From positions 612,982 through 676,981 of the forward strand of contig NZ_WRXM01000002.1 in NCBI RefSeq assembly GCF_010119205.1: a DNA stretch of 64,000 nucleotides, read 5' to 3'. Positions within the stretch are counted from its first letter, which is position 1; every line of letters starts with the position of its first letter. This document shows positions 1 through 64,000 of the stretch, piece after piece. Below the pieces are notes generated by a model. That model was given only the letters and a program-made list of their open reading frames with translations. It made no database searches and was not told where the DNA came from. Position numbers and translations under genes: made by a program. This stretch comes from Haloarcula limicola. Its GTDB lineage: Archaea > Halobacteriota > Halobacteria > Halobacteriales > Haloarculaceae.

Positions 1-1083
1 ACGAACGCCAACGTCCACCGCGGGCTCCACCAGCTGAGCCAGGAGGCCAGCATCGCCTACGAGGACGCCCACGACAGGGTCGCCGAGTTCATCGGGGCCT
101 CTGGCGAGCGCGAGGAGATCGTCTTCACGAAGAACACCACCGAGAGCGAGAACCTCGTCGCCTACGCGTGGGGCCTGAACGAACTCGGTCCCGAGGACGA
201 GATCGTCCTGACGGAGATGGAACACCACGCCTCGCTGGTGACCTGGCAGCAGATCGCGAAGAAGACGGGCGCGACCTGCCGGTACATCCGCGTCCAGGAG
301 GACGGCACGCTCGACATGGACCACGCGCGCGAGCTCGTCGGCGACGACACCGCGATGGTCAGCGTCGTCCACGTCTCGAACACGCTCGGGACCGTCAACC
401 CCGTCTCGGAACTGGCCGACATCGCCCACGACCACGACGCCTACGTCTTCGTCGACGGCGCGCAGTCGGTGCCGAACCGGCCGGTCGACGTCGAGGCCAT
501 CGACGCCGACTTCTTCGCGTTCTCCGGGCACAAGATGGCCGGCCCGACCGGGATCGGCGTCCTCTACGGGAAGAAGCACCTCCTGGAGGAGATGGAGCCG
601 TACCTCTACGGCGGGTCGATGATAAAGAAGGTCACCTACGAGGACTCGAAGTGGAACGACCTCCCCTGGAAGTTCGAGGCCGGGACGCCCCCCATCTGTC
701 AGGGCATCGCCCTCGCGGAGGCCTGTGATTACCTCGACGACATCGGCATGGAGCGCATCCAGCACCACGAGGAGCAACTCGCCGACTACGCCGTCGAGCG
801 GCTGGAAGACGAGGGCGACGTGGAGGTCTACGGCCCGCCCGCGGGCGAGAAGCGCGGCGGCCTCGTCTCCTTTAACGTCGAGTCCGTCCACGCCCACGAC
901 CTCTCCTCGATCCTGAACGACTCCGCCGTCGCGATCCGCGCCGGCGACCACTGTACCCAGCCGCTACACGACAAGCTGGGCGTCGCCGCCTCCGCGCGCG
1001 CCTCCTTCTACGTCTACAACACGCGCGAGGAGGTCGACAAACTGGTCGAGGCCGTCGACGACGCGCGGCAGTTGTTCGCCTAG
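1..1083 (+). CDS. sufS: Cysteine desulfurase, SufS type (5' end outside window)
   Basis: A PLP enzyme of the class V aminotransferase fold. It removes sulfur from L-cysteine as an enzyme-bound persulfide for Fe-S cluster assembly. The frame is open from base 1, so the start and an unknown N-terminal part lie outside the window; 360 residues are present. The PLP lysine is in FSGHKMAG (codon 532-534) and the persulfide cysteine in RAGDHCTQP (codon 952-954), the SufS-type position. A SufU-like scaffold lies 2 kb downstream on the same strand, its usual partner. The last 60 bases of the gene are echoed just after the stop codon. Family call is secure; SufS rather than CsdA is inferred from the nearby scaffold. 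Confidence 0.93.
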   Translation, partial: TNANVHRGLHQLSQEASIAYEDAHDRVAEFIGASGEREEIVFTKNTTESENLVAYAWGLNELGPEDEIVLTEMEHHASLVTWQQIAKKTGATCRYIRVQEDGTLDMDHARELVGDDTAMVSVVHVSNTLGTVNPVSELADIAHDHDAYVFVDGAQSVPNRPVDVEAIDADFFAFSGHKMAGPTGIGVLYGKKHLLEEMEPYLYGGSMIKKVTYEDSKWNDLPWKFEAGTPPICQGIALAEACDYLDDIGMERIQHHEEQLADYAVERLEDEGDVEVYGPPAGEKRGGLVSFNVESVHAHDLSSILNDSAVAIRAGDHCTQPLHDKLGVAASARASFYVYNTREEVDKLVEAVDDARQLFA

Positions 1084-1226
1084 CGGGGCGCTCCGCGCCT
1101 CGAAGAGTCGACAAGTTGGTCAGGGCCGTCGACGACGTTCTGCGCGAACGAAGTGAGCGCAGAGCCAGCGAGACGAGCGAAGCGAGTCTCGCCCGGCGCG
1201 GCAGTTGTTCGCCTAGCGGGGCGCTC
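1033..1226. repeat. Partial duplication of the sufS 3' end, second copy split by hairpins
   Basis: Bases 1033-1063 recur at 1107-1137 with 27 of 31 identical, and 1063-1093 recur at 1196-1226 with 31 of 31 identical. The second copy is split by 58 extra bases (1138-1195) that form two hairpins, one with arms CTGCGC/GCGCAG and one with arms GCGAGAC/GTCTCGC. Both loops are of the GAACGAAGTGAG / GAGCGAAGCGAG type. A third hairpin of the same type lies near 1262-1278, followed by another GCCCGGCGCGGCAG. No gene is seen in 1084-1356. Confidence 0.85.
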
Positions 1227-1356
1227 ACGCCTCGAATAGCGGAGCGACCCGCAAGACGAGTGAAACGAGTCGCCGCCCGGCGCGGCAGCCGCCCGCCCGA
1301 GAGGCGATCCGAAACGCGGGGCGAGCCTTGAAGCCTGTCGAAATCCTAACACCTGT

Positions 1357-1695
1357 ATGAGCGGACGAGGCGAAACCCCCGACGAGGAGGAAGCCGACGA
1401 ACCAGAGGAGCAGGCGGAATCGGCCACGTTCGGAGAGACCGTCTACAACGCCGACGGAGCCGAACTCGGGACGATCCGCGGGATAGAGGAGGGCGGATTC
1501 TTCGTCTCGACCCGCGAAGGCGTCGAGAGCCTGAGCGTCGAACACGCCCGCTCCGGCCACGATTTCGGGGAGGCCGAACTCATGTGGCGGTGCACGGTCT
1601 GCGGGGAGATGGGCGAGATCGACGAGGGGCTGCCCGACACCTGTCCCAACTGCGGAAGCGAAAAGGAAGCGCTCATGTACTGGACCGAGGACTGA
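1357..1695 (+). CDS. Small rubredoxin-like zinc-ribbon protein
   Basis: 112 residues. An acidic N-terminus (about 1-25) leads into a small beta-rich region (about 26-70, FGETVYNADGAELGTI) and a C-terminal ribbon with CTVCGEMG at about 79-86 and CPNCG at about 96-100. The two CxxC knuckles are spaced as in rubredoxin-like domains, so it probably binds one Fe or Zn. I believe this is a widespread haloarchaeal family (DUF7130-like), but no function is known to me. It sits between sufS and an aldo/keto reductase on the same strand, which may hint at a redox role. The reading frame is secure; the function is open. Confidence 0.8.
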   Translation: MSGRGETPDEEEADEPEEQAESATFGETVYNADGAELGTIRGIEEGGFFVSTREGVESLSVEHARSGHDFGEAELMWRCTVCGEMGEIDEGLPDTCPNCGSEKEALMYWTED

Positions 1696-1768
1696 GCGCC
1701 GGGAGACACCGGCCAAGGCCACCGCCGCCCGACCATTGAAGCGGCCGCCGCTCGAACGCCTTTGAGAC

Positions 1769-2776
1769 ATGGCACTCGAAGACGTGGACCTCGACTACGT
1801 TCGACTCGGTGAGACCGGGCTGTCGGTCAGCGAACTGGCCTTCGGCACGTGGCGCTTCGGCCGCGAGACCGACGAGGGGACCGTCGAAATCGACGAGGAG
1901 CGCGCCCACGAGCTGCTCGACGCCTACGAGACCGCCGGCGGGCGCTTCATCGACACCGCCGACGTCTACGGCGGCGGCGACAGCGAGGACTGGATCGGCG
2001 ACTGGCTCGACGAGCGTGACCGCGAGGAGTACGTCCTGGCCTCGAAGGTCTACTGGCCGACCCGCGAGGACGACCCGAACGGCCGCGGGTTGGGTCGCAA
2101 GCACATCCGGCGGAACATCGACCTGATGCTCGACCGGCTCGGGACGGAGTATCTGGATGTGCTCTACATCCACCGCTGGGACGAACAGACGCCGGCGCGG
2201 GAACTGATGCGGACGCTCACCGGACTCGTCGACGAGGGGAAGGTCAACTACCTCGGCGCGTCGACGTTCGAGCCGAACGCGTGGCGGGTCGCCAAGGCCA
2301 ACGAGATAGCGAAGAAGGAGGGACTGGAGCCGTTCACCGTCTCCCAACCCCGCTACAACCTCGTCAATCGGGAGGTCGAGGGGGATTACCTCGACATGTG
2401 TCGCGACTACGGCCTCGGCGTCTGTCCGTGGAGCCCGCTGGGACAGGGCGTGCTCACGGGCAAGTACGATCGCGAGGACCGGGCGACCGACGACTCGGCG
2501 GCCAGCGAGGACGAGGGCTGGAAGGAGGCCTATCTCACCGAGGAGAACTTCGACGTGGTCGACGAAGTGCGCGCCATCGCTGACGAGGTCGACGCCACGC
2601 CCGCGCAGGTCTCGCTCGCGTGGCTGATGCACCACGACGCCGTCGCCGCGCCGCTGGTCGGTGCCCGCACCGTCGACCAACTCGAAGAGAACCTCGGCGC
2701 GGCGAGCGTCTCGCTCTCCGACGACCAGTTCGAGCGCCTCGCCGAGTCGAAGGGCGGTCCCTACGACGACATCTAA
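1769..2776 (+). CDS. Aldo/keto reductase
   Basis: 335 residues, full length for an NAD(P)H-dependent aldo/keto reductase with a TIM-barrel fold. The catalytic tetrad is visible: Asp and Tyr in RFIDTADVYGGG (about 65-76), Lys in LASKVYW (about 90-96) and His in LYIHRWD (about 131-137). The cofactor end is also family-like, with SPLGQGVLTGKY (about 224-235) and late PLVGARTVDQLEENL. It resembles the YajO/Tas and potassium-channel beta-subunit-like group that reduces aldehydes and ketones. Substrate cannot be told. It stands alone between the rubredoxin-like gene and a repeat-filled spacer. Confidence 0.92.
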   Translation: MALEDVDLDYVRLGETGLSVSELAFGTWRFGRETDEGTVEIDEERAHELLDAYETAGGRFIDTADVYGGGDSEDWIGDWLDERDREEYVLASKVYWPTREDDPNGRGLGRKHIRRNIDLMLDRLGTEYLDVLYIHRWDEQTPARELMRTLTGLVDEGKVNYLGASTFEPNAWRVAKANEIAKKEGLEPFTVSQPRYNLVNREVEGDYLDMCRDYGLGVCPWSPLGQGVLTGKYDREDRATDDSAASEDEGWKEAYLTEENFDVVDEVRAIADEVDATPAQVSLAWLMHHDAVAAPLVGARTVDQLEENLGAASVSLSDDQFERLAESKGGPYDDI

Positions 2777-2857
2777 GCGGGAGAGCGGAGGGCGGTGCGG
2801 GGGCCGGGAGCGGCCTCCGTGCCGCGACCCGGGGAAGGGCAGGCTGACCTGAGAGCA

Positions 2858-3137
2858 TCCGGCGGCGAAGCCGCCGGTTCACCGAGCGCGAACTGTGTGA
2901 GCGCTCGGCCTTTTTCATCGACGTTTTTCAACGAGTGGTCGCCGGTGGCGACCCGAGGCAGAAAAAGGTCGCGGGTGGAGAGCAGGCCTGCCATAGAACG
3001 TCCGGCGGCGAAGCCGCCGGTTCACGCGAATCGCGGCGCGATTCGCGCTTTTTTCATCGACGTTTTTTGTGGGGGGTTGAGCGCTCGCCGACGGCGAGCG
3101 CGATTCCCCCCACGAAAAAAGGTCGGACGGCAAGCCT
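2858..3137. repeat. Two tandem copies of a composite palindromic repeat (about 143 bp period)
   Basis: The spacer 2777-3169 has no gene. Two modules start at 2858 and 3001 with the same 25-base palindromic box (TCCGGCGGCGAAGCCGCCGG plus TTCAC). Each continues with an unrelated inverted repeat (2883-2907; 3026-3048), then a shared box containing TTTTTCATCGACGTTTTT (about 2910-2928 and 3050-3067), then another unrelated inverted repeat (GGTCGCCGGTGGCGACC near 2938-2954; a long stem at about 3072-3113), then AAAAAGGTCG. The boxes are conserved while the stems differ in sequence but stay self-complementary. The array ends about 30 bp before sufU, and its T-runs could also stop transcription from the reductase gene. 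Confidence 0.85.
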
Positions 3138-3169
3138 TTTCCGCGTCAGCGGCGTATGAAGCGCTAACA

Positions 3170-3613
3170 ATGGGTATCGGCGGCTCAGACATGTACCGGC
3201 AGCAGATTCTCGACCACTACAAGAATCCTCGCAACACCGGCGAGATCGAGGACCCCACGTTCACCCACGTCGGCGAGAATCCGATGTGCGGCGACGAGAT
3301 CCGGATGGACGTCGTGCTCTCCGAGGACGAGGAGACCATCGAACACGTCGCCTTCCGCGGCGACGGCTGTGCCATCTCGCAGGCGTCTGCGTCGATGTTG
3401 ACCGAGGAGTTACAGGGGATGGCCGTCGCGGACCTGCGGGCGATGGACCGCGACGACATCGTCGACATGCTCGGCGTCGACATCTCGCCGATGCGGGTGA
3501 AGTGCGCCGTGCTGGCCGAGAAAGTCGCACAGGACGGCGTGGACATCTACTTCGACGAGTTGGACATCGAGAAGACGATGACCGAAGATGACGACGCCGA
3601 GACGCCCGAGTAA
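3170..3613 (+). CDS. sufU: Fe-S cluster scaffold, SufU/IscU (NifU N-terminal) family
   Basis: 147 residues from the ATG at 3170; a second candidate start is the Met of MYRQQILDHY at 3191. The frame is open further upstream through the repeat array, but that part does not look like protein. Scaffold motifs are present: DHYKNPRNTG near the N-terminus, then three conserved cysteines in NPMCGDEI (about 39-46), GDGCAISQAS (about 64-73) and MRVKCAVLA (about 109-117). Family members assemble Fe-S clusters with sulfur from a cysteine desulfurase, matching sufS at the left edge. The C-terminus is an acidic haloarchaeal extension. Confidence 0.93.
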   Translation: MGIGGSDMYRQQILDHYKNPRNTGEIEDPTFTHVGENPMCGDEIRMDVVLSEDEETIEHVAFRGDGCAISQASASMLTEELQGMAVADLRAMDRDDIVDMLGVDISPMRVKCAVLAEKVAQDGVDIYFDELDIEKTMTEDDDAETPE

Positions 3614-3681
3614 CGGGGCGAAACGGTGCCACAGCACGCACCACCGACACGGTTTTTCCATCGGCGCGGCGTCGAGTGCGC

Positions 3682-4446
3682 ATGAGCGACAACGAGTGGG
3701 ACCCCGGCGACTACGACGACGGCCACGGCTTCGTTTCCGAGTACGGCCGGGACGTACTGGAACTGCTCGACCCCCGGCCCGGCGAGCGGATCCTGGACGT
3801 GGGCTGTGGCACGGGCCATCTGACGGCCGCGATCGCCGACAGCGGAGCCGACGCGGTGGGGATCGACGCCTCGGCGGAGATGATACGAGAGGCGCGACAG
3901 ACGTATCCCGACCTCTCCTTCGAACGGGCGGACGCCCGCGAATACGAGCCGAACGGCGAGTTCGACGCCGTCTTCTCGAACGCCGCGCTCCACTGGATTC
4001 CCGGCGGGGACCACGACGCCGTCCTCTCGACGGTCGCCGACGCGCTCGGCGAGTGCGGGCGGTTCGTCGCGGAGTTGGGCGGCCGGGGGAACGTCCGGCG
4101 CATCGTCGACGCGCTCGACGCGGAACTGCGCGAGCGAGGGGAGCGCGTGGTGCACCCGTGGTATTTCCCGAGCGTCGGCGAGTACGCCTCCCGAGTCGAA
4201 TCGCACGGCTTCGAGGTGACGGCCGCGCGACTGTTCGACCGGCCGACGGAACTGGACGGAGGTGCCGACGGCCTGCGGAACTGGATCGAGATATTCGGCG
4301 ACGACTTCTTCGCCGGCGTGGACGACAGCGAACGCGAGGCCGTCCTCGACGGCGTCGAGGGCCGTCTGCGCGACGGGCTGTTCGACCCCGAGACGGCGAC
4401 GTGGACGGCGGATTACCGCCGGCTCCGGTTCGTCGCCGAGCGGTGA
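3682..4446 (+). CDS. Class I SAM-dependent methyltransferase
   Basis: 254 residues from ATG 3682 (GTG 3676 is an in-frame alternative). The SAM site is clear: motif I ILDVGCGTGHLTAAI at about 36-50, followed by an acidic residue in VGIDASAEMI (about 61-70) and FDAVFSNAALHWI (about 94-106). This pattern is typical of the UbiE/trans-aconitate methyltransferase-like group (Methyltransf_11/25). The C-terminal third is diverged and probably shapes the substrate pocket. No neighbour identifies the substrate. It follows sufU by 68 bp on the same strand. Confidence 0.87.
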   Translation: MSDNEWDPGDYDDGHGFVSEYGRDVLELLDPRPGERILDVGCGTGHLTAAIADSGADAVGIDASAEMIREARQTYPDLSFERADAREYEPNGEFDAVFSNAALHWIPGGDHDAVLSTVADALGECGRFVAELGGRGNVRRIVDALDAELRERGERVVHPWYFPSVGEYASRVESHGFEVTAARLFDRPTELDGGADGLRNWIEIFGDDFFAGVDDSEREAVLDGVEGRLRDGLFDPETATWTADYRRLRFVAER

Positions 4447-4493
4447 CCGCGTCCTCGCGCGAGCGTTAACTCGCTGCCGGCCGTACGTGGGAT

Positions 4494-4973
4494 ATGGACA
4501 TCTCCTCGGAGGTCGTCGACCGCATCGCCGACGCGCCGCTGTCGGCCCACGTCGCGACCAGCGTGGACGACCGACCGCACGTCGCGCCCGTCTGGTACGT
4601 CTTCGAAGCGAGCGAACCGGAACGCGAAACGACAGAGAGCGCTGTGAGGGGCGAGAGCCCCGCGCTGTACGTCCTCACGGGCGGCAAGAAACTGGAGAAC
4701 GTCCGCGCGAACCCGAGAGTCGCCGTCTCCATCGAGCGAGCGGACGGCCCCGACGTCGACTGGAGCGTTCAGTTGCTCGGCACCGCCCGGGAAGTCGAGG
4801 ACGACGAGCGGATCTCGGACGTGCAAGAGCGGATGGACGAGATCTATCGCGGCGAGAGCGAATCCTCGGAGACGGACGGCGGCGAGAGCGAAGAAGGCGA
4901 CGACGGCGAGGAGGAGATGGAGTGGGCCTGTCTGGAGATCCGCGTCGGCAGCGCGAGCTATCAGCAGTACTGA
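4494..4973 (+). CDS. Pyridoxamine 5'-phosphate oxidase-like split-barrel flavoprotein
   Basis: 159 residues. The N-terminus, about 15-45 (LSAHVATSVDDRPHVAPVWY), is the usual opening strand pair of the FMN/F420-binding split barrel, and LYVLTGGKKLENVRANPRV (about 61-79) is the cofactor-side helix-strand. An acidic, Ser/Gly/Glu-rich insertion at about 122-143 interrupts the barrel before the last strand. Family members are flavin- or F420-dependent oxidoreductases, or heme-handling proteins in some cases. The next gene is the heme-related pitA, but on the opposite strand, so a link is speculative. Confidence 0.82.
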   Translation: MDISSEVVDRIADAPLSAHVATSVDDRPHVAPVWYVFEASEPERETTESAVRGESPALYVLTGGKKLENVRANPRVAVSIERADGPDVDWSVQLLGTAREVEDDERISDVQERMDEIYRGESESSETDGGESEEGDDGEEEMEWACLEIRVGSASYQQY

Positions 4974-5004
4974 GCCGAATTGCGTGAGAGGGCCAGACCG
5001 CAAG

Positions 5005-7053
5005 TTACGCCAGGAAGACGTGCCGCGGCCGGTCGGCCAGCACGTCTCGGCCCCAACTCACGGTGTCGGAGAAGGCGTCGGAGCGGAAGAAGTCCATCGC
5101 GTCGTCCTTGCTGTCCCACTGGCTGGCGATGAACATGTCGTTCTCGTCGTCGCGGTTGACCAGCAGCGCCGTCTCACGGTGGCCGTCCATGTCCTCCAAG
5201 AGGTCGCCGACGGTCGCGAACTTCTCGACGAAGTCGGCGCGGTGTTCCGGCTTGACTGTGTAGAACATCCCCATCGTCCCGAAGCCGTCTGACTCGCCCT
5301 GCTTGCGGACGACGCCGGGCAGGTCAGTGAGATATCCGCTCGCGGTCTCGGCGGCATCTTCGGTGTCCCACAGCGACGCGACGGCTGCGGTGTCCGCGTC
5401 CGGGTCGGCGTAGATGCTGGTGCGGACGTGCGTGTCGTAGCGCTCGAACGCGCCGCGGAGGTTCTCTACTTCGTCGGCCAGGTCGTCCGTCTCGGCCTCG
5501 GAGTAGACGACCAGCGCGTAGACGTCCTCGCCGTGGGGCTGGCCGGCGTAGACCCCCTCGGACTGGAGCTGCTCGCGGATCGACTGCGAGGAGGCCGCGG
5601 CCTCGGCGTGGCCCTCGTCAGCTCCGTTCTCGCCCTGGCTTTCGCCGTCCGCGTCGCGCTCGCCGAGCGATCCTCCGACCCGCGATTCGATACCGTCCAA
5701 GTCGCCGAGGAACCCGGCGGCCGTCTCGGCGGCTTCTTTGGCCGTCCAGATGCTGACGACGTGAGCCTGGCCGCTCTGGGCGCGGACGGTGGTCAGGACG
5801 TGTCTGTCGTAGTGGTCGAAGCTCTCGGCGAGGTCCTCGACGTCGTCGACGAGGGCCTCGGCATCGGCCGAGGAGCGGAAGACCAGCGCGTAGTCGCCGG
5901 CGTCGTACTCCTCGCCCTCGTGGACGCCGAGGCGGCCGACCCGCTCGCCGGCGTCCTCGACTTCCTCGAAGTCTCCCGAGACATCGGGACGGCCGCCGCT
6001 GTGACTGGAACCGCTTTCGCCCTCGTCGCCCGTGCCGTCGTCACTATTGTGGCCGCGATCGCTCGCGGGGTGGTCGGCGGCCGCCGCCTCGCCGCCGTGT
6101 GGGTGGTCACCCTCACCGGCGCTGCCGGGGTGGGCGTCCCCGCGGCCCTCAGAATCGCCGGCGCGGGCGTGTCCGGCCGCTTGCTCGGCGTGGGCGTCCG
6201 GTGTCTTGCTACTAGCGTGGGCGGCCCGTTCGGCCGTCGGCTGTCCGGCCGCGGGCCGCTCGTCGGTCGGCACTCGCTGTCCCGCGAGCACCGCCGGCAG
6301 GTCCACCGGGTCGAAGCGCCGGCCGACGTAGAACGGCCCGAACTCCGCGTATCGGGAGGTCGAGGGGTCGAAGCGCATCTCGGTCAGCAGTTCCTTCACG
6401 CTGGTCATGTCCTCGCTCCAGAGCGTGATGCCCCACTCCCAGTCGTCGAAGCCGATCGAGCCGGATATCATCTGACTGACCTCGCCGCCGTAGCCCCGGC
6501 CGATGTCGCCGTGGCGCTTGATGTGGGCCGCCCGCTCCTCGAAGGCCGTGTCGTACCAGTTCTGTTCGGGGTCCCGTCGCTTGTCCATCGGATAGAAGCA
6601 GACGAACTCCTCGTCGGGCACGTCGGGGTGCAGGCGCGACTGGATGTACTGGGCCAACCCCGAGTCGTCGTCGACCTCGCCGTCGAAGTACTCGCGGGCC
6701 TTCTCCGTGTAGCCCGACGCCTCCGTCACCGAGACGTAGGAGAACGCCCGCTCGGTGAACTGCGCGAACTCCGTCTGCTCGAAGTGGCGCTCGGCGGCGT
6801 CCAGATCGCCCATCGTCGGTCGCAGATGCAGGATCATCACGTCGGCCTTGTGTCCGAGCACCGTGTAGACGGCCGTCTGCCCCTCCTCCGCGTCTTGCAC
6901 GCTCTCGTAGGCAGAGAGGAACTCGACGCCCTCAGAGAGCGCCCGGTCGCGGACTCGCTGCGGCGCGTCGCGCCACGCGTCCCAGTCGATCCGTCGACAG
7001 TCGTGTAGCACGTACCAGCCCTCCTCGGTCTGCGGGGGCTTGCGTTGGTCCAT
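5005..7053 (-). CDS. pitA: PitA-like protein: chlorite dismutase/HemQ domain, two related middle domains, and Abm-like C-terminus
   Basis: 682 residues. Residues 1-265 are a HemQ/chlorite-dismutase-family domain. It carries the YPMDKRR motif (Tyr154, aligned with the tyrosine used by coproheme decarboxylases) and KRHGDIGRGY (His181, the expected proximal heme ligand). A His/Gly/Asp/Glu-rich linker spans 266-360. Residues 362-456 and 488-582 resemble each other (FDHYDRHVLTTV versus FERYDTHVRTSI; WTAKEAAETAAGFL versus WDTEDAAETASGYL), so the domain was probably duplicated. Residues 590-682 are an antibiotic-biosynthesis-monooxygenase-like ferredoxin fold. Haloferax PitA is a known Cld-Abm fusion proposed to act in heme formation; the extra pair and long linker make this one larger. 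Confidence 0.9.
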   Translation of the reverse strand: MDQRKPPQTEEGWYVLHDCRRIDWDAWRDAPQRVRDRALSEGVEFLSAYESVQDAEEGQTAVYTVLGHKADVMILHLRPTMGDLDAAERHFEQTEFAQFTERAFSYVSVTEASGYTEKAREYFDGEVDDDSGLAQYIQSRLHPDVPDEEFVCFYPMDKRRDPEQNWYDTAFEERAAHIKRHGDIGRGYGGEVSQMISGSIGFDDWEWGITLWSEDMTSVKELLTEMRFDPSTSRYAEFGPFYVGRRFDPVDLPAVLAGQRVPTDERPAAGQPTAERAAHASSKTPDAHAEQAAGHARAGDSEGRGDAHPGSAGEGDHPHGGEAAAADHPASDRGHNSDDGTGDEGESGSSHSGGRPDVSGDFEEVEDAGERVGRLGVHEGEEYDAGDYALVFRSSADAEALVDDVEDLAESFDHYDRHVLTTVRAQSGQAHVVSIWTAKEAAETAAGFLGDLDGIESRVGGSLGERDADGESQGENGADEGHAEAAASSQSIREQLQSEGVYAGQPHGEDVYALVVYSEAETDDLADEVENLRGAFERYDTHVRTSIYADPDADTAAVASLWDTEDAAETASGYLTDLPGVVRKQGESDGFGTMGMFYTVKPEHRADFVEKFATVGDLLEDMDGHRETALLVNRDDENDMFIASQWDSKDDAMDFFRSDAFSDTVSWGRDVLADRPRHVFLA

Positions 7054-7148
7054 GTCGGCGGCTTACAGTTCGACGGTAACGAACCTTCCCATGTCGCCTA
7101 GCAACGTGCGGAGTTTGCTGTGCCACTGTCGAGAAGGGAACGACCGCA

Positions 7149-7317
7149 AACAGCCAGAAAGTCCCACCCGTGTCGGCTGTTCGGCTAGCTACTGGGTGGG
7201 ACTGAAAGGGGCGACGTTCTGCACGAACCCCGGCGATGTAAGCACCGCAGGGAGCGAAGCGACCGAGGAGCACAGCGAGCCGTGGGAGTGCAGAACGTCG
7301 GGGCTTTCTGGCTGTTC
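7149..7317. repeat. Variable-stem palindromic element, single-unit (truncated) form
   Basis: It lies in the 331 bp spacer before pitA, which otherwise shows no gene. It starts with CAGCCAGAAAG and ends with its complement inside GGGGCTTTCTGGCTGTTC (7300-7317). A short hairpin TCCCACCC/GGGTGGGA (about 7162-7201) leads to GGGACTGAAAGGGGC (7198-7212). Next comes a stem GACGTTCTGCAC (7213-7224) pairing with GTGCAGAACGTC (7288-7299) around an inner region with GATGTAAGCACCGCAGG and GAGGAGCACAGCGAG. The same end boxes and inner region recur twice at 36195-36455 with different stems. The left unit seen there appears deleted here. Confidence 0.85.
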
Positions 7318-7384
7318 ACAATCTCGAACACAACAAACGCACCAGCGACTCGGACAGAGACACCAGTAACGACGACCCAAACAA

Positions 7385-7699
7385 CTAGACGTCGAAGATG
7401 CGTCGGAGTTGCGACTCGATCTCGGCGACGAACTCGTCGAGTATCGTCTCGGCCTTCTCGTCGTCGGCGACGATCGCGGTGAGGCGGTCGAGCGGGTCCT
7501 CGGGCAGTTCGACGTAGAACCCCTCGTCCTCGTCGTAGAACGGCTCGGACTCGTTGAGGATCTGCTGGTCGATGGCGTGGACGAGCTCGGAGTCGTAGCG
7601 GTCGTTCATCACCTCGAAGGCCTGCTTGTAGGCCTTCTGCAGCTCCGGGAAGTAGTTCGCGTACTTGTCCTCGAACTTCTCGGGGTCGAACTCCGTCAT
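7385..7699 (-). CDS. Conserved haloarchaeal small acidic protein (DUF5783-like)
   Basis: 104 residues, strongly acidic and predicted largely helical, beginning TEFDPEKFEDKYANYFPELQ and ending in LDEFVAEIESQLRRIFDV. No cysteines, membrane segment or catalytic motif is visible. It resembles a family annotated only as DUF5783 in haloarchaea; I know of no function. It is transcribed with the same orientation as the small membrane gene and the RecJ-like gene to its right, but is separated from them by 55 bp or more. It is real by codon pattern and composition. Confidence 0.78.
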   Translation of the reverse strand: MTEFDPEKFEDKYANYFPELQKAYKQAFEVMNDRYDSELVHAIDQQILNESEPFYDEDEGFYVELPEDPLDRLTAIVADDEKAETILDEFVAEIESQLRRIFDV

Positions 7700-7754
7700 T
7701 GGCGGGAGATGGACGCCGGGGAATAAAGGTGACGCGGAGTCGGTCGCCGCGTTC

Positions 7755-7988
7755 TCAGGGACCCGCCGAGCGAGCCGCCTTCTGCGGGAGGTAGACGACG
7801 AGGTAGGCGACGAACGACATGCCGACCAGCCCGCCCAGAACGAGGTAGACGCGGATGTCTAGCCCGATCAAGATATCGACGATGTCCATGATGGTCGCCC
7901 GCGGGTCCGCGAAGCCGAACGTCTCCGTGTACGAGAGCAGCGCCGCGAGGACGACCAGGGCGAGATCGAACGACAGTCGGGAATCCAT
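7755..7988 (-). CDS. Small membrane protein with two transmembrane helices
   Basis: 77 residues if started at the Met of MDSRLSFDLALVVLAAL (7988); a start 12 bases upstream at 8000 is possible. Two hydrophobic segments are seen, at about 7-25 and 40-65 (IRVYLVLGGLVGMSFVAYLV), with a short polar C-terminus ending QKAARSAGP. Nothing identifies a function. It lies between the DUF5783-like gene and the RecJ-like nuclease, on the same strand as both, 49 bp from the latter. It may share their transcription. Confidence 0.65.
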   Translation of the reverse strand: MDSRLSFDLALVVLAALLSYTETFGFADPRATIMDIVDILIGLDIRVYLVLGGLVGMSFVAYLVVYLPQKAARSAGP

Positions 7989-8037
7989 TCGTCTCCCCAA
8001 TGAGAGATAGGGGCGTATAGCTCTTGTTGCGAGCGAG

Positions 8038-9492
8038 CTATCCCAACTGCTCGGCGACGATCTCGTCGGCGGCGTCGATGAACGCCCCTTCCGTTCCGGC
8101 GGGGATCGTCGCGCCGGCGGCGATGTCGTGGCCGCCGCCGTCGCCGCCGACCGACTGTGAGGCCTCGCGCATCACCGCTGAGAGGTCGACGCCGCGGCCG
8201 ACGAGCGGGCCGGTCGCCCGCGAGGACACCTTCCGCTCGCCGTCGGCGTCGGCGAAGGCGATGATGGGTTTCTCGGCGTCCACGCCGTTCGTTCCCAGCG
8301 CCATCCCGGCGACGATGCCGACGATGGTCTCACGGATCACGTCGCCGGCGTCGAAGTACTGGACGTGCTCCGACTGGGTGACGCCGCGCTCTTTGACGAG
8401 GTCCAGCCCCTCCGAGAGGTTCCGGCGGTGGTTCGAGAGCAGGGAACGAGCCTCGTCGAGGGGGGCGTCGCGTTCGCCGAGACACACCGCCAGCCCCACG
8501 TCCGCACGCTCGTACCGGGCGGTGGCGTTGAGCAGCGTCGAGAACTCGCTGGCGTCGCGCAGTTCCGTCCCGGTCGGCTCGGCGGTGAGCGTGTAGGTGG
8601 TGCCGACGAGCGAGTCGATCTTCGAGGCGGGCACGCCGCGTTTGACGGCGCGCTGGACCAGCGCGCTGGCGACAGTCTGGCGCTCGTCGGCGTCCAGGTC
8701 GGCCCAGGTGCGCCACTCGCCCTTCGCCTTCAGTTCCAGTCCGAGGTCTTCGAGGAACCGGGTCGCGCCGGCCTGGTCGTTCGAGATGCCCGGAATCGGC
8801 ACCTCGGTGGCGTATTCCAGCAGTTTCGGGAGCGGACGGGTCTGCTTGCCGTACAGCGAGAGGTCCGTGCCCTCCGAGAGCACGTCGGCGGCGACGCCCT
8901 CCTCGACGATGCCGGCGTTGGCCCCGATCAGTTCGCCGCTGGTGGCCTGCATGTCGCCGACCGCCCCGACGACGGCCAGCGCCGCGAGGTCGCGGTTGTC
9001 GCCGTCGTCGGGTTCGAGCGCGCGGGCCAGCGCGTAGGCCGCGCCCGCCCCCGAGAGCTCCGACGCGCCGTTGAGTCCGACCAGCAGGGGGTTGACGTGA
9101 CACTCGAAGTCGGCGTAGCCGTCCGAATCTTCGACGGCATCCGGGTGACAGTCCCCGGGGTCGGCCGGCTGGTGGTGGTCGGCGACGACCATCTCGAAGT
9201 CGCCCGCGGCGACGTGCTCGGAGATGGCGTCGAGTTGGCCCGAGCCGAAGTCGGTGAACAGCACCGTCTCGTGCTCGCGGGCGGCGATGCTCGCGATCTC
9301 GTCGGCGTCGAGTTGCTTCTTGAACACCGTCTCGACGGGAATCCCGGCGCGTTCGAGCGCCGTCGTGGCGACCGCGGCGCTGGTCAGGCCGTCGGCGTCG
9401 ATGTGGGAGGCGTGCAGGACGCGGTCTGCCGACCGCAGGCGTCGCGCGCCCGCGGCGGCGCGTTCGTCGAGTTCGGGAACGGGACCGGCCAT
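8038..9492 (-). CDS. DHH-family single-strand nuclease, RecJ/GAN-like
   Basis: 484 residues. The DHH phosphoesterase metal motifs are all present: HIDADGLTS (30-38), VLFTDFGSG (77-85) and VVADHHQP (102-109). A DHHA1-type C-terminus carries GGGHDIAAGATIP near 455-467, the nucleic-acid-binding glycine motif. Archaeal relatives (RecJ-like, GINS-associated nuclease) degrade single-stranded DNA or RNA from an end and some travel with the replication helicase. Which subgroup applies cannot be told. Upstream at 9493-9589 lies the divergent promoter region shared with pspA. Confidence 0.9.
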   Translation of the reverse strand: MAGPVPELDERAAAGARRLRSADRVLHASHIDADGLTSAAVATTALERAGIPVETVFKKQLDADEIASIAAREHETVLFTDFGSGQLDAISEHVAAGDFEMVVADHHQPADPGDCHPDAVEDSDGYADFECHVNPLLVGLNGASELSGAGAAYALARALEPDDGDNRDLAALAVVGAVGDMQATSGELIGANAGIVEEGVAADVLSEGTDLSLYGKQTRPLPKLLEYATEVPIPGISNDQAGATRFLEDLGLELKAKGEWRTWADLDADERQTVASALVQRAVKRGVPASKIDSLVGTTYTLTAEPTGTELRDASEFSTLLNATARYERADVGLAVCLGERDAPLDEARSLLSNHRRNLSEGLDLVKERGVTQSEHVQYFDAGDVIRETIVGIVAGMALGTNGVDAEKPIIAFADADGERKVSSRATGPLVGRGVDLSAVMREASQSVGGDGGGHDIAAGATIPAGTEGAFIDAADEIVAEQLG

Positions 9493-9589
9493 CGTGGCAG
9501 GGTACGTTCGGATTCGGATATAAACTCCCGGTCGTCGCCGCGGGGTTCACGACGATATTGTTATGCCGCCGTCAGTCGTAGAAAGCCGC

Positions 9590-9643
9590 ATGTCACGTAG
9601 CCCGCGAGCGACGTCCGACGAGCATGGCGAGGTGGCCCGATGA
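9590..9643 (+). CDS. 17-residue upstream ORF overlapping the pspA start (ATGA)
   Basis: ATG at 9590 opens a frame of 17 codons ending in TGA at 9641-9643, sharing ATGA with the pspA start at 9640. A TATA-like stretch (ATATTGTTATG, about 9554-9564) sits 25-36 bases before 9590. A leaderless transcript would therefore begin at this small ORF rather than at pspA. The peptide (MSRSPRATSDEHGEVAR) matches nothing I know. It may be a coupled leader that controls pspA translation. Whether it is translated is inferred from position only. Confidence 0.45.
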   Translation: MSRSPRATSDEHGEVAR

Positions 9644-10365
9644 GCCTCCTCGGTCGCATCTCCTACACTATCCGCGCGAAGCTCAACGCCCTGTTGAACC
9701 GGGCGTCCGACCCCTCGGCGGAGTTGGACTACTCCTACGAGGAGCTACGCGACGAGTTGCAGAACGTGACCCGCGGCATCGCCGACGTGACGACCCAGAA
9801 GAAGCGACTGGAGATCCACCGCCGGCGGCTCCGCGAGAACGTCGAGAAGTACGACCGGCAGGCCCGCGAGGCGATGCGACAGGACCGCGACGACCTGGCT
9901 CGGCGCGCCCTGGAGAAGAAACAGGCTCACGTCAGCCAGATCAGCGAACTTACCGAGCAGATCGACTCGCTCCAGGAGACGCAGGACGGGCTGGTCGGCA
10001 AGCGCGCGGAGCTGTCGAGTCAGATCGAGCAGTTCCGCACGCGCAAGGAGACGGTGAAGGCCCGCTACGAGGCCGCCGAAGCGTCGGCTCGCGTCTCCGA
10101 GGCGTTCACCGGCGTCGGCGACACGATGGCCGACGTGGGCCGGGCCATCGAGCGCGCGACCGAGCGCACCGAGCGAATGGAGGCCCGCGCCGCCGCCCTC
10201 GAAGAGCTCGAAGAGAGCGGCCAACTGGAGTCCGTCTTGGACGACAGCGACGACATCGACCGGGAACTCGACCGCCTCTCGAACGAGAAGGCCGTCGAGT
10301 ACGAACTGGAGACGCTGCGAAAGGAGATGGAAGCGGACGAACAGTTGCGCGAAACTGCGGACTGA
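9640..10365 (+). CDS. PspA/IM30 (ESCRT-III-like) family protein
   Basis: 241 residues, almost wholly helical. The N-terminus MSLLGRISYTIRAKLNALLNRASDP matches the membrane-facing amphipathic helix and first coiled-coil of PspA/IM30. Long charged coiled coils follow over about 25-150, and a polar acidic tail completes it. Family members polymerise on stressed membranes and maintain bilayer integrity. Haloarchaeal homologues are known, some linked to salt stress. The ATG at 9640 overlaps the stop of a 17-codon leader ORF. It is transcribed divergently from the RecJ-like gene. Confidence 0.9.
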   Translation: MSLLGRISYTIRAKLNALLNRASDPSAELDYSYEELRDELQNVTRGIADVTTQKKRLEIHRRRLRENVEKYDRQAREAMRQDRDDLARRALEKKQAHVSQISELTEQIDSLQETQDGLVGKRAELSSQIEQFRTRKETVKARYEAAEASARVSEAFTGVGDTMADVGRAIERATERTERMEARAAALEELEESGQLESVLDDSDDIDRELDRLSNEKAVEYELETLRKEMEADEQLRETAD

Positions 10366-10417
10366 ACGCCGCCCGCCGCGATTCGCCGCGGCCGCGAGCG
10401 GCCCCGCCGGAACCGGT

Positions 10418-11170
10418 TCACTCTCGATGAGTCGGTGCCGCCGCCTCGACGACCTCGCAGGCTAACGCCTCGAAGTCCGCGCGGTCGGGGACGACATCGA
10501 CCGCGATCCCCGCGTTCTCCGCTGTTTCCTTCGTAGGTTTTCCGATAGTTCCGACCGTGGCATCCCGCAGTCCGGCGACGGCGTCCTCGCGGATGCCTCG
10601 TTCCTCGGCGGCCGCGAGGAAGTGCCGAACGGTGAGCGAGGAGGTGAAGAGTGCGGCGTCCAGTTCACCTGCGGCGGCGAGTTCGGCGGATTCACCGGAT
10701 TCGGGCGGGCGGACGAGCCGGTAGAGCACCGTCTCGTGGACGTACGCGCCCGCGGCTTCCAACCCGTCGGTCAACACTACCGAGCCATGGTCCGAGCGGG
10801 CCACCTCGATGCGAGCGCCGGCCACCTCGGCCTCCAGCCTGCGGACCAACCCCGACGAGGAGAACTCCTCGGGGACCACGTCGACGGTGTAGCCCGCCTC
10901 GCGGAGCGCCGCGGCCGTCGCGTCGCCGATGGCACAGACCGTCGCCCCGCCGGGCGACCAGCCCGCGTCGGCGGCGAGTTCGACGCCCGTCTTGCTCGTC
11001 AGGACGACGTAATCGGCGTCGCTCCGGGGCGCGCCGTCGGTTGGCTCGACGGCGAGCATCGGGTCGGGAACCGGGTCCGCGCCCAGCGAGTCGAGCAGTT
11101 CGACCGCGGCCGTCAGCCGCTCGTCGTCGGGTCGGAACGCCGCGACGCGGAGGCGCGGTTCCTCGCGCAT
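10418..11170 (-). CDS. hemD: Uroporphyrinogen-III synthase
   Basis: 250 residues, starting MREEPRLRVAAFRPDDER, the usual opening of HemD, a two-lobed protein with low sequence conservation. Family-like segments are ADYVVLTSKTGVELA (about 53-67), CAIGDATAAALREAGY (about 80-95) and LFTSSLTVRHFL (about 180-191). It closes hydroxymethylbilane to uroporphyrinogen III with inversion of ring D. The start codon overlaps the cobA stop as ATGA, and cobA in turn overlaps hemC, giving a tight hemC-cobA-hemD operon. Context makes the identity firm. Confidence 0.92.
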   Translation of the reverse strand: MREEPRLRVAAFRPDDERLTAAVELLDSLGADPVPDPMLAVEPTDGAPRSDADYVVLTSKTGVELAADAGWSPGGATVCAIGDATAAALREAGYTVDVVPEEFSSSGLVRRLEAEVAGARIEVARSDHGSVVLTDGLEAAGAYVHETVLYRLVRPPESGESAELAAAGELDAALFTSSLTVRHFLAAAEERGIREDAVAGLRDATVGTIGKPTKETAENAGIAVDVVPDRADFEALACEVVEAAAPTHRE

Positions 11171-11934
11171 CAGGCCCCCTCCAGGAACTCGACGACGCGC
11201 TCGCGCTGGTCCGCGACGGCCCCGATGACGGTGATCGCGGGCGGTTCGATGCCCTCCTCGTCGCGCACGTCGACGATGGTCTCTAAGGTTCCGGTGGCGA
11301 CTCGTTGGTCGGGCCACGTCGCCCGTTCGACCAGCGCGACCGGCGTCTCGGGGTCCATCCCCGCCTCGCGGAGCGCCGCGGTGTAGTCGGGCAGTTTGCC
11401 GACGCCCATGAGAACGACGATGGTGCCGCCGGTGGCCGCGAGCGCGTCCCAGTCGACGGCCGACTCGTCCTTGGTGGGGTCCTCGTGACCCGTGACGAAG
11501 GAGACGGAGGAGACGTGGTCGCGGTGCGTGACCGGAATCCCGGCTACTGCCGGGCCGGCGATGGCGCTGGTGATGCCCGGCACGACTTCGAACGGGATCT
11601 CGTTCTCGGCGAGCGTGACCATCTCCTCGCCGCCGCGGCCGAACACCGTCGGGTCGCCGCCCTTGAGCCGGACGACTTCCTTTCCTTCCTGGGCAAGTTC
11701 GACCAGCCGGGCGTTCGTGTACTCCTGTGGCGTCCACTCGCCGCCGGCGCGCTTGCCGACGTCCTCGCGTCGGTCCTCGGGGATCAGGTCGAGGATCTCG
11801 GGGCCGGGCAGTTTGTCGTGGAGGACGACGTCCGCCTCGTCGAGGAGGCGACGGGCCTTCACCGTCAGCAGGTCGGGGTCGCCGGGACCGGAGCCGACGA
11901 GGTAGACTTTGCCGACCGCAGTCTGGTCGGTCAT
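11170..11934 (-). CDS. cobA: Uroporphyrinogen-III C-methyltransferase (SUMT)
   Basis: 254 residues. VYLVGSGPGDPDLLTVKA at about 10-27 is the tetrapyrrole methyltransferase glycine loop, and VVRLKGGDPTVFGRGGEE (about 86-103) and VVPGITSAIAGPAVAGIPVT (about 116-135) are classical SUMT motifs. It methylates uroporphyrinogen III at C2 and C7 using SAM to give precorrin-2, the branch point to siroheme, cobalamin and the archaeal siroheme-dependent heme route. Only the methyltransferase domain is present; no CysG-type dehydrogenase/chelatase is attached. It is overlapped on both sides by hemC and hemD. Confidence 0.94.
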   Translation of the reverse strand: MTDQTAVGKVYLVGSGPGDPDLLTVKARRLLDEADVVLHDKLPGPEILDLIPEDRREDVGKRAGGEWTPQEYTNARLVELAQEGKEVVRLKGGDPTVFGRGGEEMVTLAENEIPFEVVPGITSAIAGPAVAGIPVTHRDHVSSVSFVTGHEDPTKDESAVDWDALAATGGTIVVLMGVGKLPDYTAALREAGMDPETPVALVERATWPDQRVATGTLETIVDVRDEEGIEPPAITVIGAVADQRERVVEFLEGA

Positions 11935-13082
11935 GCGTCTTCCTCTTCCTCCCGGGCGGTCGCCGCGTCGTCGTCGGCCGCGCCCGCGTCGCGCTTGGCC
12001 TCGGCGATGAGGTCGTCGGCCCCCCGATCTGCCAGTTCCGCGGCGAGGTCGACGGCGGCGGAGACGTGGCGCTCTGCGGGGAGGTCGCGGCCGACCCGCA
12101 CTTCCTCGTCGCCGTCCCGCGAGAGGACACGGACGTTCGTGTGGACGACGCCGCCTTCGAGCGTAGCGTAGACGCCAATGGGGGCCACGCAGCCGCCGCC
12201 GAGCTCCGCGAGGATCGTCCGCTCGACGGTCGTCTCGACGCGGGTCCGCCGGTGGTCGATGCGGTCTTTGATGTCCTCGGCGAGGTCGCCGTCGACGGCC
12301 GTCACCGCGAGCGCGCCCTGGCCGGGTGCCGGGACGAACCGGGACGGGTCCAGTTCCGTCGTCCCGACGTGGTGAGAGAGCCCGGCGCGGTCGAGTCCCG
12401 CCTGCGCGAGGACGATGGCGTCGTACTCGACGTCCGGCTCTCGCTCCATCGCCCGGCGTTCGAGTTCCGCCAACCCGTTGAACCACTCCTCGACGTCCTG
12501 CTCGTAGGGGAACTCGTAGTCGCTGTCTTCCGCTCCAGCGTGTTCCTTCCGCTCCTGCTCGGCCTCGTGGCGCTCCTGATGCTCGCGCTGGATCGTCGGC
12601 GCGAGCAGTTTCTCGATGCGCGTGTCGACGTTGCCCCGCAGCGGTTCGACGGTGAGGTCGGGCCGCTCGGCGAGCAGCTGCGCGCGGCGGCGGAGGCTCG
12701 ACGTGCCGACCGTCGCGCCCTCCGGTAGCTCGTCCAGTTCGACGCCGTCGGGCGTCACGAGGGCGTCGCCCGCCGCGGCGCGTTCGGGGACGCCGGCGAC
12801 GACCAGTTCGTCGGGCCGCTCGGTCGGCATGTCCTTCATCGAGTGGACGGCGGCGTCGAGTTCGCCCGCGATGACCTTCTCGTCTAGGCTGCGGACGAAC
12901 GCGCCGGTCTTGCCGAGGCGGTGGATGAGTTCGTCGCGTATCTGGTCGCCGGTGGTCTCGACCTCGGTCAGTTCGACGGCGAGTCGTCTACTGGCCAGGG
13001 CGTCCCTGACCGTGGCCGCCTGCCGCAACGCCAGATCGGAGCCGCGCGTGGCGAGTCGGAGCGTGTCCCCGCGTGTAGTCAT
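11931..13082 (-). CDS. hemC: Hydroxymethylbilane synthase (porphobilinogen deaminase)
   Basis: 383 residues from the ATG at 13082 (MTTRGDTLRLATRGSDLALRQ). Motifs are LATRGSDLALRQA, HSMKDMPTE (about 79-87), VGTSSLRRRAQL (about 123-134) and FVPAPGQGALAV. The dipyrromethane cofactor cysteine is in LGGGCVAPIGVY (about 296-307). An acidic insertion (REHQERHEAEQERKEHAGAE) interrupts the centre, near 160-190, where bacterial enzymes are shorter. It is the first gene of hemC-cobA-hemD. A TATA-like CTTTTCAAAG (about 13105-13114) precedes it at leaderless distance, which is why the longer frame to 13136 was not chosen. Confidence 0.95.
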   Translation of the reverse strand: MTTRGDTLRLATRGSDLALRQAATVRDALASRRLAVELTEVETTGDQIRDELIHRLGKTGAFVRSLDEKVIAGELDAAVHSMKDMPTERPDELVVAGVPERAAAGDALVTPDGVELDELPEGATVGTSSLRRRAQLLAERPDLTVEPLRGNVDTRIEKLLAPTIQREHQERHEAEQERKEHAGAEDSDYEFPYEQDVEEWFNGLAELERRAMEREPDVEYDAIVLAQAGLDRAGLSHHVGTTELDPSRFVPAPGQGALAVTAVDGDLAEDIKDRIDHRRTRVETTVERTILAELGGGCVAPIGVYATLEGGVVHTNVRVLSRDGDEEVRVGRDLPAERHVSAAVDLAAELADRGADDLIAEAKRDAGAADDDAATAREEEEDA

Positions 13083-13268
13083 ACGTCTCTCTCGACGTGC
13101 CGCTTTGAAAAGCACATCACTTCCCGCGGCCGGCATCCGCTGAAAACCTTGTGAGCATTCGTTCCTAAAGATTTAATATTCGCAGTATCGTACGACCGGT
13201 GCGTGCACTGGCATGGACAGTGACTGACTGGCACGCACGGCAGGGAAGCACAGGGTGGGAGAGACGCG

Positions 13269-13427
13269 ATGCGCCGGCGTGAATTTCCGGTGGGAACCGC
13301 CGGCGCGGGGGTACTGGCACTCACCGGCACCCCGAAGGTGCCGGCGCGGTGGATACTCGTCCCGGACCACGGAATTCTCGAACCATCGGCGGAGACGGCG
13401 TTCTCACGGGTCGGACGCCCGCTCTAA
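13269..13427 (+). CDS. Short ORF with a Tat-signal-like N-terminus (possible remnant)
   Basis: 52 codons from ATG 13269 to TAA 13425-13427. The product opens MRRREFPVGTAGAGVLALTG, which looks like a haloarchaeal twin-arginine signal, followed by only about 30 residues with no domain I recognise (ending SRVGRPL). No lipobox cysteine follows, so it could be a secreted peptide or the relic of a lipoprotein gene. It occupies part of the 401 bp spacer between hemC and the PQQ-repeat gene. An AT-rich stretch at about 13160-13190 could hold its promoter or one for hemC. Low certainty. Confidence 0.3.
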   Translation: MRRREFPVGTAGAGVLALTGTPKVPARWILVPDHGILEPSAETAFSRVGRPL

Positions 13428-13483
13428 ACGACCGCAAGATAGACTACCCAACGCCGCGTCGGTTACTGGAAGAGTCGTAACTG

Positions 13484-15112
13484 ATGATGAACAGACGAGC
13501 GTTCGGACTCCTCGTGCTAGCGACGATCGCGGCCGTCGCGGCGGCCCCGGTCACGGGCGCCCCGGGCGTCGACGGATGGGAGAGCTACGCCGGCAGCGAG
13601 CGCAACACCGGTGCCGCCGCGTCGCTGTCGCCGCTGGAGTCGCCGACGGACGACTGGAACCGCGCGCCCGGCGGCGACGTGGCCGCCAGTCCCGTCATCG
13701 CCGACGAGCAGGTCTTCGTGGCGACCGGGAAGTTCGTCAACGCGCACGCGCTCGGCGACGGGACCCGTCAGTGGACCAGAGACGTGGAAAATCAGCGATA
13801 CGACGCGCTGGCCGTCGCCGACGGCACCGTCTACGCGTCGACGGCCGACGGCGTGACGGCCCTCGGCACCGCCGACGGCGACGAGCGGTGGTCGACGGCG
13901 CTCTCGGGAGCCCCCTTCGGGCCGCCGACGGTCCATGACGGGGTCCTCTACGTCGGCAGCGCCGACGGGACGCTGTACGCTCTCGACGCCGACACCGGTG
14001 ACGCGGCGTGGACCTACGACGCCGGGGCCTCCCTCTCGACGACTTCGCCGGCCGTCGCCGACGGCACCGTCTACGCCGGCGACCGCAACGGGACGCTCCA
14101 CGCGGTCGGAATCGACGGGAGCAGCCTGTGGACCGAGTCGGTCGCCGGCGAGCGGCTCACCTCGCCGGCCGTCACCGACGGGTCGGTGTACGTCGGCGCG
14201 GCCGACGGCACCGTCGCCGCGTACGCGCCCGACGGGACGCGGCGGTGGACGACCGCGCTCGGCGACGCGGTGCGCTATTCGCCGGTCGTCACCGCCGACG
14301 TCGTCTACGCCGCGACCGCCGCCGGCGACGTGGTCGCGCTCGACGACGCGGACGGCGGCGCGACGGCGTGGACCGTCGACGTACCGGCGACCGGCGATAG
14401 CGGCGTCTCGATGTCCCTGCACGGCGAGACGCTCGTGACCGCCACCGATGCCGGCGCAGTCCACGGTATCTCGACGGACGGGACCCGCCTGTGGACACGG
14501 GAACTCAGCGGGTCGACCGTCTCGCCGCCGGCCCTCGTCGACGGCACAGTTATCATCGGGACCGACGCCGGCGAGGTGTACGCCCTCACGGACGAGAGCG
14601 CGACGAGCGGGAGCGACGGATCGACCGAGAGCGGGGCGACGGCGACCGAGACTGCTTCGAGTGACGGCGGAACGTCGGGTGGAAACGCGCCACCGAGCGG
14701 CGGGAGCGACGGCGGCGCGGGCGGCGGTGGCGGGACGGGCGGCGCGGGCGGTGGTGCGACCGACGACGGGGCGACCGGCGGCTTACAGGAAGACGGGGCG
14801 ACCGCGACGCCGTCCGGCGAGACAACTGCCGCGCCGGACGGCACGAGAGGCTCGACCGGGGACTCCGCGACCGCTACCGCAGTCCAGCCGACCCCGAACA
14901 GCGGTGTGACGACCGAGAGAGCGAGCGAGAGCGCGGTTGGAACGGAGAGCGACAGCGGGAAGTCGACCGGCACCACCGCACGGGCGACGGCTGCGACCGA
15001 CGGACTCACCGGATCGCCGGTCGAGACCACCGACGCCAGCGGCCCCGGCTTCACCGCCGCACTCGCGGCGCTGGCGGTGCTACTGGCCGGCCTGCTCGCG
15101 CGCCGTCGCTAG
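13484..15112 (+). CDS. Secreted PQQ-repeat beta-propeller protein with PGF-CTERM tail
   Basis: 542 residues. An N-terminal signal peptide (about 1-27, ending VTGAPG) precedes a propeller at about 40-370. It is built from repeated blades such as ADGTVYA, GVLYVGSADGTLYALDADTG and GSVYVGAADGTV, the PQQ-enzyme-like repeat. Ser/Thr/Gly-rich linker follows to about 510, then SGPGF, a hydrophobic helix and RRR. That tripartite end is the PGF-CTERM signal cut by archaeosortase A and replaced by a lipid. The propeller faces outward, so it is a surface protein. The repeats do not prove quinone binding. It converges with carS, 4 bp away. Confidence 0.88.
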   Translation: MMNRRAFGLLVLATIAAVAAAPVTGAPGVDGWESYAGSERNTGAAASLSPLESPTDDWNRAPGGDVAASPVIADEQVFVATGKFVNAHALGDGTRQWTRDVENQRYDALAVADGTVYASTADGVTALGTADGDERWSTALSGAPFGPPTVHDGVLYVGSADGTLYALDADTGDAAWTYDAGASLSTTSPAVADGTVYAGDRNGTLHAVGIDGSSLWTESVAGERLTSPAVTDGSVYVGAADGTVAAYAPDGTRRWTTALGDAVRYSPVVTADVVYAATAAGDVVALDDADGGATAWTVDVPATGDSGVSMSLHGETLVTATDAGAVHGISTDGTRLWTRELSGSTVSPPALVDGTVIIGTDAGEVYALTDESATSGSDGSTESGATATETASSDGGTSGGNAPPSGGSDGGAGGGGGTGGAGGGATDDGATGGLQEDGATATPSGETTAAPDGTRGSTGDSATATAVQPTPNSGVTTERASESAVGTESDSGKSTGTTARATAATDGLTGSPVETTDASGPGFTAALAALAVLLAGLLARRR

Positions 15113-15116
15113 AGGC

Positions 15117-15662
15117 TCACCAGGGCTCGTTCTTCAGCCCGAGCGCGTAGGCGATGCCGTTCGTCAGCACGTGTAACAGCGGCGTGAGCAGGAGGATCGC
15201 CACCAACACGGGGACGGTGAACGTCGCGCCGAACCACGACGGCGCGAGGACGAGCGCACAGGCGAGCGCGCCGACCACGAAGTCCAACTGGTCGAGCCCC
15301 GGGAAAGCGGCCCCGCGCTCGCGACCGCTCCGGCGCTTGAGAAACGACGCTCCGACGTCCCCGAGCATCGCCCCGAACGCCAGTCCGAGGCCCGCGCGCA
15401 GCGGAAACGTCGGGAGCGGGTGGCCGACGAAGTCGCTCGCCGCGGGCGCGAGCACCGAGAGCAGTATCGCCAGCGTCAGTCCCGCGAGCGTGCCCGCGAG
15501 CGTCCCGCGCCACGTCTTGCCGTCGCCGAGCAGTCGGCTGTCGCCCATCGTCCGTCCGCCGTCGATCGGCCGGCCCCCGCCGGCGAGCACCGCCGCGTTG
15601 TTGGGCACGTACGCGGGCAGCATCACCCACACCGCCGTCACAACCACACCGAAGACGTCCAT
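15117..15662 (-). CDS. carS: CDP-archaeol synthase
   Basis: 181 residues from the Met of [21 protein letters not shown] (15662). Four or five membrane helices are seen. Conserved polar segments between them are [19 protein letters not shown] (about 18-36), [14 protein letters not shown] (about 44-57) and [15 protein letters not shown] (about 97-111), matching the CDP-alcohol-type CarS family. It forms CDP-archaeol from CTP and unsaturated archaetidic acid, the branch point of archaeal membrane lipid synthesis. A TATA-like GGTTAAG on the minus strand (15686-15692) lies 25-31 bp before the start and immediately abuts the end of tnpB. Confidence 0.93.
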
Positions 15663-15685
15663 GTCCGCGCCGTCTCGGCCCGGCG

Positions 15686-15692
15686 TCTTAAC
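15686..15692 (-). promoter_or_regulatory. Likely carS TATA box next to the tnpB end
   Basis: The minus-strand sequence GGTTAAG lies 25-31 bp before the carS ATG. It is the only AT-rich stretch between carS and the tnpB stop codon at 15698-15700. If the transposon end is just past the terminal hairpin of tnpB, the bases that would serve as the guide of its RNA overlap this box. Confidence 0.45.
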
Positions 15693-15697
15693 CCGTG

Positions 15698-15735
15698 TCA
15701 TCTACCGACGACTGAAGTCGTGGGCTTGTCCGTGG
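15698..15735 (-). ncRNA. Predicted 3' end of the TnpB guide (omega) RNA scaffold
   Basis: Read on the minus strand, the end of tnpB contains CCCACGACTTCAGTCGTCGG (about 15706-15725), a near-perfect hairpin of the kind that ends haloarchaeal IS1341-type elements. In this family the RNA overlaps the 3' end of tnpB and continues past the element into its guide. The scaffold start upstream cannot be defined by eye; only the terminal hairpin is visible. The guide would be the bases just below 15698. Confidence 0.5.
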
Positions 15736-16954
15736 ACTCCCGGTCTGACGACGAACCGTCGTAGGCGGTGTAATCGCCGTTCCCGTTCACCATCCCAGAC
15801 TTGAGGGCGAGATGACCGTCGCCCAACCCATCGGGACGTTTGCCCGGTGGTAAAGTTAGCAACTTGAGACCGATGTTCTTCGACGCGTTGTAGTCGCCGT
15901 CGACCGAGTAGCCACACTCGTTGCACTCGAACCAGCCAGTCTTGCTATCACGGTTCGTGCTGGACTGATGCTCGCACTTCGAGCAGGTCTGACTCGTAAA
16001 CGCAGGCGGAATCTCCTCCACGCGGATACCGTACCCGCTGGCTTTGTACGCGAGCATTTCTTGAAGTTCGCGGAACGCCCAGTTGTGCATCTGACGCTTT
16101 ATTTGGTCGTTCCCGTTGTCCATTCGCTCGCGGATGTGGGTCAAGCGTTCGACGGCGATGTACGAACAATCGTGGGCGTCGGCTTCCTCCACGATGCGCC
16201 GAGAGATAGTGTGCAGGCGATTCAGCACGAAGCGGTTTTCTCGCCCCGACAGTCGCCGGAGTACCTGCTTGGCGGAGCGAGTGCCTTTGTGCTGAAGGCT
16301 TCGACGCACGCGGAAGTAGTGGTTCTGGCCCCACAGCAGTTCGCCACCATCGTAGAACGACCCCGTACTCGTCACGGCGACGTTCTTCAGGTTCAAGTCC
16401 ACGCCCAGTACCGTGTCACCGTCGCGTTCTTCGACCTCTTTTTTGATGACGATGTGGAGGTAGAACGCATCCTCGTCCTCGCGGTAGTGGAGCGTTCCCA
16501 TTCGTTTTTCGTAGTCGTCGTCATCGAGGTAGGACTTCTGGTAGTCTCCGAGAACGTAGTCAACGCCAACCCTGCCGTTGATGGTGGAAAGGGTGGCAGA
16601 CCTGTCCTTGATGGTCAGCGTCCGTTTGTCGTAGACGGCTGACGGCTCGTTGAATCGTGGGAGTGGTCGGCTGTTACCCTTCTTCCAGTCTGCAACTGTA
16701 GATTTCATCGCTTCGATGGCTTTCGAGTAGGCGCGAACGCAGAGGTTCGCGGGCAGGTCTGTCTCGTCTCGTAGGTCGTGGTACACTTCGTCGTGTATGG
16801 TGGACTTGTTGAGGATGAGATAGCCGTCGTCGTTTCTACCGTGTTGGACGGTGTAGTTGCAGGCGTGGTTGAACTGCCCGATAGTCTGATGGAGGTCGCT
16901 CTGTCGGTCTTCGGGAACCGAGAGTTTGACCAGAACGGTTCGTTTGACCTCCAT
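15698..16954 (-). CDS. tnpB: TnpB RNA-guided nuclease (IS200/IS605, IS1341-type), no tnpA
   Basis: 418 residues from the Met of [16 protein letters not shown] (16954). RuvC-like nuclease parts are in order: Asp in [12 protein letters not shown] (about 183-194), Glu in [12 protein letters not shown] (about 265-276) and Asp in [12 protein letters not shown] (about 351-362). A zinc ribbon, CSKC (324-327) and CNEC (344-347), sits between the last two. All catalytic residues are intact. TnpB enzymes cut DNA guided by an RNA from the element's own 3' end. No TnpA transposase is nearby. A minus-strand TATA-like TTTATAAAAC (16979-16988) lies at leaderless distance. It is upstream of carS on the same strand. 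Confidence 0.93.
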
Positions 16955-17124
16955 CTGTAACCTCACGTACGAAGTAGTGTTTTATAAATTCTACAACGGG
17001 CGTGGGGGAGTCGAATTGCTATCGCTCGTGGTTGGTTTCGAGCTTTGTGACTCGTACCGAGCGCGTGTCACGACGATAGCGCGACGCGGCAACCTTCTTG
17101 CCGTCCGGGTGGCAACTATCGGGC

Positions 17125-17961
17125 ATGTTGCCGCCACTGGCACGTCGGTTCGTCGCCGGGGAGTCGGCCGCCGCGGCCCTCGAACACGCCCGCCGGACGA
17201 ACGAGCGGAACGTCGGCGTCATCTGCAACCGGTTGGGCGAACACTACCGCGAGCGCGCTCCCGCGGCGGCCGACACCGCCGCCTACGAGCGGCTCGTCGC
17301 CGACATCGGCGCGAGCGACCTCCGGGCCTGTATCTCCGTGAAGCCCTCCCAGCTCGGGCTGCTCGTCGACGAGACGTTCTTCCGCGAGAACCTCGCGCGC
17401 GTCGTCGAGAGCGCCGCGGAACACGGCGTCTTCGTCTGGATGGACATGGAGGACCACACGACGACCGACGCCGCCATCGACGCCTTCGAGACGCAGGCCG
17501 AGGCACACGAGGGCGGCGTCGGCCTCTGTCTCCAGTCGAACCTCCGGCGGACGGCCGACGACCTCGAGCGGCTCGCGGACGTGCCGGGAAAGCTCCGGCT
17601 GGTCAAGGGCGCGTACGACCCGCCCGCGGACGTGGCCTACCAGCGCAAAGCCGAGGTGAACGAGGCCTACCGGCGGGACCTGGAGTTCCTGTTCCGCGAG
17701 CGCACCGGCGGGATCGCCGTCGGCAGCCACGACCCCGAGATGCTGACGCTGGCGGCGGACCTCCACAGCGAGTACGAGACGCCCTACGAGGTGCAGATGC
17801 TGATGGGCGTGCGGACCGACGCCCAGTACGAGCTCGCCGACGTCTGTGACGTCTGGCAGTACGCCCCCTTCGGCAGCGAGTGGCCCGCGTACTTCTGGCG
17901 GCGCGTCCTCGAGCGAAAGGAGAACGCGCTGTTCGCGCTTCGCGCGCTCGCCGGCGGCTAG
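17125..17961 (+). CDS. Proline dehydrogenase
   Basis: 278 residues from the ATG at 17125; a TTG at 17098 is in frame but less likely. The monofunctional PRODH TIM-barrel motifs are present: CISVKPSQLG (about 76-85), FVWMDMEDHTTTD (about 113-125), LRLVKGAYDPP (about 165-175), VGSHDPEML (about 211-219), YEVQMLMGVR (about 235-244) and the late WRRVLERKENALFALR, which binds proline. It oxidises L-proline to pyrroline-5-carboxylate using FAD. No pyrroline-5-carboxylate dehydrogenase is adjacent. It runs divergently from tnpB. Confidence 0.92.
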   Translation: MLPPLARRFVAGESAAAALEHARRTNERNVGVICNRLGEHYRERAPAAADTAAYERLVADIGASDLRACISVKPSQLGLLVDETFFRENLARVVESAAEHGVFVWMDMEDHTTTDAAIDAFETQAEAHEGGVGLCLQSNLRRTADDLERLADVPGKLRLVKGAYDPPADVAYQRKAEVNEAYRRDLEFLFRERTGGIAVGSHDPEMLTLAADLHSEYETPYEVQMLMGVRTDAQYELADVCDVWQYAPFGSEWPAYFWRRVLERKENALFALRALAGG

Positions 17962-18020
17962 TTCCGCGCTCGGGACCGGAAAGGAAAGGGCTCATATCCC
18001 GTGCCGGCCACTATCTCCCT

Positions 18021-18674
18021 ATGGCCTCGTCCTCGTCGTGGAAGCGTGACTTCGCGAGCGGCCTCATCGTTCTGTTGCCCATCATCGTCACTCTCACCGT
18101 CATCATCTACCTCTACGGCATCCTGGCTTCCGCGGCGTTTTTCATCCCCGCCATCGACTCCGGGCTCCTGATCGCGCTCGGCGTGCCCGCCGACGCCGCC
18201 ACCGCCCGAGCGGTGGAGTTCGCCCGGGTCTTCGTCGCGCTCGTCCTGTTCGTCCTGCTCGTCTTCTCCGTGGGCTACCTGATGCGGACCGCCTTCGGCG
18301 ACATCGTCGAGCGGGCCTTAGACGACGCGATGAACCACGTTCCGGGGCTTCGGGTGGTGTACAACGCCTCGAAGATGGCGGTCGAGACGGCGGTTTCGGG
18401 CACCGACGAACTCCAGAAACCCGTGAAGCTCGAAGTGTGGGACGGCCTGCGGATGACCGCGTTCAAGACCGGGAAGACGACCGACGACGGCCGCGACGTC
18501 CTGTTCCTGCCGACGGCTCCGAACATCACCACCGGGTTCGTCATCGAGGTCTCTCCCGAGGACTACGAGGAGACCGACGAACGCGTCGAGGACGCGCTGA
18601 CGCGCATCCTCAGCGCCGGCTTCGGCGACACGCACGACGGCGATAGCCCGATCCCGATGACCAGCGAAGACTAG
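18021..18674 (+). CDS. DUF502-family membrane protein
   Basis: 217 residues from ATG 18021. Two strong transmembrane helices are seen (about 11-40 and 66-92), linked by a short hydrophobic loop. A soluble C-terminal part carries DAMNHVPGLRVVYNASKMAVE, LFLPTAPNITTGFVIEV and an acidic tail. These match the DUF502 family, conserved in bacteria, archaea and plants, without an established biochemical role in archaea that I know of. It starts 59 bp after proline dehydrogenase on the same strand. Confidence 0.88.
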   Translation: MASSSSWKRDFASGLIVLLPIIVTLTVIIYLYGILASAAFFIPAIDSGLLIALGVPADAATARAVEFARVFVALVLFVLLVFSVGYLMRTAFGDIVERALDDAMNHVPGLRVVYNASKMAVETAVSGTDELQKPVKLEVWDGLRMTAFKTGKTTDDGRDVLFLPTAPNITTGFVIEVSPEDYEETDERVEDALTRILSAGFGDTHDGDSPIPMTSED

Positions 18675-18686
18675 CTGCGGGCCGGC

Positions 18687-19619
18687 TCAGACGTAGCGGA
18701 ACCACTCTTCTCGCTCGCCCGACTCGACGAGGTCGAAGAAGGCCGTCTGGAGCTCGTCGGTGACCGGTCCCTTGGTCCCCGCGCCGATCTGGTTGTCGTC
18801 GACGCTGCGGATGGGCGTCACCTCCGCCGCGGTGCCGGTGAAGAACAGCTCGTCGGCGGTGTACAGTTCGCCCCGCGAGATTGTCGCCTCGTCGTGGACC
18901 TCGTAGCCCAGTTCCTCGGCGAGTTCGATGGCGGTGCGCCGGGTGATGCCGTCGAGGATGGACTCGGCCAGCCCGGTCGTGTAGATCTCGCCGTCGCGGA
19001 CGAGGAAGACGTTCTCGCCCGGCCCCTCGGCGACGTTGCCCTCCTGGTTGAGGACGATGGCCTCGACGTAGCCGTTGCCTCTGGCCTCGAGCGACGCGAG
19101 AACGCTGTTGACGTAGGGACCGGTCGTCTTCGCGTTGGTCGGGATCTGGTCGGAGGAGTACTTCCGCCAAGAGGAGATGGCCACGTCGACGCCCTCTTCG
19201 AGCGCCTCTTCGCCGAGATACGCGCCCCACGGCCACGCGGCGAGGCCGACCTGCACGGGCGACTTGCCCGGGTTCAGCCCGAGCGGTCCGTACCCGTAGA
19301 AGGCGATCGGGCGGATGTAGCAAGACTGCAGGCCCTCCCGCTGGATGAGTTCCACCGTGGCCTCGGTGAGCTCGTCCTTCTCGAAGGGGATCTCCATGTC
19401 GTACACCTCCGCGGAGTCGTAGAACCGATCGAGGTGTTCCTCCCAGCGGAAGATCGCCGGGCCTTCCTCGGTCTCGTAACAGCGGACGCCCTCGAAGACG
19501 CCGGTGCCGTAGTGCAGCGCGTGGGTCAGCAGGTGGACGTTCGCCTCCTCGAAGTCGACGAACTCGCCGTCCATCCAGACCTCCTCGACGCCCTCGAACA
19601 TCTCGGGGCGGTCGCTCAT
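18687..19619 (-). CDS. ilvE: Branched-chain amino acid aminotransferase
   Basis: 310 residues, class IV PLP aminotransferase. Visible motifs are HALHYGTGVFEGVRCYET (about 32-49), YIRPIAFYGYGPLG (about 98-111), the PLP lysine in NAKTTGPYVNS (about 157-167), EAIVLNQEGNVAEGPGENVF (about 181-200) and DELFFTGTAAEVTPI (about 262-276). It interconverts leucine, isoleucine and valine with their 2-oxo acids. Its ATG overlaps the stop of a 21-codon ORF just upstream as ATGA, so its translation may be coupled to that leader. Confidence 0.94.
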   Translation of the reverse strand: MSDRPEMFEGVEEVWMDGEFVDFEEANVHLLTHALHYGTGVFEGVRCYETEEGPAIFRWEEHLDRFYDSAEVYDMEIPFEKDELTEATVELIQREGLQSCYIRPIAFYGYGPLGLNPGKSPVQVGLAAWPWGAYLGEEALEEGVDVAISSWRKYSSDQIPTNAKTTGPYVNSVLASLEARGNGYVEAIVLNQEGNVAEGPGENVFLVRDGEIYTTGLAESILDGITRRTAIELAEELGYEVHDEATISRGELYTADELFFTGTAAEVTPIRSVDDNQIGAGTKGPVTDELQTAFFDLVESGEREEWFRYV

Positions 19620-19681
19620 GCCTCGCCCTCCGAGGTCCGACAGTCACGTTCGATACCGACCGTTCGCTCGTCGTGAGTCAT
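19616..19681 (-). CDS. 21-residue upstream ORF overlapping the ilvE start (ATGA)
   Basis: On the minus strand an ATG at 19681-19679 opens 21 codons ending TGA at 19618-19616, sharing ATGA with ilvE. The peptide is acidic and contains one Cys, with no run of Ile, Leu or Val that would suggest classical attenuation. An AT-rich CTCTTAACG (about 19704-19712) lies at leaderless promoter distance from this ATG. It may be a coupled leader ORF like the one before pspA. Translation is inferred from layout only. Confidence 0.45.
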   Translation of the reverse strand: MTHDERTVGIERDCRTSEGEA

Positions 19682-19824
19682 ATACTCCCAATTGAATTCC
19701 TCCGTTAAGAGTGTTGACGGTGTCTGTTCACTGTTGGCAGTCGCGTGACTCGACGAAAGAAAGGACGCCCGTCGGCGGCCTGCACGGCCGCCGGGGGGTC
19801 GGTACGCGTCCGCGAGATCGCTCC

Positions 19825-20946
19825 TCAGTTGTCCGCGGTCGCGGTCTCGTTCTCGGCCGTGGCCGTCTCCTCGTCTAAGACGATGACGTCCGACGGCGTT
19901 CCCGCTTCGGTCGCGGTCTCGGTCCCGTCCATCGGCGTCCCCGTCTCGGTCTCGCCCATCGGCGTCCCCGTTTCGGTCTCGCCCTCGTCGGTCGCGTTCC
20001 CGTCCGCGGCGACGCCCTCACAACCGCCGGTCGAGAGCGTCATCGGCTCCGAGAGGTCGAGGGCGGTCCGGGTCGGCTCCGCGTCCTCGTCGGAGGCGTT
20101 GGCCGAGAGGACCTCCCAGTTCTCGACGGTGCCGTTGTAGTACTGACCGGCCAGCACGGCCTCGTCGTTGAAGGCCGGGCTGACGCTGATCGAGAAGTTC
20201 TCGCCGAGGCCGCTGTAGACGCCGCCGTCCGTGGCCGCGTCGCCCCACGTCCAGTCGACGCGGGCGGTCTCGTTGTCGACGGTCCAGACGTCGTAGCTGG
20301 TAGGCCCGTCGTACTCGTCGTCGCGGACCGTCCACGTCCCGTTGGCCGGGAGCTGGGTGATGTCCAAGGACGCCGACCCGCCGGTCGAGTTAGCGTTGCC
20401 CTCGTTGCCGTGGACGAACACCAGGCTCAGCGTGTCGTCGGCCGTGTCCTCGGTGCCGTTCGTGTCCGAGTACAGGAAGACGATGCTCGTGTTGGCCCGC
20501 TGGAGGTCCCGCGTCCCCTCCGAGCCGTACGCGTCGCCCGTCGTGTTGATGTAGGGGTTGTCCGCGAACTCCTCTGGGAGTCGGTAGTCGTAGAACTCGA
20601 CGGCGGACTCGTTCCCGGAGATCGGCGTCACCACGGTACACTGGTCGCCCTGGACGGCGGCGTACTGCCCGTCGGTGCTCGCCGCCTCATCGTCGTCGGA
20701 CGGCGTCGCCTCTCCGTCGTCCGCCGGCGTCTCCGTCTCCGTCTCCTCGTCGGACGGCGTCGCCGTCGGTTCCGACTCGTCGTCGGGCGGCGTCTCCATC
20801 GGTCCGTCGGTCGGTGTCTCTGTCGGCGTCTCGTCGGCCTGTGCCGCGACCAGACCGGTCAGCGGTACCAACAGGACGGAGACCACCACGAGTAAGGTGA
20901 GTAGTCGTCGTCCCGAAAGCCGGTTCGAACTTGGAATCGATGCCAT
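19825..20946 (-). CDS. Secreted Thr/Glu-rich haloarchaeal protein of unknown function
   Basis: 373 residues from ATG 20946. An N-terminal signal or anchor (LLTLLVVVSVLLVPLTGLVAAQ, about 14-35) is followed by a Thr/Pro/Asp/Glu-rich linker (about 36-95). A folded region at about 96-305 contains two cysteines, one in GDQCTVVTP and one in LSTGGCEGVA, which might pair. The C-terminus is again Thr/Glu-rich with two TGTPMGETE-like repeats (about 325-345). It is probably outside the cell. The folded core matches nothing I recognise, and no C-terminal helix for sorting is seen. Confidence 0.75.
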   Translation of the reverse strand: MASIPSSNRLSGRRLLTLLVVVSVLLVPLTGLVAAQADETPTETPTDGPMETPPDDESEPTATPSDEETETETPADDGEATPSDDDEAASTDGQYAAVQGDQCTVVTPISGNESAVEFYDYRLPEEFADNPYINTTGDAYGSEGTRDLQRANTSIVFLYSDTNGTEDTADDTLSLVFVHGNEGNANSTGGSASLDITQLPANGTWTVRDDEYDGPTSYDVWTVDNETARVDWTWGDAATDGGVYSGLGENFSISVSPAFNDEAVLAGQYYNGTVENWEVLSANASDEDAEPTRTALDLSEPMTLSTGGCEGVAADGNATDEGETETGTPMGETETGTPMDGTETATEAGTPSDVIVLDEETATAENETATADN

Positions 20947-21070
20947 GCGTCCAACCACCCACGACAAGCGGGCATTGTTATTCCCGCCGTAGCGATTCGT
21001 AAGCCGGGCTGAGGCAGACGGAGATGACGGCAAGCCCGGCTTAGCGACGCGCGATTCCCGGTCGCGGAGC

Positions 21071-21742
21071 TCAGTCGAGCGCGGCCAGCAGCGCCGCTCC
21101 CTCGACGTAGACCAGGCCTTCGCGCTCGGCGTAGGCGCGGGCGGCGGCCGGCGGCAGCGCCTCGCCCGTCTCGTCGTCGAGCATCTCACAGACCACGGCG
21201 GCGGGGGGCTGGTCGGCGGCGGCGGCCAGCGCGATTCCGAGTTCGGTGTGGCCTTCTCGGTCGTCCAAGAGGTTCGGCGCGGCCCGCAGGAGGTGGACGT
21301 GACCCGGCGAACGGAACGCCTCGGCGAAGGCCGCGGCGTCGGGGTCGGCGGCGGTCGCGGCGAGTTCGCGGATGGTCAGCGCGCGGTCCTCGTCGGTGAT
21401 GCCGGTGAAGGTGTCGCGGTGGTTCACCGTCAGCGAGAACGAGGAGCGCTCGTCGTAGCCCAGTTCGTGGTCCGCGGCGGTCGGGTGGTCGACGACCTCC
21501 CGCATGAACGGGAGGTCCAGGGCGTCGGCGACGGCGTCGGAGAGGGCGACGCAGACGAGACCGCCCGCGTCATTGCGCATGTGGGCGACGGCCGCCGAAT
21601 CGACCGCACCTGCCGGGTAGATCACGTCCGTCTCCCCTTCGCGGTCGGCGGCGTCGTGGACCAGCACGGGGTCGCCGCGGGCGAACGCGGCGACGGCGTC
21701 GGCGGCGCTGTCCGTGTCCACGGGCGATTCACTCCGAGACAT
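21071..21742 (-). CDS. ribB: 3,4-dihydroxy-2-butanone 4-phosphate synthase
   Basis: 223 residues. Family motifs are [25 protein letters not shown] (the acidic metal-binding loop, about 19-43), [19 protein letters not shown] (about 55-73), [24 protein letters not shown] (about 101-124), [10 protein letters not shown] and the closing [10 protein letters not shown]. It converts ribulose 5-phosphate to the four-carbon precursor of riboflavin. Its start overlaps the end of the riboflavin kinase/regulator gene by 14 bp, so both share a transcript. No other rib gene is adjacent. Confidence 0.94.
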
Positions 21743-22427
21743 GGACGATCACCTCGTCGCCGTCTTCCAGTTCCAGCACGTCCCGGAGCTTCTCGGGGGC
21801 GATGACCTCAAGTTGCTCCTCGCCGTGGTGGGTCCGCTCGGGCGCGATGACGTGGGCGGGCTCGTACTCGCCGTCGCCGCTCTCGATGGAAACCGGGTAG
21901 CAGTACGCCGGGCCGTAGGTTCGCTCGTCGTCCTCCCAGCCCTCGATAGTCACGGGTTCGAGCGCGCCGAGCCGCGCGCGCTTGCGGACGCTCTCCTCGG
22001 TGAGTTCGAGGTTCAGCGTCCCGGCGAACGGTTCGTAGTCCAGCCGCTCGATGAACTGCTCCATGTATCCGGGAAGCGTGATGTAGTGCCGTCCCTCGCC
22101 CATTCCCGAGGTGACGATGCCGTTCAGGTGGACGCTCGCGTCCGACTCGAAGATGCGCCGGTAGTCGGCGTACTCCGACTGGAGGCGGCGCTCGCCCGCG
22201 GCGGTGATGCGGACCTCCTGGCCGTCGCCGCCGATGTCGCGGTCCAGGAAGTCGGCGTCTTCGAGCCGTTGGAGACGGCGCGAGGCCGTCTGATTCGAGG
22301 CGTCGAGGCGCGCCGCGAGGTCCGCACAGGACACCTTCGTCGGCTCGTCCATCGCGCCGTCGAGCGCGAGCAGTTTCAGCGTCGCCAGCTCGTCGCGCCC
22401 GACGACCCGTCCCGATGATTCAGCCAT
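21729..22427 (-). CDS. rbkR: CTP-dependent riboflavin kinase with N-terminal HTH (RbkR type)
   Basis: 232 residues. About 1-85 is a winged helix-turn-helix ([34 protein letters not shown]). About 95-232 is the archaeal riboflavin kinase domain, with [14 protein letters not shown] (about 107-120), [11 protein letters not shown] (about 132-142), [27 protein letters not shown] and a C-terminal [17 protein letters not shown]. This fusion is known as RbkR, which makes FMN with CTP and represses riboflavin genes. It heads a two-gene unit with ribB. An inverted repeat at 22477-22492 lies just upstream of a plausible TATA box and could be its operator. Confidence 0.93.
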
Positions 22428-22476
22428 GCGCGACGCTACGGAGTCGCGCCCGATAAGCGTACCGAACGTGATATGA

Positions 22477-22492
22477 GTTCCAGATGTGGAAC
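22477..22492. promoter_or_regulatory. Inverted repeat upstream of rbkR-ribB (candidate operator)
   Basis: GTTCCA and TGGAAC form a perfect 6 bp inverted repeat with a 4 bp spacer. It sits 50-65 bp before the rbkR start, just outside a TATA-like CTTATCG at about 22453-22459. Autoregulation by RbkR is known in the family, but I cannot confirm that this matches its motif. Confidence 0.35.
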
Positions 22493-22533
22493 GTCGAGGA
22501 ACGGGAGCTCAGTTGTCGGTTCGAAGCCGGCTC

Positions 22534-23508
22534 TCAGTACTCCACCAACGCGTCCCGCTCCCAGAACTCGCTTCCCTTCTTCAACTTCGGCACCCACGTC
22601 TGCTCGTCCTCGGCGAGGACGGCCACGCGGGACTCCTCGACCTCCTTGAGCACGTCGTGGGGGAGGTACTCGCCGACGGCTTCCGTGAACGCCCGGACCT
22701 CGCTATGGTCGGGCATCGAATCGCGATCGAGGCGTCCGCGGGAGTGGCCGACGTGCATGTACGCCTTCATCTCGACGAAGTCGGCGTTCGCCCGGTCGCA
22801 CATCGCCGCGTACCACTCGGGGTGGTGCATGTTGTGGCCGTTCACGAGCGTCGTCCGAATCACCGTGCGCGTCTCGTCCTTCTCCGCGAGGACGTCGAAC
22901 GTGTCGATCAGCGATTCCCACGCGCCGTCCTCGACGGCCTTCACCGTCGAGTCGAACGTCTTGCGGTCGGGGGCGTCGACGGAGACGTACAGCTGTGTCG
23001 GGTCGCACTCGGCGAGCAGCTCGGGGTTCGTGCCGTTCGAGACGAGGAAGGTCGTGATGTCCCGCGCGTGGAACTCCTCGATGAGTTCCGGCAGATACGG
23101 GTACAGCGTCGGCTCGCCGTCCAGCGAGATGGCGACGTGGCGCGGCTCCATCGCCTGGTCGAAGACGTCGTCGGGCACCTCGTCGTTGCCGCCGAACCCC
23201 GAGAGCAGGTCCTTCTGCAGCTCCACGGAGGCGTCGGCGACGGCCGCCGGGTCGTCCCACTCGACGTCGCCCAGTTCGTAGGCGTGGCCCGCGTGGTCGC
23301 GCCAGCAGAAGACGCAGCGCTCGTTGCACTTCACGACGGGCGTCATCTGAATGCAGCGGTGGGACTCGATCCCGTAGAAGATGTATTTGTAGCACTTTCC
23401 CTCACCCCGCATCGCGTTCTTCGTCCAGCCACAGGCCTGTGCGGCCGTGTGGTTCTGGCTGTGGTAGTCGGGGTCGTCGACCTGTTTGGCCCCGTCGGAC
23501 TCGCTCAT
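22534..23508 (-). CDS. taw1: tRNA 4-demethylwyosine synthase (Taw1/TYW1)
   Basis: 324 residues from the Met of MSESDGAKQVDDPD (23508). Radical SAM cysteines are C61, C65 and C68 (CNERCVFCW). A second Fe-S cluster is indicated by C26, C39 and C52, spaced exactly 13 residues apart as in characterised archaeal TYW1. Other motifs are AISLDGEPTLYPYLPELI (about 136-153), FLVSNGTNPE and LYVSVDAPD. It builds the tricyclic base of wyosine at G37 of tRNA-Phe from N1-methylguanosine and pyruvate. A longer frame to 23556 is open, but the chosen start gives family numbering. Confidence 0.95.
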   Translation of the reverse strand: MSESDGAKQVDDPDYHSQNHTAAQACGWTKNAMRGEGKCYKYIFYGIESHRCIQMTPVVKCNERCVFCWRDHAGHAYELGDVEWDDPAAVADASVELQKDLLSGFGGNDEVPDDVFDQAMEPRHVAISLDGEPTLYPYLPELIEEFHARDITTFLVSNGTNPELLAECDPTQLYVSVDAPDRKTFDSTVKAVEDGAWESLIDTFDVLAEKDETRTVIRTTLVNGHNMHHPEWYAAMCDRANADFVEMKAYMHVGHSRGRLDRDSMPDHSEVRAFTEAVGEYLPHDVLKEVEESRVAVLAEDEQTWVPKLKKGSEFWERDALVEY

Positions 23509-24085
23509 TGTGAGGACAGATGGACGCCGAGACTGAAACATCCTTTCGTCCGTCACACCGAGTCCATCGATCGGGAACCGCTCACGCCGAGAAACACCGT
23601 AGAGATTAGTAGCAATTCATGCATATAATGCCCCGTGATGCATTCGTATACTCCGATATATTTCTCTATATCCTGTATGAATATGCTTTATCTCCAAAAT
23701 GTCCAATTTCTAATTCATATTTCGGTTTTCTATATGTGCCCTTCGTTCGATAGCCATACTTTTTCCTCGTATGACTGTCTATTCGTTTTCAGCGGGTTAT
23801 CAAGCCGTTTCTGCCCGCCGAATGGTCCCGTCTCTGAAGCGGTCATTCGTAGGTCTCTGCGGAATGCGGTAGACTCCCCTCCTTGGATTGCCGAACCGGT
23901 TCGCCCGGAACAGTCGGAGCGGGCGACTATTCGGTGGGACACAAGCCGCATTTCTCTCGTCGTACGTATATTCCACCCATATTGAGTCGGATTTTCCCGA
24001 AACCAGTATTTGAGTACACGTCACATATTGGACGATAGACAACGCTTAAACGTCCGTAGAAACTACGTGCTGTCGTACGAAACCG
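23509..24085. other. AT-rich spacer without a convincing gene
   Basis: 577 bp between taw1 and the TraB-like gene, which diverge. The stretch 23620-23790 is very AT-rich, far below the GC of its neighbours. Open frames on both strands (for example plus 23635-23985) are short, with odd composition and no recognisable motif. It may hold promoters for both flanking genes; a TATA-like CTTAAACG lies near 24045. The low GC could mark acquired or decayed DNA. No terminal repeats or transposase remnants were recognised. Confidence 0.5.
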
Positions 24086-24820
24086 ATGTCAAACAGCCAA
24101 TCGGAAGTGTCGACTGAACTCGCCGCCCGCGACGACCCCCGCCTGAACGAGGAGTTCGTCCGAACGCAGCCGGCGACGTCCGACAGGCATCCCGCGATGC
24201 TCGTCGGCGTCGTCCACGATCACCCCGCCAGCAGTTACCGCGTCCGAGAGGTAGCGACGGCGTTCGACCCGGACGTCCTCGGGCTCGAACTCCCGGCGGT
24301 GGCGGTACCGTATTTCGCGGGGCGAGGGGCGGAGAGCGCGGACGGAGGAGACGACGCGGCGGCGACGGACGAGATGACCGCCGCCGTCGCCGCGTCGCCG
24401 GACGCGGAGGCGGTCGGCATCGACACGCTCGGTTGGCGGTTCGGCTATCGCTTCGCCCGCAACGCGGTCGACGAACGCGCGTCGCCGAGGACGGTCGGAC
24501 GGGCGGTCGGCGAGATCGGTCACATCGCCCGCCACGCCCTCGACTGCCGGCTGGGGGCCGAGGGAGCCCACCGCGACGCCCTCGCTCACGACGTCACAGC
24601 GGCCGACTCGCCGACCGCCCAGGCCGACGACGAGCGGACCCGTGTCGCGCGGAGCCGGGCGCTGCTCGGCGCGTTCGAGCGACCGCACGCCGATCTGTTG
24701 CTCGACGGGACGCGCGAACAGACCATGGCGGCGAACGTCGACGCCCGCCGGCGAGACGGGTCGGTCCTCGCCGTCGTCGGGATAGACCACCTCGATAGCG
24801 TCGCCGACGGACTGACCTGA
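24086..24820 (+). CDS. TraB/PrgY-like family protein (soluble)
   Basis: 244 residues. The N-terminal part has MLVGVVHDHPASSYRVREV (about 38-56) and DPDVLGLELPAVAVPYFA (about 61-78), which resemble the GTxHV...PDxVxxELD pattern of the TraB/PrgY (GumN-like) fold. It ends DGSVLAVVGIDHLDSVADG, matching the family's late G-xDH strand. No membrane helix is seen. Members are proposed metal-dependent peptidases or peptide-binding proteins; none of that is shown here. The call rests on short motifs and is moderate. It is alone on its strand. Confidence 0.6.
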   Translation: MSNSQSEVSTELAARDDPRLNEEFVRTQPATSDRHPAMLVGVVHDHPASSYRVREVATAFDPDVLGLELPAVAVPYFAGRGAESADGGDDAAATDEMTAAVAASPDAEAVGIDTLGWRFGYRFARNAVDERASPRTVGRAVGEIGHIARHALDCRLGAEGAHRDALAHDVTAADSPTAQADDERTRVARSRALLGAFERPHADLLLDGTREQTMAANVDARRRDGSVLAVVGIDHLDSVADGLT

Positions 24821-24856
24821 GACGCGAAAAAAGGTACCGGACGAGCGGCCGGCGAC

Positions 24857-25099
24857 TCAGAAGTTCGATTTCAGGTGGATACCGTCGTCGTCTATCTTGT
24901 CGACGTTCGCCTTCTCGAGGCTGTACGTCTCCTCGCTCTCGTCGGTCCAGCCCAGTTTCCGGCGGATGCTCCCGGAGAGTCCCGAGTCCGGTTTCACGTG
25001 TGCGGTTCCGCCGCTGGCTCGTTCGATGGTGCCGACCATGTCGCCGTCGGCTGTCATCACGTGCTTTCCCTCGTCTTCGGAGCGGAAGTTTCGGACCAT
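24857..25099 (-). CDS. Small PRC-barrel-like protein
   Basis: 80 residues. It begins MVRNFRSEDEGKHVMTADGDMVGTIERASGGTAHVKPD, the repeated short strands expected of a PRC-barrel, and continues with RRKLGWTDESEETYSLEKANVDKI before ending IHLKSNF. Similar small proteins are common in haloarchaea. PRC-barrels often bind partner proteins or RNA; no role can be assigned here. It converges on the TraB-like gene with a 36 bp gap containing GCGAAAAAAGG, a plausible terminator region. Confidence 0.75.
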   Translation of the reverse strand: MVRNFRSEDEGKHVMTADGDMVGTIERASGGTAHVKPDSGLSGSIRRKLGWTDESEETYSLEKANVDKIDDDGIHLKSNF

Positions 25100-25772
25100 G
25101 GCTGTGTGTCACGCTGACGTCGAGCCCCTCCAGAATCGGGCGCTCGTAGCGTCCCGTGACGGAAGAGACGACGGCGCGAGCGGATATTGATATACGCGGA
25201 CTAGCCGAGAGGGCGTCTGAGGTAAGCCCGCTCGCCGATTCGCCCGCGATCGCGACCCCGCGGAAAGCGCCGCTTGTCGGTATCGTCGGGCAGCGACCGA
25301 AATCGCCCGAACACGGACCGGCCGCGTCTCGGAGCCGGATACGGACCGCTTGTTCGTTCACACCGAGCTCGGCAGCGACGATAAGTCGGCGTTGCCCGTC
25401 TCGAGTAGCGACGGCGGACGAGCGAGTCGCTGCCAACCGTAGTTATCTGGTCTGTCATGTACAGCCGGACAGCAACGAGATGGGGATCGGCGACTGAAGA
25501 TATCGCTCCAACCGGCGACGGAACGTACCAGTCGGGACGCTGTCAGGCGGCGAAACGCAGGCATACCGCCAGTACCGGCCCGCGGCGCGTCCGGTCGGCG
25601 ACGCACCCGACCGAGGCGCGGACCGCTACTCACCGCCGCGCTCTGTCCGACTCGGCGGAGACGACCTCCCTCGCCTCACCGGAGACGCGCCGCGCTTCCG
25701 CGCGGGACGCCGGTGAGTGACGGCGATGTCTCGGACCGCTGCCGCGTCCATGCTGGTCCCCGTTCGAGTCGT
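25100..25772. other. Spacer without a recognisable gene, next to pseudogenes
   Basis: 673 bp of normal high GC. Several overlapping frames are open on both strands, as expected by chance at this GC, but none has the acidic composition of haloarchaeal proteins; their products are Arg/Ser-rich. The adjacent 26.0-27.0 kb region contains two decayed genes, so this may be further decayed DNA. I see no repeats or RNA motifs in it. Confidence 0.45.
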
Positions 25773-25970
25773 TCAGCCGCCCCACTCGCCGCCGACGTCG
25801 TCGGTTATCCGTTCGCGCCACGACTCGAATCGCTCCGCGCAGGGCGGGCTGTCGTCCATGTGGTCGACGAATCCGGCACCGCCGTCGGCCAGCGCCGTGC
25901 CGCAGAACGGGCAGAAGTCCGGGCGCTCCCAGTCCGGCGAGTCTCGCTGTGGATGGTCGTGTGAGGTCAC
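25773..25970 (-). CDS. Small zinc-finger-like haloarchaeal protein, GTG start
   Basis: 65 residues from a GTG at 25970 (MTSHDHPQRDSPDWERPDF). The core is CPFCG, an eight-residue gap, FVDHMDD, then PPCAERFESWRERI, so Cys, Cys, His and Cys could bind one zinc. A TATA-like AAATACTCTT (25996-26005, plus-strand view) lies 26-35 bp before the GTG, favouring it over an upstream start at 25997. Short proteins of this layout are frequent in haloarchaea, with no known function. The rtcA remnant lies just upstream. Confidence 0.65.
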   Translation of the reverse strand: MTSHDHPQRDSPDWERPDFCPFCGTALADGGAGFVDHMDDSPPCAERFESWRERITDDVGGEWGG

Positions 25971-26018
25971 GCATGTAGTGTTGACACCGCCGGGCAAATA
26001 CTCTTTCGCGCCCGCCGC

Positions 26019-26397
26019 TCACCCCCCGGCGTCGCTGCCGAGGGCGTCGAGCAGTTCGACGTTCGCTCGGACGCGCACCGTCTCCGACGGCATGGGGACC
26101 CGGCCGCCCGCGAGTGGGAGATACACCTGCGGCTGGTCGGCCGTGTGCGGGTCGACCGGCGCGCCCGTCGCGTGGCACGTTCGGAACTGCGCGACGGCGT
26201 CCTCCGCGACGGCCTCCGAGGTCCGACCCCGCTCGCCGAGCACGTCGAACCCGGTCGTCGCGCCCTTCTAAACGGCATGGAGAAGGATCGAGGAGCCGGC
26301 ACAGCGGGCCGGGACGTACTCGGCGGCTCGTATCGCGACCGAAGTCACGTCGGCTTCGAGACATTCGCGTGGTTCGCCTGCCGGTCGGCCACCTCCG
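26019..26397 (-). pseudogene. rtcA: C-terminal remnant of RNA 3'-terminal phosphate cyclase (rtcA)
   Basis: The minus-strand product reads GFDVLGERGRTSEAVAEDAV, then GAPVDPHTADQPQVYLPLAGG and ANVELLDALG. These are the RtcA family's C-terminal segments (GFxALGERGKPAE; GAAVDxHLADQLxxPLALAGG). The frame carries an internal TAG at 26268-26270. Upstream, AAEYVPARCAGSSILLHAV continues the homology in the same frame, while EVADRQANHANV (near 26360-26397) lies in another frame, so there is also a frameshift. The N-terminal catalytic half is absent. The functional enzyme cyclises RNA 3'-phosphates; this copy cannot. Confidence 0.8.
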
Positions 26398-26661
26398 CGG
26401 GGACACGGCGGCCACATCGACCGGCGCGGGCACGCTCGAAAGTAGCCTCCGCTTTGCTCGGATAAGAGGCCGGTACCGACGATGTTATAACAAAAGTACC
26501 TATGTTACTGGGCCGGTAACGGCGACGCAGTGACGAGCGCGGTCGTAGCCCGTCGACGCCGCCGAACGAGGCGGAGATGCCGTCGAGACGGCTTCGCACA
26601 CCGGTAGTCAGTCGCTTCCGACGCTGGATCGTCGGCCGACGCGGACCGAACGCCACGGCTC

Positions 26662-26976
26662 TCACTCGTAGGTGAGTCGCTGGAGGCTGTAACGGTACGT
26701 CCGCGGGTCCGCTTCACGACGAGCGTGTAGCCGTTACCGGTCCGTTCGAGGCTGCGAAGTGCTGACCCAAGTTCCCCGGATTCAGCGACCCCGTCCCGCC
26801 GTCCAGTCCGAAATACAGCGTCGCCGTCTGGCAGCACACGTCGTCGCGCTGTCCGGCCGCCACCGCGAGGAGGCTCCCGTCTCGCCAGACGTCCACCGTT
26901 CCGGTGAGTTCCCACGGCCGGTCGCAGTATCGGAGTTCTTTGCCACTGAGATCGGCCTAGGGCATCTCGTCCATAC
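26662..26976 (-). pseudogene. Broken gene for a small haloarchaeal protein of unknown function
   Basis: Starting at ATG 26976 the frame gives MDEMP and then a TAG (26959-26961). Reading through gives an ordinary-looking protein segment (LSGKELRYCDRPWELTG, VDVWRDGSLLAVAAGQRDD, TATLYFGLDGGTGSLNPGN). The frame must then shift near 26750 to continue as LERTGNGYTLVVKR, and shift again to end RTYRYSLQRLTYE with TGA at 26662-26664. One premature stop and two frameshifts suggest decay, unless the sequence has errors. I do not recognise the family. Confidence 0.6.
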
Positions 26977-27024
26977 GTCTCCTTTCTCGTGACACCTATC
27001 ACTTTTCGGCCCGCTCGCCGCCGT

Positions 27025-28533
27025 TCACAGCCCCCAGACGACCGGCAGCCAGAGGTACGTCGCCGCCGTCAGCAGGAGGATGCCGAGCAGGTTCAGCCAG
27101 AACCCGACGCGGGCCATCTGCGGGATCGAGAGGTAGCCGCTCCCGAAGACGATGGCGTTCGGCGGCGTCGCCACGGGGAGCATGAACGCGAAAGAGGCGG
27201 CGACGGAGACGGCCACCGCGAGCACCAGCGGCGAGACGGCGAGCGACGCGCCGAGGCTCGCCATCACCGGGATGAACAGCGACGCCGTCGCGCTGTTCGA
27301 CGTGACCTCGGTGAGGAAGACGACCAGCGTCGTCACCGCGAGGAGGACCCACAGCAGTTCGACGCCGCGCAGCCCGGTGAGGTTCCCGGCGATCCATCGG
27401 TCGAGACCGCTCGATTGGAATCCGGTTGCCAGCGAGAACCCGCCGCCGAACAGGAGCAGGACGCCCCACGGAATTCGCTCGGCGTCGTCCCACGAGAGCA
27501 GGAACTCGCCCCGGCGCAGGTCGACCGGCACCAGGAAGACGAGCAGGCCGCCGACGAGCGCGACGGTCGTATCGGAGACGCCGGGGACGAGCGGTTCGAG
27601 GACGAACGGGCGCAGGACCCACCCGACGACGACGACGGCGAAGACCGCGACGACGCGGCGTTCGCCGGTGCGCATCGGCCCGAGCGCCGCCAGTCGCTCC
27701 CGGACGATAACCTCACTGCCCGGCACCGTCGCCGTCTCGGGTCGGAGGAGGGCTATCAGCACCAGCCACGTCACGAGGAGGAAGACGACGGCGATCGGGA
27801 CGCCGAAGGCCATCCACTGGACGAACCCGATGCGGACGCCGAGCGCCGACGGCGCGAGACCCGCGAGGATGGCGTTCGGCGGCGTCCCGATTATCGTGGC
27901 GATACCGCCGATGGACGCGGCGTACGCGATTCCCAACAGGAGCGCGGTCCCGAAGTTCGACCGCGGGGCCGCCCCCGCGTCGAGCGTCGCTGCCGAGTCG
28001 GCGACGGCGACCGGGTCCGCCTCGTCCGGCCCCTCGAAGGCCCGCAACTGGCCGACGACGGCCGTCCCGATGGGGACCATCATCATCGCCGTCGCCGTGT
28101 TCGAGACCCACATCGAGAGGAAGGCGGTGACGGCCATGAACCCGAGTATCAGCCGGCGCGCGTCGTCGCCGGTCCGGAGCAACACCGACAGCGCGATGCG
28201 CTGATGCAGCCCCCAGCGCTCGATCGCCAGCGCCACGAGGAACCCGCCGAGGAAGAGGAAGACGACGGGGTTAGCGTAGGGCGCCGCCGCCTCGGTGACG
28301 CTCGCCACGCCGAGCGTCGGAAAGAGGAGCACCGGCAGCAGGCTCGTCACCGGGATGGGGACCGCCTCGGTCATCCACCACGCGGCTATCCAGAGCGTGC
28401 TCGCCAGCACGGCGTTGGCCCCCGGCGAGAGGCCGGTCGGGGAGACGACGTACCGCACGAGGACGAACGCGACCGGACCGAGGACCAGCCCGACTCGTTG
28501 GAGGGTCGTGTACCGCGTGTCGCGTTCGTTCAT
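27025..28533 (-). CDS. SLC13/DASS-family sodium-coupled anion transporter
   Basis: 502 residues with 11-12 membrane helices. Both SNT-type signature loops of the DASS fold are visible: SNTATAMMMVPIGTAVV (about 154-170) and SNSATASLFIPVMAS (about 413-427). WWMTEAVPIPVTSLLPVLLFP (about 52-72) and GTPPNAILAG (about 237-246) also fit. Family members import di- and tricarboxylates or sulfate with sodium. Substrate is not visible. It stands alone upstream of a pseudogene on the same strand. Confidence 0.92.
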   Translation of the reverse strand: MNERDTRYTTLQRVGLVLGPVAFVLVRYVVSPTGLSPGANAVLASTLWIAAWWMTEAVPIPVTSLLPVLLFPTLGVASVTEAAAPYANPVVFLFLGGFLVALAIERWGLHQRIALSVLLRTGDDARRLILGFMAVTAFLSMWVSNTATAMMMVPIGTAVVGQLRAFEGPDEADPVAVADSAATLDAGAAPRSNFGTALLLGIAYAASIGGIATIIGTPPNAILAGLAPSALGVRIGFVQWMAFGVPIAVVFLLVTWLVLIALLRPETATVPGSEVIVRERLAALGPMRTGERRVVAVFAVVVVGWVLRPFVLEPLVPGVSDTTVALVGGLLVFLVPVDLRRGEFLLSWDDAERIPWGVLLLFGGGFSLATGFQSSGLDRWIAGNLTGLRGVELLWVLLAVTTLVVFLTEVTSNSATASLFIPVMASLGASLAVSPLVLAVAVSVAASFAFMLPVATPPNAIVFGSGYLSIPQMARVGFWLNLLGILLLTAATYLWLPVVWGL

Positions 28534-28697
28534 GTTCCACCTGTTGGCCGGTGGGATACTAAAACGCTGCAGGTCGGTTCCGAGCCGCGACCGTCGCCGT
28601 CGATCCGCGGGTCGTTCGGAACGTCCCGGCTCGCGACTCGATAGGTAGTCACACGGTATTATATAGCTAGCCCGAGCAGTTTCGAGCGGGATTTACA

Positions 28698-29447
28698 ATG
28701 GTCGACAGACTCGCGGACCGAACGGCGCTGATCACAGGTGCGGCATCGGGTATCGGGCGGGCGATAGCGATTCGATTCGCCGAGGAGGGCGCGAACGTCG
28801 TCGTCGCGGACATACGCGAGGAGCCGCGGGAGGGCGGACGGCCGACGCACGAGGTCGTCGCGGACGCCGAGTTCGTCGAGACCGACGTCTCCGACGTCGA
28901 GGCGATGCGCGACGCCGTCGAGGAGACGGTGTCGGCGTTCGGCGGCCTCGACGTGCTGGTGAACAACGCCGGGATATTTCCCGGCAGCTGTCCGATAGAG
29001 GCGGTCGAGGAGGCGGAGTACGACCGCGTGATGGACGTCAACCTCAAGAGCGCCTACTTCGGGAGCAAGTTCGCGGCGGGCGAGATGCGCGAGCGGGGCG
29101 AGGGCGGTGCCATCGTCAACATCTCCTCCATCGCGGGACTGGTCGGCTACGACGACGCCGCGTCCTACTGCGCCTCGAAGGGCGCGGTCGCGAACCTCAG
29201 CAGGGAACTGGCGCTCGAACTCGGCCCGGACGACATCCGGGTCAACGCGATCAACCCCGGCGTCGTCGAGACGGCGATGACCACGCAGGACACGTCGGCC
29301 GCCGGGACGATGGCGGAACAGATCCCGCTGCACCGGGACGGGCAACCCGAGGACATCGCCGGTGCCGCGCTGTTCCTCGCGAGCGACGACGCGGCGTACG
29401 TCACCGGCCACAACCTCGTCGTCGACGGCGGCTACACCGCGAAGTGA
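28698..29447 (+). CDS. Short-chain dehydrogenase/reductase
   Basis: 249 residues with the full SDR set: TGAASGIGRAIAIRF (cofactor glycine motif, about 14-28), VVVADIREE (Asp at the end of beta-2 suggests NAD preference), DVLVNNAGIFP (about 85-95), IVNISSIAGLVGY with the catalytic Ser, YCASKGAV (Tyr and Lys, about 155-162) and INPGVVETAM. The end ITGHNLVVDGG-like strand is normal. It resembles 3-oxoacyl-ACP reductase or glucose dehydrogenase-type SDRs. The substrate is unknown. An AT-rich TATTATATAG (near 28655) precedes it. Confidence 0.92.
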   Translation: MVDRLADRTALITGAASGIGRAIAIRFAEEGANVVVADIREEPREGGRPTHEVVADAEFVETDVSDVEAMRDAVEETVSAFGGLDVLVNNAGIFPGSCPIEAVEEAEYDRVMDVNLKSAYFGSKFAAGEMRERGEGGAIVNISSIAGLVGYDDAASYCASKGAVANLSRELALELGPDDIRVNAINPGVVETAMTTQDTSAAGTMAEQIPLHRDGQPEDIAGAALFLASDDAAYVTGHNLVVDGGYTAK

Positions 29448-29493
29448 CCCGTCCAACGCGAACTGCTTTGTGGGTCGGAGCCGAAATCGAGCC

Positions 29494-30105
29494 ATGGGCG
29501 ACCAGAGTCCACAGCCCGAGGTGTCGCGGAGAGAGTTCTTTCGGCTCGCGGCGGGCGGCGCGGCCGCCGCGGCGACGGCGGGCCGAGCCGCCGCACAGGA
29601 AGGCGACGGGGAGGGCGGCGAGACGGTCACCGTCGAGATGACCGACGACCTCGTGTTCGACCCGAGCGAACTGACGATCGCGCCCGGGACGACCGTCGTC
29701 TGGGAGAACGTCGGGGGGATCGGTCACTCGGTGACGGCCTACGAGGACGAGATCCCGGCGGAGGCCGAGTACTTCACCTCGGGCGGGCTGGAGAGCGAAC
29801 AGGCCGCTCGGCAGGCGTACCCCAGCGAGGGTGACGTCGCGGGCGGCGAGACCTACGAGCACACTTTCGACGTCGAGGGCGAGTACGGCTACTTCTGTAT
29901 TCCCCACGAAGGTGCGGGAATGGTCGCCTCGCTGACGGTGACGACGGAACCGCAGGGAGGCGGGGACGGCGGCGTCCAGGAAGGGCTCCCGAGCGTGCCG
30001 GAAGGCGCGGTCACCGTCGGGGTGGGGGCGGCCGCCACCATCTTCGCCGTCTTCGTCCTCGCGTACGTCTTCACCAAGTACGGCGGGGACTACGGCGAGG
30101 AGTGA
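29494..30105 (+). CDS. Halocyanin-like type 1 copper protein, Tat-exported, C-terminal membrane anchor
   Basis: 203 residues from ATG 29494. SRREFFRLAAGGAAAAATAG (about 10-29) is a twin-arginine signal. The cupredoxin domain (about 45-150) shows copper ligands His in GIGHSVTAY, then Cys, His and Met in YFCIPHEGAGM. A Gly-rich linker leads to a transmembrane helix (about 168-195) ending in KYGGDYGEE. It is probably a membrane-bound electron carrier, like plastocyanin. It follows the SDR gene by 46 bp on the same strand, but no terminal oxidase or bc complex is adjacent. Confidence 0.9.
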   Translation: MGDQSPQPEVSRREFFRLAAGGAAAAATAGRAAAQEGDGEGGETVTVEMTDDLVFDPSELTIAPGTTVVWENVGGIGHSVTAYEDEIPAEAEYFTSGGLESEQAARQAYPSEGDVAGGETYEHTFDVEGEYGYFCIPHEGAGMVASLTVTTEPQGGGDGGVQEGLPSVPEGAVTVGVGAAATIFAVFVLAYVFTKYGGDYGEE

Positions 30106-30181
30106 GTCACCGAACGAGAACGGTAAAGTGACAGGTATCCAATGCGAGCGTATTTGCACTCCGGCGGCGAACCGTCTGTCG

Positions 30182-30601
30182 ATGGGTCACTACGATACCA
30201 TTCTCGTCCCGACGGACGGCAGTACGCACGCCGAGGAGGCCGTCGAAGTCGCCTTCCGACTCGCCGAGACTGACGACGCCGACGTCCACACGCTGTTCGT
30301 CGTCGACACGCGACTCTACGGCGAACCCGCGCTCAGCAGCGTCGAGCTGTTCCTGAACGACCTCGAAGAACAGGGCCACGACGTCCTCTCGGAGTTGGTC
30401 GGCCGGGGGACCGAACGGGGAATCGACGTCGAACGGGAGATCCGTCACGGCGACCCGGAGGTGACCATCGTCGAGTACGCCGACGAGATCGACGCCGATC
30501 TCCTCGTCATGGGCTATCAGGGGCATTCCCACCAGAAATCCAGAGGGGCCGTGCTCGAAGGCGTACTGGACGCTACCGACCGGCACGTCCTCGTCATCTA
30601 G
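30182..30601 (+). CDS. Universal stress protein (UspA family)
   Basis: 139 residues from ATG 30182 (MGHYDTILVPTDGSTHAEEA), the standard UspA opening. It ends ADLLVMGYQGHSHQKSRGAVLEGVLDATDRHVLVI. The usual ATP-binding tail pattern G-x2-G-x9-G-S/T is partly altered: the expected spacing and Gly-Ser pair are replaced by RGAVLEG, so nucleotide binding may be weak. A longer frame from 30128 is open but unlike the family. It lies 76 bp after the halocyanin gene. Confidence 0.9.
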   Translation: MGHYDTILVPTDGSTHAEEAVEVAFRLAETDDADVHTLFVVDTRLYGEPALSSVELFLNDLEEQGHDVLSELVGRGTERGIDVEREIRHGDPEVTIVEYADEIDADLLVMGYQGHSHQKSRGAVLEGVLDATDRHVLVI

Positions 30602-30747
30602 CGCGGTCTCCCGGGCGTCCCGCGCCGGCGGTAACGCGGTCTTTCTCGCTGGGATCGGTCGGCGACCGAAACCGAGTGACGAGTACCGACAGGCTACGGT
30701 GGAATTACCGGCTATAACTACGAGTCCGTCGGGAGACGAGGTGGTGT

Positions 30748-31509
30748 ATGCCAGCGAAACGCTCCTTCGACATCGATACGCCCGGTGGGACGGGGTCCGA
30801 CACGACGCTCGTCGTCGGACAGGCGCACCTCGGAATGGCCGGGGTAACCGCGGTCGACTACCTCGTTCGGCACCTCGACGCGACGCAGATCGGCCACCTC
30901 TCGCCGACGGAGTTGCCCGGAATCGCTCCGTTCGAAGAGGGGAAACCCCGCCACCACAGTCGGTTCTACACGCTCGATTCGACCGATCTGACGGTCCTCG
31001 TCGAGGAACTGTTCATCCCGGTGACGAGCGCTCGACCCTACACCGACGCCCTCATCGAGTGGATAGACGAGCAGGTCATCGAGGAAGTCGTCGTCCTGCA
31101 CGGCGTGCCGTTCCCCCACGGTCCCGAAGAACACGAGGTGTTTCACGTCTCGACGCCGGGCTTTCACGACGATCGGCTCGCGAATCGTTCGATTCCGCCG
31201 CTGAAAGGCGGCTTCCTCGACGGCGTCGTGGGGGAACTGGTAACACACAGCCTCGACGAAGCGGGCTCGGAGATCGGCGTGTTCGTCACCCCGACGCATC
31301 CGCCGGGACCGGATATCGACGCCGCGCTCAAACTACTCGACGCGCTGACGACGGTGTACGGGTTCGAAGTCGACGAGACCGAACTCCGCGAGCTGGGCGA
31401 ACAGTTCAAGCAGTACTACGAACAGTTAGCCAATAGGATGGCCTCGATGGCGGAGGAATCGGACTCTCTCGGCAGCCACGATTACCCGGAAGACCGAATG
31501 TATATGTGA
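30748..31509 (+). CDS. PAC2-family protein (proteasome-assembly-chaperone fold)
   Basis: 253 residues. TLVVGQAHLGMAGVTAVDYLV (about 20-40), a Thr-Glu-Leu-Pro segment and RFYTLDSTDLTVLVEELFIP (about 73-92) match the archaeal PAC2 family, as does the later VVVLHGVPFPHGPEEHEVF (about 113-131). A helical C-terminus (about 205-240) looks like a short coiled coil. PAC2 relates to eukaryotic proteasome assembly chaperones; in archaea the role is unproven. It is the last gene before an AT-rich spacer where it converges with the first sugar-island gene. Confidence 0.85.
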   Translation: MPAKRSFDIDTPGGTGSDTTLVVGQAHLGMAGVTAVDYLVRHLDATQIGHLSPTELPGIAPFEEGKPRHHSRFYTLDSTDLTVLVEELFIPVTSARPYTDALIEWIDEQVIEEVVVLHGVPFPHGPEEHEVFHVSTPGFHDDRLANRSIPPLKGGFLDGVVGELVTHSLDEAGSEIGVFVTPTHPPGPDIDAALKLLDALTTVYGFEVDETELRELGEQFKQYYEQLANRMASMAEESDSLGSHDYPEDRMYM

Positions 31510-31669
31510 ATTTCGGTTTTTCGTCGCAGAAGTGGCAAGTTTGGTTGTTTTTCTTTCGTCTGTGGAACTATATTTCGTCTCCTTATTTCTATATTGTCAG
31601 CTCAGAGCCCGGACATCAGTGTATGATAGTGTATTTATCCTTTTGTCGCCAAAAACTGCCGGCCAACCT

Positions 31670-32647
31670 TCAGTTCAGCGTGATCGGCTGCCCGTCGTCA
31701 CTGCTCTCGTACAGGGCGTCGATGATACGCATGATGTCGACGCTCTCGTCGCGGTCGACTCGGGGTTCCTCGCCGGACTCGACGCTGTCGGCGAAGTGTT
31801 CGACTTCGAGGCGGTAGTGGTCCGTCGCGTCGAAGGACTCCGTCGTCTCTTCGCCGTCCACGGAGTAGGTCAGTTGCGTCGAGTTTTCGACGCCGATGTC
31901 GAAGGTCGGTTCCGCGCGGAGCCACCCGTCGGTGGTCTCGACGCGGTAGTACTGCGTCAGCGGCGTCTCGAACCCGGACTGGAGCCGCGCCGTCGCGCCG
32001 TCCTCGTATTCGAGGACGCCCGTCATCTCCGTCTCGACGCCGCAGTCGCGCTCGTCGTTCGTCACGCCGTAGGCCCGCTCGGGTGTGCCGAGGAACAGCC
32101 GCGCCGCGCTGACGGCGTAACAGCCCACGTCCATGACGCTCCCGCCGGCGAGGTCCGGGTCGATCCGGATGTCCTCTGCGCCGTCGGGCAGCCGGAAGGT
32201 GAACGTCGACGTGACGTTTCGGACCTCTCCCAGTTCCGACTCGACGAGTTCGGCAGCGCGCTCTGTCAGCGGATGGAAGCGGTACATGAACCCCTCCATC
32301 AGCGTGACGTCTCGCTCGGCGCAGTAGTCGAACACCGCCGCCGTCTCCCCGGCGCTCGCGGTGAGCGTCTTCTCACAGAGGACGTGTAATCCCGCATCGG
32401 CGGCCTTTCGAATCCACTCGGCGTGGAGACCGTTCGGGAGCGGGATGTAGACGGCGTCGAGCGTCTCGTCGTCGAGCAACGCCTCGTAACTGCCGTAGGT
32501 CTCGGGAATGTCGTGCCGGTCGGCGACGCTTTCGGCCCGGCTCGCGTCCCGCGAGGCGATCGCGCCGACCTCGTGTTCGCTCGCGACGATTCCCGGGATG
32601 ACTGACTCGACACCGATGTCCGCGGTGCTGAGAACTCCGAATCGCAT
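31670..32647 (-). CDS. Gfo/Idh/MocA-family oxidoreductase (sugar dehydrogenase-like) 1
   Basis: 325 residues. The Rossmann start is FGVLSTADIGVESVIPGI, followed by VYIPLPNGLHAEWIRKAADAGLHVLCEKTLT (about 75-105). The usual EKP is EKT here, so Thr replaces Pro next to the catalytic-site Lys. GGSVMDVGCYAVSAARLFLG (about 168-187) gives the second conserved face. It probably oxidises a sugar or related polyol with NAD(P). It is the leftmost gene of the sugar island on the minus strand and is separated from the IclR gene by a 327 bp spacer. Confidence 0.85.
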   Translation of the reverse strand: MRFGVLSTADIGVESVIPGIVASEHEVGAIASRDASRAESVADRHDIPETYGSYEALLDDETLDAVYIPLPNGLHAEWIRKAADAGLHVLCEKTLTASAGETAAVFDYCAERDVTLMEGFMYRFHPLTERAAELVESELGEVRNVTSTFTFRLPDGAEDIRIDPDLAGGSVMDVGCYAVSAARLFLGTPERAYGVTNDERDCGVETEMTGVLEYEDGATARLQSGFETPLTQYYRVETTDGWLRAEPTFDIGVENSTQLTYSVDGEETTESFDATDHYRLEVEHFADSVESGEEPRVDRDESVDIMRIIDALYESSDDGQPITLN

Positions 32648-32974
32648 ACGGATGTGAGCGAGTGGTAACAGAATAAAACTATGGATTGTCGCGTCTCGAC
32701 GCGATTTTCGCGGACGACGCCGTCACGAAACGGTCGACGGAAACCGACTCGTCGACGAATTCCCGTTCAGCAATGATGAACACGTAGCTAATCCCCGTAC
32801 GTCTGTTATTCTATCACCGTCGCTGGCACCGGTCCCGTCTGAGCGGTATCCCGCGTGAGACCCTCTCGGGACGGTGAATCCGTTATCGTCAGACCCGGAT
32901 AGATCGTCGATATCTGGAAAAGGTCGTTCAGATATAGTGAACACAAGGCCGGCCGCGGAGTTACGAGTACGTGA
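32648..32974. other. Spacer upstream of sugar dehydrogenase 1, with a 14 bp tandem duplication
   Basis: 327 bp with no gene. TTACGAGTACGTGA occurs twice in tandem at 32961-32974 and 32975-32988. The second copy contains the IclR stop codon (complement of 32975-32977), so the duplication lies exactly at the gene end and leaves the protein unchanged. Other small inverted repeats are present (GTCGACGGAAACC region near 32730). The dehydrogenase promoter should lie near 32670-32690, an AT-rich stretch. Confidence 0.6.
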
Positions 32975-33739
32975 TTACGAGTACGTGAAGTTGAGCTCGA
33001 TGACGTTCGCGACTTCGAGCACCTTCTGCGGGAGCTCCTCGCGGAATCGGTCGCCGCGGAAGCGGTTGGTCGGCCCGGCGACGCTGATCGCGCCGATGAT
33101 GCGGTCGCTGTTGTCGAGCACCGGCGCGGCGACACAGCGGAGGCCGTTGAGCCGCTCCTCGTCGTCGAAGGCGACGCCCCGTTCGCGGATGGCGTCGAGG
33201 GTCTCTTCGAGTTCCGCGCGGCTCTCGATGGACTGCTCGGTGCTCCCGCCCAGCCCGTGTCGGTCGACGATCTCGTCGACGCGCTCCTCGGGGAGATACG
33301 CGAGGATCGCCTTCCCGAGCGCCGTCGTGTGCAGGGAGACGCGCGTGCCGACGTGGGCTTTCACCCGGACCGCCTGCTCGCCGTAGGCTCGATAGAGGTA
33401 CGACCCGCGGCCGTGTTCCTCGACGAGGATGTTCGCCAGCTCCCCGGTCTCGTCGGCGAGGCGGTCCACCTCGGGTTTCGCGATCTGGAACAGCTTCCGC
33501 TCGTGGCGCGAGTACGCGCCGAGCTCTAAGAAGCGGAGTCCGACCCGATAGACGTTGTCGTCCTTGACGATGTACTCCTCCTGTTCAAGCGTGCTGAGGT
33601 AGTTGTGGACGGTGCTCTTCGGGAGGTCGAGGTGGCGCGCGAGGTCGGTCACGCGGGCGCCGCCCAGCTCTTTCAGCGCGTTGAGTATCTCGAACGTCGT
33701 GCCGACGGACTTGACGGGGTTTTGGGCTGTACTCGGCAT
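32975..33739 (-). CDS. IclR-family transcriptional regulator, likely controller of the sugar island
   Basis: 254 residues from the Met of MPSTAQNPVKSVGTTFEIL (33739). The N-terminal winged helix (about 8-70) includes ARVTDLARHLDLPKSTVHNYL. The effector domain (about 85-250) has LHTTALGKAILAYLP, GVAFDDEERLNGLRCVAAPV and ISVAGPTNRF, all typical of IclR. In Haloferax an IclR protein (XacR) controls xylose and arabinose catabolism, and the surrounding genes here are of that kind. Upstream, a near-palindrome AACAGTTGTT (about 33767-33776) lies between the ATG and a TATA-like GTATATTCC (about 33804-33812); autoregulation is possible. Confidence 0.9.
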   Translation of the reverse strand: MPSTAQNPVKSVGTTFEILNALKELGGARVTDLARHLDLPKSTVHNYLSTLEQEEYIVKDDNVYRVGLRFLELGAYSRHERKLFQIAKPEVDRLADETGELANILVEEHGRGSYLYRAYGEQAVRVKAHVGTRVSLHTTALGKAILAYLPEERVDEIVDRHGLGGSTEQSIESRAELEETLDAIRERGVAFDDEERLNGLRCVAAPVLDNSDRIIGAISVAGPTNRFRGDRFREELPQKVLEVANVIELNFTYS

Positions 33740-33901
33740 ATCCCGTATCACGATTCAAGCACACAAAACAGTTGTTCATTTTGTCGAGAGAGACATTCAG
33801 CGGAATATACCCTTCGGGCAGTCGGTTGGACGGCCGGACACGAAGAGACGGCGGCGAAACGGCGACGAGGCGGCGGCGAGATAGTGACGGAACAGCGGAC
33901 C

Positions 33902-34972
33902 CTACAGTTCGACCACGTCGCCGCTCTCTGCGGCCTCGTGGACGGCGCGGATGATTCGCATGTCCTGGAGGCCGTGGCGACCGTCGGCGACGATCTCCCC
34001 GTCCGTGAGCACCCGGTCGGCGAAGTAGTCGAACTCCTCGCGCATCTCGCGCTGGGAGTCGAACGCGTCGTGCGAGACCGTGGCCGACAGCTCGCCGCGG
34101 GCGAGGTGCATCGTACACTCGCCGTGGAACGCCGGGCGCAGGTCGATCTGCCCCTCGGTCCCCGTCAGCTTCAGTTGCGTGTCCTCGTGGGCGTTCTGAC
34201 TCGTCGTGGTGACCATCTTCACGTCGTCTTCGAGGACGAGGACCGACCCCGAGCGCTCGTCGGGCACGTCGGCGAAGGCCTCGTGATGGGAGCTCATCTG
34301 TGACTGGACGGCCACGGGGTCCCGGTCTAAGATGAACCGCGCGGTGTTGAGCGAGTAGATGCCCAGGTCCATCACCGAGGTACCGTACCCCGAGATGTCC
34401 GGGTCGAGTCGCCACTGGTCGTGGTCCGGAATCATCTCCAGGAGCGGTTGGGTGTTGTTGCCGTACACCGACACCGGGTCGCCGATGAAGCCGTCCGCGA
34501 TCAGCTCCTTCGTCCGTCGCACGGCGGGGTCGGTGTGCATCCGGTAGGCGATCATCAGCGGCGCGTCCCCGCTCTCGGCGACGTCGACCATCTGCTCGGC
34601 CCGTTCGACGGTGGACTCCATGGGCTTCTCACAGAGCACCGCCTTACCGAGGTCGACCGCGGTCTCGACGTATTCGAGGTGGTAGGCGTTCGGCGTGCCG
34701 ATGTACACCGCGTCGTAGGCGTCGCTCGCCTCGCCAGCGTGGAACTCGTCGTAGCTGATGCCGCGGTCGACGTCGCTCTCTTCGGCCAGTCGCTGTGCCT
34801 TTTCCGTCGAACTGCTGACGAGCGTCGTCACCTCGCCCAGCTTGGAGTTCTCGATGGCCGGCAGGGCGAGGTCCATCGTCCACCAGCCCAGTCCGAGCAG
34901 CGCGTATCGGACGGTGCCCTCGGTGGTCGTCTGCCAGTCGCGTTCGTCGTAGGCGTCGAGCCAGTCTTTCAT
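33902..34972 (-). CDS. Gfo/Idh/MocA-family sugar dehydrogenase 2, xylose/arabinose 1-dehydrogenase-like
   Basis: 356 residues. It opens DERDWQTTTEGTVRYALLGLGWWTMD, close in style to haloarchaeal pentose 1-dehydrogenases, and has VYIGTPNAYHLEYVETA (about 88-104) and the canonical VLCEKPMEST (about 111-120). GTSVMDLGIYSLNTARFIL and the end GLQDMRIIRAVHEAAESG complete the fold. Such enzymes oxidise an aldose to its lactone with NADP, the first step of the oxidative pentose route. The pathway genes downstream support that role. A TATA-like GGTTTTACTCC (about 35000-35010) precedes it. Confidence 0.85.
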   Translation of the reverse strand: MKDWLDAYDERDWQTTTEGTVRYALLGLGWWTMDLALPAIENSKLGEVTTLVSSSTEKAQRLAEESDVDRGISYDEFHAGEASDAYDAVYIGTPNAYHLEYVETAVDLGKAVLCEKPMESTVERAEQMVDVAESGDAPLMIAYRMHTDPAVRRTKELIADGFIGDPVSVYGNNTQPLLEMIPDHDQWRLDPDISGYGTSVMDLGIYSLNTARFILDRDPVAVQSQMSSHHEAFADVPDERSGSVLVLEDDVKMVTTTSQNAHEDTQLKLTGTEGQIDLRPAFHGECTMHLARGELSATVSHDAFDSQREMREEFDYFADRVLTDGEIVADGRHGLQDMRIIRAVHEAAESGDVVEL

Positions 34973-35060
34973 CGCTACTGGCTACCGGAGACGGGGAGTA
35001 AAACCTTCGGACACGTATCAGGCAGCGGAGGAGTAGCTGAGGCCGACCGAGAGCGGGGTC

Positions 35061-36104
35061 TCAGTCGTGGAGTTCCGAGACGTCGAAGACCGGTTTGCAC
35101 GTCTCGCCCGCGACGAACGCCTCGAAGGCCTCGTCGGCTTCGAGCAGCGAGAAGCGATCGTCGAGGAACGTCTCGGCGTCGACGTCGCCCCGGTCGATGA
35201 GCCTGAGCGAGCGGTCGAAGTCGTCGTACATCGAGGCGTAGGAACACTGGAGGTCGATCTCCGAGCGGACCAGCGGGGAGTACGGCATCGTCGTCTCGCC
35301 CGTCTGCCCGATAAGCACGATCTGGCCGCCCTTGCGGACCTCGTCGACGGCCGAGGGAAGTCCAGACGGGTGACCGGTCGTGTCGAACACCACGTCGTAA
35401 CCCACGCCGTCGGTGAGAGCCTCGCGGCGCGCCGCCATGTCGTCCTCGGCGACGTTAACCGTCTCGAAGCCGAGTTCCTCCGCGAGCGGGAGGCGGTACT
35501 CGGCGTCCTGGCCGACGCCGGAGACGAGCACTCTGCCGCCCTGTGCGTCGGCGATCTGCGCCGTGAGGAGACCGATCGGCCCCGGCCCCTCCACGAGGAC
35601 GCGGTCGCCCGCCGAGACCCGCGAGTTCTCGATGACCGCGCGGGCGGCGATGCTCGTCGGTTCGACCATCGCGGCGTGCTGCTGTTCGACGCTGTCGGGG
35701 ACCGGATGCAGCGCCCGCTCGGGGACGGCGACGAACTGTTCGTAGGCCCCGTCGTGGTCGACGCCCGTGATGACCGCGTTCTGACAGACGTTCGACTCCC
35801 CGATCTCGCACTGGTAGCAGTCGCCACAGCCCCGGATCGGCCGCTCGACGACCCGGTCGCCCACGTCGAACTTCGTGACGGCGTCGCCGACCTCGACGAC
35901 GCGCCCGGAGTACTCGTGGCCGATGACCGTCGGGAGATTCATCCGCTCGAAGGCCGATTCGAACTCGTAGATACCCGCGTCGCTCCCGCAGAGACCGGCG
36001 TAGTCGACCTCGACGAGCGCCTCGTCGGCGGCCGGTTCCGGCCGGTCGCGGTCGACGAACTCCATAGCGCCGTGACTACGGTTAACTTTGGCTAGTCCAC
36101 GCAT
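35061..36104 (-). CDS. Zinc-dependent medium-chain alcohol/polyol dehydrogenase
   Basis: 347 residues. Catalytic zinc ligands are in YAGLCGSDAGIY (Cys, about 39) and VIGHEYSGRVV (His-Glu, about 60-61). The structural zinc loop has four cysteines in CGDCYQCEIGESNVC (about 93-107). The cofactor site is VLVEGPGPIGLLTAQIA (about 170-186). It resembles sorbitol/threonine/galactitol dehydrogenases, and in this setting it probably acts on a sugar or polyol. A TATA-like AACTATTACG (about 36130-36139) precedes it. The exact substrate is not visible. Confidence 0.9.
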   Translation of the reverse strand: MRGLAKVNRSHGAMEFVDRDRPEPAADEALVEVDYAGLCGSDAGIYEFESAFERMNLPTVIGHEYSGRVVEVGDAVTKFDVGDRVVERPIRGCGDCYQCEIGESNVCQNAVITGVDHDGAYEQFVAVPERALHPVPDSVEQQHAAMVEPTSIAARAVIENSRVSAGDRVLVEGPGPIGLLTAQIADAQGGRVLVSGVGQDAEYRLPLAEELGFETVNVAEDDMAARREALTDGVGYDVVFDTTGHPSGLPSAVDEVRKGGQIVLIGQTGETTMPYSPLVRSEIDLQCSYASMYDDFDRSLRLIDRGDVDAETFLDDRFSLLEADEAFEAFVAGETCKPVFDVSELHD

Positions 36105-36194
36105 ACGGTTTGGAAAATCGCTCGGGCGTAATAGTTCTATGGTTCCCGGCCTAGCAGTGGTCAGTGAGGGGGAGTTCGACGAGGGGAGTATCTC

Positions 36195-36455
36195 GAACAG
36201 CCAGAAAGCCCCCGGACGCTCGATTGCCGGGACTCGCTGTGCGCGCTCACTTCGTTCGCGTGCTTACGTCGTCCGGGCTAATCGAGCGTCCGGCCCCTTT
36301 CAGTCCCACCCCGTAGCTGGTCGGCCAGCCGATACGGGCGGGACTGAAAGGGGCCGCTCGTTCCGGGAAGACGGGCGACGTAAGGACCGCAGGCCGGAGG
36401 CCGAGGACCGCAGCGAGCCCCTCGACTGGAACGAGCGGGGGCTTTCTGGCTGTTC
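36195..36455. repeat. Variable-stem palindromic element, full two-unit form
   Basis: 261 bp bounded by a perfect 18 bp inverted repeat (GAACAGCCAGAAAGCCCC at 36195-36212; its complement at 36438-36455). The centre is a perfect 15 bp inverted repeat (GCCCCTTTCAGTCCC at 36293-36307 with 36340-36354). Between centre and each end is an arm with its own perfect stem: CGGACGCTCGATT (36213-36225) with 36280-36292, and CGCTCGTTCC (36355-36364) with 36428-36437. The arms' inner regions are alike when one is reversed (ACGTAAG, CGCAG or similar, CAGCGAG) although the stems differ. Two mirror-image units therefore make up the element. It fills much of the 504 bp spacer 36105-36608, where I see no gene. 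Confidence 0.9.
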
Positions 36456-36608
36456 TGGGTCCTCACGGTTCCGTCGGCGGTACACGAATCAGTGGCTGCT
36501 AGCGGGGCTTTCTAACCGTCCGTCGTCGAGCTCTCACTCTCCGTTCGAACTGAACCAACCGTTGCTAGGTCCACAAGGGTCAAATAGGCGCGTGCCGAGG
36601 TGTGGCGT

Positions 36609-37382
36609 ATGGTTTCCTACGAGCACACGCCAGTCACAGTCGCGGGCAAGCGGGCCGTCGTCGTCGGCGGGACCAGCGGCATCGGACAGGCCATCGCCCT
36701 CGGCTTCGCGGCGGAGGGCGCGGACGTCATCGCCACCAGCCGCAGCGAGGACGCCGTCGAGGAGACGGCCGCGGAGATCGAGGAGCACGGCGTCGACACC
36801 GCGCGGGTCACCTGCGACGTGACAGACGCCGAGACGCTCGACGAAGTGCGCGAGACCGCCGAGGACGCCTTCGGCGGCGTCGACGTCGTCGTCGCCTCGC
36901 AGGGGGCGATCTCCCGGGAGACGGTGCGGGACATCGGCGACGACGACTGGGACTTCGTCACGGACGTGGCCCTCGACGGCGTCCGCCGGGTCACGCAGGC
37001 GATGGCTCCGGCGATGGACGGGGGCGGCTCCATCGTCAACATCTCCTCGCTCGCCGCGCGCCTCGCCATGGCGAACCTCCCGGCGTACTCGGCCGCGAAG
37101 GGCGGCGTCGAGGCGTTCACGCGCGCGTCGGCGAAGGAACTCGCGCCCGAGATCCGCGTCAACGCCATCGCACCCGGGTTCGTCATCACGCCCCAGAACG
37201 CCGAGACGTACGCCGAGGGCACCGAGAAGCGGGAAAAGATCGATGACAGGACACCGCTCGGTCGGGTCGCGGACCGCGAGGAGATGGTCGGCGCGGCCGT
37301 CTACCTCGCTAGCGACGCGTCGTCGTTCGTCACCGGCGAAGTCCTCACCGTCGACGGCGGATTCGCCGACAGCGCCTTCTGA
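36609..37382 (+). CDS. Short-chain dehydrogenase/reductase of the sugar island
   Basis: 257 residues from ATG 36609; the in-frame GTG at 36600 is less likely. SDR motifs are VVVGGTSGIGQAIALGF (about 19-35), VVVASQGAISRET (in place of NNAG, so Ser-Gln-Gly), IVNISSLAARLA (catalytic Ser), AYSAAKGGVEAF (Tyr, Lys) and INAIAPGFV-like VNAIAPGFVIT. Oxidation of a sugar or lactol is plausible in context. It is the only plus-strand gene in this part of the island. A TATA-like TCAAATAGG (about 36580-36588) lies at leaderless distance. Confidence 0.9.
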   Translation: MVSYEHTPVTVAGKRAVVVGGTSGIGQAIALGFAAEGADVIATSRSEDAVEETAAEIEEHGVDTARVTCDVTDAETLDEVRETAEDAFGGVDVVVASQGAISRETVRDIGDDDWDFVTDVALDGVRRVTQAMAPAMDGGGSIVNISSLAARLAMANLPAYSAAKGGVEAFTRASAKELAPEIRVNAIAPGFVITPQNAETYAEGTEKREKIDDRTPLGRVADREEMVGAAVYLASDASSFVTGEVLTVDGGFADSAF

Positions 37383-37438
37383 GCGCCGGGAACCGGGAGA
37401 AACTACGCCGATCGAGAGGAGCCGAGACCCGAGGGCGA

Positions 37439-38608
37439 TTACAGCCGAAGCGCCTGTTCGTCGAAGGTGAGCCGCCGGTCGTGGAGCGTCTCGCCGGTCC
37501 TCGTATCGAAGACGTGGACGGCGTCCTGCGGGAGCCGCACCGTCACGGTACTCCCCTCCTCGACCTTGTGTGACCCCTCGGTGATGGCGACGAGGTCCTC
37601 GGTCCCCTCCGTCTCGCCCGGGAACTCCAGGTGGACGACGTTCTGGTTCCCCATCGGTTCGACGACGGTGGCCGTCATCTCGAACTCGTGGGCGGCGTCG
37701 TCACCCGTACCGTTGACGGCGACGCCGGAGCCGGAGACGATCTCGACGTCCTCCGGGCGGATGCCGAGGATGATGTCCGTCGCGTCGCCGACGGCCCGCT
37801 CGATGTCGTCGGCGAAGGGGTACTCGACATCGTCGGAGACGAACGACGACCGCTCGTGTCGGCCGGACATGAAGTTCATCGACGGCTCGCCGATGAACTC
37901 CGCGACGAACAGGTTGGCCGGTTCGTGGTACAGTTCCAGCGGCCGACCGACCTGCTGGAGTTTCCCGTCGTTCATCACGGCGATGCGGTCGGACATCGTC
38001 ATCGCCTCGGTCTGGTCGTGGGTGACGTAGACGGACGTCACGCCGAGTTGCTGCTGGAGCTGCTGGAGTTCGGTTCGCATCTCCGCGCGCAGTTTCGCGT
38101 CCAGGTTCGACAGTGGCTCGTCCATCAGGAACACTTCGGGGTCCCGGACGATTGCCCGACCCAGCGCGACGCGCTGTTGCTGACCGCCGGAGAGCTGGCC
38201 CGGTTTCCGGTCCAGCAGGTCCTCGATGCCCATCATCGACGCCGCCTCGGTGACGCGGCGGTCGATCTCGCTGTCGGACATGTCGGTCGACTCCTCCAGC
38301 CCGAAGGACATGTTCTCCCGGGCCGTGAGGTGGGGATAGAGCGCGTAGGACTGGAACACCATCGCGATGTCCCGGTCCTGGGTCTTCACGTCGTTCAGCG
38401 TCTCCGTCCCGAGGCGGATCTCGCCGTCGGTGATCGTCTCCAGTCCGGCGATCATCCGCAGCGTCGTCGATTTCCCGCAACCGGACGGCCCGACGAGGAC
38501 GAGGAACTCCCCGTCCTCGATGTCGATCGAGACGTCCTCGACGGCGACGATCTCGTCCTCGCCGTCGTCGAACACCTTGGTCACGTCGTCGAGTGTCAGG
38601 CGGGCCAT
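37439..38608 (-). CDS. Sugar ABC importer ATPase (UgpC/MsmK type) 1
   Basis: 389 residues. The nucleotide-binding domain shows VGPSGCGKSTTLRMIAG (Walker A, about 38-54), LSGGQQQRVALGRAIV (signature, about 139-154), VFLMDEPLSNLD (Walker B, about 160-171) and VTHDQTEAM (switch His). The C-terminal third is the MOI/TOBE regulatory domain of carbohydrate importers. Its ATG overlaps the stop of the next ATPase gene as ATGA. It is 3'-most in the five-gene ABC unit and very similar to its partner; such pairs are known in the Haloferax pentose importer. Confidence 0.93.
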   Translation of the reverse strand: MARLTLDDVTKVFDDGEDEIVAVEDVSIDIEDGEFLVLVGPSGCGKSTTLRMIAGLETITDGEIRLGTETLNDVKTQDRDIAMVFQSYALYPHLTARENMSFGLEESTDMSDSEIDRRVTEAASMMGIEDLLDRKPGQLSGGQQQRVALGRAIVRDPEVFLMDEPLSNLDAKLRAEMRTELQQLQQQLGVTSVYVTHDQTEAMTMSDRIAVMNDGKLQQVGRPLELYHEPANLFVAEFIGEPSMNFMSGRHERSSFVSDDVEYPFADDIERAVGDATDIILGIRPEDVEIVSGSGVAVNGTGDDAAHEFEMTATVVEPMGNQNVVHLEFPGETEGTEDLVAITEGSHKVEEGSTVTVRLPQDAVHVFDTRTGETLHDRRLTFDEQALRL

Positions 38609-39762
38609 CAGACGTTCGTCACCTCCGCTTCGGGTTCGACGCTACGATTGTGCAACGCGTCGCCGGTCCTCGCATCGAAGACGTGGACGTCGTTCGGGTC
38701 GATAGAGACCACGACGGTCTCCCCCGCTTCGAAGATGTTCGTACCGCTGGTGAGTGCGTGCAAGAGGTCTTCCTCGTCGGTGTCTTCCGGGTGGTTCAGG
38801 TGCAGGACGTTCTGGTCGCCGTGGGGTTCGACGACGGAGACGTTCATCAGGAACTCGTGACCGCCGAGGTCCGCGGGGTCGGTCCCCTCGGCGGACTCGA
38901 CTTCGAGGTCCTCCGGCCTGACGCCGAGGACGACGTCGTCGGTCCCCTGGACCGACTGGCGGATGTCGCCGTCGAAGGGGTACTCGACGTACGTCCCGAC
39001 GAACGTGCCGTCCTCGTTGCGTCCCTCGACGAAGTTCATCATCGGTTCGCCGATGAACCCGGCGACGAAGCGGTTGGCGGGCTCGTGGTACAGCTCCAGG
39101 GGCGGGCCGACCTGCTGGAGCTCCCCGTCGTTCATCACGGCGATGCGGTCGGACATCGTCATCGCCTCGGTCTGGTTGTGCGTGACGTACACCGTCGTCA
39201 CGTCGAATTCGTTCTGGAGCTGCTGGAGTTCGGTCCGCATGTCCGCGCGCAGTTTCGCGTCGAGATTCGACAGGGGCTCGTCCATCAGGAACACTTCGGG
39301 GTCCCGGACGATGGCCCGACCCAGCGCGACGCGCTGTTGCTGGCCGCCCGAGAGCTCGTCGGGTTTCCGGTCCAGCAGGTCGGAGATGCCGAGCGTCCCG
39401 GCGATCTGTTCGACGCGGTCGTTGCGCTCCGCCTTCGTGTATCCCTCCTCCTCTTCGAGCCCGAAGCGGATGTTCTGCCGGACGGTCATGTGGGGATACA
39501 GCGCGTAGTCCTGGAACACCATCGCGATGTCCCGGTTCTGCGGGACGCGGTAGTTCATGTGGTCGCCGGCGATGTAGATGTCGCCCTCCGTCGGCGTCTC
39601 CAGTCCGGCGAGACAGCGAAGCGTCGTGGACTTGCCACACCCCGAGGGGCCGACCAGCACGAGGAACTCGCTGTCGGCGATCTCCAGCGAGAGGTCGTCG
39701 ACCGCGACCGTCTCGCCGAACCGCTTGGTCATGTGCTCGATGGAGATTCGTCCCACGCTCAT
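38608..39762 (-). CDS. Sugar ABC importer ATPase (UgpC/MsmK type) 2
   Basis: 384 residues. Walker A is VGPSGCGKSTTLRCLAG (about 34-50), signature LSGGQQQRVALGRAIV, Walker B VFLMDEPLSNLD and switch VTHNQTEAM, where Asn replaces the usual Asp after His. A TOBE-type C-terminal domain follows. It is about as long as the neighbouring ATPase and shares most motifs word for word, so the two probably arose by duplication and may act as a heterodimer. It overlaps the permease gene by 4 bp at its start. Confidence 0.93.
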   Translation of the reverse strand: MSVGRISIEHMTKRFGETVAVDDLSLEIADSEFLVLVGPSGCGKSTTLRCLAGLETPTEGDIYIAGDHMNYRVPQNRDIAMVFQDYALYPHMTVRQNIRFGLEEEEGYTKAERNDRVEQIAGTLGISDLLDRKPDELSGGQQQRVALGRAIVRDPEVFLMDEPLSNLDAKLRADMRTELQQLQNEFDVTTVYVTHNQTEAMTMSDRIAVMNDGELQQVGPPLELYHEPANRFVAGFIGEPMMNFVEGRNEDGTFVGTYVEYPFDGDIRQSVQGTDDVVLGVRPEDLEVESAEGTDPADLGGHEFLMNVSVVEPHGDQNVLHLNHPEDTDEEDLLHALTSGTNIFEAGETVVVSIDPNDVHVFDARTGDALHNRSVEPEAEVTNV

Positions 39763-40691
39763 CCACCTCCCGTCCGCAGGCCCTTCGCAAATTGCTCCGC
39801 GAAGGCGACGTAGATGATGAGAGTCGGAATCGCCGCGAGGAACGCCGCGGACATGCGGATCCCGAAGTCGATACCGGACGTCGAAGCGCCGACCGCCGGC
39901 AGGATGAGCGTCACGGGCGCTTCCGGCGTGTCGGAACCGGTGACCAGCGTGAACGCGAAGAGGAACTCGTTGTAGATCTGCGTGAACTGATAGATGAAGA
40001 CGACGCCGAACATCGGCTTGGAGATGGGGAGAATGACGCGGCGGTAGATCTTCGAGATGGACGCGCCGTCGATCTTCGCGGCCTCGACGAGCGAGCTCGG
40101 GAGGCTCTGGTAGTACGACCGGAAGAGGATCGTACAGATGGGGATCCCGTACGCGATGTGCGTGATGATGAGCGGCACGAGGTTCGAGTGGTACGCCTCG
40201 AGGAACGGCAGCGCCGCGAACGTCGGCGCGAGCATCGACGCGAGCGGGAAGATGTTGTTCCAGAAGCGCGCCAGCGGCACCAGCACGGCCTGGTACGGCA
40301 GGAAGATACCGATGAGGAACAGCACCAACATCGCCATCTGGCCGCGCCAGCGGACCATCGTGAGGCCGTAGGCGGCCATGCTGCCAAAGAGGACGCTCCC
40401 GATCGTCGCCGGGATCGCCATGAACAGCGAGTTGAAGAACGCGCCCGAGAGTTGGTTCAGCGCGAACTGCATGTTGCCCCAGGTGAACCCGTCGGCGGAC
40501 GGGGGCGCGAGCGGGACCGACCGCGCGACGGCTTCGTTGGTCTTGAACGCGGTCATGATACCCGTCTCCAGCGGCGCGAGGAAGAAGCCGATGAAGATGA
40601 TGACCAGCACGTACTGGGCGATACGACCGAGGTTGACGTCCTCGACGAGCGATGCGACGTCGATGTTCGATCCCGAAGTGGATTGTGACAT
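39759..40691 (-). CDS. Sugar ABC importer permease (MalG type)
   Basis: 310 residues from the Met of MSQSTSGSNIDVASLVEDV (40691). Six membrane helices are seen. The EAA coupling loop that docks the ATPase is LVEAAKIDGASISKIYRRVILP (about 207-228, split here as EAAKIDGAS and its flank). It is the second permease of the importer; the partner starts just upstream with a 2 bp gap. Carbohydrate-type (CUT1) membership is judged from the EAA loop and neighbours. Confidence 0.92.
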   Translation of the reverse strand: MSQSTSGSNIDVASLVEDVNLGRIAQYVLVIIFIGFFLAPLETGIMTAFKTNEAVARSVPLAPPSADGFTWGNMQFALNQLSGAFFNSLFMAIPATIGSVLFGSMAAYGLTMVRWRGQMAMLVLFLIGIFLPYQAVLVPLARFWNNIFPLASMLAPTFAALPFLEAYHSNLVPLIITHIAYGIPICTILFRSYYQSLPSSLVEAAKIDGASISKIYRRVILPISKPMFGVVFIYQFTQIYNEFLFAFTLVTGSDTPEAPVTLILPAVGASTSGIDFGIRMSAAFLAAIPTLIIYVAFAEQFAKGLRTGGG

Positions 40692-40693
40692 TG

Positions 40694-41650
40694 TTAGAGG
40701 CTCCCCTGTCTGTACTGGTAGTAGAGGTACGGTGCGATGACTCCCAGCGCCAGTATCATCAGGTACGTGGCGATGGTCGCCGCGTACGCCCACTTGCCGA
40801 ACTTGAACGCTTCGCGGACCATCAGCGTCGCCAGGATGTCGGTCCCGTTCGGCGGTCGGTATCGGCCGGTGAGCGCGTACAGGAAGGTGAACGCCTTCAG
40901 GGCGAACACCATCAGGACCACGGCCGCGCTGACCGAGGACTCCTTCAGCTGCGGGACGATGATGCGCAGGTAGGTCTTGAACGTGCTCGCGCCGTCGACG
41001 CGAGCGGCCTCGAACTGATCGTCGGGGAGCGAGCGCAGGCCGGCCAGATAGACGACCATCGTATAACCGCTGAACTGCCAGATGAGCGCGAAGATTATCG
41101 CCCCGAGCGCGATGGCCGGGTTCCCGATCCAGTCGACCGGGCCGATTCCCAACGGCGTCAGGATGAGGTTCAACAGTCCGTTGTCGTAGTTGAACATCCA
41201 GAGCCACATCTGGGCCGTGACGACGAACGAGAGACTCATCGGCAGGAGGTAGATGGTCTGTACCTTGTCGTCGAACCGGATACCCTGATCGATGAGCACG
41301 GCGAGGATGAGTCCCAGGAAGAGGCAGATGGTCGTGAAAGTGACCAGCAATACGAGGTTGTTCTGGGTGGCCTGAACGAAGGCGTCGCTCCCGAATACCT
41401 GGGAGTACATCTCCAGGTCTAGGTTGCTCAGGCTGTAATCCGGCGGCGTCAGCCCGCGGGCGTCGGTGAGGGAGATGGCGACGTTGTATCCCATCCCGCC
41501 GTAGACGGCGATTCCCATGATGACGAACGGCAGTCCCCAGTACGGCGACGAACGGACGAAGTCGCTATTGAGGAAGTACCGTAACTTCGTCTCCCACTCG
41601 ACGTCCTCGGAGGACGTCTGCGTGGCATCGGCTGTTTCGTGCGTATCCAT
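40694..41650 (-). CDS. Sugar ABC importer permease (MalF type)
   Basis: 318 residues. A polar N-terminus (about 1-35) precedes about six membrane helices. The EAA loop is FEAARVDGASTFKTYLRIIVP (residues about 210-230). The stretch IYLLPMSLSFVVTAQMWLWMF (about 131-151) is a typical MalF helix. It lies 51 bp after the binding-protein gene and 2 bp before the second permease, in the order binding protein, permease, permease, ATPase, ATPase. That matches the order of the pentose importer known in Haloferax. Confidence 0.92.
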   Translation of the reverse strand: MDTHETADATQTSSEDVEWETKLRYFLNSDFVRSSPYWGLPFVIMGIAVYGGMGYNVAISLTDARGLTPPDYSLSNLDLEMYSQVFGSDAFVQATQNNLVLLVTFTTICLFLGLILAVLIDQGIRFDDKVQTIYLLPMSLSFVVTAQMWLWMFNYDNGLLNLILTPLGIGPVDWIGNPAIALGAIIFALIWQFSGYTMVVYLAGLRSLPDDQFEAARVDGASTFKTYLRIIVPQLKESSVSAAVVLMVFALKAFTFLYALTGRYRPPNGTDILATLMVREAFKFGKWAYAATIATYLMILALGVIAPYLYYQYRQGSL

Positions 41651-41701
41651 ATATGGACTGATTTCGCTCCTTCGTAATAAATCGTGCAGTTGTTCGGCGC
41701 G

Positions 41702-43069
41702 TTACTGTGAGACCGCGTCGAGCAGCGCGTCGGCCGCCGCGTCGGTGTCGTAGGGCCCCATCATGTTGTCGCTCATCGCCGTCTTGCACGCGCCCATCAC
41801 CTCGGGCGGGACGGCGAGCCCGTGGGCGATGGTCGGGGGATATCGCTCGGAGCTGGTGAGGTCCTCGTAGGTCATCCCGATGAAGTCGCCGAGTTCGCTC
41901 GGGTCGATGTCCGTCCGGAGCGGGACGGAGCCCTTCAGGTTGTTGAACGCGATCTGGGCCTTCTTCGTGCCGACGAACGTCTCCCAGGTGACGGTCTGGT
42001 CCGGCGTCGGGTTGTTCGCGGGCGCGACGATGGCGTCGATGTGGTAGCCGTAGACGCCCTCGGTGCCGGGGAACGGGACCCAGTCCCAGTGTTCCTTGTA
42101 GTTGAACGAGTCGTCCACCCGGAACTGACCAGCGAGCCAGTTACCCTGGTGCATACACGCCACTTCACCGTTGATCATCTTCCCGCCGACGTCGGTGAAA
42201 CTCACCGAGGACGCGTCGTTGGTGATGTAGTTCTGCTGGATCTCCTTGACGACCTCCAGCGAGTTGACGATCTTCTGCTTGTCGCCGTTGCCCTCGATGA
42301 AGTTCATGTAGGCGTCGACGCTGGACTGGCCCATCAGGACCTGCGCCCACAGCTGCAGGACGGTCCACGGGGCGACCATCGCCTGCCCCATCGGCGTGAC
42401 GTCCGTCTCCGAGTCGATGGTCTCGAGCGCGCTCATCAGCGCGTCGACGCTGTCGAGGCTCTCGGCGTCGATCCCGGCCTCCTCGAACACCGAGATGTTG
42501 TAGAAGAGGTTGTTCATCCGGTGAGAGCCCAGCGGGACCGCCGGCATCTTCCCGTTGAACGTACAGAGTTCGACCGCGCGACTCTGCATCACGTCCTTGT
42601 ATCCCGCCGCGTCCCAGACGTCCGATTCGAGGTTCATCAGGTGTCCCCGATACCGTTCGAGGTTGTTCCCCGGCCAGTTGGCGAAGGAACTCATCGGGTT
42701 GTTGTTCACCATCCGCCGCAGGATGGTCGCGTTCAGGTTGACGTTCGCGCTCGCCCCGACGGCCTGGAAGTTCGTCGGCACGTCCGGATGTTCTTCCTTG
42801 AACGCGTCGATGAGCGCGTTGACCGCGGCCTCACCATCCCCCCCGGCCCAGCCGTGGAGGACTTCGAGTGTGGCACCCGACTGCCCGCCGCTCGTGCCGC
42901 CGGTGCTGCCGCCGTCGCCGGAACCGCCGTCGCCGCCGTCGGAACCACCGTCGCCGCCGTCACCGCCGTCACCGCCACAGCCGGCGATCCCGGCCGCGGC
43001 CCCTGCGCTCAGCGCTGCGAGGTACTTTCTCCGATCCATGGTCCGGTCTGGTTTGTCACGTTTGACCAT
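41702..43069 (-). CDS. Sugar ABC importer binding lipoprotein
   Basis: 455 residues from ATG 43069 (a start at 43039 gives 445). A Tat-type lipoprotein signal, MDRRKYLAALSAGAAAGIAGC, ends at the lipid-modified Cys. A Gly/Ser/Asp-rich tether follows, then the binding domain (LEVLHGWAGGDGEAAVNALIDAF, a cluster B/SBP_bac_1 opening). Solute enters the importer encoded directly downstream. A TATA-like GATATAAAAC in plus view (43095-43104) sits 26-35 bp before ATG 43069, supporting the longer start. Pentose or a related sugar is likely from context. Confidence 0.92.
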   Translation of the reverse strand: MVKRDKPDRTMDRRKYLAALSAGAAAGIAGCGGDGGDGGDGGSDGGDGGSGDGGSTGGTSGGQSGATLEVLHGWAGGDGEAAVNALIDAFKEEHPDVPTNFQAVGASANVNLNATILRRMVNNNPMSSFANWPGNNLERYRGHLMNLESDVWDAAGYKDVMQSRAVELCTFNGKMPAVPLGSHRMNNLFYNISVFEEAGIDAESLDSVDALMSALETIDSETDVTPMGQAMVAPWTVLQLWAQVLMGQSSVDAYMNFIEGNGDKQKIVNSLEVVKEIQQNYITNDASSVSFTDVGGKMINGEVACMHQGNWLAGQFRVDDSFNYKEHWDWVPFPGTEGVYGYHIDAIVAPANNPTPDQTVTWETFVGTKKAQIAFNNLKGSVPLRTDIDPSELGDFIGMTYEDLTSSERYPPTIAHGLAVPPEVMGACKTAMSDNMMGPYDTDAAADALLDAVSQ

Positions 43070-43094
43070 ACAGGTATACGGGTTTGGCTGGTGG

Positions 43095-43104
43095 GATATA
43101 AAAC
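43095..43104 (-). promoter_or_regulatory. TATA box of the sugar importer operon
   Basis: TATATC with flanking AT bases (minus strand GTTTTATATC) lies 26-35 bp before the binding-protein ATG at 43069, the expected spacing for a leaderless haloarchaeal gene. A 9 bp inverted repeat at 43150-43174 lies about 45 bp further upstream. Confidence 0.55.
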
Positions 43105-43149
43105 TATCGCTCGTGGCGGTGAGCGGGCTACAGAAGGGCCGAGAGCGGA

Positions 43150-43174
43150 GTTCGAGCGACAATAGCGCTCGAAC
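43150..43174. promoter_or_regulatory. Inverted repeat between dehydratase and importer genes (operator or terminator)
   Basis: GTTCGAGCG (43150-43158) and CGCTCGAAC (43166-43174) are perfect 9 bp arms around ACAATAG. It lies 45 bp after the dehydratase stop and about 80 bp before the importer start. No T-run follows it, so an operator or processing hairpin is as likely as a terminator. Confidence 0.4.
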
Positions 43175-43218
43175 TGGTGCAACCGCCATCGGCGAGAGAC
43201 AGACGCGGCGGCGCTGGG

Positions 43219-44454
43219 TTATGCCTCGTCGAACAGTTCCTGTCCCTCCACGAGATGCGCTTCGACAGCGTCCAGGTCGAGCGTCACGCCGAGTCCGGGC
43301 GCTTCGGGTATCTGCAGACGGCCGTCCTCGATGAGATTGTCCTCTTCGACCAGGTCCTCCCACCAGCCGAGTTCGTAGGAGTGGTACTCCAGCGCGAGCG
43401 CGTTCGGAATCGCCGCGCCGACGTGGGCCGACCCGAGCGTGCCGATGGGCGAGGAGACGTTGTGCATCGCCACCGGCAGGTAGAACATGTCCGCGAGCGT
43501 GGCGATCTTCGCCGACTCGCGCATCCCGCCGACCTTCGGCACGTCCGGCGCGATGATGTCCACCGCGTCGTCGGTGATGAGCTGGCGCTGGCCGTGCGTC
43601 CGGTAGACGTTCTCGCCGGCCGCGATGGGCGTCGCCGTCGACTGCGTCACGTCGCGCTGGACGTCGTGATTTTCCGGCGGCACGGGGTCTTCGAGCCACC
43701 AGACGTCGTACGGTTCGAGGGCCTCGGCGAGCCGCTTCGCGCTGCCGCTGCCGAACGCCCAGTGGCAGTCGAAGGCGGCGTCGGCCTTGTCTCCGACGCG
43801 CTCGGTGACGCGTTCGACGATCTCGACCTTGTGGTCAATCTCGGGCTTGCGGAGGTGGCGGTTCGCGCGGTCCTTCTCGTGGCCCGAGGGGACGTCCAAG
43901 TCGAACTTCAGGGCGTCGTAGCCCAGTTCGTCGACGACCCGTTCGGCCTCGTCGGCGCACGCTTCCGGGTCCGCTTCGTCCTCGGTGTGGCAGTCACAGT
44001 AGACGCGCACCTCGTCGCGGTACTTCCCGCCCAGTAGCTGGTAGGCGGGCACGTCCAAGACCTTCCCGGCGGCGTCGTGCAGCGCGAGTTCGATACCCGA
44101 GATGGCGGCGATGTCCTTGCCCGCGATCGAGCCCTCGCCGGACATCTTTTGGACCATGTGCTCGTAGAGACGGTCGATGTCGAGCGGGTTCTCCCCGACG
44201 ACGAAGGGTTTCAGGCGCTCGATTATCTCGGGCAGCGCGCCGCCCCAGTAGGCCTCGCCGTTGCCGACGACGCCCGCGTCCGTGTAGACGCGGACGAGCG
44301 TCCACGGGTAATTGCCGTCGACGATGACCGTCTGTACGTCGGTGATCTCGACGTCGCGCCTCTCGCCGCGGGACTCCGTGAGTCCCATCGTCTCCCCCGA
44401 GAGGTCGCGCATCGTGTACTCTGCGTTGGGGTCACGCAAATCTGCGTAGTTCAT
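43219..44454 (-). CDS. Enolase-superfamily sugar-acid dehydratase (XacD-like)
   Basis: 411 residues of the mandelate racemase/muconate lactonizing group. Metal ligands appear in AFDCHW (Asp, about 228), WLEDPVPPEN (Glu, about 255-264) and AGENVYRTHGQ (Glu, about 281). The acid-base pair is in APDVPKVGGMRESAKIA (Asp, about 305) and VAMHNVSSPIG (His, about 331). In Haloferax a homologue dehydrates pentonates (xylonate, arabinonate) to the 2-keto-3-deoxy acid. The FAH-family and aldehyde dehydrogenase genes beside it carry the next two steps. Exact sugar acid is inferred. Confidence 0.9.
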   Translation of the reverse strand: MNYADLRDPNAEYTMRDLSGETMGLTESRGERRDVEITDVQTVIVDGNYPWTLVRVYTDAGVVGNGEAYWGGALPEIIERLKPFVVGENPLDIDRLYEHMVQKMSGEGSIAGKDIAAISGIELALHDAAGKVLDVPAYQLLGGKYRDEVRVYCDCHTEDEADPEACADEAERVVDELGYDALKFDLDVPSGHEKDRANRHLRKPEIDHKVEIVERVTERVGDKADAAFDCHWAFGSGSAKRLAEALEPYDVWWLEDPVPPENHDVQRDVTQSTATPIAAGENVYRTHGQRQLITDDAVDIIAPDVPKVGGMRESAKIATLADMFYLPVAMHNVSSPIGTLGSAHVGAAIPNALALEYHSYELGWWEDLVEEDNLIEDGRLQIPEAPGLGVTLDLDAVEAHLVEGQELFDEA

Positions 44455-44570
44455 GCGACACGCTGACCTGAACGTCTACGATTAAAACGTTTCCGGGACC
44501 CCTTCCCGTTCGGGGTCGTCGAGCGGGATAGTCGGCACTCGCGACCGGCGCACCGGCCGCCGTCCCGCGG

Positions 44571-44675
44571 TCAGTCCGCGCCGTGATACGGGACGTGCCC
44601 GCATCGCAGACACGTCCAACCGTCGACGGCACGCCGCAGCACCCGCGTGCGACACTGTGGACACTGATGGACCAT
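44571..44675 (-). CDS. 34-residue zinc-ribbon microprotein
   Basis: ATG at 44675, stop at 44571-44573. The product has CPQC at residues 5-8 and CLRC at 22-25 around RVLRRAVDGWT, ending CGHVPYHGAD, which is a complete zinc ribbon in miniature. A TATA-like GCTAATAACT in plus view (44697-44706) lies 22-31 bp upstream. It sits in the 273 bp gap between the dehydratase and the FAH-family gene, on their strand. Haloarchaea encode many tiny two-CxxC proteins, some shown to affect growth or biofilm. No role is known for this one. Confidence 0.6.
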   Translation of the reverse strand: MVHQCPQCRTRVLRRAVDGWTCLRCGHVPYHGAD

Positions 44676-44727
44676 GTGCGCCGATATATTTCGACAGCTA
44701 ATAACTCTTGCCACGACGATAGTCGAA

Positions 44728-45591
44728 TTATACGGTCGTCACGGGGTTGCTCAGGGTTCCGATTCCCTCGATCTCGATGTCGATGTGGTCGTCTTCCCGA
44801 AGCGTGAACCCCTCGTCGGGGACCAGCGGCGTCCCGGTGAGCAAGACGGCGAGTTCGGGGACCGTATTGTGGGCGGTGTAGTACGACACCAGTTCCTCGC
44901 AGGTCCGAACCATCTCGCCCGTGTTCGTCTCGTCGCTGTAGACGCAGTCGCCGTCGCGGTGGATCGACATCGAGAGCGTCAGCGAGTGGGGGTCCTCGAC
45001 GTCGGTCACGACGCTCGGGCCGAGCGAACAGCAGCGGTCGTACACCTTCGCCTGGGGGAGATAGAGCGGGTTCTGCCCCTCGATAGAGCGGCTGCTCATG
45101 TCGTTGCCGATGGTGTAGCCCACGGTCTCGCCCTCGTAGAGGACGATCCCGAGTTCCGGTTCGGGAACGTCCCAGTCGGAGTCCGCCCGGATGCCGACGC
45201 GCTCGCCGGGTCCGACCGTCCGACTCGGCGTCGCCTTGAAGAACACCTCGGGGCGTTCGGCGTCGTAGACGTTCAGGTACATGTCGGGCGTGTCGCTCTC
45301 CTGCTCCCGGGCCTCCTCGCTCATCTTGTAGGTCACGCCGGCGGCCCACACCTCGTCCGCGGTGACGGGGACGGTGTGGTCGGCCTCGACGCGCTCTCGC
45401 GCGATCTCGTTCTCCTCGCGGACGTGTCGGGCCGCGATCTCGTCCGGAAGCACGCCCGCGACGCTCGCCGCACTGGCGAGGTCACGAAACGAGCGGAGCT
45501 GTGCCTTCGCCGCGGTCAGATCGTACAGACCGCGCTCTGTCGAGACGACTAACCTACCGGTGTCGTCGCCGTCTAGCTGGTGGTACTGCAT
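44728..45591 (-). CDS. Fumarylacetoacetate hydrolase-family dehydratase (2-keto-3-deoxypentonate dehydratase-like, XacE)
   Basis: 287 residues. The FAH-fold metal site is in PEPELGIVLYEGETVGYTIGND (Glu, Glu and Asp, about 144-165). The fold continues with MSSRSIEGQNPLYLPQAKVYD (about 166-186) and the substrate-side LLTGTPLVPDEGFTLREDD. In Haloferax the homologous XacE dehydrates 2-keto-3-deoxy-xylonate to alpha-ketoglutarate semialdehyde. It diverges from the aldehyde dehydrogenase gene that would take that product. A TATA-like stretch (45607-45618) sits just upstream. Confidence 0.9.
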   Translation of the reverse strand: MQYHQLDGDDTGRLVVSTERGLYDLTAAKAQLRSFRDLASAASVAGVLPDEIAARHVREENEIARERVEADHTVPVTADEVWAAGVTYKMSEEAREQESDTPDMYLNVYDAERPEVFFKATPSRTVGPGERVGIRADSDWDVPEPELGIVLYEGETVGYTIGNDMSSRSIEGQNPLYLPQAKVYDRCCSLGPSVVTDVEDPHSLTLSMSIHRDGDCVYSDETNTGEMVRTCEELVSYYTAHNTVPELAVLLTGTPLVPDEGFTLREDDHIDIEIEGIGTLSNPVTTV

Positions 45592-45689
45592 ACAGCGAGA
45601 GTACGATTAATAGTTAAAGTATGTTCGGGTACCGGAGAATAGCTGACCGAAACACTTCTATAGGAATTTCGAGAAACTCCGGATACGTG
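45592..45689. promoter_or_regulatory. Divergent promoter region of the FAH-family and aldehyde dehydrogenase genes
   Basis: The 98 bp between the two start codons holds TTAATAGTTAAA (45607-45618) for the leftward gene and CTTCTATAGG (45655-45664) for the rightward gene, both at leaderless distance. An IclR operator could lie between them, but I could not find a clear palindrome. Confidence 0.5.
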
Positions 45690-47135
45690 ATGGCGTATCA
45701 GAACTTCATCGGCGGAGAGTGGTGCGACTCGGCGTCGGGCGAGACGACGCCGAGTCGGAACCCGGCCGCACCGGACGAGGTCGTCGGCGAAGTCCCGCGG
45801 TCGACGGCGGCCGACGCGACGGCGGCGGTGGACGCGGCGGCGGCCGCGAGCGGAGAGTGGGCGGCGACCCCGGGCCCGGAACGCGGCGCGGTCCTCCGTG
45901 AGGCGGGTGGGCTGCTCGAAGACCGACGGGACGATATCACTGAGACGCTCGTCCGCGAGGAGGGCAAGACGTGGTCGGAGGCCGCGGGCGAACTGCAGCG
46001 CGCGCTCGACATCTTTCACTACTACGCGAGCAAGGCCGCAGACGTCGGCGGCGAGGTGAGAGCCAGCAGCGCCCGGGAACGTCACCTCTACGTCGACCGC
46101 GAGCCGGTCGGTATCGTCTCGGCGATCACGCCGTGGAACTACCCCATCGCCATCCCGGCTTGGAAACTCGCGCCCGCGCTCGCCACCGGCAACGCCGCCG
46201 TCCTGAAACCGGCGACGGCGGGCGCGGTCACGGCCATCGAACTCGTGCGCTGCCTCGACGACGCCGGATTCCCCGACGGCGTCTGCAACCTCGTCACCGG
46301 CCCGGGCGACGCCGTCGGCGGCGTGCTCACGACCGACGACCGCGTGGACGCCGTCTCCTTCACCGGCAGCGAAACCGTCGGCGACATCGTCTATCAGGCC
46401 GCCGCGCCGGACCAGAAGCGCGTCCAGTTGGAGATGGGCGGGAAGAACCCCACCGTCGTCATGCCCAGCGCCGACGTCGGCGAGGCGGTCGATATCGTCG
46501 GCGGCGGCGCGTTCGGGACGACCGGGCAGTCCTGCACCGCCTGTTCGCGAGCCATCGTCCACGAGGACGTCCACGGGGAGTTCCTCGACCGCATCGTCGA
46601 GTACGCCGAGTCGCTCTCGGTCGGTCCCGGCATCGACGACCCCGATATGGGCCCCCACGTCAGCGAGGCCGAACTGACGGGCACGCTCGACTACGTCGAT
46701 ATCGCTCGGAACGAGGGCGCGACGCTCGAAACGGGCGGAAACCGGCTCGGCGACGACGAGCTGGCCGACGGGTACTTCGTCGAACCGACCGTCTTCTCCG
46801 ATGTCGAGCCGGATATGCGGATCGCGCAGGAGGAGGTGTTCGGCCCGATCCTCTCCGTCGTCTCCGTCGAGAGCTTCGAGGACGCGCTCGACGTCGCCAA
46901 CGGCGTGACGCAGGGTCTCTCCGCCAGCGTCGTCACCGACGACCTGCGGGAGGCGCATCGGTTCGTCCGCGAGGTTGAGGCCGGCGTCGTCAAGACCAAC
47001 GAGAAGACGACCGGTCTCGAACTGCACGTCCCCTTCGGCGGCATGAAGGCGTCCTCCAGTGAGACCTACCGCGAGCAGGGCGACGCCGGACTGGACTTTT
47101 ACACCATCAGTAAGACGGTCTATCTGAACTACTGA
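45690..47135 (+). CDS. Aldehyde dehydrogenase (alpha-ketoglutarate semialdehyde dehydrogenase-like, XacF)
   Basis: 481 residues from ATG 45690 (MAYQNFIGGEWCDSASGE). NAD(P) site and catalytic residues are visible: SAITPWNYPIAIPAWKLAPAL (about 143-163), FTGSETVGDIV (about 228-238), Glu in LEMGGKNPTVV (about 252-262), catalytic Cys in GTTGQSCTACSRAIV (about 280-294) and Glu in QEEVFGPILSV. In context it should oxidise alpha-ketoglutarate semialdehyde to alpha-ketoglutarate, the last step of the Weimberg route. It is transcribed divergently from the FAH-family gene. Confidence 0.92.
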   Translation: MAYQNFIGGEWCDSASGETTPSRNPAAPDEVVGEVPRSTAADATAAVDAAAAASGEWAATPGPERGAVLREAGGLLEDRRDDITETLVREEGKTWSEAAGELQRALDIFHYYASKAADVGGEVRASSARERHLYVDREPVGIVSAITPWNYPIAIPAWKLAPALATGNAAVLKPATAGAVTAIELVRCLDDAGFPDGVCNLVTGPGDAVGGVLTTDDRVDAVSFTGSETVGDIVYQAAAPDQKRVQLEMGGKNPTVVMPSADVGEAVDIVGGGAFGTTGQSCTACSRAIVHEDVHGEFLDRIVEYAESLSVGPGIDDPDMGPHVSEAELTGTLDYVDIARNEGATLETGGNRLGDDELADGYFVEPTVFSDVEPDMRIAQEEVFGPILSVVSVESFEDALDVANGVTQGLSASVVTDDLREAHRFVREVEAGVVKTNEKTTGLELHVPFGGMKASSSETYREQGDAGLDFYTISKTVYLNY

Positions 47136-48112
47136 CCGGGTTCGGCACGCCCGGTCAACGCCGTATTCCCCGTTCTTGTCGACAGCGGATGCGATCGACA
47201 ATCCGTAGTGAATCGGCCTGAGCTCGTTACCGCAGCCATCGTTCACCTTCGGAGCGATGTTTTCCGTAGACTGGAAAATGAGTTCCAAATTACTGAACGG
47301 ACGGAATAACAAAAGTACCCCAATTATCCAGAGTTCGTGAGCGTCGTTCACACGCTTCACAGACAGCCTACTCATAGAAAACCGCGCTTTCGAAGAATCG
47401 GCGGCGATGCCGACGAAGAGACACGATCGTCTGGTAGTTTGGAACTGTGTCCTACAATGCTGAACAGAGGTTTCGATAGCACACATATCGTATTTACTCA
47501 CGTGAACGTTCCGTGGCGCGTCGTCCGGACGGTTCGCGACCACCGTCGTCGAGACGATCGTATCGTCCGAGATGTGGCTATTTCGACCGAAATTCTGGGC
47601 TTTCAGAAATATTATTCACTAAGTATATACGAAAATACCCTATATGGCCACAGATAGTTGTATATAGAACTATTATACTCATCAAAAATCTGTTTTCACT
47701 CGCAATAGTATCTCTCCTGTTCCTACTATATACCGCCATCTAGAAAGATTAGTCTGGTGTATCGAGTTTTTCCACCGCTCTCCGGATATTTTAGAACCTC
47801 TGGTCGATGTGATCGGAGACCGGTTCGAAGAGAAAATATCACCGAGAGACCGGTGAGACGAACGACAGTAACCGAGAAACGGAGAGAAGTCGCGAATCGA
47901 CGTCGCTGTCGATCACCTCCGCAGAGACGACCAGCCGGGATGTGGCTCCGCACCGGCTTTTTCTACCTCCGTCACGAATACAGAGTAATGTGTCGGACGG
48001 CGGTCCGAACCGACCGGTCGCCGCGCGCTAGTATATAAATGCACCCGGCCGAACACCGGACGACCCCGAGATATGTAAAAGACTTATTGTTGTTACCGGC
48101 TAGCATACTGGT
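47136..48112. other. Long AT-rich spacer without a convincing gene
   Basis: 977 bp, the longest gene-poor stretch in the window. GC falls sharply at 47590-47760, with TATA-like runs, and again near 48030-48080 before the next gene. Open frames (plus 47337-47657, minus 47726-47953) are short, with composition unlike haloarchaeal proteins. It separates the sugar island from the orphan gene at 48113. I see no repeats, tRNA or transposase remnants. Confidence 0.5.
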
Positions 48113-48847
48113 ATGGCCGCTGTCTCCGACCCTGACGACTCCCTGCTGTTCGTCGACTCGTTGCGGGAGTACGTCCTCGAACCCCTGATCGCCGCCGAAT
48201 CGATGGCCGCGCGCGAGCACACCGAGTTGACCGCCGAGCGCGACGCGTTTGCGGCGCTCCGCGAGCGAGTGGAAGCCGTCGAACCCGTCCAGACCGTGAC
48301 GACCCAGTCGCCGTCGTGGTCGATGTCGTCGTCCGGTTCGACCGCCTGTGCCGAAGTCCGGACCGCGTACCGGGAGACCGTCATGACCGTCGACCACTAC
48401 GACGAGGTGTACGACGAGCCGCTCCTCCAGAACGTCACGGCCGAACTCAGCCCGGACATCGGCGGCGCGCTCGACCCGGAGAGCGGCGTCCAGTTCTCCC
48501 CGCAGGTGAAACGACTGGTACTCGCGAGCGTCGAGGACTGCGTCGAGCGACGGACGGCCCTCTGTGAAGTCGTCGAACGCGAACTGGACGCGCTCGCCGA
48601 CCAGAAGCGTGCCCTGATCGACCTCCTCGACGAACTCGACGGCTGTACGATCCCCGAGTGGTACGGCGAGTCCTTCGACGCGGAACTGACCGCGGTGATG
48701 TCGGCGCGACAGCGACACCTCCAGCACGGCTTACAGCAGTTCGAGGGGACCGAGTTCTGTTCGTACCTCTACGGCGACGAGGGGTGGACGCACCCGGTGT
48801 TGACCGCCGTCGCCCGCCTCCGCGAAGCGGTCGTGACCGACGAGTGA
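48113..48847 (+). CDS. Haloarchaeal helical protein of unknown function (DUF7260-like)
   Basis: 244 residues, acidic and largely helical, with coiled-coil-like stretches at about 20-60 and 145-195. The centre contains AYRETVMTVDHYDEVYDEPLLQNVTAELSPDIG (residues about 83-115, shown here in parts: YRETVMTVDHYDEVY), a pattern I associate with the haloarchaeal DUF7260 family. No catalytic or membrane motif is seen. A TATA-like AAAAGACTTATT (about 48075-48086) lies at leaderless distance. It stands alone after a long AT-rich spacer, as accessory genes often do. Confidence 0.6.
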   Translation: MAAVSDPDDSLLFVDSLREYVLEPLIAAESMAAREHTELTAERDAFAALRERVEAVEPVQTVTTQSPSWSMSSSGSTACAEVRTAYRETVMTVDHYDEVYDEPLLQNVTAELSPDIGGALDPESGVQFSPQVKRLVLASVEDCVERRTALCEVVERELDALADQKRALIDLLDELDGCTIPEWYGESFDAELTAVMSARQRHLQHGLQQFEGTEFCSYLYGDEGWTHPVLTAVARLREAVVTDE

Positions 48848-48986
48848 GCGCGTAGCGAGCGGTATTCTTCGAGTTCTCGGCGACGGCATCGCGGCTCCGT
48901 TTCCTCGCGAACGGTCCGATCGCGACGTAGTGTCATTCGGCAAAGAAATATATACCATAATTAAAAACCGTAGTACAGAACGGTCC

Positions 48987-50219
48987 ATGACCGACGAAAC
49001 AACTGACGGCGACCGGGCGACACCGGCGTACAGACGGCGACTGACCGCGAACGAGATCGACCGGCGAACGATCCTTCGGTCCGGGGCGGCGCTCCTCGGC
49101 ACGGCGGGATTGGCCGGCTGTCTCACAGACGACGGAGACGGGGGCGATGGGGGCGACGGGAACGGTGACGGCGGCGACGGTACCGCCGGTGACGGCACGG
49201 GAACCGGCGACGGGACCTCCACCGGCGACGGCGGCAGCGGTGGGACCACCAACATCGCCATCGTCTCCAGTCCCGCGGGGTTCGGGGACCGGGCGTTCAA
49301 CGACCTCGCGTTGGAGGGCTTGCAGAACGCCGCCGAGGAGTACGACATCGAACTCCAGCAGGTCGAGGAGACCGACCAGTCCCAGTACGGCACCGTCCAG
49401 TCGCGGCTCGCCGAGAGCCAGAATCCGGATTACGACCTCATCGTGCTGGTCAGTTACAACCACACGCAGGCGCTCCAGACCAACGCCGAGGAGTACCCCG
49501 ACCAGCGGTGGATGCTCATCAACGCCCATGTCGAACAGCCGAACGTCGCCGGCTACACGTGGGCGAACCACGAGATGTCCTTCCAGGCCGGCGTGCTCGC
49601 CGGGACGATGACCACCCGAGAGCTGTCCCACGAAGGCAATACGCTGAACCCGGATAACGCGACCATCGGCTTCGTCGGCGGCGTCGACGGCGCGCTCATC
49701 AACGCCTTCGAGCGCTCGTACGTCGCCGGGGCCGAGTGGGTGAACGAGGACGTCGACGTCCGCGTCGGCTACATCGGCAACTACACCGACACGCAGACGG
49801 CGAACAACATCGCCAGCTCGCAGTACGACGCGGGCGCGGACATCGTCTACCACGCCGCCGCGGCGGCCGGACAGGGCGTCTTCCAGGCCGCACAGGACGC
49901 CCAGCGGTTCGCCGTCGGCGTCGATGCCGACCAGTCCGTGACGCTACCGGACTATCAGGACGTCATCATGGGCTCTGCGGTGAAGTACATCAACCGCGGC
50001 ACCGCCGAGGTGGCACAGGCCGTCGTCGAGGACAACTGGGAGAGCGTGCAGGGGCCGAACGTCCTCGGCCTCGAAGAGGACGCCGTCGAGGTGGTCCTCG
50101 GGCAGGCCGTCGGGCCGAAACTCCCCGACGTCGTCACGCAGAACTTAGAGGAATCGAAGCAGGCCATCGTCGGCGGGGATATCACGGTCCCGTGTACCGC
50201 CGGTGGCTGTCAGGACTGA
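48987..50219 (+). CDS. BMP-family binding lipoprotein of a nucleoside-like ABC importer
   Basis: 410 residues from ATG 48987 (a GTG-type upstream frame from 48930 is not used). Tat-lipoprotein signal: RRTILRSGAALLGTAGLAGC, Cys at about 51. A Gly/Asp/Thr-rich tether follows to about 86. The BMP/PnrA-type domain shows SSPAGFGDRAFNDLALEG (about 94-111), YNHTQALQTNAEEYPDQRWM, GFVGGVDGALINAFERSYVAGA (about 230-251) and DIVYHAAAAAGQGVFQAA. BMP proteins bind nucleosides and purines, some riboflavin. An AT-rich promoter (about 48946-48965) precedes it. It heads a four-gene importer. Confidence 0.92.
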   Translation: MTDETTDGDRATPAYRRRLTANEIDRRTILRSGAALLGTAGLAGCLTDDGDGGDGGDGNGDGGDGTAGDGTGTGDGTSTGDGGSGGTTNIAIVSSPAGFGDRAFNDLALEGLQNAAEEYDIELQQVEETDQSQYGTVQSRLAESQNPDYDLIVLVSYNHTQALQTNAEEYPDQRWMLINAHVEQPNVAGYTWANHEMSFQAGVLAGTMTTRELSHEGNTLNPDNATIGFVGGVDGALINAFERSYVAGAEWVNEDVDVRVGYIGNYTDTQTANNIASSQYDAGADIVYHAAAAAGQGVFQAAQDAQRFAVGVDADQSVTLPDYQDVIMGSAVKYINRGTAEVAQAVVEDNWESVQGPNVLGLEEDAVEVVLGQAVGPKLPDVVTQNLEESKQAIVGGDITVPCTAGGCQD

Positions 50220-50258
50220 AGCGGTCACTTGTCTCGATTTATCGCCTTTACTACCACT

Positions 50259-51833
50259 ATGACAACCGAAAACGCGGGCCAGTTCGCGGTGCGACTCGAC
50301 GGCATCACCAAGCGGTTCGGCGACGTCGTCGCCAACGAGGGCGTCGACCTCGCCGTCGAATCGGGGTCGGTCCACGCGCTCGTCGGCGAGAACGGCGCGG
50401 GAAAGACCACGCTGATGAGCGTCCTCTACGGGCTCTACCGGCCGGACGCGGGAACTATCTCGGTCCACGGCGAGGAGCGCCGCTTCTCCTCGCCGCGGGA
50501 CGCCATCGACGCCGGTGTCGGCATGATACATCAACACTTCCAGTTGGTGGATACGATGACCGTCCTTCAGAACATCGTGCTCGGTCAGGAACCGACCAGC
50601 GGCGGCTTGGTCGACCAGGCCAGTGCGCGCGAGGACGTGAAGGCCATCTGTGACACCTACGGCTTCGACGTCGACCGGTACCTCGATACGCGCGTCGAGC
50701 AGCTCGGCGTGGGCGTCCAACAGCGCGTCGAGATCGTCAAGAGCCTCTATCGGGGCGCGGAGACGCTCGTCCTCGACGAGCCGACGGCGGTGTTGACCCC
50801 ACAGGAGGTCGACGCGCTGTTCGACGTGATGGCCGAACTCACCGACCGCGGGCGCTCGCTCATCTTTATCACGCACAAGCTCGACGAGGCGATGACGGCG
50901 GCCGATCGAATCACGGTGCTTCGGGACGGGAAGGCGGTCGGTACCGTCGACGCAGCGACCACCTCCCGCGAGGAACTCGCGCGGATGATGGTCGGCCGCG
51001 ACGTGTTGTTCGAGGTGGAACAACGCGAGACGACGCCCGGCGACGTGCTGGTCGACGTGGACGACCTCCGCGTGCGCGACGACCGCGACCTCGAACAGGT
51101 CGGCGGCGTCGACGCCGAGATACGCGAGGGGGAAGTACTGGGGATCGCCGGCGTCGAGGGGAACGGCCAGTCCGAGCTCGTCGAGGCGCTCGTCGGCCTC
51201 AGATCGGTCGATGGCGGATCTATTTCGTTCGAGGGCACCGACGTGACCGAGACGAGCCGCCGCCGCCGCATCGAGTCCGGCATCGCCTACGTCCCCGAGG
51301 ACAGACAGGAGGAGGGGCTCGTACAGGACTACACCCTCGCACGCAACGCGCTACTGGGCAATCAGACGCTCGACCCCTTCGAGCGCGGCGGCTTCCTCGA
51401 TTGGAGCGCCGTGCGCGACCACGCCGACGACATCATCGACGCCTACGACGTACAGCCGAGTGACCGGGAGGCCGAGGCCGCGTCGCTCTCCGGCGGGAAC
51501 CAGCAGAAGTTCATCGTCGGACGGGAGCTAGAGCGCGACCCCGCCTTCGTCGTGGCCTCGCACCCGACCCGCGGGGTCGACATCGGCTCCATCGAGTTCA
51601 TCCACGACCGGCTGCTTGAGATGCGCGACCGCGGAATGGGGGTCCTGCTCGTCTCCTCGAAGCTCGACGAGGTCCAGAAGCTCTCGGACCGCATCGCCGT
51701 CATGTACGAGGGGCAGTTCGTCGACGTCGTGGACCCAGACGACGTGACCGAACACGACCTCGGACTACTGATGACCGGCGACTCACCGACGGACGACCGG
51801 TCGGGCGACGGCGACCGGGAGGTCGAACTGTGA
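50259..51833 (+). CDS. ABC ATPase with two nucleotide-binding domains (BMP/sugar-type importer)
   Basis: 524 residues from ATG 50259. Domain 1 (about 1-240): Walker A LVGENGAGKTTLMSVLYG, signature region LGVGVQQRVEIVKSLYRG (Gly-Val-Gly-Val in place of LSGGQ), Walker B LVLDEPTAVLTPQEVDALF. Domain 2 (about 260-510): GIAGVEGNGQSELVEAL in the Walker A position (degenerate, no GK-S/T), signature SLSGGNQQKFIVGREL and Walker B FVVASHPTRGVDIGS, where Asp-Glu is lost. Such asymmetric tandem ATPases (RbsA/MglA/YufO type) serve BMP-linked importers. It follows the binding protein by 39 bp. Confidence 0.93.
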   Translation: MTTENAGQFAVRLDGITKRFGDVVANEGVDLAVESGSVHALVGENGAGKTTLMSVLYGLYRPDAGTISVHGEERRFSSPRDAIDAGVGMIHQHFQLVDTMTVLQNIVLGQEPTSGGLVDQASAREDVKAICDTYGFDVDRYLDTRVEQLGVGVQQRVEIVKSLYRGAETLVLDEPTAVLTPQEVDALFDVMAELTDRGRSLIFITHKLDEAMTAADRITVLRDGKAVGTVDAATTSREELARMMVGRDVLFEVEQRETTPGDVLVDVDDLRVRDDRDLEQVGGVDAEIREGEVLGIAGVEGNGQSELVEALVGLRSVDGGSISFEGTDVTETSRRRRIESGIAYVPEDRQEEGLVQDYTLARNALLGNQTLDPFERGGFLDWSAVRDHADDIIDAYDVQPSDREAEAASLSGGNQQKFIVGRELERDPAFVVASHPTRGVDIGSIEFIHDRLLEMRDRGMGVLLVSSKLDEVQKLSDRIAVMYEGQFVDVVDPDDVTEHDLGLLMTGDSPTDDRSGDGDREVEL

Positions 51834-52963
51834 GCGGCCTCGATAGCGGAAACGTCAGGGCGACGCTCGACCGAGCCGCAGACCGGATGGTCCGCGCCTC
51901 CGTCTTAGAGCGGTTCGCCATCGCGGTGGCCTCGACGCTGCTGGCACTCCTCTTGGGAGCCGTGATCGTCGCCGCGTCGGGCTACGACGCCGTCGAGTTC
52001 GTCACGGCGCTCGTCTACGGCGCGTTCGGGACCATCTCCAACGTCGCCTTCACGCTCCGGCAGACGACGATGCTCCTCCTCACCGGCGTGGCCGTCGCCA
52101 TCGCGTTCCGGGCCGGCGTGTTCAACATCGGCGTCCAAGGACAGTTCGTCGTCGGCGGGTTCGCCACGGTCGTCACCGTCCTCTTCCTCGCGCCGTTCCT
52201 GCCGACCGGGGTCGTCGGCGGCGTCCTCCTGATGCTACTGGGCACCGCCGCCGCGATGCTCGTCGGCGGGGCCTACGCCGCCATTCCGGGCGTCATGAAG
52301 GCCTACGCCGACGCGAACGAGGTCATCACGACCATCATGTTGAACTTCATCGCCTCGGGCGTCGTCTTCTACCTCGTCGACAGCCACCTCCGGCCCGAGG
52401 GAGCGTCGGCCCCGAACACCGAGCAACTCCCGTCGTACGTCGACCTCCCCGGCTTCGCCTTCGGCAGTAGCTCTTTCTCGGTCATCGGGCTGGGCGTCGC
52501 TCTCCTGACCGCCGTCGTCGTCGCGTTCGTGCTCGGTCGCACCCGCTACGGCTACGACCTCGTCACCAGCGGCCACCAGGCGGCGGCCGCGGCCTACGCC
52601 GGCGTGGACCCGAAGCGCACCGTCGTCCTCACGATGACGTTCTCGGGGATGGTCGCGGGCCTCGCGGGCGCGATGTTCGCCATCATGATCCTCGGGTACT
52701 ACAGCGACCCGAGCACGTTCCCCCGCTTCGGCTTCGACGCTATCGCGGTGAGCTTACTGGCCGCGAACAACCCGCTCGGCGTCATCCCGGCCGCCCTGCT
52801 GTTCGGCGGCCTCGACGCCGGCGGGCAGTACATCGGTTTCACGCTCGACGTCCCCCGTCAGTTGGTCGACGGCGTCGTCGGCCTCGTCGTCCTGTTCGTC
52901 GCCACGCCGGAGCTGTTTCGGATGGCCGGCCGGCGGACCGGCCTCGGAGGTGACGAGGAGTGA
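51830..52963 (+). CDS. ABC importer permease (BPD_transp_2, nucleoside-type) 1
   Basis: 377 residues from a GTG overlapping the ATPase stop codon (GTGA). About nine membrane helices. VAIAFRAGVFNIGVQGQFVVGGF (about 84-106) and AYAGVDPKRTVVLTMTFSGMVAGLAGAMF (about 256-284, split here: AYAGVDPKRTVVLTM and FSGMVAGLAGAMF) are the conserved loops of the YufP/RbsC-like fold. GFDAIAVSLLAANNPLGVIPAALLFGGL lies near 302-329. With the next gene it forms the membrane heterodimer. Confidence 0.92.
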   Translation: MSGLDSGNVRATLDRAADRMVRASVLERFAIAVASTLLALLLGAVIVAASGYDAVEFVTALVYGAFGTISNVAFTLRQTTMLLLTGVAVAIAFRAGVFNIGVQGQFVVGGFATVVTVLFLAPFLPTGVVGGVLLMLLGTAAAMLVGGAYAAIPGVMKAYADANEVITTIMLNFIASGVVFYLVDSHLRPEGASAPNTEQLPSYVDLPGFAFGSSSFSVIGLGVALLTAVVVAFVLGRTRYGYDLVTSGHQAAAAAYAGVDPKRTVVLTMTFSGMVAGLAGAMFAIMILGYYSDPSTFPRFGFDAIAVSLLAANNPLGVIPAALLFGGLDAGGQYIGFTLDVPRQLVDGVVGLVVLFVATPELFRMAGRRTGLGGDEE

Positions 52964-54015
52964 GCGTCACGGAGTACGCGAACCCCGTCCGCGTCACCGT
53001 CGGCGTCGGCCTGCTGGTCCTGTTCGTCGTCGGCGGCGTGGCGACCCTGCTCGATCTCCCCGGGGCGGAACTGCTCACCGTCGGGGCCGCACAGCGTGCC
53101 TTGCAGGCGGCCATCCCCATCGCGCTGGCGGCCATCGGGGGTCTCTACGCCGAGAAGAGCGGCGTGTTCAACATCGGGCTGGAGGGGTTCATGATATTCG
53201 GCGCGCTGGCGGCCGCCGCCACCGCCTCGATCGCCTCCGGTGAAGGTGCGGTCACGCAGGCGCACCTCTGGCTCGGCATCCTCGTCGCGGTACTCGTCTG
53301 CGCGCTGCTCACCGTCGTCTACGCGCTGTTGACTATCCGCTATCGGGCCGACCAGATCGTCGCGGGGCTGGCGGTCTGGTTCGTCGCGCTCGGGTTCGGG
53401 CCGTTCACCGCGACGGTCATCTGGGGCGGCGTCTCCAGTCCGTCGCTGCCGAACGTCGACGCGATCACCGTCCCGGTCCTCGCCGAAATTCCGGTGCTCG
53501 GGCGACTGGTCTTCGACTCCTCGCCGCTGCTGTGGCTCACGCTGTTTCTCACCGCCGCGGCGTGGGTCGTCCTCTATCGCACCCGCTACGGCTACTGGGT
53601 GCAAGCCGCCGGCGAGAACCCGCAGGCGCTCGACACCGCCGGCGTCTCCGTCAACCGCGTCCGCTACGCCACGGTTATCTTCTCCGGCGCGATGGCGGGG
53701 CTGGGCGGTGCCGTCCTCTCCATCGGCATCGGCAGCGGCTTCACGGGAACCGGCGTGACGATGGTCGACGGGCGGGGCTGGATCGCCATCGTCGCGTACC
53801 TCTTCGGCAACTACAACCCGGTCGGCGCGTTCGGCGCGGCGCTGCTGTTCGGCGCGATGGAGATGCTCCAGATCCAGCTCCAGACCATCGGCATCGCGCT
53901 CCCGGGCAGCATCACCGAGCTGTTCCCCTACGTCGCCGTGCTGGTGGTGCTCGCCGCCGTCGGCTACACGCGGATGCCCGCCGCCGTGGGCGAGCCCTAC
54001 GAGACGGAGAAGTGA
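52960..54015 (+). CDS. ABC importer permease (BPD_transp_2, nucleoside-type) 2
   Basis: 351 residues from a GTG overlapping the previous stop (GTGA). About nine helices. LYAEKSGVFNIGLEGFMIFGAL (about 62-83) is the family loop, as are YWVQAAGENPQALDTAGVSVNR (about 212-233) and GRGWIAIVAYLFGNYNPVGAF. It is the last gene of the BMP importer operon, ending TYEPYETEK-like (AVGEPYETEK). It converges with the Thr-rich surface protein gene, 27 bp away. Confidence 0.92.
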   Translation: MSVTEYANPVRVTVGVGLLVLFVVGGVATLLDLPGAELLTVGAAQRALQAAIPIALAAIGGLYAEKSGVFNIGLEGFMIFGALAAAATASIASGEGAVTQAHLWLGILVAVLVCALLTVVYALLTIRYRADQIVAGLAVWFVALGFGPFTATVIWGGVSSPSLPNVDAITVPVLAEIPVLGRLVFDSSPLLWLTLFLTAAAWVVLYRTRYGYWVQAAGENPQALDTAGVSVNRVRYATVIFSGAMAGLGGAVLSIGIGSGFTGTGVTMVDGRGWIAIVAYLFGNYNPVGAFGAALLFGAMEMLQIQLQTIGIALPGSITELFPYVAVLVVLAAVGYTRMPAAVGEPYETEK

Positions 54016-54042
54016 GCGACCCGCTGGCGGGGATTCACCGGT

Positions 54043-56256
54043 TCAGCGAACCGCCCGACGCACCCGCGCGACGACGCCGACGAGGACGAGCGCGACGAAC
54101 GCCAGCGCCGCCAGCCCGAGGTCGAAGCCGGGGCCGTCACCTTCCGTCAGTCCGGTGCCGGGATTCCGGTCCCAGTCGTCGCTCTCGCCGACGCGCATCC
54201 GGCCCGCCTCGACGCCCTCGACGGCGACGGTCCCCTCCGTCGCCGGGAACTCCAGCGTCACGTCCTTGCGCTCGCCGGGCGCGAGCGAGACGTTACGAGC
54301 GGCGACCGCCTCGCCGTCGACGGTGACGGTCAGCGTCCGGTTCGCCGGGCGGTCGCCGGGGTTCTCGACGGTCGCCACGATACTCGTTTCGTAGCCCGAT
54401 CGGGCCCAGTCCGGCGGGCTGGTCGTCTCGACGACGCTCACCTCGCCCGGCGCGAGCGAGACGACCGCCAGCGAGGAGAGACCGTCGGCGGTCGCGCGAT
54501 ACTGTCCCGCGTCGGCGTCGTAGGTCGTCTCCAGCGGCTGCCACGACCCGTTGGCGTATCGGTACAGCGCGACGCTGTCGCGCGAGCGATCGGTGGGGAG
54601 GGCCGACTCGTCGACCCGAACCGCGACGTCGACGCTCCGGACCGCCTCGTCGTCGGCACCCGTCTCGACCGGGACGTACCCCAGCACGTCACCACGGGCG
54701 ACCGACGGAAGCGCGCCCGAATCCGCCCGCGCCGCTCCCACCGTCGACTGAACGCGTTCTCGTTCCACCGCGAAGGTGACGCGCATACCGGAGACGGCGA
54801 CCGCGGACTGCCCGTCCGCCCGGAAGTCGGGCGTCACCGTCGTTCCGACCGCGGCGTTCCGGACGGTGAATCTGAGGCCGTCACCCGTCTGTGACTGCGT
54901 GACGAGCAGGGTCGACGAGTCGCGCTCGTCGGGCGGGTTGCCGTACCTCGGGCCGCTGTCTCCGCCGCTCTCGTCGCTCGCTCCGTCGTCGTCGCTCGAT
55001 ACCGATCCGGCGTCCGCATCGGCGTCGTCACCCGAGTCGTCTGGGGTCGGGGTGGCCGTGGGCGTCGGCGAGGGGGTAGCCGTCGGCTCGGGGGTCGGCG
55101 TTGCAGTTGGCTCTGGCGTGGCTGTCGACGTCGGCGTCGCGGTGGGTTCGGGCGTCGGCGTCGGTGTTTGCTCCGGAGTGACCGTGGGCGTCGGCGTAGC
55201 CGTCGGTGTCGGCGTGGCGGTCGGCTCCGGCGTAGCTGTCGGCGTTGGCGTCGCCGTGGGCGTCGCAGTCGGTTCGGGTGTCGGCGTGGCGGTCGGCTCC
55301 GGCGTAGCTGTCGCCGTGGGCGTCGCAGTCGGTTCGGGTGTCGGCGTCGCCGTTGGCTCCGGTGTCGCCGTCGGTTCGGGCGTCGCGGGCTGGTCGAATA
55401 TCGGCGACAGGAGCGGCGGAAGCCCGGGAGTCGAAGAGGGCGGCTCCGTCTCGGTTTCGTCCGCTTCGTCCGCCTCGTCGGTCTCGGTCTGTGGATCGTC
55501 CGCCTCGTCGGTCGTCGCCGCTTCGGTGGCCGCTTCCGCTGTTTCGGTCTCCGTCTCGGTCGGCTCCTCGGTTTGCGTCTCTGCTTCAGTAGTTTCCTCG
55601 GTCGGCTCTTCCGTGGCAGTCTCGGTCTCGGTGTCTTCCTCGGTCGGCTCTTCCGTGGCAGTCTCGGTCTCGGTATCTTCCTCGGTCGGCTCCTCGGGAA
55701 CCGTCTCTTCCTCGGTCGGCTCCTCGGGAACCGTCTCTTCCTCGGTCGCCTCCTCCGTCACCGGCTCCGCCGTGGATTCTGCAGTTGCCGTCTCGGCTTC
55801 GGTCGTCTCCGTCTCGGTCGCTTCCCGCGTCCCCTCCTCGTCGGTGGGCGACAGCAACTCGTCGATGAGCGACCCGATCCCGCCGTCGTCCGTCTCGGTT
55901 TCGTCCGCTTCGTCTCCGTCGCCGCTTTCGGTCTCACTCTCTGTCTCGGTGATCTCGTCGGCAGTCGTCTCCGATTCTGCCGTCGGATCTTCGGTCGCCG
56001 TCTCGGTCTCGGGACTATCCGTCTCCGTTTCCGGACTGTCGGTTTCGGTTTCCGTCTCGGTGGCTCCGTCGTCGGTCGCCGTCGGTTCCTCCGTGGCCGT
56101 CCCGTCAGTCGGCGTTTCCGAGTCGACCTGGAAGGTGGGCGACTGGTCCGCCATAACCACGCCGTGGTGTGTCGCGGTTGCCACCGGCGTCGCGCCAACG
56201 ATCATCAGCGCGAACGCGAGAGAGAGGAGTAAGCGAGACGGCGAAATCCAGCCCAT
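54043..56256 (-). CDS. Large Thr/Pro/Glu-rich surface protein with PGF-pre-PGF domain and PGF-CTERM
   Basis: 737 residues. A signal peptide (about 1-30) precedes a long low-complexity region, about 40-300 rich in Thr and Glu ([16 protein letters not shown] repeats). At about 295-405 it is a TPEPTATP / TPTATP repeat, coded at about 55040-55380. A folded C-terminal part (about 450-700) contains [25 protein letters not shown] and [22 protein letters not shown], the PGF-pre-PGF plus CARDB-like layout. The end is [27 protein letters not shown], a PGF-CTERM (split here: GPGF, hydrophobic helix, RVRR). It is likely archaeosortase-processed and heavily glycosylated. The repeat length may vary between strains. 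Confidence 0.85.
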
Positions 56257-56406
56257 GGGGGACCGTCAGTCCATCGCGGGATTAGTTACACACAGGCAAG
56301 AAACCGATAAGCCGGCCTTATCGGCCGGCAGCTACGGAGTCCGGTAGCGAGATCGAGAGCCAATAAGAAGGGTGTAACTATCGACCAGCATATCCAATGT
56401 GAACAT

Positions 56407-56949
56407 ATGACAGTATTCGCTGTCTCTCGTCGTCAGGTACTGCAGACAGCGGCCGTCGTCGGTGCCGTCGGCGTGGCCGGATGCGGCGGCGGTGGAAGTG
56501 ATGGTGGCGACGGTGGAGGCGGAAGCGGCGACGGCTCGATTTCCGCCGAAGACTACCCCAACGTCGACGAGTGGTTGACCGAGACGGAAATCGGCGGCGC
56601 GGACGACACGTACGACGGGTCGCTGACCGACCACCGCGACAACGCCAGCCTCACCGTCGACGTGGGTGCGGAGGGCAACGACGGGAACTTCGCGTACGCC
56701 CCGTCCGCAGTCGTCGTCTCGACGGGCACGGAGATCCGCTGGAACTGGACCGGTGAGGGGAACCCGCACAACGTCGAAGCGCTGCCCGAGGAGCAACTCG
56801 GCGAGTCCGACTACGAGTTCAGTTCGGGCGAGCCGACGGGCGGTTCCGGCGTGAAGTACACCCGGACGCTGGAGGAACCGGGCGTCGTGCTGTACCACTG
56901 CGAACCCCATCTCTCGCTGGGGATGAAGGGCGGAATCGCGGTGGAGTAA
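56407..56949 (+). CDS. Halocyanin, Tat-exported copper lipoprotein
   Basis: 180 residues. SRRQVLQTAAVVGAVGVAGC is a Tat-lipoprotein signal with the lipid-modified Cys at about 26. The cupredoxin domain shows DGNFAYAPSAVVVSTGTEI, copper ligands His in NPHNVEAL (about 119) and Cys, His and Met in YHCEPHLSLGM (about 160-170). It is a small membrane-tethered electron carrier like plastocyanin. It lies between the surface-protein gene (divergent) and an AhpD-like gene (convergent), with no respiratory genes beside it. Confidence 0.93.
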   Translation: MTVFAVSRRQVLQTAAVVGAVGVAGCGGGGSDGGDGGGGSGDGSISAEDYPNVDEWLTETEIGGADDTYDGSLTDHRDNASLTVDVGAEGNDGNFAYAPSAVVVSTGTEIRWNWTGEGNPHNVEALPEEQLGESDYEFSSGEPTGGSGVKYTRTLEEPGVVLYHCEPHLSLGMKGGIAVE

Positions 56950-56962
56950 CGGCGGTCAGCGC

Positions 56963-57547
56963 CTACTCGTCGGCGTCGCGCCCGAGGTCGTAGAACTCCT
57001 CGTTCGGCCGTATATCCGCGAGTTGCGCCAATCGGTTCGAGAGGTTGAAGAAGGCGGCGACGCTGCCGATGTCCCAGACGGCGCGCCGGCTGAAGCCGTA
57101 CTCTTCCAGTCGTTCGAGGTCGCTCTCGTCTACCGCGGCCGGGTGTTCGGTCAGTTTCACCGCGAAGTCGAGCATCGCCTCGTGGGCCTCGTTGATGTCG
57201 GCCGTGCGGTGGTTCGTGGCGACCTGTTCGGCCAGCCGCGGGGCCTCGGCGTGGATCCGGAGGAGCGCGCCATGAGCGACGACGCAGTACAGGCAGTGGT
57301 TGTCGCCGCTGACCGCGACGATGATCATCTCTATCTCCGCGCGTTCGAGTTCCGTGTCCTCGACGAGCGCGTCGTGGTACTCGAAGAACGCCCGGAAGTG
57401 CGAGGGGCGATAGGCCATCGCTCGGAAGACGTTGGGCGTGAAGCCCGCGCGGTCGGTCTCCTCGTCGATTCGCTCTCGCACGTCGTCGGGGAGGTCCTCG
57501 CGGTCGGGGACCTGAAAGTGCCGCATCGGCGCTCCCGTGTCATCCAT
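56963..57547 (-). CDS. AhpD/carboxymuconolactone decarboxylase-like peroxidase-related protein
   Basis: 194 residues from the Met of MDDTGAPMRHFQVPD (57547). The redox pair is CLYC in SGDNHCLYCVVAHGALLR (about 96-113), with the neighbouring His typical of the AhpD fold. GFTPNVFRAMAYRPSHFRAFFEYHDAL (about 39-65, in parts) and late RRAVWDIGSVAAFFNLSNRLAQ fit the peroxidase-related subfamily. Such proteins reduce peroxides or act as disulfide reductases. It is transcribed toward the halocyanin gene, 13 bp away. Confidence 0.88.
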   Translation of the reverse strand: MDDTGAPMRHFQVPDREDLPDDVRERIDEETDRAGFTPNVFRAMAYRPSHFRAFFEYHDALVEDTELERAEIEMIIVAVSGDNHCLYCVVAHGALLRIHAEAPRLAEQVATNHRTADINEAHEAMLDFAVKLTEHPAAVDESDLERLEEYGFSRRAVWDIGSVAAFFNLSNRLAQLADIRPNEEFYDLGRDADE

Positions 57548-57667
57548 ATACACACTAGCGTCAGGCAACGGTATCAAAGTTGACCCAGCAAGTTCTGGCC
57601 CTCCGAGCGGTCCCCCGGGCCCCTAGTCCAAAGGTCTATGTCTCCCCGGCCCCGACCTAGAGTCACC

Positions 57668-58039
57668 ATGAGCACGGAGACAGAGGAGGCGGACGACCTG
57701 CGCGAGCGCATCACGAACTTCCTGCGCCGGAACTTCCCGCAGATTCAGATGCACGGCGGCAGCGCGGCTATCGAGGAGATCGACCGCGAGGAAGGCAGCG
57801 TCACCATCCGGCTGGGCGGTGCCTGCTCGGGCTGTGGCATCTCCCCGATGACCATCCAGGCAATCAAGACGCGCATGACCAAGGAAATCCCCGAGATCGA
57901 GGAGGTCGTCGCGCGCACCGGGATGGAACAGCAGGAGGGCATGGCCGGCGGTAGCGGCATGAACCCCTCGTTCCCCGGCGGCGACTCCCGCGGTGGCGAC
58001 GTCGGCGGCGACGACGAAGGCCCCGAAGCGCCGTTCTGA
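57668..58039 (+). CDS. NifU C-terminal-domain Fe-S scaffold/carrier
   Basis: 123 residues from ATG 57668. The NifU-C/Nfu core is about 14-85, with IQMHGGSAAIEEIDREEGSVTIRLGGACSGCG in outline: the CxxC pair is in ACSGCGISPMTIQAIKTRM (about 57-75). It ends in a Gly/Ser/Met/Asp-rich acidic tail typical of haloarchaeal copies. Nfu-type proteins carry Fe-S clusters to targets. The SufU-type scaffold and desulfurase at the window's left edge belong to the same process, but are far away. Confidence 0.92.
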   Translation: MSTETEEADDLRERITNFLRRNFPQIQMHGGSAAIEEIDREEGSVTIRLGGACSGCGISPMTIQAIKTRMTKEIPEIEEVVARTGMEQQEGMAGGSGMNPSFPGGDSRGGDVGGDDEGPEAPF

Positions 58040-58350
58040 CGCCGGATTTCTCCCATTTTTCTCGGCCGGCGAGCGGCGGCGCTGTTACTCGACCTATCGA
58101 GGTGACGGAGAACAGCCTGGTGAGTTTAGATTCAAATATGGCGGATTCGGCCACACATTACGCTCGACCTACATTGGATGAGAATATCGAAGGTCGTTTT
58201 GGCGTTTTAGTTCCACCTCGCCGATATTTAGCTCCCGAAATCGCATCGAGAAAATAATTCTATCTAAGAGAGGGGTAGATAGCTCGAAATGGTACGCAGT
58301 TCGAGACTATCCGAATGCGAAGCGAAACAAGAGGGTTCGTGCGGTCCCCG
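58040..58350. other. Spacer after the Nfu gene, no gene seen
   Basis: 311 bp between convergent genes. A CGGCCGGCGAG-like hairpin follows the Nfu stop, with TTTTT, a plausible terminator. The middle (58120-58300) is AT-rich, with TATTTAG and GAAAATAATT runs. No open frame of usable length and no RNA motif was recognised. Confidence 0.45.
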
Positions 58351-59259
58351 TCAGGTACCCTTCATGCCGCCGCTCGCGAGCCCCTCGACGATCCAGTGCT
58401 GGAACACCGCGAACAGCACGACGACGGGGATCATCGTGACCGTCGCGGCCGTCAACAGCAGCTCCCACGCGACGGTGTTCTGCGACTGGAACAGCTGCAA
58501 GCCGAACGGCAGGGTCCGGGTCGCCGCCGTCTGTGAGAGGATGGAGACGAACAGGAAGTCGTTCCACGAGAGGATGAAGGTGTAGAACCCCGCGACGGTG
58601 ATGCCCGGCAGCGACATCGGGACGATGATGCGCCCGAGGATGTCCAGATGCGAGCAGCCGTCCATCTTCGCGGCCTCGTCGAGGGATTCCGGAATGTCGT
58701 CGAAGTAGCCTTTGAGCAGCCACGTTCCCAGCGGGATTCCCAGCACGGAGTGGGCGATGACGATGCCCAGCAGCGAGTCGATGAGGTTCAGCGAGAACAT
58801 CACCAGGAAGAAGGGGATGAGGATGAGCACCCGCGGCAGCATCTGCGTCCCCAGGAAGGTGAACAGCAGGCCGCTCCGACCGGGGTACTCGAACCGGGAC
58901 ATCGAGTACGCCGCCAGCGTCCCGACGACCAGCGTGATCGCCGTCGTCGCGGTGGCGACGATGGTGGAGTTGATGAAGTACTGCTGGAACAGCCCGGTCG
59001 AGAGGATGGCGACGTAGTTCTGGAGCGTCAGTTCGCTCAGCGCCGGCACCAGCCGCGGCGAGTAGAGGAAGTCCGGCGACGTGAACGTCGCCATGACCAT
59101 GTACGCCACCGGGAGCAGCAGGAACGACATGTAGACGCCGAGGACGGCGTACACGCCCAGCGCGCGCTTGGGCGACATGTCCTCCGCGAGCCACGCGTCC
59201 AGTCGGTCCGAAAGGGAGCGATCCGTCGAACGTGCTTGCGATTGCGTGTCAGTTGCCAT
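58351..59259 (-). CDS. Second sugar ABC importer, permease (MalG type)
   Basis: 302 residues, six membrane helices after a polar N-terminus (about 1-35). The EAA coupling loop is LDEAAKMDGCSHLDILGRIIVP (about 193-214, in parts EAAKMDGCS). FLGTQMLPRVLILIPFFLVMF (about 137-157) and SVLGIPLGTWLLKGYF match CUT1 family permeases. It is the last gene of the permease-permease unit, 2 bp after its partner. Sugar identity is judged from the family 4 glycosidase in this cluster. Confidence 0.92.
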   Translation of the reverse strand: MATDTQSQARSTDRSLSDRLDAWLAEDMSPKRALGVYAVLGVYMSFLLLPVAYMVMATFTSPDFLYSPRLVPALSELTLQNYVAILSTGLFQQYFINSTIVATATTAITLVVGTLAAYSMSRFEYPGRSGLLFTFLGTQMLPRVLILIPFFLVMFSLNLIDSLLGIVIAHSVLGIPLGTWLLKGYFDDIPESLDEAAKMDGCSHLDILGRIIVPMSLPGITVAGFYTFILSWNDFLFVSILSQTAATRTLPFGLQLFQSQNTVAWELLLTAATVTMIPVVVLFAVFQHWIVEGLASGGMKGT

Positions 59260-59261
59260 GA

Positions 59262-60182
59262 TCAGTCACGCGCCTCCAGGGTGGCGTACACGACGGTGAA
59301 GGCCATCATGATGAGCAGCATCACGACGCCGATGCTCGCGGCGTAGCCCATCGCGTACTGCTGGAAGGCCTGTTTGTAGATGTACGTCGCGAGCACCTCG
59401 GTGTTGCCCAGCGGGCCGCCCCCCGTCGAGAGGAAGACGATGTCGAAGTTGTTGAACGTGAAGATGACGTGCAACACGATCATGATCATCGACACGTACG
59501 AGATCTGCGGGAGCGTGATGTAGCGGAACCGCTGGAGCGGACCGGCCCCGTCGAGCCGCGCGGCCTCGTACTGGGTCTCCGGGATCGACTTCATCGCCGC
59601 CAGCAGCGCGATGGCGTAGAACGGCGTGTTCCGCCAGACGTGCATCAGCACGACGAGCGGGAACGCCACGCCCGGCCGGCCGAACCACGCGGCCGTCTCC
59701 ATTCCGAGGCTGTCGAGGATGACGTTGACCGGGCCGAACCCGGTCTGAGTCAGGAATCGGAAGATGATGACCATCACGATGATGGGTAACACCCACGTGA
59801 TCATCGACAGGCTTCGGAACAGCCCCGCGCCGGGAACCTTCTCTTTGAGCGCCAGCGCGAGACCCAGCCCGAGCAGGTACTGCAGCGAGACGGCTATCGA
59901 GGTCAGCAACACCGTGTGCCACAGCGCCGACTGGAACGTCGCGTCGGCGAACATCTGCGCGAAGTTCTGTAATCCGACGAACGTCTGTTGCTCGGGGTTC
60001 AACAGCGACGCCTCGAAGAAGGCCAACTGGATCCCCCGGAGCGTCGGGAAGATGATGATGACGCCCATCAGGACGACCGCGGGGAGGACCAGCGCGTAGC
60101 CCAGCCACGTCTCCTCGAGGAACGACCGGAACTCCTCGACGTAGCCGCCAGCCGTCGGGCCGGTGTCGGTGCTCGTTGCCAT
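59262..60182 (-). CDS. Second sugar ABC importer, permease (MalF type)
   Basis: 306 residues, six membrane helices. EAA loop: YEAARLDGAGPLQRFRYITLP (about 204-224). MITWVLPIIVMVIIFRFL (about 128-145) and GGGPLGNTEVLATYIYKQAFQ (about 250-270) fit MalF/UgpA-type permeases. It starts 7 bp after the binding-protein gene and is followed by the MalG-type gene, so the three form one operon. The ATPase for it is at 63101 on the same strand, upstream of the glycosidase gene. Confidence 0.92.
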   Translation of the reverse strand: MATSTDTGPTAGGYVEEFRSFLEETWLGYALVLPAVVLMGVIIIFPTLRGIQLAFFEASLLNPEQQTFVGLQNFAQMFADATFQSALWHTVLLTSIAVSLQYLLGLGLALALKEKVPGAGLFRSLSMITWVLPIIVMVIIFRFLTQTGFGPVNVILDSLGMETAAWFGRPGVAFPLVVLMHVWRNTPFYAIALLAAMKSIPETQYEAARLDGAGPLQRFRYITLPQISYVSMIMIVLHVIFTFNNFDIVFLSTGGGPLGNTEVLATYIYKQAFQQYAMGYAASIGVVMLLIMMAFTVVYATLEARD

Positions 60183-60189
60183 CGGACGC

Positions 60190-61587
60190 TCAGAGCTCGC
60201 TTTCGAGGTTCTTCAGCTCGTCGTGGAACTGTTTGCCGGCCTTGTACGGGTCGGTTCTGCCGTAGGCGACTTCCTGCATGTGCTTGTAGAACGGCTGCCG
60301 GACCGGCCCCCAGCCGATCTTCGCCAGCGCGCGACCCGTCTCGAAGACGTCAGTGAACGGCCGCCAGCTCTCGTTGGTGATGGTCGATTCCACGTCTTCG
60401 TGGACCGGCGTCATGCCGTTCCCCTTCGCGTCCTCGCCCATCGCTTTCAGCGTGGACGGCGAGGCGAACGACGCCACGACTTCCTTCGCTGCCTCCTGCT
60501 GGTCGGAGTGACTGTTGACCATCACCGGCTTGACTTCGAGGAAGGTCCCCTTCGAGGCACCTTCGCCCCGAGGCAGGTGGGCCACCCGCGTCCGCTCGTT
60601 CAGGATCTTCTCGGCCAGTTCGCTGTCGTTGATGTTGTCGCCGGTGGTCCACGAGCGGAGCCACGTCCCGCACTCGATGAACGCGAAGTTCCCGTTGATG
60701 TAGCCGGGGTCGTTGACCTGCCACCCGGTTCCGAGCTGGTCGGGGTTGCCGACCGGGTCCTCGGCGGCGTAGATCTGGTAGTACCAGTTGTCGAATATCT
60801 GTCCGAGCGCGTCGGCCTCGACGTTGAGCTTCCAGGACTCGCCGTCGGGGACGTACAGCTGGTCGGTGTGCTGATAGACGTGGGACATCCACTCCTGGAA
60901 CGCCCGGACGCTGCCGTCCTTGGTGCAGTTGTGGTAGGCCCACATGTCGTCGTACTCGCTGTTTATCATCCGGCCGACCTCGTGGAACGCCGAGGCCGAC
61001 TGGGGGACGTCCTGACCGAGTTCGTCGAGGACGTCCTTCCGAGTGATGAACGCGCGAGCGTTCCCGTTGTACGGGAGGCCGTACAGTTTCCCGCGGTAGG
61101 TCAGGGCCTCGATGGTGCTGTCGACGTAGCCGTCGTAGAACTCCAGCCCCTCGGCCCAGTCGCCCAATGCAGTGAGGTGGCCCGCCTTGACGTATTCGGT
61201 GAGGTGGCTCAGGACCCCCTCGATGGCGTCCGGCTTGCCGGTCCGAGCGCCGGTGAGGAACTTCTGTCGGAGGTCCTCGTAGGAGAACCGGCCCATCTCG
61301 AGGGGTGTGTCCGAGCGCTGCTTGAAGTTCTCCTGGAACGTCTCTTTCCAGACGGGCGGCGACCCATCGTTCGGGAAGGCGTAGTTCCAGAAGAGGACGT
61401 AGTTGCCGCTTCCGCCGCCGCCGCTACCCTCGGTGCCGGTACCGCTCCCGCTTCCGCCGTCGGCACCCATCTCGTCGGCCGCACCGTCGCCGCCGCCACC
61501 ACAGCCGGCGAGTCCGGCGGTGGCTCCGACGCCGATGGCTTTCACGAGCGAGCGTCTGCTGAGTCCAGGGGAACTACTGTCTGACAT
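60190..61587 (-). CDS. Second sugar ABC importer, binding lipoprotein
   Basis: 465 residues. A Tat-lipoprotein signal SRRSLVKAIGVGATAGLAGC (about 10-29) precedes a Gly/Ser/Asp-rich tether and a cluster B-type binding domain (VLFWNYAFPNDGSPPVWKET, GLPYNGNARAFITRKDVLDEL). It delivers its sugar to the two permeases downstream. A TATA-like stretch (about 61624-61631) precedes it. Divergent from the glycosidase gene, with a shared 131 bp regulatory region. Substrate probably an alpha-glycoside or its product. Confidence 0.92.
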   Translation of the reverse strand: MSDSSSPGLSRRSLVKAIGVGATAGLAGCGGGGDGAADEMGADGGSGSGTGTEGSGGGGSGNYVLFWNYAFPNDGSPPVWKETFQENFKQRSDTPLEMGRFSYEDLRQKFLTGARTGKPDAIEGVLSHLTEYVKAGHLTALGDWAEGLEFYDGYVDSTIEALTYRGKLYGLPYNGNARAFITRKDVLDELGQDVPQSASAFHEVGRMINSEYDDMWAYHNCTKDGSVRAFQEWMSHVYQHTDQLYVPDGESWKLNVEADALGQIFDNWYYQIYAAEDPVGNPDQLGTGWQVNDPGYINGNFAFIECGTWLRSWTTGDNINDSELAEKILNERTRVAHLPRGEGASKGTFLEVKPVMVNSHSDQQEAAKEVVASFASPSTLKAMGEDAKGNGMTPVHEDVESTITNESWRPFTDVFETGRALAKIGWGPVRQPFYKHMQEVAYGRTDPYKAGKQFHDELKNLESEL

Positions 61588-61718
61588 GAGGCGAACCCTA
61601 GCGTGGACATTGGACTACCCCCATTTATAATTTTCCCCCAAAGACCGTTGACAACCCGTGGTAGTTGTTGTCATTATCCAGTAGATTTATCACTCGCTGT
61701 CCGAAACGCACATCCTGT
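61588..61718. promoter_or_regulatory. Divergent promoter/operator between importer and glycosidase
   Basis: TTATAAAT (about 61624-61631) serves the leftward importer and GATTTATCAC (61684-61693) the rightward glycosidase, 26-35 bp from its ATG. Between them TGACAAC (61649-61655) and GTTGTCA (61667-61673) form a perfect 7 bp inverted repeat with 18 bp centre spacing. That makes a good candidate operator for a regulator acting on both directions. No regulator gene lies beside it. Confidence 0.5.
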
Positions 61719-63026
61719 ATGCCGAAGATCGCCTTCGTCGGAGCGGGTAGTATGGTGTTCGCCACGAAACTCGTGGGGGACATCCTCTCGTTCGACGAAC
61801 TGAACGACAGTACCATCGCGTTGATGGACGTAGACGAGCATCGACTCGAACAGACGACACGCATCGCCGAGGCGATGGTCGAAAACGAGGACCTAGACGC
61901 CACCATCGAGTCGACGACCGACCGCGTCGACGCGCTCGACGGTGCCGACTACGTCATGAACATGATCAACGTCGGCGGCACCGAACCGTTCGAAAACGAG
62001 ATCCGCGTCCCCGAGAAGTACGGCGTGAAGCAGGCCATCGGCGACACGATCGGGCCGGGCGGCATCTTCCGGGGCCTCCGGACCATCCCGACGATGCTCG
62101 ATATCGCGAGCGACATGGAGGAGCTGTGTCCCGACGCCCTCCTGTTGAACTACACGAACCCGATGTCGATCCTCTGTCAGACGATGTTCGAGGCCACCGA
62201 TATCGAGACGGTCGGCCTCTGCCACAGCGTCCCCCACACCGCCGAGGCCATCGCCGACTACGCCGGCGTCCCCGGAGACGAACTGGAGTACTGGGTCGCC
62301 GGCGTCAACCACGTCGCGTGGTTCCTCGAAGCCAAACACGGCGGGGAGAGCGTCTATCCCGACCTCCGAGAGGCCTACGACGACGAGGAGACCTACGAGC
62401 GCGACACCGTCCGCTTCGAGATGATGAAGCACTTCGGCTACTTCCCGACGGAGTCCTCGCATCACATGTCCGAGTACGTCCCCTACTTCCGGACCGACGA
62501 GGACACCATCGAGGAGATGACCGGGACGGACTTCGCCGAGCGGATGCCCACCGGGACGTACCTCGAAGGGTGGCAGGCCCGCTCCGAGGAGCGCGACGAC
62601 CCGGAACTGGACGTCGATCTGGACGAAGTGGGCGTCGAGCGCTCCGAGGAGTACGCCTCTCGGCTCATCCACTCCCTGGAGACGGACACCACCCGTCGGC
62701 TGAACCTCAACGTCAGCAACGAGACGAACGCCATCGAGTCCCTGCCGACCGACGCCTGCGTCGAAGTCCCCGTCCTCGTCGACGGCACCGGTCTCCGGCC
62801 GTGTTCGGTCGGCGAACTCCCGAAGTCGATCCGGACCTTCCCCCAGCAACACGTCGCCGTCCAGCAGCTCGTCGTCGAGGGCGCGCTGGAGAACGACCGC
62901 GAGAAGATCCACCGGGCCGTCAAGCAGGACCCGCTGACGGCGGCCGAACTGACGCTGCCCGAGATCCACGAGATGACCGAGGAACTGCTCGCGAAGAACG
63001 AGGCGTACCTGCCGACGCTTCGCTGA
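61719..63026 (+). CDS. Glycoside hydrolase family 4 enzyme (NAD-dependent alpha-glycosidase-type)
   Basis: 435 residues from ATG 61719. PKIAFVGAGSMVFATKLVGDIL (about 2-23) is the NAD-binding start. The metal-site Cys and His are in ETVGLCHSVPHTAEA (about 164-178) and AGVNHVAWFLEAK (about 196-208), with MNMINVGGTEPFENEIRVPEKYG (about 80-102). Unlike most hydrolases, GH4 enzymes use NAD and a divalent metal to open the glycosidic bond by oxidation and elimination. Likely cytoplasmic, on sugars taken up by the flanking importer. Alpha-glucosidase versus alpha-galactosidase or glucuronidase cannot be told. Confidence 0.92.
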   Translation: MPKIAFVGAGSMVFATKLVGDILSFDELNDSTIALMDVDEHRLEQTTRIAEAMVENEDLDATIESTTDRVDALDGADYVMNMINVGGTEPFENEIRVPEKYGVKQAIGDTIGPGGIFRGLRTIPTMLDIASDMEELCPDALLLNYTNPMSILCQTMFEATDIETVGLCHSVPHTAEAIADYAGVPGDELEYWVAGVNHVAWFLEAKHGGESVYPDLREAYDDEETYERDTVRFEMMKHFGYFPTESSHHMSEYVPYFRTDEDTIEEMTGTDFAERMPTGTYLEGWQARSEERDDPELDVDLDEVGVERSEEYASRLIHSLETDTTRRLNLNVSNETNAIESLPTDACVEVPVLVDGTGLRPCSVGELPKSIRTFPQQHVAVQQLVVEGALENDREKIHRAVKQDPLTAAELTLPEIHEMTEELLAKNEAYLPTLR

Positions 63027-63100
63027 TTTCCAGTCCGACTACCGCTTCTTCTCTCCGCTTCGACTGAGAAGCTCCGCGGTCTCCGACGGACCGCCGCCGG

Positions 63101-64000
63101 TCACTCGACGCCGATCTCGACGCCGTTGACGTCGTCGAGGCCGGCCAGCGCCGCCACGTCGTCGCTGTCCGGGGGCGCACGGTTCCGCAGCGCCTCGCCG
63201 GTCTCGCCGTCGAAGAGGTGGATGCGGTCCTGGGGAAACTGCACGGTGAGCGTGCGACCGGACTCGATGACGATGTCGCCCTCCAGCGTCGCAGTGTACT
63301 GCTCGCCGCCGATGTCGAGGTAGACGTAGCTCACGTCGCCGAGCGGTTCGGTGACCTTCACCGTCGGCGAGATGGCGTTGTGCGTCCCCTCCGGCACCGC
63401 TTTCACGTCCTCCGGGCGGATACCGAGCGTGAGCCGCGGGCCGTGGCCCTCGACGTCGGCGTAGACGTCGTCGTCGAGCTCGTACTCGAAGGCGTCGTGG
63501 ACGAGCGTCGGCGTCGCCCCCGAGGTGTCGAGTTCGACGTCGAAGAAGTTCATCGAGGGTGACCCGATGAACCCCGCGACGAAGCGGTTGGCCGGTTCGT
63601 GGTAACACTCTAACGGGGTTCCGAGTTGCTGGAGTCGGCCGTCGTCGAGCACGGCGATGCGGTCGGACATCGTCATCGCCTCGGTCTGGTCGTGGGTGAC
63701 GTAGATAGTCGTCACGCCGAACTCCTGCTGGAGTTCCTGGAGTTCGGTCCGCATCTGCGTGCGGAGCTTCGCGTCCAGGTTCGACAGCGGTTCGTCCATC
63801 AGGAACACCTCGGGTTCGCGGACGATGGCCCGACCCAGCGCGACGCGCTGTTGCTGGCCGCCGGATAGCTCGTCGGGCTTCTTATCGAGGAGTCCGCCGA
63901 TACCCATCATGTCGGCCGCGTTCTGGACCCGGTCGGATATCTCGTCCTTCGAGAGGTCCGTCGTCATCTTCAGCCCGAAGGCCATGTTCTCGCGGGCCGT
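63101..64000 (-). CDS. Sugar ABC importer ATPase (UgpC/MsmK type), 5' end outside window
   Basis: Partial: 299 codons present, start beyond 64000. The signature LSGGQQQRVALGRAIV, Walker B VFLMDEPLSNLD and switch VTHDQTEAM are present; Walker A lies outside. A C-terminal TOBE-type domain (LTLGIRPEDVKAVPEGTHNA, VQFPQDRIHLFDGETGEAL) marks the carbohydrate importer group. It is on the minus strand and converges on the glycosidase gene with a 74 bp gap. It closely matches the two ATPases of the first sugar importer and probably powers the second. Confidence 0.92.
   Translation of the reverse strand, partial: TARENMAFGLKMTTDLSKDEISDRVQNAADMMGIGGLLDKKPDELSGGQQQRVALGRAIVREPEVFLMDEPLSNLDAKLRTQMRTELQELQQEFGVTTIYVTHDQTEAMTMSDRIAVLDDGRLQQLGTPLECYHEPANRFVAGFIGSPSMNFFDVELDTSGATPTLVHDAFEYELDDDVYADVEGHGPRLTLGIRPEDVKAVPEGTHNAISPTVKVTEPLGDVSYVYLDIGGEQYTATLEGDIVIESGRTLTVQFPQDRIHLFDGETGEALRNRAPPDSDDVAALAGLDDVNGVEIGVE

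Follow-up and report, generated by a model that had tools for sequence, protein, structure and literature searches.

The window, the whole 64-kb stretch of Haloarcula limicola DNA that was analysed, contains two elements that each span from one CTAG to another, element 1 at 7098-7388 and element 2 at 36151-36568. The tetranucleotide is rare in window DNA, with 32 occurrences of which 6 lie within the two elements. Element 1 carries on its plus strand a hairpin unit (copy 1, 7198-7317), which scores 135.5 bits with R1, a covariance model for which 24 units of the H. limicola genome were used. The unit starts with an A box, GGGACTGAAAGGGGC (7198-7212), and ends with a B box, GGGGCTTTCTGGCTGTTC (7300-7317). 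The 5' arm of its outer stem (7212-7224) is predicted to fold onto the 3' arm (7288-7300), with 13 of 13 positions forming Watson-Crick pairs, and the stem encloses the inner motif GTAAGCACCGCAGG (7238-7251), a predicted apical GCGAAGC mini-hairpin with a GNA triloop closed by C-G (7254-7260) and the motif CAGCGAG (7273-7279). The end boxes, inner motifs and perfect stem listed in an initial annotation of this DNA were all found, and its description of the unit was correct, but the start of copy 1 that it gave, 7149, was wrong, and it had missed the CTAG-tipped element of which the unit forms one half and whose other half, at 7148-7197, has collapsed. Of this lost left partner, a remnant B box with two mismatches is present on the minus strand (7148-7165), fused to the central hairpin between the half-elements (7161-7202; GTCCCACCC...GGGTGGGAC). 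Four B boxes were found where 0.03 were expected by chance, and the fold z-score of copy 1 was -3.2 as DNA and -3.7 as RNA. Together with the covariance score, these values place the structure of copy 1 far beyond chance. The homology to relatives breaks and resumes at the CTAGs at 7098 and 7385, and the gene next to the element, at 7385-7699, has its TAG stop codon within the right tip.

Element 2 is a complete CTAG-tipped pair (CTAG at 36151, 36499 and 36565) that is missing or decayed in relatives, whose homology resumes only past the last CTAG at 36565. Its left unit (36195-36307, minus strand, R1 score of 118.2 bits) and right unit (36340-36455, plus strand, 127.5 bits) face each other head to head, with a central hairpin between them. 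As had been noted for the two copies near 36.3 kb, their stems differ from that of copy 1. Both stems are fully paired. The right spacer contains a second, degenerate B box on the plus strand (36504-36521), which belongs to a 66-bp repeat of B box, spacer and CTAG. Such B boxes with spacers adjoin some units in tandem, with periods of 45, 48, 54 or 66 bp (L146:407-939, L157:295-492, L161:699-908 and 36438-36568 of the window), and each tandem copy ends in or near CTAG. Among 87 distinct spacers between B box and CTAG, the CTAG is found at position 2 mod 3 past the B box, and pyrimidines make up 74% of the bases at every third position. Protein coding was considered for this spacer in view of the 3-nt phased composition and rejected, since the one orthologous pair that was inspected, by eye, had no codon-like pattern of substitutions.

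Distribution, mobility and exchange of units

The H. limicola genome has 24 exact copies of the A box, and a search with R1 found 38 units. Many of them are paired head to head, whereas in other cases the partner has collapsed and a single unit is left. The typical unit has a length of 104 to 129 nt and a 13-bp stem plus GAAAG/CTTTC. The element is a dispersed, non-coding repeat of about 290 to 420 bp with CTAG at both tips, which holds up to two units of about 115 nt, inverted, around a central hairpin. Matches to R1 were present in 121 of 146 genomes of the host's family, with all 22 genera represented; at the level of the class, 333 of the 391 genomes sampled had a match (about 85%; 76 of 86 genera). 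In a phylum-wide sample, 67 of 393 genomes had a match, and all 67 were from the window's own order. The element is therefore near-universal among haloarchaea and confined to its own order in the phylum sample. R1 matches were also found on haloarchaeal plasmids; in the plasmid records CP031304.1 and CP002989.1, a hypothetical protein, possibly a spurious gene, is annotated beneath the match. A phage or viral origin was rejected: the phage records had no R1 match, and of 16 exact 15-mer matches in viral contigs none was an R1 match. A role as terminator between convergent genes was also rejected, since only 4 of 51 elements were so placed by a rough call of gene orientation.

Within one family, the copy number ranged from 0 to at least 24, as expected for a mobile repeat. 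In relatives of the same genus, homology ends and restarts at or beside the CTAG tips, and CTAG is 20-fold enriched in the flanks of B boxes. Sites that hold an element in one genome can lack it in relatives: in genome G018, the first site is down to a 14-nt spacer, and at a third site the joined flanks align to relatives over the full 254-nt query in 253 to 263 nt, free of any element. As for target duplication at the CTAG-tipped sites, the empty sites of the relatives are too diverged to resolve duplicates. The range in copy number and the empty sites with breaks at or beside the CTAG tips support mobility.

What is copied as a module is the single unit. In three genomes, we found pairs of units with cores at least 90% and up to 98% identical whose flanks were at the background level, with an identity of 0.67 versus a background of 0.70 on the A side and 0.58 versus 0.58 on the B side. 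Units are thus copied between elements independently of their flanks, which could be due to gene conversion or to transposition of single units. An element can also lose one unit: at site 1, the right unit is kept and the left lost in the H. limicola genome (G000), and the opposite is the case in the relative G008. From the junctions, this loss looks like a deletion between the direct repeats GGGRCT that open the A and B boxes. At L123:1509-1546, a fully collapsed remnant, GAACAGCCAGAAAGCCCCCGGCCCCTTTCTGGCTCTTC, is the product of an element shrunk to its inverted boxes. Short perfect hairpins of about 20 nt each are inserted in some units as pairs, up to four per unit (L022:426-751; also L017, L028, L029, L030, L144, L154 and L164), with variable stems and spacers such as TGATCA, TCATCA and CAGCCCA. 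These double hairpins have the appearance of yet another mobile element.

Pairing is kept while the stem sequence turns over

The initial annotation had claimed that pairing is retained while the letters change, and the alignments strongly confirm this. In the 24 aligned units of the H. limicola genome, 97.4% of the cells pair, and compensatory change is seen in 21 of 32 pairs; when one side was slid, pairing fell to 28 to 47%. In a larger set of 120 distinct units, drawn from many genomes, 98.0% of the cells were paired and 23 of 32 pairs had changed on both sides (871 cells). The covariation score of 0.590, compared to 0.159 in shuffled and no more than 0.075 in slid alignments, comes from an alignment that was fitted to the model and so leans towards structure. 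Covariation, for which a check had been proposed, is thus present. Nor do many copies share the same stem, as would have spoken against a conserved fold: 101 distinct outer stems were found among 130 units, and of their 1,690 outer-stem positions 1,642 were Watson-Crick pairs, 33 G.T, 7 A.C and 8 others. Each unit keeps its pairing, a ladder of G.A pairs and the boxes while the letters of the stem turn over.

This turnover was analysed in 42 sister pairs of units, picked by their sequence outside the stem (7.7% diverged). Of their stem pairs, 31% differed, and 164 changes were two-sided versus 7 one-sided, which indicates that the stem turns over fast and in a concerted manner; among close unit pairs, the numbers were 215 and 44. 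Either strong selection for the fold or copying from arm to arm, the two kinds of cause raised in the initial annotation, would explain such concerted turnover, and the ratio of 164:7 could arise from arm-to-arm copying instead of recognition of a shape. If copying were the whole explanation, the elements would be remnants without function, and their stems would stay paired because each forms a quasi-palindrome in which one arm is rewritten by template switching to the other. A report on yeast describes template switching that extends the identity of quasi-palindrome arms (PMC3820800), and the excess of two-sided changes is what it would leave behind. However, the GA/GA ladder, unpaired GGG stretches and an inner mismatch beside the stems stay uncorrected and are conserved, the boxes and the inner motif are conserved throughout the class, and the wobbles are asymmetric. 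The excess of G.T over A.C has a probability of about 4 × 10^-5 in a two-sided binomial test that assumes independent units; the units share ancestry, however, and simple P values therefore overstate the case. From this excess and the conserved, uncorrected mismatches, it would seem that a single folded strand is under constraint. Moreover, template switching does not predict the avoidance between partner stems described below, and we regard it as a quite unlikely explanation of the element as a whole.

The left and right stems of the same element are less similar than those of shuffled partners, with a mean of 5.9 versus 7.1 shared letters of 13, and none of 2,000 permutations gave a value as low. 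Each of four data sets showed the avoidance on its own (P = 0.0024, 0.0008 and 0.04, and 0 of 5,000 permutations), and shared runs between partner stems do not exceed 6 letters. Identical stems would allow the two units to join as one long palindrome. Therefore, a need for separate folding, or for stability against loss of the palindrome, is a likely cause of the avoidance.

Folded strand and proposed mobilisation

If a folded strand is under constraint, is it DNA or RNA? The unit had been called RNA-like, which holds as one option, but its C-GNA-G triloops resemble DNA mini-hairpins and it lies within a mobile DNA element. Of the 111 apical loops with three bases, 93 are GNA, and C-G closes 107 of 132 apical loops, whereas four-base GNRA loops are nearly absent from the apices. 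In the apical half, 105 of 110 2x2 loops are GA/GA, as counted in folds with RNA parameters, which favour GA/GA. C-GNA-G is known as a hyper-stable DNA mini-hairpin motif (PMC4686876); that work on d(GCGNAGC) was done with short synthetic DNA, whereas the motif caps a long natural hairpin here. The loop features lean towards DNA, short of proof. A structured non-coding RNA that rides on the mobile element, with the inverted pair providing a correctly oriented unit in a transcript from either side, would fit the strand-specific G.T excess and the GA ladders equally well, as well as the compensatory covariation and the RNA fold z-score of -3.66. In addition, a PATE, one of the haloarchaeal repeats discussed below, was reported to be active as non-coding RNA in Halobacterium salinarum (cited in PMC10544981). 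However, the dominance of GNA triloops over GNRA-type tetraloops and the frequent double-hairpin insertions inside units argue against an RNA, and Rfam 15 has no family that matches at the gathering score, with only sub-threshold, chance-like matches in a permissive search. We therefore consider a non-coding RNA unlikely.

Our preferred explanation, to which we give about an even chance of being correct, is a palindromic, non-autonomous mobile element that is mobilised in trans as a folded single strand, which is probably DNA rather than RNA. A putative recombinase or transposase, acting in trans, would recognise the strand that reads A box first, folded as single-stranded DNA. If a folded single strand is recognised, its shape would matter and the sequence of the stem would not. 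The two units would have to fold separately and avoid one long palindrome, and elements with look-alike stems would then be lost. No autonomous transposon partner was found in the part of the transposase repertoire that was scanned. A bolder version, which we offer tentatively and think doubtful, is that nothing but the shape of the folded DNA is recognised in the unit, with the units as interchangeable cassettes with free-running stems, two dissimilar ones per element, and a single-strand recombinase that is not of the Y1 type. The element is mobile, modular and structured; the enzyme and the DNA form are putative, as is any benefit for the host.

Comparison with known systems

That no named family fits, as had been suspected, agrees with our searches: Rfam gave no family at the gathering score, only sub-threshold miRNA and sRNA matches in the permissive search, and in the literature searched by sequence there was no relevant occurrence of the boxes and inner motifs. 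If our interpretation is right, a structured DNA repeat present in about 85% of the sampled haloarchaeal genomes is missing from Rfam. It would provide hundreds of natural replicates for the question of how pairing is kept under sequence turnover, by selection or by arm-to-arm copying, and the avoidance between partners would allow separate folding or the instability of palindromes to be tested directly in a living genome.

The attC sites of integrons work as a folded single strand with paired arms of variable sequence. The comparison is one of working principle only, and unlike attC, the haloarchaeal unit has an inner apical motif that is conserved; neither an integron nor a cassette array was seen. 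Bacterial REP/BIME sequences with their RAYT enzymes share with the element inverted hairpin pairs dispersed between genes and strand-polar feet. However, REPs are described as 20 to 40 bp long (PMC3733652) and are linked to a Y1 RAYT, whereas the haloarchaeal unit has about 115 nt and resides in a genome without Y1 (PF01797).

Among described repeats, PATE and SMR-A of Haloquadratum come closest (PMC3119063). PATEs, palindrome-associated transposable elements, have near-terminal palindromes and heterogeneous ends of 20 to 50 bp with a short terminal oligonucleotide (PMC3119063). The element shares with them its haloarchaeal host, its non-coding nature, near-terminal palindromes with no transposase gene, 20- to 50-bp variable ends with a short conserved tip, and core deletions. 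It could thus be a known PATE or another IS200/IS605-derived repeat served in trans by a Y1 TnpA. However, PATEs have no terminal inverted repeats, whereas this element is two-fold symmetric, with B boxes, units and CTAG tips inverted; it also differs in its two inverted, boxed units with an inner motif and in its class-wide occurrence. Nor was a relation of its ends to IS605-type transposons found: PF01797 (Y1_Tnp) is absent from the unit-rich genomes G000 and G028, no R1 unit was present in any of 47 tnpA/tnpB loci, and tnpB was present in all of five genomes that had been selected for their lack of an R1 match, four of which also had tnpA. These findings argue against mobilisation by an IS605/PATE or REP-RAYT system at present, and we consider this origin very unlikely; a Y1 enzyme that has since been lost is possible. 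Three genomes without an R1 match (G001, G005 and G121) are among the richest in tnpB of 12 compared, with 24 to 37 matches, a hint in a small, chosen set that tnpB and units are anticorrelated.

SMR-A, a short mobile repeat, resembles the unit in its length of about 110 bp, its prominent inverted ends, its multiple copies and its location inside a larger palindromic element (PMC3119063), although SMR-A (HqIRS42/43/55) was compared by description only. SMR types are commonly more than 95% identical (PMC3119063), whereas the haloarchaeal units, with 101 distinct stems in 130 of them, keep only the pairing of their stems.

What the first reader, a model, noticed from the sequence alone, without database searches (positions are those of the whole stretch)
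15671..15735. TnpB whose predicted guide lies on the carS core promoter
tnpB ends with the hairpin expected at the element's right end. The bases just past it, which would be the guide, are CGGGTTAAGACGCC in the carS promoter (TATA at 15686-15692). The guide would match the site only when the element is absent, or similar promoters elsewhere. An active TnpB could protect the insertion next to an essential lipid gene; an inactive one might repress it. All RuvC residues look intact here.
Basis: partly seen in the sequence, partly recalled or inferred. Interest (0 to 1): 0.6.

Follow-up and report, generated by a model that had tools for sequence, protein, structure and literature searches.

The report
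TnpB element beside carS promoter
A small mobile element in a salt-loving archaeon carries an RNA-guided DNA cutter whose built-in address is the promoter it landed next to, so it should cut only copies of that site that lack the element; this is the usual layout for such elements.

Summary
A Haloarcula-type genome carries a 1,350-bp IS200/IS605 (IS1341-like, tnpB-only) element at 15697-17046, in the 112-bp gap between the divergent carS and proline-dehydrogenase genes. A close relative (Haloarcula amylovorans, carS 94%) keeps the empty site; the joined flanks match it at 109 of 112 bases. The right end is ...GATGAC, and the next bases, ACGGGTTAAGACGCC, lie on the carS BRE/TATA region. Relatives of the element show TAM TCAC. 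The element's own end presents TGAC there, so the resident promoter should not be cut, and the own genome holds no other TAM+guide match. RuvC D/E/D and zinc-finger cysteines are intact, which argues against a TldR-like repressor. New here: the left-end hairpin is missing and no Y1 TnpA was found, so the element looks immobile, although tnpB keeps dN/dS about 0.10-0.15 against close relatives. Gene starts just past the right end are not special (13 of 114 elements, 8 of 99 at left ends, rough ORF rule). Best reading: an ordinary, probably functional but stranded TnpB-ωRNA unit that would cut and re-fill empty carS alleles. Activity is untested.

The parts
15697..17046 (-). IS200/IS605 (IS1341-like) element carrying only tnpB, 1,350 bp
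   Evidence: Both junctions from the empty site of G002 / Haloarcula amylovorans; joined flanks 109 of 112 identical
15698..16954 (-). tnpB CDS, 418 aa; stop TGA lies inside the TGAC right end
   Evidence: Pfam Cas12f1-like_TNB 1.6e-22, OrfB_IS605 1.3e-8; D186, E269, D354 and C324/327/344/347 conserved
16980..16988 (-). likely tnpB TATA box (TTTATAAAA), about 30 nt upstream of its ATG
   Evidence: read from sequence; inference
16955..17046 (-). shortened left end, 92 nt to the ATG where close relatives have 135-141; left-end hairpin absent
17047..17050 (-). TAM/target TCAC retained in the left flank (GAGTCAC)
   Evidence: empty site; TCAC in 32 of 33 relatives with an anchored left end
15811..15816 (-). 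5' segment GTCATC of the predicted ωRNA, pairs with the terminal GATGAC
   Evidence: 6/6 pairs in 40 of 40 scorable elements with compensatory changes
15705..15724 (-). right-end hairpin CCCACGACTTCAGTCGTCGG with one C.C mismatch
15697..15702 (-). GATGAC element end; TGAC sits where a TAM would be, so the resident site is not a proper target
15677..15696 (-). predicted 20-nt guide ACGGGTTAAGACGCCGGGCC (16-nt form 15681-15696)
   Evidence: bases directly after the element end; rule from PMC8612924 passages; empty relative has one mismatch, position 4
15687..15691 (-). carS TATA-like TTAAG, 25-29 nt upstream of the ATG, inside the guide
   Evidence: conserved at this spacing in genus carS loci
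15117..15662 (-). carS, CDP-archaeol synthase
   Evidence: Pfam CarS-like 8.8e-46; single copy
17125..17961 (+). proline dehydrogenase gene on the other side of the insertion
   Evidence: Pfam Pro_dh 1.7e-23; ATG placed

Best explanation
This is a tnpB-only IS200/IS605-family insertion of a haloarchaeal subfamily with TAM TCAC. [quoted passage not shown] TnpB loaded with it should cut an uninserted carS promoter (GAGTCAC followed by ACGGGTTAAG...), and repair from an inserted chromosome copy would restore the element. It should not cut the resident copy, because TGAC stands in the TAM place. The element itself looks immobile (left-end hairpin gone, no TnpA found), so its only plausible present activity is to hold, or fill in, this one site. 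carS would be transcribed from its own TATA, which is intact. Shown: boundaries, empty site, TAM, covarying ωRNA end, intact active site, no second target in the genome. Inferred: expression, cutting, repair outcome, normal carS expression.
For: Empty site and clean joint without duplication. A second element (L041, 89% identical TnpB) gives the same kind of joint, TTCAC/TCGAA..., in a relative at 83% identity. TAM TCAC in 32 of 33 anchored left ends against 7.4% of 26-nt stretches at large. The terminal GATGAC pairs with GTCATC upstream in 40 of 40 scorable elements, with four compensated pair types. D/E/D and four Cys intact. dN/dS 0.10-0.15 against nine relatives of 89-93% identity. Own genome: the only TAM+guide matches within 3 mismatches are the resident TGAC site and one site with a broken TAM. 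Published basis: guide from the right flank, TAM requirement and repair model (PMC8612924, passages); an archaeal TnpB that does not cut behind its own element-end motif (PMC11043419, passages).
Against: One stem pair of the right-end hairpin is broken. The left end is degraded, so the whole unit may be an expression-dead relic. No RNA data. Purifying selection measured pairwise mostly reflects the mobile family's history; the window-private codons are only 2 synonymous and 2 non-synonymous, too few to prove recent constraint. No empty allele from the same species was available; the relative's site differs at guide position 4.
Confidence: 0.75

Rival explanations
1. Inactive relic: tnpB is no longer expressed or its ωRNA no longer folds; the insertion is a neutral scar upstream of carS.
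For: Left-end hairpin lost, no Y1 TnpA found in the genome, a C.C mismatch in the right-end hairpin, single copy.
Against: Full-length ORF, intact active site, TATA-like box kept, no excess of private amino-acid changes, the terminal ωRNA pairing intact. Mismatches occur in other elements too: L039 and L048 have broken pairs in the same hairpin.
Confidence: 0.2
2. TldR-like repressor: TnpB binds without cutting and lowers carS transcription.
For: The guide covers the core promoter of carS; promoter-targeting TldRs exist (PMC13418256, passages).
Against: RuvC D/E/D intact. The resident promoter has TGAC instead of the TAM TCAC, and no TAM+guide site exists elsewhere in the genome. Occupying its own flank would need TAM-independent binding.
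Confidence: 0.03
3. Cis effect: tnpB transcription or ωRNA processing across the carS promoter alters carS expression without any targeting. This can be true alongside the best explanation.
For: Same strand; tnpB ends 35 nt before the carS ATG, and the predicted ωRNA guide overlaps the promoter.
Against: No expression data; the BRE/TATA stretch is kept apart from the TCAC to TGAC change at its upstream edge.
Confidence: 0.25

Closest known systems
ISDra2 TnpB-reRNA (IS200/IS605, Deinococcus radiodurans; PMC8612924)
   Same: RuvC nuclease; guide taken from the bases after the right end; TAM equals the left-flank target; empty donor site is the target
   Different: TAM TCAC instead of TTGAT; no tnpA; left end truncated; archaeal host; activity untested
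Haloarchaeal IS1341-type elements with sotRNAs/ωRNAs (Halobacterium salinarum; PMC12558985)
   Same: tnpB elements whose 3' end overlaps a structured ωRNA with a right-end hairpin and a pairing that involves the element end
   Different: Not hit by the Rfam models (RF02656/RF02657 per that paper) here: no such match for the window or nine relatives
SisTnpB7 (Sulfolobus islandicus; PMC11043419)
   Same: Archaeal TnpB that needs a TAM and spares its own flank behind the element-end motif
   Different: TAM TTTAA and end motif TTCAC; here TAM TCAC and end TGAC, one base apart
TldR nuclease-dead repressors (PMC13418256)
   Same: Guide directed at a promoter
   Different: Nuclease site intact here; own promoter lacks the TAM; no separate target gene
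TnpB gene drive in multicopy plasmids (PMC11870625, preprint)
   Same: Would favour inserted over empty copies in a multicopy setting
   Different: Here the copies would be those of a polyploid archaeal chromosome; not tested

Membership tests
TnpB (IS200/IS605 RNA-guided nuclease) | OrfB_IS605 / Cas12f1-like_TNB domains | tested here: met
TnpB (IS200/IS605 RNA-guided nuclease) | RuvC D/E/D and CxxC...CxxC zinc finger | tested here: met
   D186, E269 in 42 of 42 aligned proteins; D354 and the four Cys in 40 of 42, two being gaps; alignment to solved TnpB/Cas12f chains
TnpB (IS200/IS605 RNA-guided nuclease) | ωRNA scaffold at the 3' end of tnpB ending at the element boundary | tested here: met
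   Predicted by covariation, 40 of 40 scorable of 44 right ends, from 48 elements; not seen as RNA
TnpB (IS200/IS605 RNA-guided nuclease) | TAM-dependent, RNA-guided DNA cutting | not testable with these tools
   needs an assay
IS200/IS605 element | Insertion 3' of a fixed short target without target duplication | tested here: met
IS200/IS605 element | Subterminal hairpins at both ends | tested here: not met
   right-end hairpin present with one mismatch; left-end hairpin absent in this copy, present in most relatives. So it is filed as a truncated copy descended from such an element, not as a complete one.
IS200/IS605 element | Y1 TnpA in cis or in trans | tested here: not met
   0 matches to PF01797 in the genome, 5 of 14 control genomes positive; tnpB-only elements are a known class (recalled; also PMC11043419 passages), so kinship rests on tnpB and the ends
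TldR repressor | Mutated RuvC active site | tested here: not met
TldR repressor | TAM plus guide match at a host promoter | tested here: not met
   own genome has no TCAC+guide site

The most novel reading that the evidence does not exclude
A stranded tnpB, unable to transpose, acts as a site-specific drive in a polyploid archaeon: it converts empty carS promoters to inserted ones across the many chromosome copies and in incoming DNA. Because the target is the core promoter of a gene needed for membrane lipids, the host can hardly lose or change the site, so the unit is kept without mobility.
Probability: 0.12. Interest if true: 0.6.

Novelty: new member of a known kind. Interest (0 to 1): 0.3.

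Why it matters
It is a clean natural case with both alleles known (inserted, and empty in a close relative), a one-base difference between self (TGAC) and target (TCAC), and no transposase to complicate the reading. That makes it a good test of whether TnpB alone maintains an insertion in polyploid archaeal chromosomes. As a regulatory device for carS there is no support.

Tried and rejected
Rfam search of the element and of nine relatives gave no ωRNA family match, only weak hits below the gathering score that I take as chance. A second carS-associated tnpB was looked for: none in 29 other genus loci (flanks up to 1.5 kb, one locus, L026, cut 29 nt upstream of carS; 2 of 32 genomes gave no locus) and none at the promoter in 80 carS loci of the GTDB r220 set (one distant partial match at the far edge of L101). 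Whether right ends favour promoters: with a rough ORF rule, an outward start within 60 nt at 13 of 114 right ends and 8 of 99 left ends, so no clear preference (128 elements, 12 without a located right end, 2 right flanks and 14 left flanks too short; left ends placed only approximately). Three right ends have the start at 33, 33 and 34 nt (L059, L061, window); too few to claim a rule. Decay test by private codons was inconclusive. Structure prediction was not run, since family and active site were clear by sequence. Literature searches for TnpB with haloarchaea, with polyploid+archaea, with Haloarcula, and with 'transposon-encoded motif' showed in their listings no paper on this element or on a chromosomal drive in archaea; apart from PMC12558985 and PMC11043419, only listings were read for those.

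Full report
What is there. The window lies in a haloarchaeal genome of 3.9 Mb in 7 contigs. On the minus strand tnpB (15698-16954) is followed directly by carS (15117-15662), with proline dehydrogenase on the plus strand beyond the other end. Pfam names the proteins OrfB_IS605/Cas12f1-like_TNB, CarS-like and Pro_dh.

Exact ends. All 32 genomes searched in the genus have carS. Joining the window's two flanks gives 112 bp that match the relative's 112-bp gap at 109 positions, with no duplication or loss. The element is therefore 15697-17046, 1,350 bp. The left flank ends GAGTCAC; the right flank starts ACGGGTTAAGACGCC. Strictly, the window/relative comparison alone leaves a 3-base ambiguity at the joint (ACA); the family's conserved right end TGAC and left flank TCAC settle it.

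Family rules. A search of 293 genomes of the order found tnpB relatives in 278. The 48 elements examined first were the window copy and 47 others, most of them 72-93% identical and four at 44-47%. Of these, 33 had a left-end hairpin that could be anchored without looking at the flank; 32 of the 33 have TCAC just upstream, where 7.4% of 26-nt stretches at large do (13 had no anchor, the window among them, and 2 were too short; one pair, L044 and L150, has identical ends). A second uninserted site was found for element L041: a relative reads TTCAC directly joined to TCGAA at 83% identity over the joined query, and two more distant ones keep GTCAC/TCGAAG. A trial with L039 gave homologues of about 67-74% that were too diverged at the joint to help.

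ωRNA. Of 48 elements 44 had a right end by pattern, and 40 of these had the upstream anchor; in 40 of 40 the last six bases pair fully with a segment about 110 nt or more upstream, in the combinations GTCATC/GATGAC 21, GTCAGC/GCTGAC 10, GTCACC/GGTGAC 4, GTCAAC/GTTGAC 3, and two with a G-U pair. The right-end pattern itself demanded TGAC, so the evidence lies in the second base, which varies and is compensated. The window copy keeps this pairing. Its right-end hairpin has one C.C mismatch; among 37 distinct right ends in the consensus-structure check, 13 including the window have at least one broken pair, though in several of the others that reflects a different middle stem. Rfam found no ωRNA match.

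Self and target. The resident carS promoter follows TGAC; the empty site follows TCAC. In the own genome, TCAC+16 nt of guide with up to three mismatches is found only at the resident site (one mismatch, the TAM base) and at one site with a broken TAM. In 146 family genomes the pattern TGAC+15 nt with up to two mismatches hits only the window and the empty relative, the latter with one TAM difference and one mismatch at guide position 4. Of 28 other genus carS promoters lined up at fixed distance from the ATG, 14 show TCAC and 9 CCAC, the remaining five being other or shifted (L026 dropped as too short; L001 and L002 are the window itself). Apart from the empty relative the best guide match has 4 mismatches. 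An archaeal TnpB has been shown not to cut behind its own element-end motif (PMC11043419, passages), which supports reading TGAC as protective; that TGAC does so here is inference. The same paper reports a relaxed TAM at some positions, so weak recognition of TGAC is not excluded.

State of the element. Left-end hairpin absent: 92 nt from the flank to the tnpB ATG against 135-141 in the closest relatives. No Y1 transposase hit in the genome, while 5 of 14 control genomes respond. One further, distant TnpB-like match (30%) is present. The protein keeps D186, E269, D354 and four zinc-finger cysteines (alignment to solved relatives). Pairwise dN/dS against nine relatives of 89-93% identity is 0.10-0.15, similar to values among other members; private codons are 2 synonymous and 2 non-synonymous. 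So there is no sign of protein decay, but also no proof of recent selection.

Is the promoter position remarkable? With 80 more elements fetched, 116 of 128 had a locatable right end. By a rough ORF rule 41 have an outward gene and 70 an inward one on the right side; an outward start lies within 60 nt in 13 of 114 scorable right ends and 8 of 99 scorable left ends, whose boundary was only approximated. The window's position is thus one of several. No other carS promoter with a tnpB was found.

How it most likely works. [quoted passage not shown] With the left end and TnpA gone, only the holding function is left. In polyploid haloarchaea with efficient gene conversion (PMC8223754, abstract; PMC4056108, search listing) this would act on many chromosome copies; gene drive by TnpB has been reported for plasmids (PMC11870625, abstract and passages). 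All of this is inference for the present element. That carS is essential is taken from general knowledge of archaeal lipid synthesis; no call tested it.

Verdict. Observation confirmed; interpretation partly supported; a new member of a known kind with two unremarked features (lost left end, no transposase).

Noticed in passing
L190, L199, L211, L210, L237, L222, L219 and others, base before the right flank: Elements of a sister subfamily end in TTAC; in 16 of 31 a reverse reading frame of 90 codons or more runs exactly into the TAA that this end supplies (9 and 5 in the other two phases). They may insert at stop codons of neighbouring genes and restore the stop; TGAC-ended elements show no such bias (25 against 22 and 17 of 76).
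   Followed up: partly
L061, right flank; L059, right flank: Two relatives have their right end 33 nt upstream of a start codon, as the window has (34 nt); L061 also shows a TATA-like CTTAGG at the matching place.
   Followed up: no
L034 and L048, flanks: Both elements seem to sit near similar genes that look, from memory only, like a RelE-type toxin-antitoxin family; not tested.
   Followed up: no
window 15687-15703 and carS loci: The carS promoter carries a conserved (T/C)CACAcnGnTTAAG-like block in the genus, while Halorubrum uses TTTATATA at about the same distance, as seen by eye.
   Followed up: partly
element ends: TAM and element end seem to change together between subfamilies (TCAC with TGAC; TCAT or TCAG with TTAC), seen by eye only.
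   Followed up: no

Follow-up and report, generated by a model that had tools for sequence, protein, structure and literature searches.

In bacteria, REP/BIME repeats are intergenic palindromes that occur in many copies and often in inverted pairs, form strand-specific hairpins in single-stranded DNA (ssDNA), and are associated with a domesticated Y1 (RAYT) transposase. Modular or palindromic intergenic repeats also include MIRU of mycobacteria, BOX of pneumococcus and RPE of Rickettsia; BOX and MIRU consist of tandem modules of ~45-100 bp, and MIRU and RPE have reading-frame-compatible lengths. The haloarchaeon Haloquadratum walsbyi has palindrome-associated transposable elements (PATEs), in which 20-50 bp of heterogeneous end sequence lie beyond the palindrome and a terminal oligonucleotide is conserved; PATEs also host nested small mobile repeats (PMC3119063). 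The SMR-A and SMR-B repeats of Haloquadratum are small and palindromic, have no target duplication and no known transposase, and are more than 95% identical within each type (PMC3119063).

The description of PATEs (PMC3119063) comes closest to an element that we analyzed in a 64,000-nt stretch of Haloarcula limicola DNA (the window). Like PATEs, this haloarchaeal element is short, lacks a transposase gene, and has palindromes, a variable end region, a short conserved end motif and nested palindromic repeats. However, PATE palindromes match IS605-type ends, whereas the present element matches none of those tested, and it differs further in its head-to-head units, 18-bp inverted outer boxes, freely varying but compensated stems and spacers in triplet register. 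With bacterial REP/BIME repeats it has in common many intergenic palindromes, often in inverted pairs, and strand-specific hairpins; unlike REPs, which are 20-40 bp long with conserved palindrome letters and a GTAG-type tetranucleotide tag, its unit measures ~110 nt, its stem letters are free, and its genome (G000) has no Y1 gene. SMR-A/B are likewise palindromic haloarchaeal repeats, but the present units are heterogeneous, and the small palindromes nested in their arms are better SMR candidates than the unit itself. Compared by description only, MIRU, BOX and RPE differ in that the triplet register here is limited to the spacer between the outer box and CTAG.

Hairpin shape is kept while stem letters vary

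The initial annotation had claimed a mirror-image pair of one unit with nested perfect stems of 18, 15, 13 and 10 bp at 36195-36455. All four stems are present, and the pair indeed consists of one unit present twice in head-to-head orientation, with differing stems (Table 1). The feature reaches past this interval to the flanking CTAG tetramers, a second outer box and a further CTAG. The single-strand fold of the 261 nt is an outer stem with three hairpins (a four-way cross), at -103.8 kcal/mol compared with -58.8 +/- 4.0 for shuffles (z -11.3), an energy that does not distinguish DNA from RNA. The covariance model R1 found exactly three strong units in the window (E 1e-21 to 1e-25), and the central 15-mer GGGACTGAAAGGGGC occurs three times there, compared with 0.09 expected. 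The central palindrome contains GGGYGGG, which is the 5' end of both units.

Table 1. Positions of the features of the paired and one-armed elements in the window
Feature	Position	Strand	Details
Left spacer, triplet-registered, hypervariable	36155..36194	-	ends at CTAG 36151-36154
Left outer box GAACAGCCAGAAAGCCCC	36195..36212	-	exact 18-bp inverted repeat; pairs with 36438-36455
Outer stem, perfect	36195-36212 / 36438-36455		18 bp
Left hairpin unit (copy 2)	36204..36306	-	box GGACTGAAAGGGGC, arm with 13-bp stem, box GGGGCTTTC; R1 101.4 bits, E 3.2e-21; ssDNA fold z -4.96
Left arm	36213..36292	-	subfamily CGATTAGCCCGGACGACG
Left arm stem, perfect	36213-36225 / 36280-36292		13 bp
Central palindrome	36293..36354	.	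CCCCTTTCAGTCCC / GGGACTGAAAGGGG around a 32-nt imperfect hairpin
Central stem, perfect	36293-36307 / 36340-36354		15 bp
Right hairpin unit (copy 3)	36341..36446	+	arm with 10-bp stem; R1 107.4 bits, E 1.3e-22; ssDNA fold z -2.44
Right arm	36355..36437	+	loop motif GACGTAAGGACC ... GGACCGCAGCGA
Right arm stem, perfect	36355-36364 / 36428-36437		10 bp
Right outer box GGGGCTTTCTGGCTGTTC	36438..36455	+	exact 18-bp inverted repeat; same box at 7300-7317
Right spacer, triplet-registered	36456..36498	+	ends at CTAG 36499-36502
Degenerate second module	36504..36568	+	box GGGGCTTTCTAACCGT, spacer, CTAG 36565-36568
Degenerate second outer box	36504-36519
One-armed element	7149..7317	+	R1 120.6 bits, E 1.2e-25; orthologous sites; centre follows the junction
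Junction of one-armed element	7149-7169		outer box joined to CCCACCC; AACAGCCAGAAAG joined to TCCCACCC
Unit of one-armed element	7199-7308
Outer box of one-armed element	7300-7317
CTAG flanking one-armed element	7098-7101 and 7385-7388

Each arm is one copy of the ~110-nt unit, in which conserved boxes surround a hairpin. Its first half runs from GGGYGGGACTGAAAGGGGC through a stem of ~12 bp, an inner stem, the loop strand GAYGYAA and GSACC to a variable tip; the second half consists of GGNSC, the loop strand RCARCGA, the inner stem, the stem, GGGGCTTTC and the outer box TGGCTGTTC. The geometry is fixed, with 22 nt to the 5' loop motif and 28 nt from the 3' motif.

Copies whose boxes are intact are over-represented in the unit collections. 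Unsupervised RNAalifold analysis of 38 diverse units gave one long hairpin, with compensated double changes in 23 of its 32 pairs. In the named structure, 19 of the 22 pairs were changed on both sides, 95.3% of cells were paired, and double-change cells numbered 206 compared with 59.9 after shuffling (none of 500 shuffles was as good), the copies being related and the changes therefore not independent events. When partners were slid by 1-3 columns, pairing dropped to 30-42%. The 5-bp outer helix GAAAG/CTTTC, invariant in the Haloarcula set, is compensated to CAAAG/CTTTG and GGAAG/CTTCC in other clades. Imperfect stem positions were G.T rather than A.C, by 63 to 14 in 196 units and by 116 to 25 in a larger set of 314 arms, again counted over related copies. 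Since the other strand would show A.C instead, it is the fold of the unit strand that is kept. Covariation beyond the phylogenetic and slid controls, combined with strand-specific wobble pairs, is what a structured RNA displays, and it does not separate RNA from ssDNA. These results showed that the hairpin shape and the internal-loop letters are constrained and the stem letters free, within the conserved frame GGGYGGGACTGAAAGGGGC ... GGGGCTTTC plus the outer box, and that two units can sit head to head around a common central palindrome.

The motif GGGNGGG is conserved in 73% of solo units and 67% of pairs, and a matching CCCNCCC lies near only 5% of solo units, so the G-rich motif is not kept merely for the central palindrome. 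Together with two GGGG tracts, GGGYGGG could form a quadruplex; the candidate is GGGYGGGACTGAAAGGGG-arm-GGGG.

Spread, placement and spacers

About 30 units are present in G000, where the central 15-mer with at most one mismatch gave 36 boxes and its reversed-pattern control 1. A pattern scan found at least 120 stretches from many haloarchaeal genera, all titles being haloarchaeal among the matches listed. With the covariance model, the unit was detected in 38 of 246 Halobacteriota genomes, all from the order of the window, in which 38 of the 43 sampled haloarchaea carry it and five do not; none was found in the roughly 200 Halobacteriota genomes outside that order. Some haloarchaeal plasmids also carry the unit, unannotated. 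No Rfam 15 family scored above its gathering score, weak matches to microRNA models far below gathering being palindrome artefacts, and a text search of the open-access literature for the box sequences found none. Neither Rfam nor the searched literature appears to describe this abundant structured element of nearly all sampled haloarchaea. No match was contained in IMG/VR (exact pattern) or in phage records, and a virus or phage origin was rejected on these searches.

Placement is mostly intergenic. By rough, scripted gene calls, the neighbours are oriented +/+ in 56, -/+ in 48, -/- in 42 and +/- in 26 cases; as all orientations occur, the element is neither terminator-like nor leader-like. 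A promoter or terminator was rejected on the same grounds, convergent pairs being under-represented. Stems made of coding or promoter sequence, which the initial annotation had named as counting against its own reading, were looked for and not found, and an ORF spanning the element (36088-36822) was taken as spurious. In about ten elements the adjacent gene stops at a TAG that coincides with the CTAG end (7382-7391; L007, L009, L010, L012, L046, L111, L153, L170).

The spacer outside the outer box ends at CTAG, a tetramer that is rare in these genomes (0.39 per kb) and whose distance from the box is 3n+1 in 87 of 99 cases. Over 283 outer-box ends from all loci, every third spacer base is pyrimidine-rich and G-poor out to ~60 nt. 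Spacer lengths differ between relatives by multiples of three, and where box plus spacer is repeated in tandem, the period is 45 or 48 bp. Tandem arrays of box, spacer and TTGCTAGC with exact 45- or 48-bp periods (L333 950-1800 (G009), L335 1150-1800 (G001), L344, L345) flank the paired element on one side or on both. Protein coding, suggested by the triplet register and the 3n lengths, was rejected: there is no start codon, the best frame contains 10 stops in 1,385 codons, and none of the three phases has more substitutions between relatives than the others. Triplet slippage was also rejected as the source, since no autocorrelation exceeded the phase composition.

Turnover of arms at fixed sites

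The 7.2-kb element equals the 36.2-kb element without its left arm. At this site G000 kept the right arm, its closest relative G041 kept the left and lost the right, the further relative G046 has only fused outer boxes, and G022 has nothing; by this comparison of sequences the paired form was likely the ancestor. The opposite arms kept in G000 and G041 agree with the order of events proposed earlier, in which the 7.2-kb copy is a one-armed derivative of the paired form. At the 36.2-kb site, only an 87-bp remnant lies between the CTAG ends in G041, and almost nothing is left in G022.

We compared 15 sites between G000 and G041, each chosen for a box in at least one of the two genomes; their flanks are 85-95% identical. 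At 13 of them the element or a recognisable remnant is present in G041 as well, so the insertions are older than the split. Where both genomes are armed, type A arms are mostly unrelated (e.g. 0.47-0.67 identity), and at L021/L278 the arms have swapped sides, the right one in G000 matching the left one in G041 at 92% between flanks of ~90%; two type B arms are conserved (0.95 and 0.91). Sites common to G045 and G046 have nearly identical arms, with a nested palindrome gained or lost in one of them; at two sites (L252/L313, L257/L268) an arm was lost, and the junction lies at GGGG repeats. The sign that had been expected to speak against the initial annotation, identical arms in relatives, is therefore mixed: it appears at the common G045/G046 sites and at two G000/G041 sites, whereas G000/G041 arms are often unrelated.

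The inner-stem subfamily CGATTAGCCCGGACGACG occupies seven sites of G000, including the left arm of the 36.2-kb element; its outer stem letters differ between copies yet pair, with one copy excepted. Within subfamilies, double-change paired cells numbered 10,707 and one-sided cells 1,727. Deletion, inversion and replacement thus affect the arms of sites that themselves persist, and small nested palindromes insert into these arms. The element offers a clear case from nature of a shape conserved as its sequence is exchanged, traceable site by site in close relatives.

In the proposal of a mobile hairpin with swappable stems, the hairpin and the stems differing between copies and relatives held up, and calling the stems swappable describes them fairly. 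That the whole element is mobile is something we infer, and its recent mobility was not borne out: 13 of the 15 sites are common to G041, there is no linked transposase, and the proposed inspection of empty sites found no target duplication, these sites being too diverged to place the ends to the base.

A second, unrelated arm type (GATATGTC ... GCGACCGC) occurs in the same frame (L301/L292, L024/L276, L268, L010 (-)) and is conserved at common sites where type A arms are replaced. Type A arms are also found reversed inside the frame (L087 + 2826, L383 + 896). Small palindromic repeats GTTCGAAAG..CTTTCGTCATCACGAGAGAGC..GCTCTCTCGAAC are nested in arms (L307/L258, L029, L012, L306), in one and not the other of two close relatives, and resemble the small mobile repeats of Haloquadratum.

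Mobilising enzymes and competing explanations

G000, which is 99.98% complete, gave no match to Y1_Tnp, and the gene may have been lost after the insertions. Across the genus, copy number showed no link to Y1_Tnp, and neither unit nor box lies within ~1.5 kb of 20 TnpA and 3 TnpB genes; an IS605/TnpB end was rejected on these grounds. The window itself has an IS1341-type TnpB without TnpA (15698-16966, - strand), which has no element-like ends. At these loci the ends of the element showed no relation to IS605-type transposons of the host group. CTAG flanks it on both sides, and the empty sites are too diverged to give the exact ends by which insertion beside a fixed 4-6 nt target, without target duplication, would be recognised. 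Unlike a MITE, it has no terminal inverted repeats in common with an autonomous transposon, its arm stems differ between copies, and no gene-carrying version was found among the fetched loci. GGGGC direct repeats flank the arms, and a mobile arm with GGGGC target duplication was considered, but empty frames (GAAAGGGGCTTTC) are few and have the look of deletions. In our judgement the element works like REP/BIME and PATE repeats yet fails the tests for either; it was not filed with them because the genome has no Y1 gene, copy number is not linked to Y1, and no unit lies at TnpA/TnpB loci.

With confidence somewhat above even, we read it as a non-coding hairpin element interspersed in genomes throughout the class of haloarchaea, most likely a selfish and non-autonomous one, similar to REP/BIME or PATE repeats. 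The unit strand would act as a single-stranded hairpin, probably in an ssDNA intermediate and less likely as RNA, which a putative protein would recognise by shape, box and loop. Stem letters would drift, and selection may restore pairing together with hairpin-templated (quasi-palindrome) copying and with ectopic gene conversion among copies; slippage between GGGGC direct repeats, which lie at the feet of the arms, would remove arms. Against this reading, no mobilising enzyme was found in G000, and active transposition was not seen, as most compared sites are old. The class-wide structural conservation exceeds the need of a decaying selfish repeat and could mean a host function.

Covariation, strand-specific G.U pairs, conserved internal-loop letters and class-wide conservation would also suit a transcribed structured RNA family, a cis or trans regulator or a scaffold for RNA-binding proteins, spread intergenically with the unit strand as the RNA. 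We consider this unlikely, though it is the strongest of the alternatives: the unit has no fixed relation to neighbouring genes, the profile of solo units shows no TATA-like conservation upstream, arms are deleted or swapped while the site persists, no Rfam family corresponds, and head-to-head pairs leave ~30 bp for two promoters.

Less probable still is a haloarchaea-wide, shape-read, strand-specific hairpin system with its own machine. It would actively exchange arms at fixed sites and build spacers in triplet steps from 45- or 48-bp modules ending at CTAG, and the fixed frame may be a G-quadruplex with the arm as its loop (GGGYGGG-ACTGAAA-GGGG-arm-GGGG).

That these are non-autonomous IS200/IS605-type elements, namely PATEs with end palindromes, a variable end region of 20-50 bp and CTAG as terminal oligonucleotide, moved by TnpA on ssDNA, is doubtful and ranks lower again. 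The strand specificity fits an ssDNA intermediate, and Haloquadratum PATEs have a similar heterogeneous end, terminal oligonucleotide and nested repeats (PMC3119063), but the TnpA results given above for G000, for the 20 TnpA and 3 TnpB loci and for copy number all argue the other way, and CTAG on both sides at 3n spacing is unlike a one-sided target oligonucleotide.

We give the least credence to a mutational by-product, in which hairpin-templated correction keeps the palindrome and gene conversion spreads it without selection on the fold, since, for all the evident recombination between copies and the nearly always compensated subfamily differences, it leaves unexplained the G.T over A.C strand bias, the fixed distances to the loop motifs, the conserved unpaired loop letters and GGGYGGG in solo units.
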